Shown piece after piece: positions 1-5,303 of a stretch of DNA of 5,303 nucleotides (the first letter of the stretch is position 1; every line of letters begins with the position of its first letter). Position numbers and translations under genes: made by a program. Origin of the DNA: Pseudomonadota bacterium (GTDB lineage Bacteria > Pseudomonadota > Gammaproteobacteria > Burkholderiales > Rhodocyclaceae); contig JAUPVD010000088.1 in the NCBI GenBank assembly GCA_030917225.1, positions 1-5,303 of the forward strand, in the 5' to 3' direction. Under the pieces are notes generated by a model. It was not told the DNA's origin, ran no database searches, and saw only the letters and a list, made by a program, of their open reading frames with translations.

Positions 1-323
1 CACAGGGCGGAATCGGTTACGACGAGCGCCTGGCGCCGAATCCGGCTTGCCCGGCGTGCTTCGGCCGTGGAGTTGGCCGTGTGCTGGTTGCCGATACACG
101 TAATGTCAGCAAGCAGGCGGCATCGCTTTACGCCGGGATCAAGCAGACCAAGGACGGGCTTGAAGTCAAGTTGCACTCGAAGGTTGATGTGATGGACAAG
201 TTGTTCCGTCACTTCGGGCTGTATGAGGCCGACAACAAGCAGAAGAGCGCGCTAGACGGCTTGCCACGCGAACTGCTTCAGGCGATGGTGCAACGCTTGA
301 AAGCGCTGAATGGTCAGTCTTGA
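1..323 (+). CDS. Terminase small subunit, C-terminal part (5' end outside window)
   Basis: This is the DNA-recognition subunit of the phage packaging terminase; it binds the packaging site and hands DNA to the large subunit. The frame is open from the left edge (first full codon at 3) to TGA 321-323, so about 106 residues are visible. A GTG at 81 could be called a start, but the frame upstream reads as good coding sequence (YDERLAPNPACPACFGRGVG), so the gene begins left of the window. That stretch holds a CxxCxGxG knuckle, followed by DTR and by LYAGIKQTKDGLEVKLHSK. From memory this arrangement, including the Tyr/Phe-Ala-Gly and LxKHFGLYE-like tail (here LFRHFGLYEAD), is typical of small terminases of proteobacterial prophages, a different family from P22 gp3. 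The end overlaps the large terminase start by 14 bases, which suggests translational coupling. Function is inferred from remembered family sequences and from position. Confidence 0.85.
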   Translation, partial: QGGIGYDERLAPNPACPACFGRGVGRVLVADTRNVSKQAASLYAGIKQTKDGLEVKLHSKVDVMDKLFRHFGLYEADNKQKSALDGLPRELLQAMVQRLKALNGQS

Positions 324-2724
324 TAAACTGGACGACATGATTTCCGGCCTGCCGCCGGAAGCGCGGGCGGCATTGTTGGACGACGCAATGCGGCAGCTTG
401 CGCGCAACAAGATCGCCGATTACCGGCCGTATCCAAAACAGCGTAAGTTTCACCTGCTTGGCGCGACGATGCGCGAACGACTGCTGCGCGCAGGAAACCA
501 GAACGGCAAGTCGTTCTGTGTTGGGTCCGAGGCGTCGTATCACCTTACCGGGCTGTATCCAGACTGGTGGGACGGCCGCCGTTGGGCGCGTCCGACCGTC
601 GTATGGGCATCCGGCGAGACGGCAGAGGCTACGCGCGACAATCCTCAGCGCGTATTGCTTGGACTGGCCGGCGAAAAGGGAACCGGAGCCATTCCGGCAG
701 ACTGCCTGGGTGGAGATTATGGCATGGCATCGGGCACAGCAGACCTGTTCGACTACATAAAGGTTAGGCACCATACGAATGGCGTTTTCGATGGCTGGTC
801 GTTCCTGCGTTTCAAGTATTACGCACAGGGGAGAAAGAAATGGCAGGGGCCGCCAGTTGATTTCGTTTGGTTCGACGAGGAACCGCCAGAGGAAATCTAC
901 GACGAAGGATTGGCACGGACGATCGCAACAGGCGGAATGGCCGCCATGTCATTCACGCCACTGCAGGGGATGTCGACCGTCGTGCTGCGCTTCCTTGGGA
1001 AAGAGAAAACCGCCGACCGTGCCGACGTCAACATGACGATAGAGGACGCCGAACACATATCACCGGAGGAGCGGGTTCGGATCATCGCCAGCTTCCCTGC
1101 GCACGAACGCGAGGCGCGCGCCAAGGGCATTCCGACACTAGGCAGCGGACGCATCTTTCCGGTCGAAGAAGACTCAATCAAGGTGGCGGCGTTTCCTATC
1201 CCGGAGCATTGGGCGCAGATCAACGGAATCGATTTCGGCTGGGATCACCCGGCCGCTGCTGCGCGCCTTGCGTGGGACCGTGACGCTGATTGCCTGTACC
1301 TGATCAACGCGCACCGAGCCCGCGAACAGACGCCTATTCTCTTTGCACCATCAGTCAAGGCGTGGGGAGACTGGATCCCGGTTTCCTGGCCGCATGATGG
1401 ATTGCAGCATGACAAGGGTAGCGGCGAGCAACTGGCCGAGCAGTATCGCGAAGCTGGCCTCAACATGCTACCCGAGCGCGCGACATGGGAAGACGGTAGC
1501 AACGGCGTCGAGGCCGGAGTGCTGGAAATGCTCGACCGGATGCAGACGGGGAGATTCAAGGTGTTCGCTCACCTGGATGAGTTCTTTGAAGAATTCCGAC
1601 TGTATCACCGCAAGGACGGGAAGATCGTCAAGGAGATGGACGACATCATCAGCGCATGTTTGCATCAAGACACAAGGGTTATTACTAGATTTGGCGCGCA
1701 AAGAATAGTTGATCTGGTTGGAAGCAACGGAGAGGTTCTTAGTGCCGGCGGGGAGTGGATGCCATATAACAACTGCCGCAAGACGAGAGAGCAGGCAGAG
1801 CTTGTGATGGTTACGTTTGAAGATGGGTACGAGCTGCTTTGCACCCCTGACCACAAAATTTTGTCTGAATCAGGAGAGTGGGTCGCCGCAATAGATTCTG
1901 CTGGCGTGGTATGTCACAATGCCGTATCGCGTAGCAAAGGAATAAAATGGACGAAATCATTTACGGCGGAAAGCGATTTACTCGCTTTGGAAGATATTTC
2001 CGTAGTTCAAAAGAGTTTCTTCATAGGGCGATTTGGGAAGACTCTAACGGAAAAATTCCAGATGGCTACCATGTTCATCACAAAGATGGTGACAGGGATA
2101 ACAACTCCATTGAAAACCTTTGCTGCGTTCCAGGAGAAGAGCATCTGTCGCTCCACAACAAGGGACACCAAAGACGACCAGACGCTGCGCTTGCGGCCTT
2201 GGTTGAGTGGCGAAAAACAGATGCAGGTAAATCAGCCCAATACGAGGCAGGAAAGAGAAACGAGCACTTCCTTCGCCAAAAGGTTGAGTTCGTTTGTGAT
2301 TGCTGTGGAAAAAAGTTTATGTCTCAACCAAAAGGGAGTAATCGGTTTTGCTCAAACGCATGTAGATCAAAGCAGCGCCGCAAAGATGGAGCGGACCTTG
2401 TTGCTTTTGTTTGCGGAGTGTGCGGATCGGAATATATGTCAAACCGATTCAGGCCAAGCAAAACATGCTCAATATCTTGTTCAAAAAAGCTATGGACTTC
2501 AACTCCCGAAGGCAAAGAGCACATCGCGCGTCTTGCAAGTGAAAAGCGCCGGAAGAAGTGATGTTTATTGCATGGAGGTTCCCGTTTACCAAGCCTTCGC
2601 TGTAGAGAATGGGGTTGTAGTGCATAACTGTCGCTATGCGCTGATGATGAAGCGCTTCGCCAGGGTTCCGCCAAGGGCTGATCGCCGCGCACATCGCAAG
2701 GAAAGAGATTGGCGAACGGCTTAA
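310..2724 (+). CDS. Terminase large subunit (P22 gp2-like), interrupted by an in-frame intein
   Basis: This is the packaging motor ATPase and the nuclease that cuts concatemeric phage DNA, acting at the portal vertex of the prohead. The precursor is 804 residues: N-extein 1-449, intein 450-773, C-extein 774-804. The spliced product would be 480 residues, close to P22 gp2 (about 500). Visible motifs are Walker A AGNQNGKS (61-68), Walker B VDFVWFDEEPP (about 183-193, Asp189/Glu190), a coupling motif SFTPLQGMS (214-222), nuclease motif I GIDFGWDHP (307-315, Asp308), PHDG (361-364) and the final acidic motif EMDDIISA (442-449). The match to my memory of P22 gp2 is long and collinear (QGRKKWQGPP, FDEEPPEEIY, NMTIEDAEH, REARAKGIPTLGSGRIF, FFEEFRLYHR). 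The start at ATG 310 fits the P22 N-terminus (SLDKLDDM against MELDAILDN). Its Shine-Dalgarno is weak, so coupling to the upstream stop is likely; ATG 337 is the alternative start. The C-extein after RYALMMKRFAR is Arg-rich and short, and the next gene's frame is also open beneath it. Confidence 0.95.
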   Translation: MVSLDKLDDMISGLPPEARAALLDDAMRQLARNKIADYRPYPKQRKFHLLGATMRERLLRAGNQNGKSFCVGSEASYHLTGLYPDWWDGRRWARPTVVWASGETAEATRDNPQRVLLGLAGEKGTGAIPADCLGGDYGMASGTADLFDYIKVRHHTNGVFDGWSFLRFKYYAQGRKKWQGPPVDFVWFDEEPPEEIYDEGLARTIATGGMAAMSFTPLQGMSTVVLRFLGKEKTADRADVNMTIEDAEHISPEERVRIIASFPAHEREARAKGIPTLGSGRIFPVEEDSIKVAAFPIPEHWAQINGIDFGWDHPAAAARLAWDRDADCLYLINAHRAREQTPILFAPSVKAWGDWIPVSWPHDGLQHDKGSGEQLAEQYREAGLNMLPERATWEDGSNGVEAGVLEMLDRMQTGRFKVFAHLDEFFEEFRLYHRKDGKIVKEMDDIISACLHQDTRVITRFGAQRIVDLVGSNGEVLSAGGEWMPYNNCRKTREQAELVMVTFEDGYELLCTPDHKILSESGEWVAAIDSAGVVCHNAVSRSKGIKWTKSFTAESDLLALEDISVVQKSFFIGRFGKTLTEKFQMATMFITKMVTGITTPLKTFAAFQEKSICRSTTRDTKDDQTLRLRPWLSGEKQMQVNQPNTRQERETSTSFAKRLSSFVIAVEKSLCLNQKGVIGFAQTHVDQSSAAKMERTLLLLFAECADRNICQTDSGQAKHAQYLVQKSYGLQLPKAKSTSRVLQVKSAGRSDVYCMEVPVYQAFAVENGVVVHNCRYALMMKRFARVPPRADRRAHRKERDWRTA
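1657..1896 (+). other. Intein N-terminal splicing domain (blocks A and B)
   Basis: Residues 1-80 of the intein form the first part of the Hint (Hedgehog/intein) fold. Cys1 is the N-S acyl-shift nucleophile. The Thr63-Pro-Asp-His66 motif is the block B TxxH that activates the N-terminal scissile bond. A Trp two residues after the block B His, as in class 3 (WCT) inteins, is absent (Ile68 instead). The tail ESGEWVAAID is a typical end of this domain. The following residues, SAGVVCHNAVSRSKGIKW, lie before the internal HNH start and probably form a linker. Confidence 0.85.
1936..1941 (+). promoter_or_regulatory. Shine-Dalgarno of the internal HNH gene
   Basis: AAAGGA lies 5 bases upstream of ATG 1947, a good ribosome-binding spacing. 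It lies inside the intein coding sequence, where it is read as Lys-Gly. It is stronger than anything before the large terminase ATG at 310. This supports separate translation of the endonuclease rather than fusion to the intein. The nearest upstream stop in the HNH frame is TAG 1932-1934. Confidence 0.75.
1947..2561 (+). CDS. HNH homing endonuclease, nested out of frame inside the intein
   Basis: This 204-residue protein is predicted to be a site-specific DNA endonuclease that cuts intein-free terminase alleles and so drives copying of the intein. The HNH_3-type core is at about 25-70: LHRAIW, IPDGYHVHHKDGDRDNNS and IENLCCVPGEEHLSLH, with His44-His45, Asn53, Asn57, His66 and His70 as likely metal and catalytic residues. 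Two zinc-finger-like modules follow with identical spacing, CxxC-x14-CxxxC: Cys117/120/135/139 and Cys156/159/174/178. They probably bind the target DNA. The tail TPEGKEHIARLASEKRRKK is basic and resembles the small DNA-binding repeats of phage homing enzymes. The gene has its own AAAGGA site and ATG. Its TGA stop (2559-2561) falls on the Ser-Asp codons that open intein block F, so it exactly fills the slot where inteins carry an in-frame endonuclease. It is in the -1 frame relative to the terminase-intein. Low GC (25/60 at 2041-2100) suggests transfer. The fold and family are clear; activity and target are inferred. Confidence 0.93.
   Translation: MDEIIYGGKRFTRFGRYFRSSKEFLHRAIWEDSNGKIPDGYHVHHKDGDRDNNSIENLCCVPGEEHLSLHNKGHQRRPDAALAALVEWRKTDAGKSAQYEAGKRNEHFLRQKVEFVCDCCGKKFMSQPKGSNRFCSNACRSKQRRKDGADLVAFVCGVCGSEYMSNRFRPSKTCSISCSKKLWTSTPEGKEHIARLASEKRRKK
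2557..2628 (+). other. Intein C-terminal splicing domain (blocks F and G)
   Basis: This segment encodes SDVYCMEVPVYQ followed by AFAVENGVVVHN, the final beta strands of the intein fold. It ends in His323-Asn324, where Asn cyclisation releases the intein, and the next codon is the Cys +1 nucleophile. Block F position 4 is Cys (VYC) instead of the commoner Asp. In class 3 inteins such a Cys is a branch nucleophile, but here Cys1 is present and the class 3 Trp is missing, so ordinary class 1 chemistry is expected. Confidence 0.9.
2698..2702 (+). promoter_or_regulatory. Candidate Shine-Dalgarno for the unknown gene, before an ATT
   Basis: AAGGA at 2698-2702 lies 5 bases before ATT 2708-2710, which is in the frame of the following gene. 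No ATG, GTG or TTG occurs in that frame between the stop at 2648-2650 and TTG 2765. Neither TTG 2765 nor ATG 2777 has a recognisable ribosome-binding site. A rare ATT start here is possible but unproven. Confidence 0.35.
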
Positions 2725-2764
2725 ATACTGGCTGGCGGCTCACAATTCGCGCAACTATCCTCAG

Positions 2765-3232
2765 TTGGCTGCGCGCATGAACCTGGAACACCCGATACTA
2801 TCGTCGGACGGAAGTCGCTATTTCAGTGTCGGCGGCTCCGCATCCTTCAAAACCTTCACGCACAGAGGCTATAACTGCTCGCTTGAGTGGGTTGATGGCG
2901 AGCCGGCAATGCTGATCTGGTCCGCACGCGGCGGCCTTGACGCCGGGGTGTTCGGGATATGCCTGTCTTCGGCCGCCAAGTATGCTGACCCGTCCGGAGA
3001 CATCACGCCAGCCGGCTATCTGGAAATCATCAATGCGCTGCCGGTTCTCGGGAAGCCGCTGCTTGAAATCGAAGCCAAGACGCTACGCGATTGCGTGCTG
3101 CTGTGGATGCCAGACCTGCTGCACATGCCCGCCTGTCCATCCGCTGTCCGCATTGCCGATCGGCCGGATGCGCTTTGGGAGATCACTCACAAGGACCAGA
3201 ACGGCAAGGTCTTGAGCGAGGCCAGTATATGA
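2765..3232 (+). CDS. Hypothetical phage protein between terminase and portal; start uncertain
   Basis: I do not recognise this protein. From TTG 2765 it has 155 residues (151 from ATG 2777). It contains ILSSDGSRYFSVGGSASF, a middle part with WVDGEPAMLIWSARGG, and a C-terminal part with WMPDLLHMP and ALWEITHKDQNGKVL. No signal peptide, membrane segment or catalytic motif is evident; it looks like a small soluble alpha/beta protein. The frame is open and coding-like upstream of 2765, reading ARKEIGERLKYWLAAHNSRN and then YPQLAAR. The true start may therefore lie inside the terminase 3' end, for example ATT 2708 (174 residues) with AAGGA in front. Its TGA overlaps the portal ATG (ATGA at 3229-3232), so it belongs to the packaging operon and is likely coupled to portal translation. 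P22 has no gene between gp2 and gp1, so this is an added gene. A packaging or head-assembly accessory role would be guesswork. Confidence 0.75.
   Translation: MAARMNLEHPILSSDGSRYFSVGGSASFKTFTHRGYNCSLEWVDGEPAMLIWSARGGLDAGVFGICLSSAAKYADPSGDITPAGYLEIINALPVLGKPLLEIEAKTLRDCVLLWMPDLLHMPACPSAVRIADRPDALWEITHKDQNGKVLSEASI
3218..3221 (+). promoter_or_regulatory. Shine-Dalgarno of the portal gene
   Basis: GAGG lies 7 bases upstream of ATG 3229, inside the end of the preceding gene. Together with the ATGA stop-start overlap it fixes the portal start. Confidence 0.7.
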
Positions 3233-5303
3233 GCAAGAAAGTCGCGGTCGGCCCGGCGCTGAAACCGGCCGACGAGATGAAGAAGCACGCGCAGTTGATG
3301 ACGTGGTTCCAGCAGGAAATGCGCCGCCAGTCGGTCAATCGCTACCAGATGGCACTTGATGAGGACTATTACGACTCGGAACAATGGACCGCTTCGGAAA
3401 AGGCCGTGCTGCGCGCCCGCGGCCAGGCTCCCGTGGTCTACAACGAAACGAAGTCGACAATCGACTGGCTGATCGGCACCGAGCGCCGGACGCGAACGGA
3501 CTTCATTGTGCATGCCCGCGAGGAATCGAAAGAAGCGGAAGAAGATGCCAAGGTCAAGACCAAGCTGCTGAAGTACTTGCATGACGTGAACAACACAGGA
3601 TTCGAGCGTTCGGCCGTGGCTGACGATGTGTTCAAGGCCGGGATGGGATGGCTCGAAGTCGGAATCTCGGAAGACCCGGAAGACGAACCTGTGTATCAGC
3701 GCTACCAGTCTTGGCGTGGCATGCTGCACGATTCGCTTGGAGAGCGGCGCGACATAAATGATTCGCGCTACCTGTTCCGCTTCCGCATGGTCGACCTCGA
3801 TCTGGCCATTGCTTATTTCCCGGATAAAGAGCGGGAACTGCGCGCCGCAGCGGTTTCATCTGATTCGCAGAGCTACCTCGAATGGTGGAACGGCAACCTG
3901 ATGGACGACATCGGCACCGGAACGCCGATGCCAGGCAAGTACACGATGTATGACTCGGACGCCTGGGCTAACAACCTGCGCGAGCGCGTGTTGCTGATCG
4001 AGTGCTGGTATCGGGAGCCGACCACCGAAAGGGTTGGTATTGGTCCGTCGTCAGTCGATTGCGTGCGCATGAAGATGCGCGTGTCGATCCTGACCGAGAA
4101 GAACATCATCACGGACCAGCCGAGTCCGTACCAGCACAACAAATATCCGTTCATCCCGTTCTGGTGCTATCGCCGCAAGCGCGATGGGGCGCCGTATGGC
4201 GTGGCCAGGGCCATTCGCGGGCCGCAGGATGCGCTCAACAAGCGTATGTCAAAGGTGCAGCACATCCTGTCGCAGTCCCAGATCATCGCCGAGAACGATG
4301 CGTTTGACGACGAAATCATGACCGCCGAAGAGGCGCGCGAAGAATACTCGGCTCCCGATGGCATGGTGCTGCTGGCGCGTGGCGGCCTGGCGAAGGTCAA
4401 GACTGATCGCCAGAATGATGTGGCCGAGTCGCACGTTCGCCTGATGGATGCCGATACCGCGATCATCCGCAACGCGGCCGGCGTGACGAACGAGAACCTG
4501 GGGCGCGATACGAACGCAATCAGTGGCATCGCCGTGCAGAAGAAGGTCGACCAGGGGTCGGTGCTTACTGCCGAGATTTTCGACAACATGCTGCTGGCGC
4601 GCCAGCTTGAGGGCGAGATCACGCTGTCGCTGATCGAGCAGTATTACAATCAGCCGAAAGAGTTCTCGATTACTGGCGAGCGCCAGAAGCGCGAGTATGT
4701 TCAGATCAACACGCCGGACCCGTTGACTGGAGAAATCCTCAACGACATCACTGCGCGCCGAGCGAATTTCATCATCGGCGAGCAGAACTGGAAGCAGACG
4801 CTGCAACAGGCCGCGGCAGAGTCCATGATGGAACTGTTGCAGCAGCTTGCCCCGACCTCTCCGGAGATTGTGACCGCGTTGCTCGACGTGGCCATCGAGC
4901 TATTCGACCTGCCGAACAAGACCCTGGTTCTGCAGCGCATCCGCGCCGTCACTGGTATGACCGACCCGAACGAAACGCCGACCCCGGAAGAAGAGGCGCG
5001 GCGTCAGGCGAACCAGGCGAAGAAGGACGAAGCTGAGAGGCTTGAAGTTGATCGCTTGCGTGCCGAGCTTGAAAACCTGCGGGCGAAGACGAAGCAGCTA
5101 GAAGCGGCAGCCGTCAAGGCAGGCACAGAAACATCCTATGCTGCAATGCAGGGTGCACAGGTGATTGCCACGATGCCGCAGGTGGCGCCGATTGCAGACG
5201 AGATCATGAAGGGCGCTGGCTATCGTGACCCGAATCCTGGTGGTGATGACCCGAATTTTCCGGTTCCTCCGGTTGCCCAACAACCGCAAGTTGATTTCCC
5301 GAC
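3229..5303 (+). CDS. Portal protein (P22 gp1-like), 3' end outside window
   Basis: This is the dodecameric ring at the packaging vertex, through which terminase drives DNA and to which the tail later attaches. The frame is open from ATG 3229 to the right edge without a stop, giving 691 complete residues; P22 gp1 has about 725, so most of the gene is here. The N-terminal region (DEDYYDSEQW, then VVYNETKSTIDWLIGTERRT near residues 70-88) matches the P22-portal family pattern in which the protein is followed by a conserved 'N...I..L.G..R' helix. Further family-like features are DVFKAGMGWLEVGIS (about 134-148), KYPFIPFWCYRRKRDGAPYG (about 305-324), LNKRMSKVQHILSQSQII (about 337-354) and NENLGRDTNAISGIAVQKK (about 422-440). 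Residues of about 585-632 are Glu/Lys/Arg/Ala-rich with heptad-like Leu (RLEVDRLRAELENLRAKTKQ), consistent with the C-terminal helical barrel. A Pro/Gly/Asn-rich tail follows. The family is identified by remembered pattern and gene order. Confidence 0.92.
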   Translation, partial: MSKKVAVGPALKPADEMKKHAQLMTWFQQEMRRQSVNRYQMALDEDYYDSEQWTASEKAVLRARGQAPVVYNETKSTIDWLIGTERRTRTDFIVHAREESKEAEEDAKVKTKLLKYLHDVNNTGFERSAVADDVFKAGMGWLEVGISEDPEDEPVYQRYQSWRGMLHDSLGERRDINDSRYLFRFRMVDLDLAIAYFPDKERELRAAAVSSDSQSYLEWWNGNLMDDIGTGTPMPGKYTMYDSDAWANNLRERVLLIECWYREPTTERVGIGPSSVDCVRMKMRVSILTEKNIITDQPSPYQHNKYPFIPFWCYRRKRDGAPYGVARAIRGPQDALNKRMSKVQHILSQSQIIAENDAFDDEIMTAEEAREEYSAPDGMVLLARGGLAKVKTDRQNDVAESHVRLMDADTAIIRNAAGVTNENLGRDTNAISGIAVQKKVDQGSVLTAEIFDNMLLARQLEGEITLSLIEQYYNQPKEFSITGERQKREYVQINTPDPLTGEILNDITARRANFIIGEQNWKQTLQQAAAESMMELLQQLAPTSPEIVTALLDVAIELFDLPNKTLVLQRIRAVTGMTDPNETPTPEEEARRQANQAKKDEAERLEVDRLRAELENLRAKTKQLEAAAVKAGTETSYAAMQGAQVIATMPQVAPIADEIMKGAGYRDPNPGGDDPNFPVPPVAQQPQVDFP

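What the first reader, a model, noticed from the sequence alone, without database searches (positions are those of the whole stretch)
1657..2628. Intein whose homing endonuclease is encoded in a different, overlapping frame
Seen: intein blocks A, B, F and G are in the terminase frame, while a complete HNH gene (1947-2561) fills the B-to-F interval in the -1 frame. It has its own AAAGGA, ATG and TGA, and ends on the first codons of block F. Known: large inteins normally carry the endonuclease in frame, as one polypeptide with the splicing domains; free-standing endonucleases are known next to introns or between split-intein halves. Inference: here one mobile unit makes a splicing protein and a separate endonuclease from the same DNA. 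That would free the endonuclease from the constraint of folding inside the intein, and dose it by internal initiation rather than by splicing. I do not recall this as a standard intein architecture.
Basis: partly seen in the sequence, partly recalled or inferred. Interest (0 to 1): 0.93.

Follow-up and report, generated by a model that had tools for sequence, protein, structure and literature searches.

The report
Intein hiding an out-of-frame endonuclease gene
In this phage DNA-packaging gene, one stretch of DNA encodes an intein (a protein insert predicted to splice itself out) in one reading frame and, in another frame, a complete gene for a likely DNA-cutting enzyme; the same layout recurs in dozens of other phage sequences, which suggests a mobile element that would make two separate proteins from the same letters.

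Summary
TerL (310-2724) contains an intein (1657-2628), and a complete HNH_3 gene (1947-2561) fills its linker in the -1 frame. The layout is recurrent: 56 different records show it, always in the same relative frame. In the 47 kept after filtering, the intein frame through the HNH has no stop, where synonymous randomisation expects about 4; non-nested relatives carry 7-8. The HNH frame carries the protein-level conservation. Its shadow in the intein frame is poorly conserved and predicted disordered, while the flanking halves model as a mini-intein. Of 80 TerL relatives, 77 have an empty site. In an Acinetobacter phage the unit sits in DNA otherwise 99.5% identical to an empty relative, with a short tract of flanking changes, as homing would leave. 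The same HNH family also lies between halves of split TerL inteins and free beside TerL. The closest published case found (ShiLan) has an out-of-frame HNH but no splicing domains. In the open-access library searched I found no report of an intein with this layout. Splicing, internal initiation and DNA cleavage are untested. New variant of a known kind.

The parts
310..2724 (+). terL gene, 804 codons, carrying the intein
   Evidence: Terminase_6N and 6C; phrog_2 terminase large subunit
310..1656 (+). N-extein of TerL (449 aa), ending in the RNaseH-like nuclease domain at DDIISA
   Evidence: Pfam Terminase_6C runs to the site; empty relatives continue with xRY
1657..2628 (+). intein, 324 codons, from CLHQD to VVHN
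   Evidence: Intein_splicing in Pfam; Cys1, TPDH, HN then Cys; empty-site comparison
1657..1914 (+). N-terminal splicing part of the intein (blocks A and B)
   Evidence: own profile; pLDDT about 90
1932..1934 (+). stop codon (TAG) in the HNH frame just upstream of the HNH start
1936..1941 (+). AAAGGA, predicted ribosome-binding site of the HNH gene
   Evidence: sequence; anti-SD energy -5.6 kcal/mol
1947..2561 (+). HNH_3 endonuclease gene, 204 aa, in the -1 frame relative to terL
   Evidence: Pfam HNH_3 E 2.4e-18; phrog_15471 HNH endonuclease E 5.7e-37; model pLDDT 89.4
1960..2496 (+). intein-frame reading of the HNH stretch, intein residues 102-280: stop-free filler predicted to be disordered
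   Evidence: pLDDT below 50; no stops; weak conservation
2554..2628 (+). C-terminal splicing part (blocks F and G); its first bases are shared with the end of the HNH gene
   Evidence: own profile
2629..2724 (+). C-extein of TerL, beginning CRYALMM
   Evidence: aligned with xRY of empty relatives

Best explanation
This is a likely mobile intein in a phage terminase gene whose endonuclease is encoded in the -1 reading frame of the intein's own linker, so that one stretch of DNA would make two separate proteins: a terminase precursor predicted to splice itself, and a free HNH enzyme predicted to start at its own internal ribosome-binding site. Shown here: both frames are open and occupied; the layout recurs in one and the same relative frame in 56 different records; the HNH frame carries the protein-level conservation; the intein frame through it is kept free of stops; and the insertion is precise against empty relatives. 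Inferred: ribosomes reading terL translate the HNH stretch one base on as an unstructured loop that the folded splicing halves tolerate and remove; other ribosomes start at the internal ATG and make the HNH; the HNH cuts intein-free terL alleles at the conserved DDxxSA|xRY site; and repair from the invaded copy copies splicing domains and HNH together.
For: Recurrence in one frame. 47 filtered nested HNH genes: 0 stops in the intein frame against 4.2 expected; 7.9 in 32 split/other and 7.2 in 21 intein-free relatives; Met followed by an A-starting codon, which would write TGA in the intein frame, 0 of 91 against 43 of 103 and 19 of 60. Differences between window and L003 sit at HNH codon position 3: 0.24/0.16/0.56. 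SD pairing above control ATGs, p 1.3e-4. Empty sites in 77 of 80 TerL relatives. 981-nt insertion with flanking changes confined to 163 nt upstream and 13 nt downstream in Highwayman against Acba_21. HNH and splicing halves each fold in models; intein halves match Npu DnaE (E 1.1e-5). Split relatives carry the same HNH as a separate gene.
Against: No experiment. Freedom from stops is part of the class definition, so only the contrasts count. The nested SD signal is modest: median -3.9, 20 of 47 at or below -5 (289 of 1556 controls), weaker than in split relatives (median -7.45, 21 of 32), and several nested starts have none. In 5 of 11 tested pairs, among them window-L003, -L026 and -L027, the intein-frame reading is more alike than a synonymous null (z 2.1-4.4), so some constraint beyond openness is possible, though shared ancestry can cause it. 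HNH is more alike than the N-extein for window-L003 (72 against 54%) but not for window-L027 (54 against 68%). The HNH model's best PDB match, I-HmuI, is weak (E 0.038; none at 0.001 or below). The co-conversion evidence is from a relative, not the window.
Confidence: 0.85

Rival explanations
1. The HNH is a packaging cofactor of the terminase, like the HNH proteins encoded beside terminase genes, and not a homing endonuclease; its place inside terL is for co-expression.
For: Free relatives of this HNH often lie beside terL. PMC11855218 (discussion) cites HNH endonucleases that aid terminases.
Against: 77 of 80 TerL relatives lack the insert, and Acba_21 lacks it while otherwise 99.5% identical; flanking co-conversion is a homing mark; the family matches HNH_3 and homing endonuclease models.
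Confidence: 0.06
2. The HNH is made by programmed -1 frameshifting out of the intein N part, as an IntN-HNH fusion.
For: The HNH is in the -1 frame in every nested locus. In some other nested loci the HNH frame is open far upstream (for example 183 codons in L006, 118 in L018).
Against: In window, L003, L026 and L027 a stop closes the HNH frame 3-12 bases before the ATG and no X_XXY_YYZ heptamer lies in the intein frame nearby; split relatives make the HNH as a separate gene.
Confidence: 0.03
3. The insertion is not spliced out; as proposed for ShiLan, the product keeps the insert as a tolerated loop.
For: No splicing assay here; a long filler might disturb splicing.
Against: Splicing residues Cys1, block-B Thr and His, terminal Asn are invariant in 20 aligned nested inteins; the halves model as a mini-intein; invaded copies have Cys after the intein where most empty ones have another residue.
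Confidence: 0.03
4. The HNH is a decaying relic with no product.
For: None direct for the window; a truncated HNH remnant exists in the split locus of Brochothrix phage BL3.
Against: HNH codon positions 1 and 2 are conserved and the His and Asn columns of the motif invariant in A1; full-length open HNH in all 47 filtered nested genes.
Confidence: 0.03

Closest known systems
ShiLan domain and Pacc40 insertion: hidden out-of-frame HNH in phage methylase genes (PMC11855218; abstract, introduction, results 3.1-3.4, start of 3.5, 3.6, discussion, legends and tables read)
   Same: An HNH gene inside a host gene in another frame; the host frame stays open; sporadic distribution taken there as a sign of homing
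   Different: No splicing domains there and a GTG start without a detectable RBS, by the authors' account; here intein blocks A, B, F and G flank the HNH, and the HNH has an SD-like site
Inteins with an in-frame endonuclease domain
   Same: Endonuclease between block B and block F of a splicing domain; insertion at a conserved active-site motif
   Different: There one polypeptide; here the endonuclease is in another frame. The 15 in-frame HNH inteins found have only distant HNHs
Fractured genes: split intein with a free endonuclease gene between the halves (Dassa et al. 2009, recalled; paper not held; seen only in other papers' reference lists)
   Same: Endonuclease is a separate gene inside the intein interval; relatives of this very HNH have that form
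   Different: Here host gene and intein are continuous and open, so splicing would be in cis
Mycobacteriophage TerL inteins (PMC5050341, passages read)
   Same: Inteins in TerL, shown there to splice, two with endonuclease activity
   Different: All those lie in the ATPase domain; this one lies in the nuclease domain, and its HNH is out of frame
HNH genes in phage group I introns, such as I-HmuI (recalled; I-HmuI structure was the best fold match)
   Same: A separate HNH gene inside a self-removing element
   Different: Removal there is at RNA level and the host frame need not be open through the HNH gene

Membership tests
Intein (cis-splicing, class 1 type; motif names recalled) | Cys1, block B TxxH, terminal His-Asn, Cys/Ser/Thr after it | tested here: met
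   C1, TPDH, HN then C in the window; C1, T63, H66, N324 invariant in 20 nested inteins, the penultimate His not
Intein (cis-splicing, class 1 type; motif names recalled) | Hint fold of the splicing halves | tested here: met
   Model matches Npu DnaE and Mtu RecA mini-inteins, E 1.1e-5 and 3.0e-5; a prediction
Intein (cis-splicing, class 1 type; motif names recalled) | Precise insertion in a host protein that exists without it | tested here: met
   77 of 80 relatives empty at DDxxSA|xRY
Intein (cis-splicing, class 1 type; motif names recalled) | Splicing activity | not testable with these tools
   needs expression
Large intein with in-frame endonuclease | Endonuclease in the same polypeptide as the splicing domain | tested here: not met
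   HNH is in the -1 frame
HNH homing endonuclease | HNH catalytic motif and family match | tested here: met
   HNH_3 E 2.4e-18; invariant H42, H44, H45, N53, N57, H66 in A1
HNH homing endonuclease | Sporadic distribution and co-conversion at the site | tested here: met
   for the window's TerL type; co-conversion only in the relative Highwayman
HNH homing endonuclease | Cleavage of the empty allele | not testable with these tools
   needs purified protein
ShiLan-type hidden HNH insertion | HNH out of frame with an open host frame | tested here: met
ShiLan-type hidden HNH insertion | No self-splicing domains in the host frame | tested here: not met
   Intein splicing blocks and fold present
Fractured gene with split intein (definition recalled) | Host gene and intein split into two genes with the endonuclease between | tested here: not met
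   TerL frame open from 310 to 2724 in the window; met instead by relatives

The most novel reading that the evidence does not exclude
Overprinting is a regular third way for an intein to carry its homing endonuclease: the HNH gene is written through the linker of a cis-splicing intein, and the element has moved repeatedly between this overprinted form, split inteins with the HNH between the halves, and free HNH genes beside terL. The overprinted form would be the missing step by which contiguous inteins become split ones, needing only a stop in the unconstrained filler and a start before block F.
Probability: 0.4. Interest if true: 0.9.

Novelty: new variant of a known kind. Interest (0 to 1): 0.82.

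Why it matters
It would be a mobile element whose two functions, self-removal and spread, share DNA but not protein. That shows how an endonuclease can ride in an essential gene without being folded into the intein, and it offers dozens of natural inteins that appear to tolerate about 180 residues of unstructured sequence at the endonuclease site. Because nested, split and free forms of one HNH family occur at the same kind of gene, the origin of split inteins could be tested on close relatives. It also warns annotators: in the three named phage terL genes with this layout whose records I opened (LS06-2018-MD07, Highwayman, TJE1) the HNH is not annotated.

Tried and rejected
Chance overlap: rejected by recurrence in one frame and the contrast with non-nested relatives. 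Assembly frameshift: rejected by independent records; one likely indel variant (L061) was noted. Frameshift fusion: no slippery heptamer and a stop just upstream in the four nearest loci. Filler as a functional domain: mean intein-frame identity is 0.25 in 266 nested pairs and 0.257 in 580 non-nested pairs of like HNH identity, and it is predicted disordered; the excess in 5 of 11 single pairs leaves a little room. Defence role: PADLOC hits are to homing endonuclease models and weakly to ZorE. PDB sequence search with A1 gave two short zinc-finger hits only. A DNA-level search of the intein in phages found one short match, in the terL of OP947163. TJE1 and L008 terL gave no near empty phage relative. 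Direction of change between nested, split and free is not settled: the tree is a quick one with a midpoint root.

Rows dropped before counts: of the 58 nested rows, L001 (the window again), three with HNH under 100 bits and seven near-copies were left out, giving 47. Of 42 split/other rows, three under 100 bits and seven near-copies, giving 32; L061 is counted there and in the tree, and left out, giving 31. Of 62 rows without detected intein, 40 under 100 bits and one near-copy, giving 21. Six rows with a C part only (contig edges or weak hits) were kept apart; two of them (L066, L105) also have no stop. Two N-part-only rows were under 100 bits.
Full report
What is there. The window holds the tail of a likely terminase small subunit gene (3-323; PHROG terminase small subunit E 2.1e-5, Pfam Terminase_2 below its cut-off), terL (310-2724), an ORF without family match (2765-3232) and a P22-type portal gene from 3229. 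terL is open for 804 codons and contains an intein, 1657-2628, that begins with Cys, has TPDH in block B, ends in HN and is followed by Cys. Between block B and block F, one base behind the terL frame, lies a complete 204-codon HNH_3 gene, 1947-2561, with AAAGGA at 1936-1941.

Recurrence. The HNH was sought in phage records, viral contigs and bacterial and archaeal genomes. With my own profiles for the intein N part, its C part and the HNH, the window and 184 fetched loci were classified. 58 rows (56 different records; window/L001 and L005/L095 are doubles) have N and C parts in one open frame with the HNH in the -1 frame, and none has it in the +1 frame. 15 have an HNH in frame with an intein, all far from this family (21.5-41.2 bits). 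42 have N and C parts flanking the HNH with the intein frame broken. 62 have no intein detected, six a C part only, two an N part only. Of the 47 filtered nested loci, 45 have enough N-extein to scan, and 42 of these 45 match phrog_2, terminase large subunit.

Two frames, two kinds of constraint. In the 47 nested genes the intein frame through the HNH has no stop; randomising synonymous codons at each gene's GC3 expects 4.2, shuffling each gene's own codons 1.8. The 32 split/other genes carry 7.9 and the 21 intein-free genes 7.2, close to their own expectations (7.8 and 6.9; they are also poorer in GC3, 0.39 and 0.40 against 0.52). Openness is part of the class definition, so the weight lies on these contrasts. 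The constraint reaches the HNH protein itself: Met followed by an A-starting codon would write TGA in the intein frame, and occurs in 0 of 91 nested ATG codons, against 43 of 103 and 19 of 60. The choice of frame fits the same numbers: the other frame would hold about 15.7 stops in nested genes. Differences between window and L003 pile up at HNH codon position 3 (0.24/0.16/0.56), and the intein-frame reading is no more alike among nested pairs (0.25) than among non-nested pairs (0.257) at equal HNH identity. Against this, 5 of 11 single pairs, among them window-L003, -L026 and -L027, exceed a synonymous null by more than 2 standard deviations; shared ancestry at synonymous sites can do that, but mild constraint is not excluded. 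The HNH stop overlaps the start of the C-part match in 38 of 47.

Structure. AlphaFold2 models the HNH at mean pLDDT 89.4 (pTM 0.41); its best PDB match is the HNH homing endonuclease I-HmuI, weakly (E 0.038). In the intein-frame model both ends are at about 90 and residues 102-280, wholly inside the HNH overlap, are below 50; the folded part matches Npu DnaE and Mtu RecA mini-inteins.

Expression. Nested HNH starts, assigned by a simple rule, pair better with the anti-SD than 1556 other ATGs in the same genes (median -3.9 against -2.6 kcal/mol, p 1.3e-4), 20 of 47 reaching -5; split relatives are stronger (median -7.45). In the window and its three nearest nested kin the HNH frame is closed by a stop 3-12 bases before the start, with no slippery heptamer nearby; in some other nested loci the HNH frame is open much further upstream. 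Internal initiation is favoured for the window, not shown.

Mobility. Of 80 viral loci related to this TerL, 77 have an empty site of the type DDxxSA|xRY, one (L026) has the intein and two are cut off before it; three phage records are empty too. Between window and L003 the N-extein is 54% identical, IntN 69, HNH 72, IntC 88; between window and L027 the order is reversed for the HNH (N-extein 68, HNH 54). Among Acinetobacter phages, 1 of 78 records with a match covers at least 80% of the Highwayman stretch, its own; I saw 40 of the 78 rows. Against Acba_21, Highwayman has a 981-nt insertion that turns IDA|LRYALEK into IDA[327 aa]CRYAIEK; 8 differences lie within 163 nt upstream and 7 within 13 nt downstream, and none in the rest of the 700 and 300 nt compared. 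That is the co-conversion expected from homing, and it concerns splicing domains and HNH as one block.

Relation to split inteins. In 31 of 31 split loci examined the IntC half has a candidate start of its own, 28 with anti-SD energy at or below -5 when the best of several starts is taken, and the IntN half ends within about 110 nt of the HNH start. Lactobacillus phage CL2 and Brochothrix phage BL3 are annotated as separate genes in this way. On a quick HNH tree of 100 rows the nested state needs 13 changes, at least 7 forced by well-supported branches; L061 accounts for one of the 13. L028, in the window's own supported clade, has a free HNH just downstream of an intein-free TerL. Direction is open.

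Literature. Ten searches of the open-access library found one close precedent, the ShiLan domain (PMC11855218; sections read), an out-of-frame HNH without splicing domains, and PMC12613952 (search listing only), which reports such a methylase in phage Applejack. In PMC5050341 (passages) mycobacteriophage TerL inteins all lie in the ATPase domain. PMC8228797 (passages) reports an intein at residues 35-388 of the TaPaz large terminase; the passages do not say what its linker holds in other frames. PMC10448857, PMC3229294 and PMC12403621 (passages) hold no such layout in what I saw. I found no description of an intein with an out-of-frame endonuclease; most subscription papers, and Dassa et al. 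2009, were not available.

Noticed in passing
L012, L120, L081, L064 and other loci of the split class: TerL genes split at the intein, with IntN-HNH-IntC as three successive genes; candidate natural split inteins in terminases.
   Followed up: partly
L021 (Brochothrix phage BL3) 727-2607: gp2 and gp3 look like the two halves of a TerL split by an intein, with a truncated HNH between or across them; gp3 is annotated without function.
   Followed up: partly
L019 and L025 (Vibrio phages 1.238.A and 1.245.O): TerL annotated as a hint-domain protein, then an unannotated HNH, then a hedgehog/hint domain protein carrying IntC and the TerL end; distant members of the split class.
   Followed up: partly
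L017 compared with L269: Natural pair of near-identical Acinetobacter phages with and without the nested unit, with a flanking co-conversion tract.
   Followed up: yes
one of the 45 N-exteins in alignment A4: One nested TerL also matches Hom_end_hint and Hint upstream, so it probably carries a second intein; which one was not looked up.
   Followed up: no
G000:C220:38-1000: The window's own assembly holds a second, 43% identical TerL fragment.
   Followed up: no
window 2765-3232: ORF between terL and the portal gene without a Pfam or PHROG match.
   Followed up: no
L061: Near-identical to nested L036, but the HNH frame runs on into IntC and the TerL end; one-indel variant or sequencing error.
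   Followed up: partly
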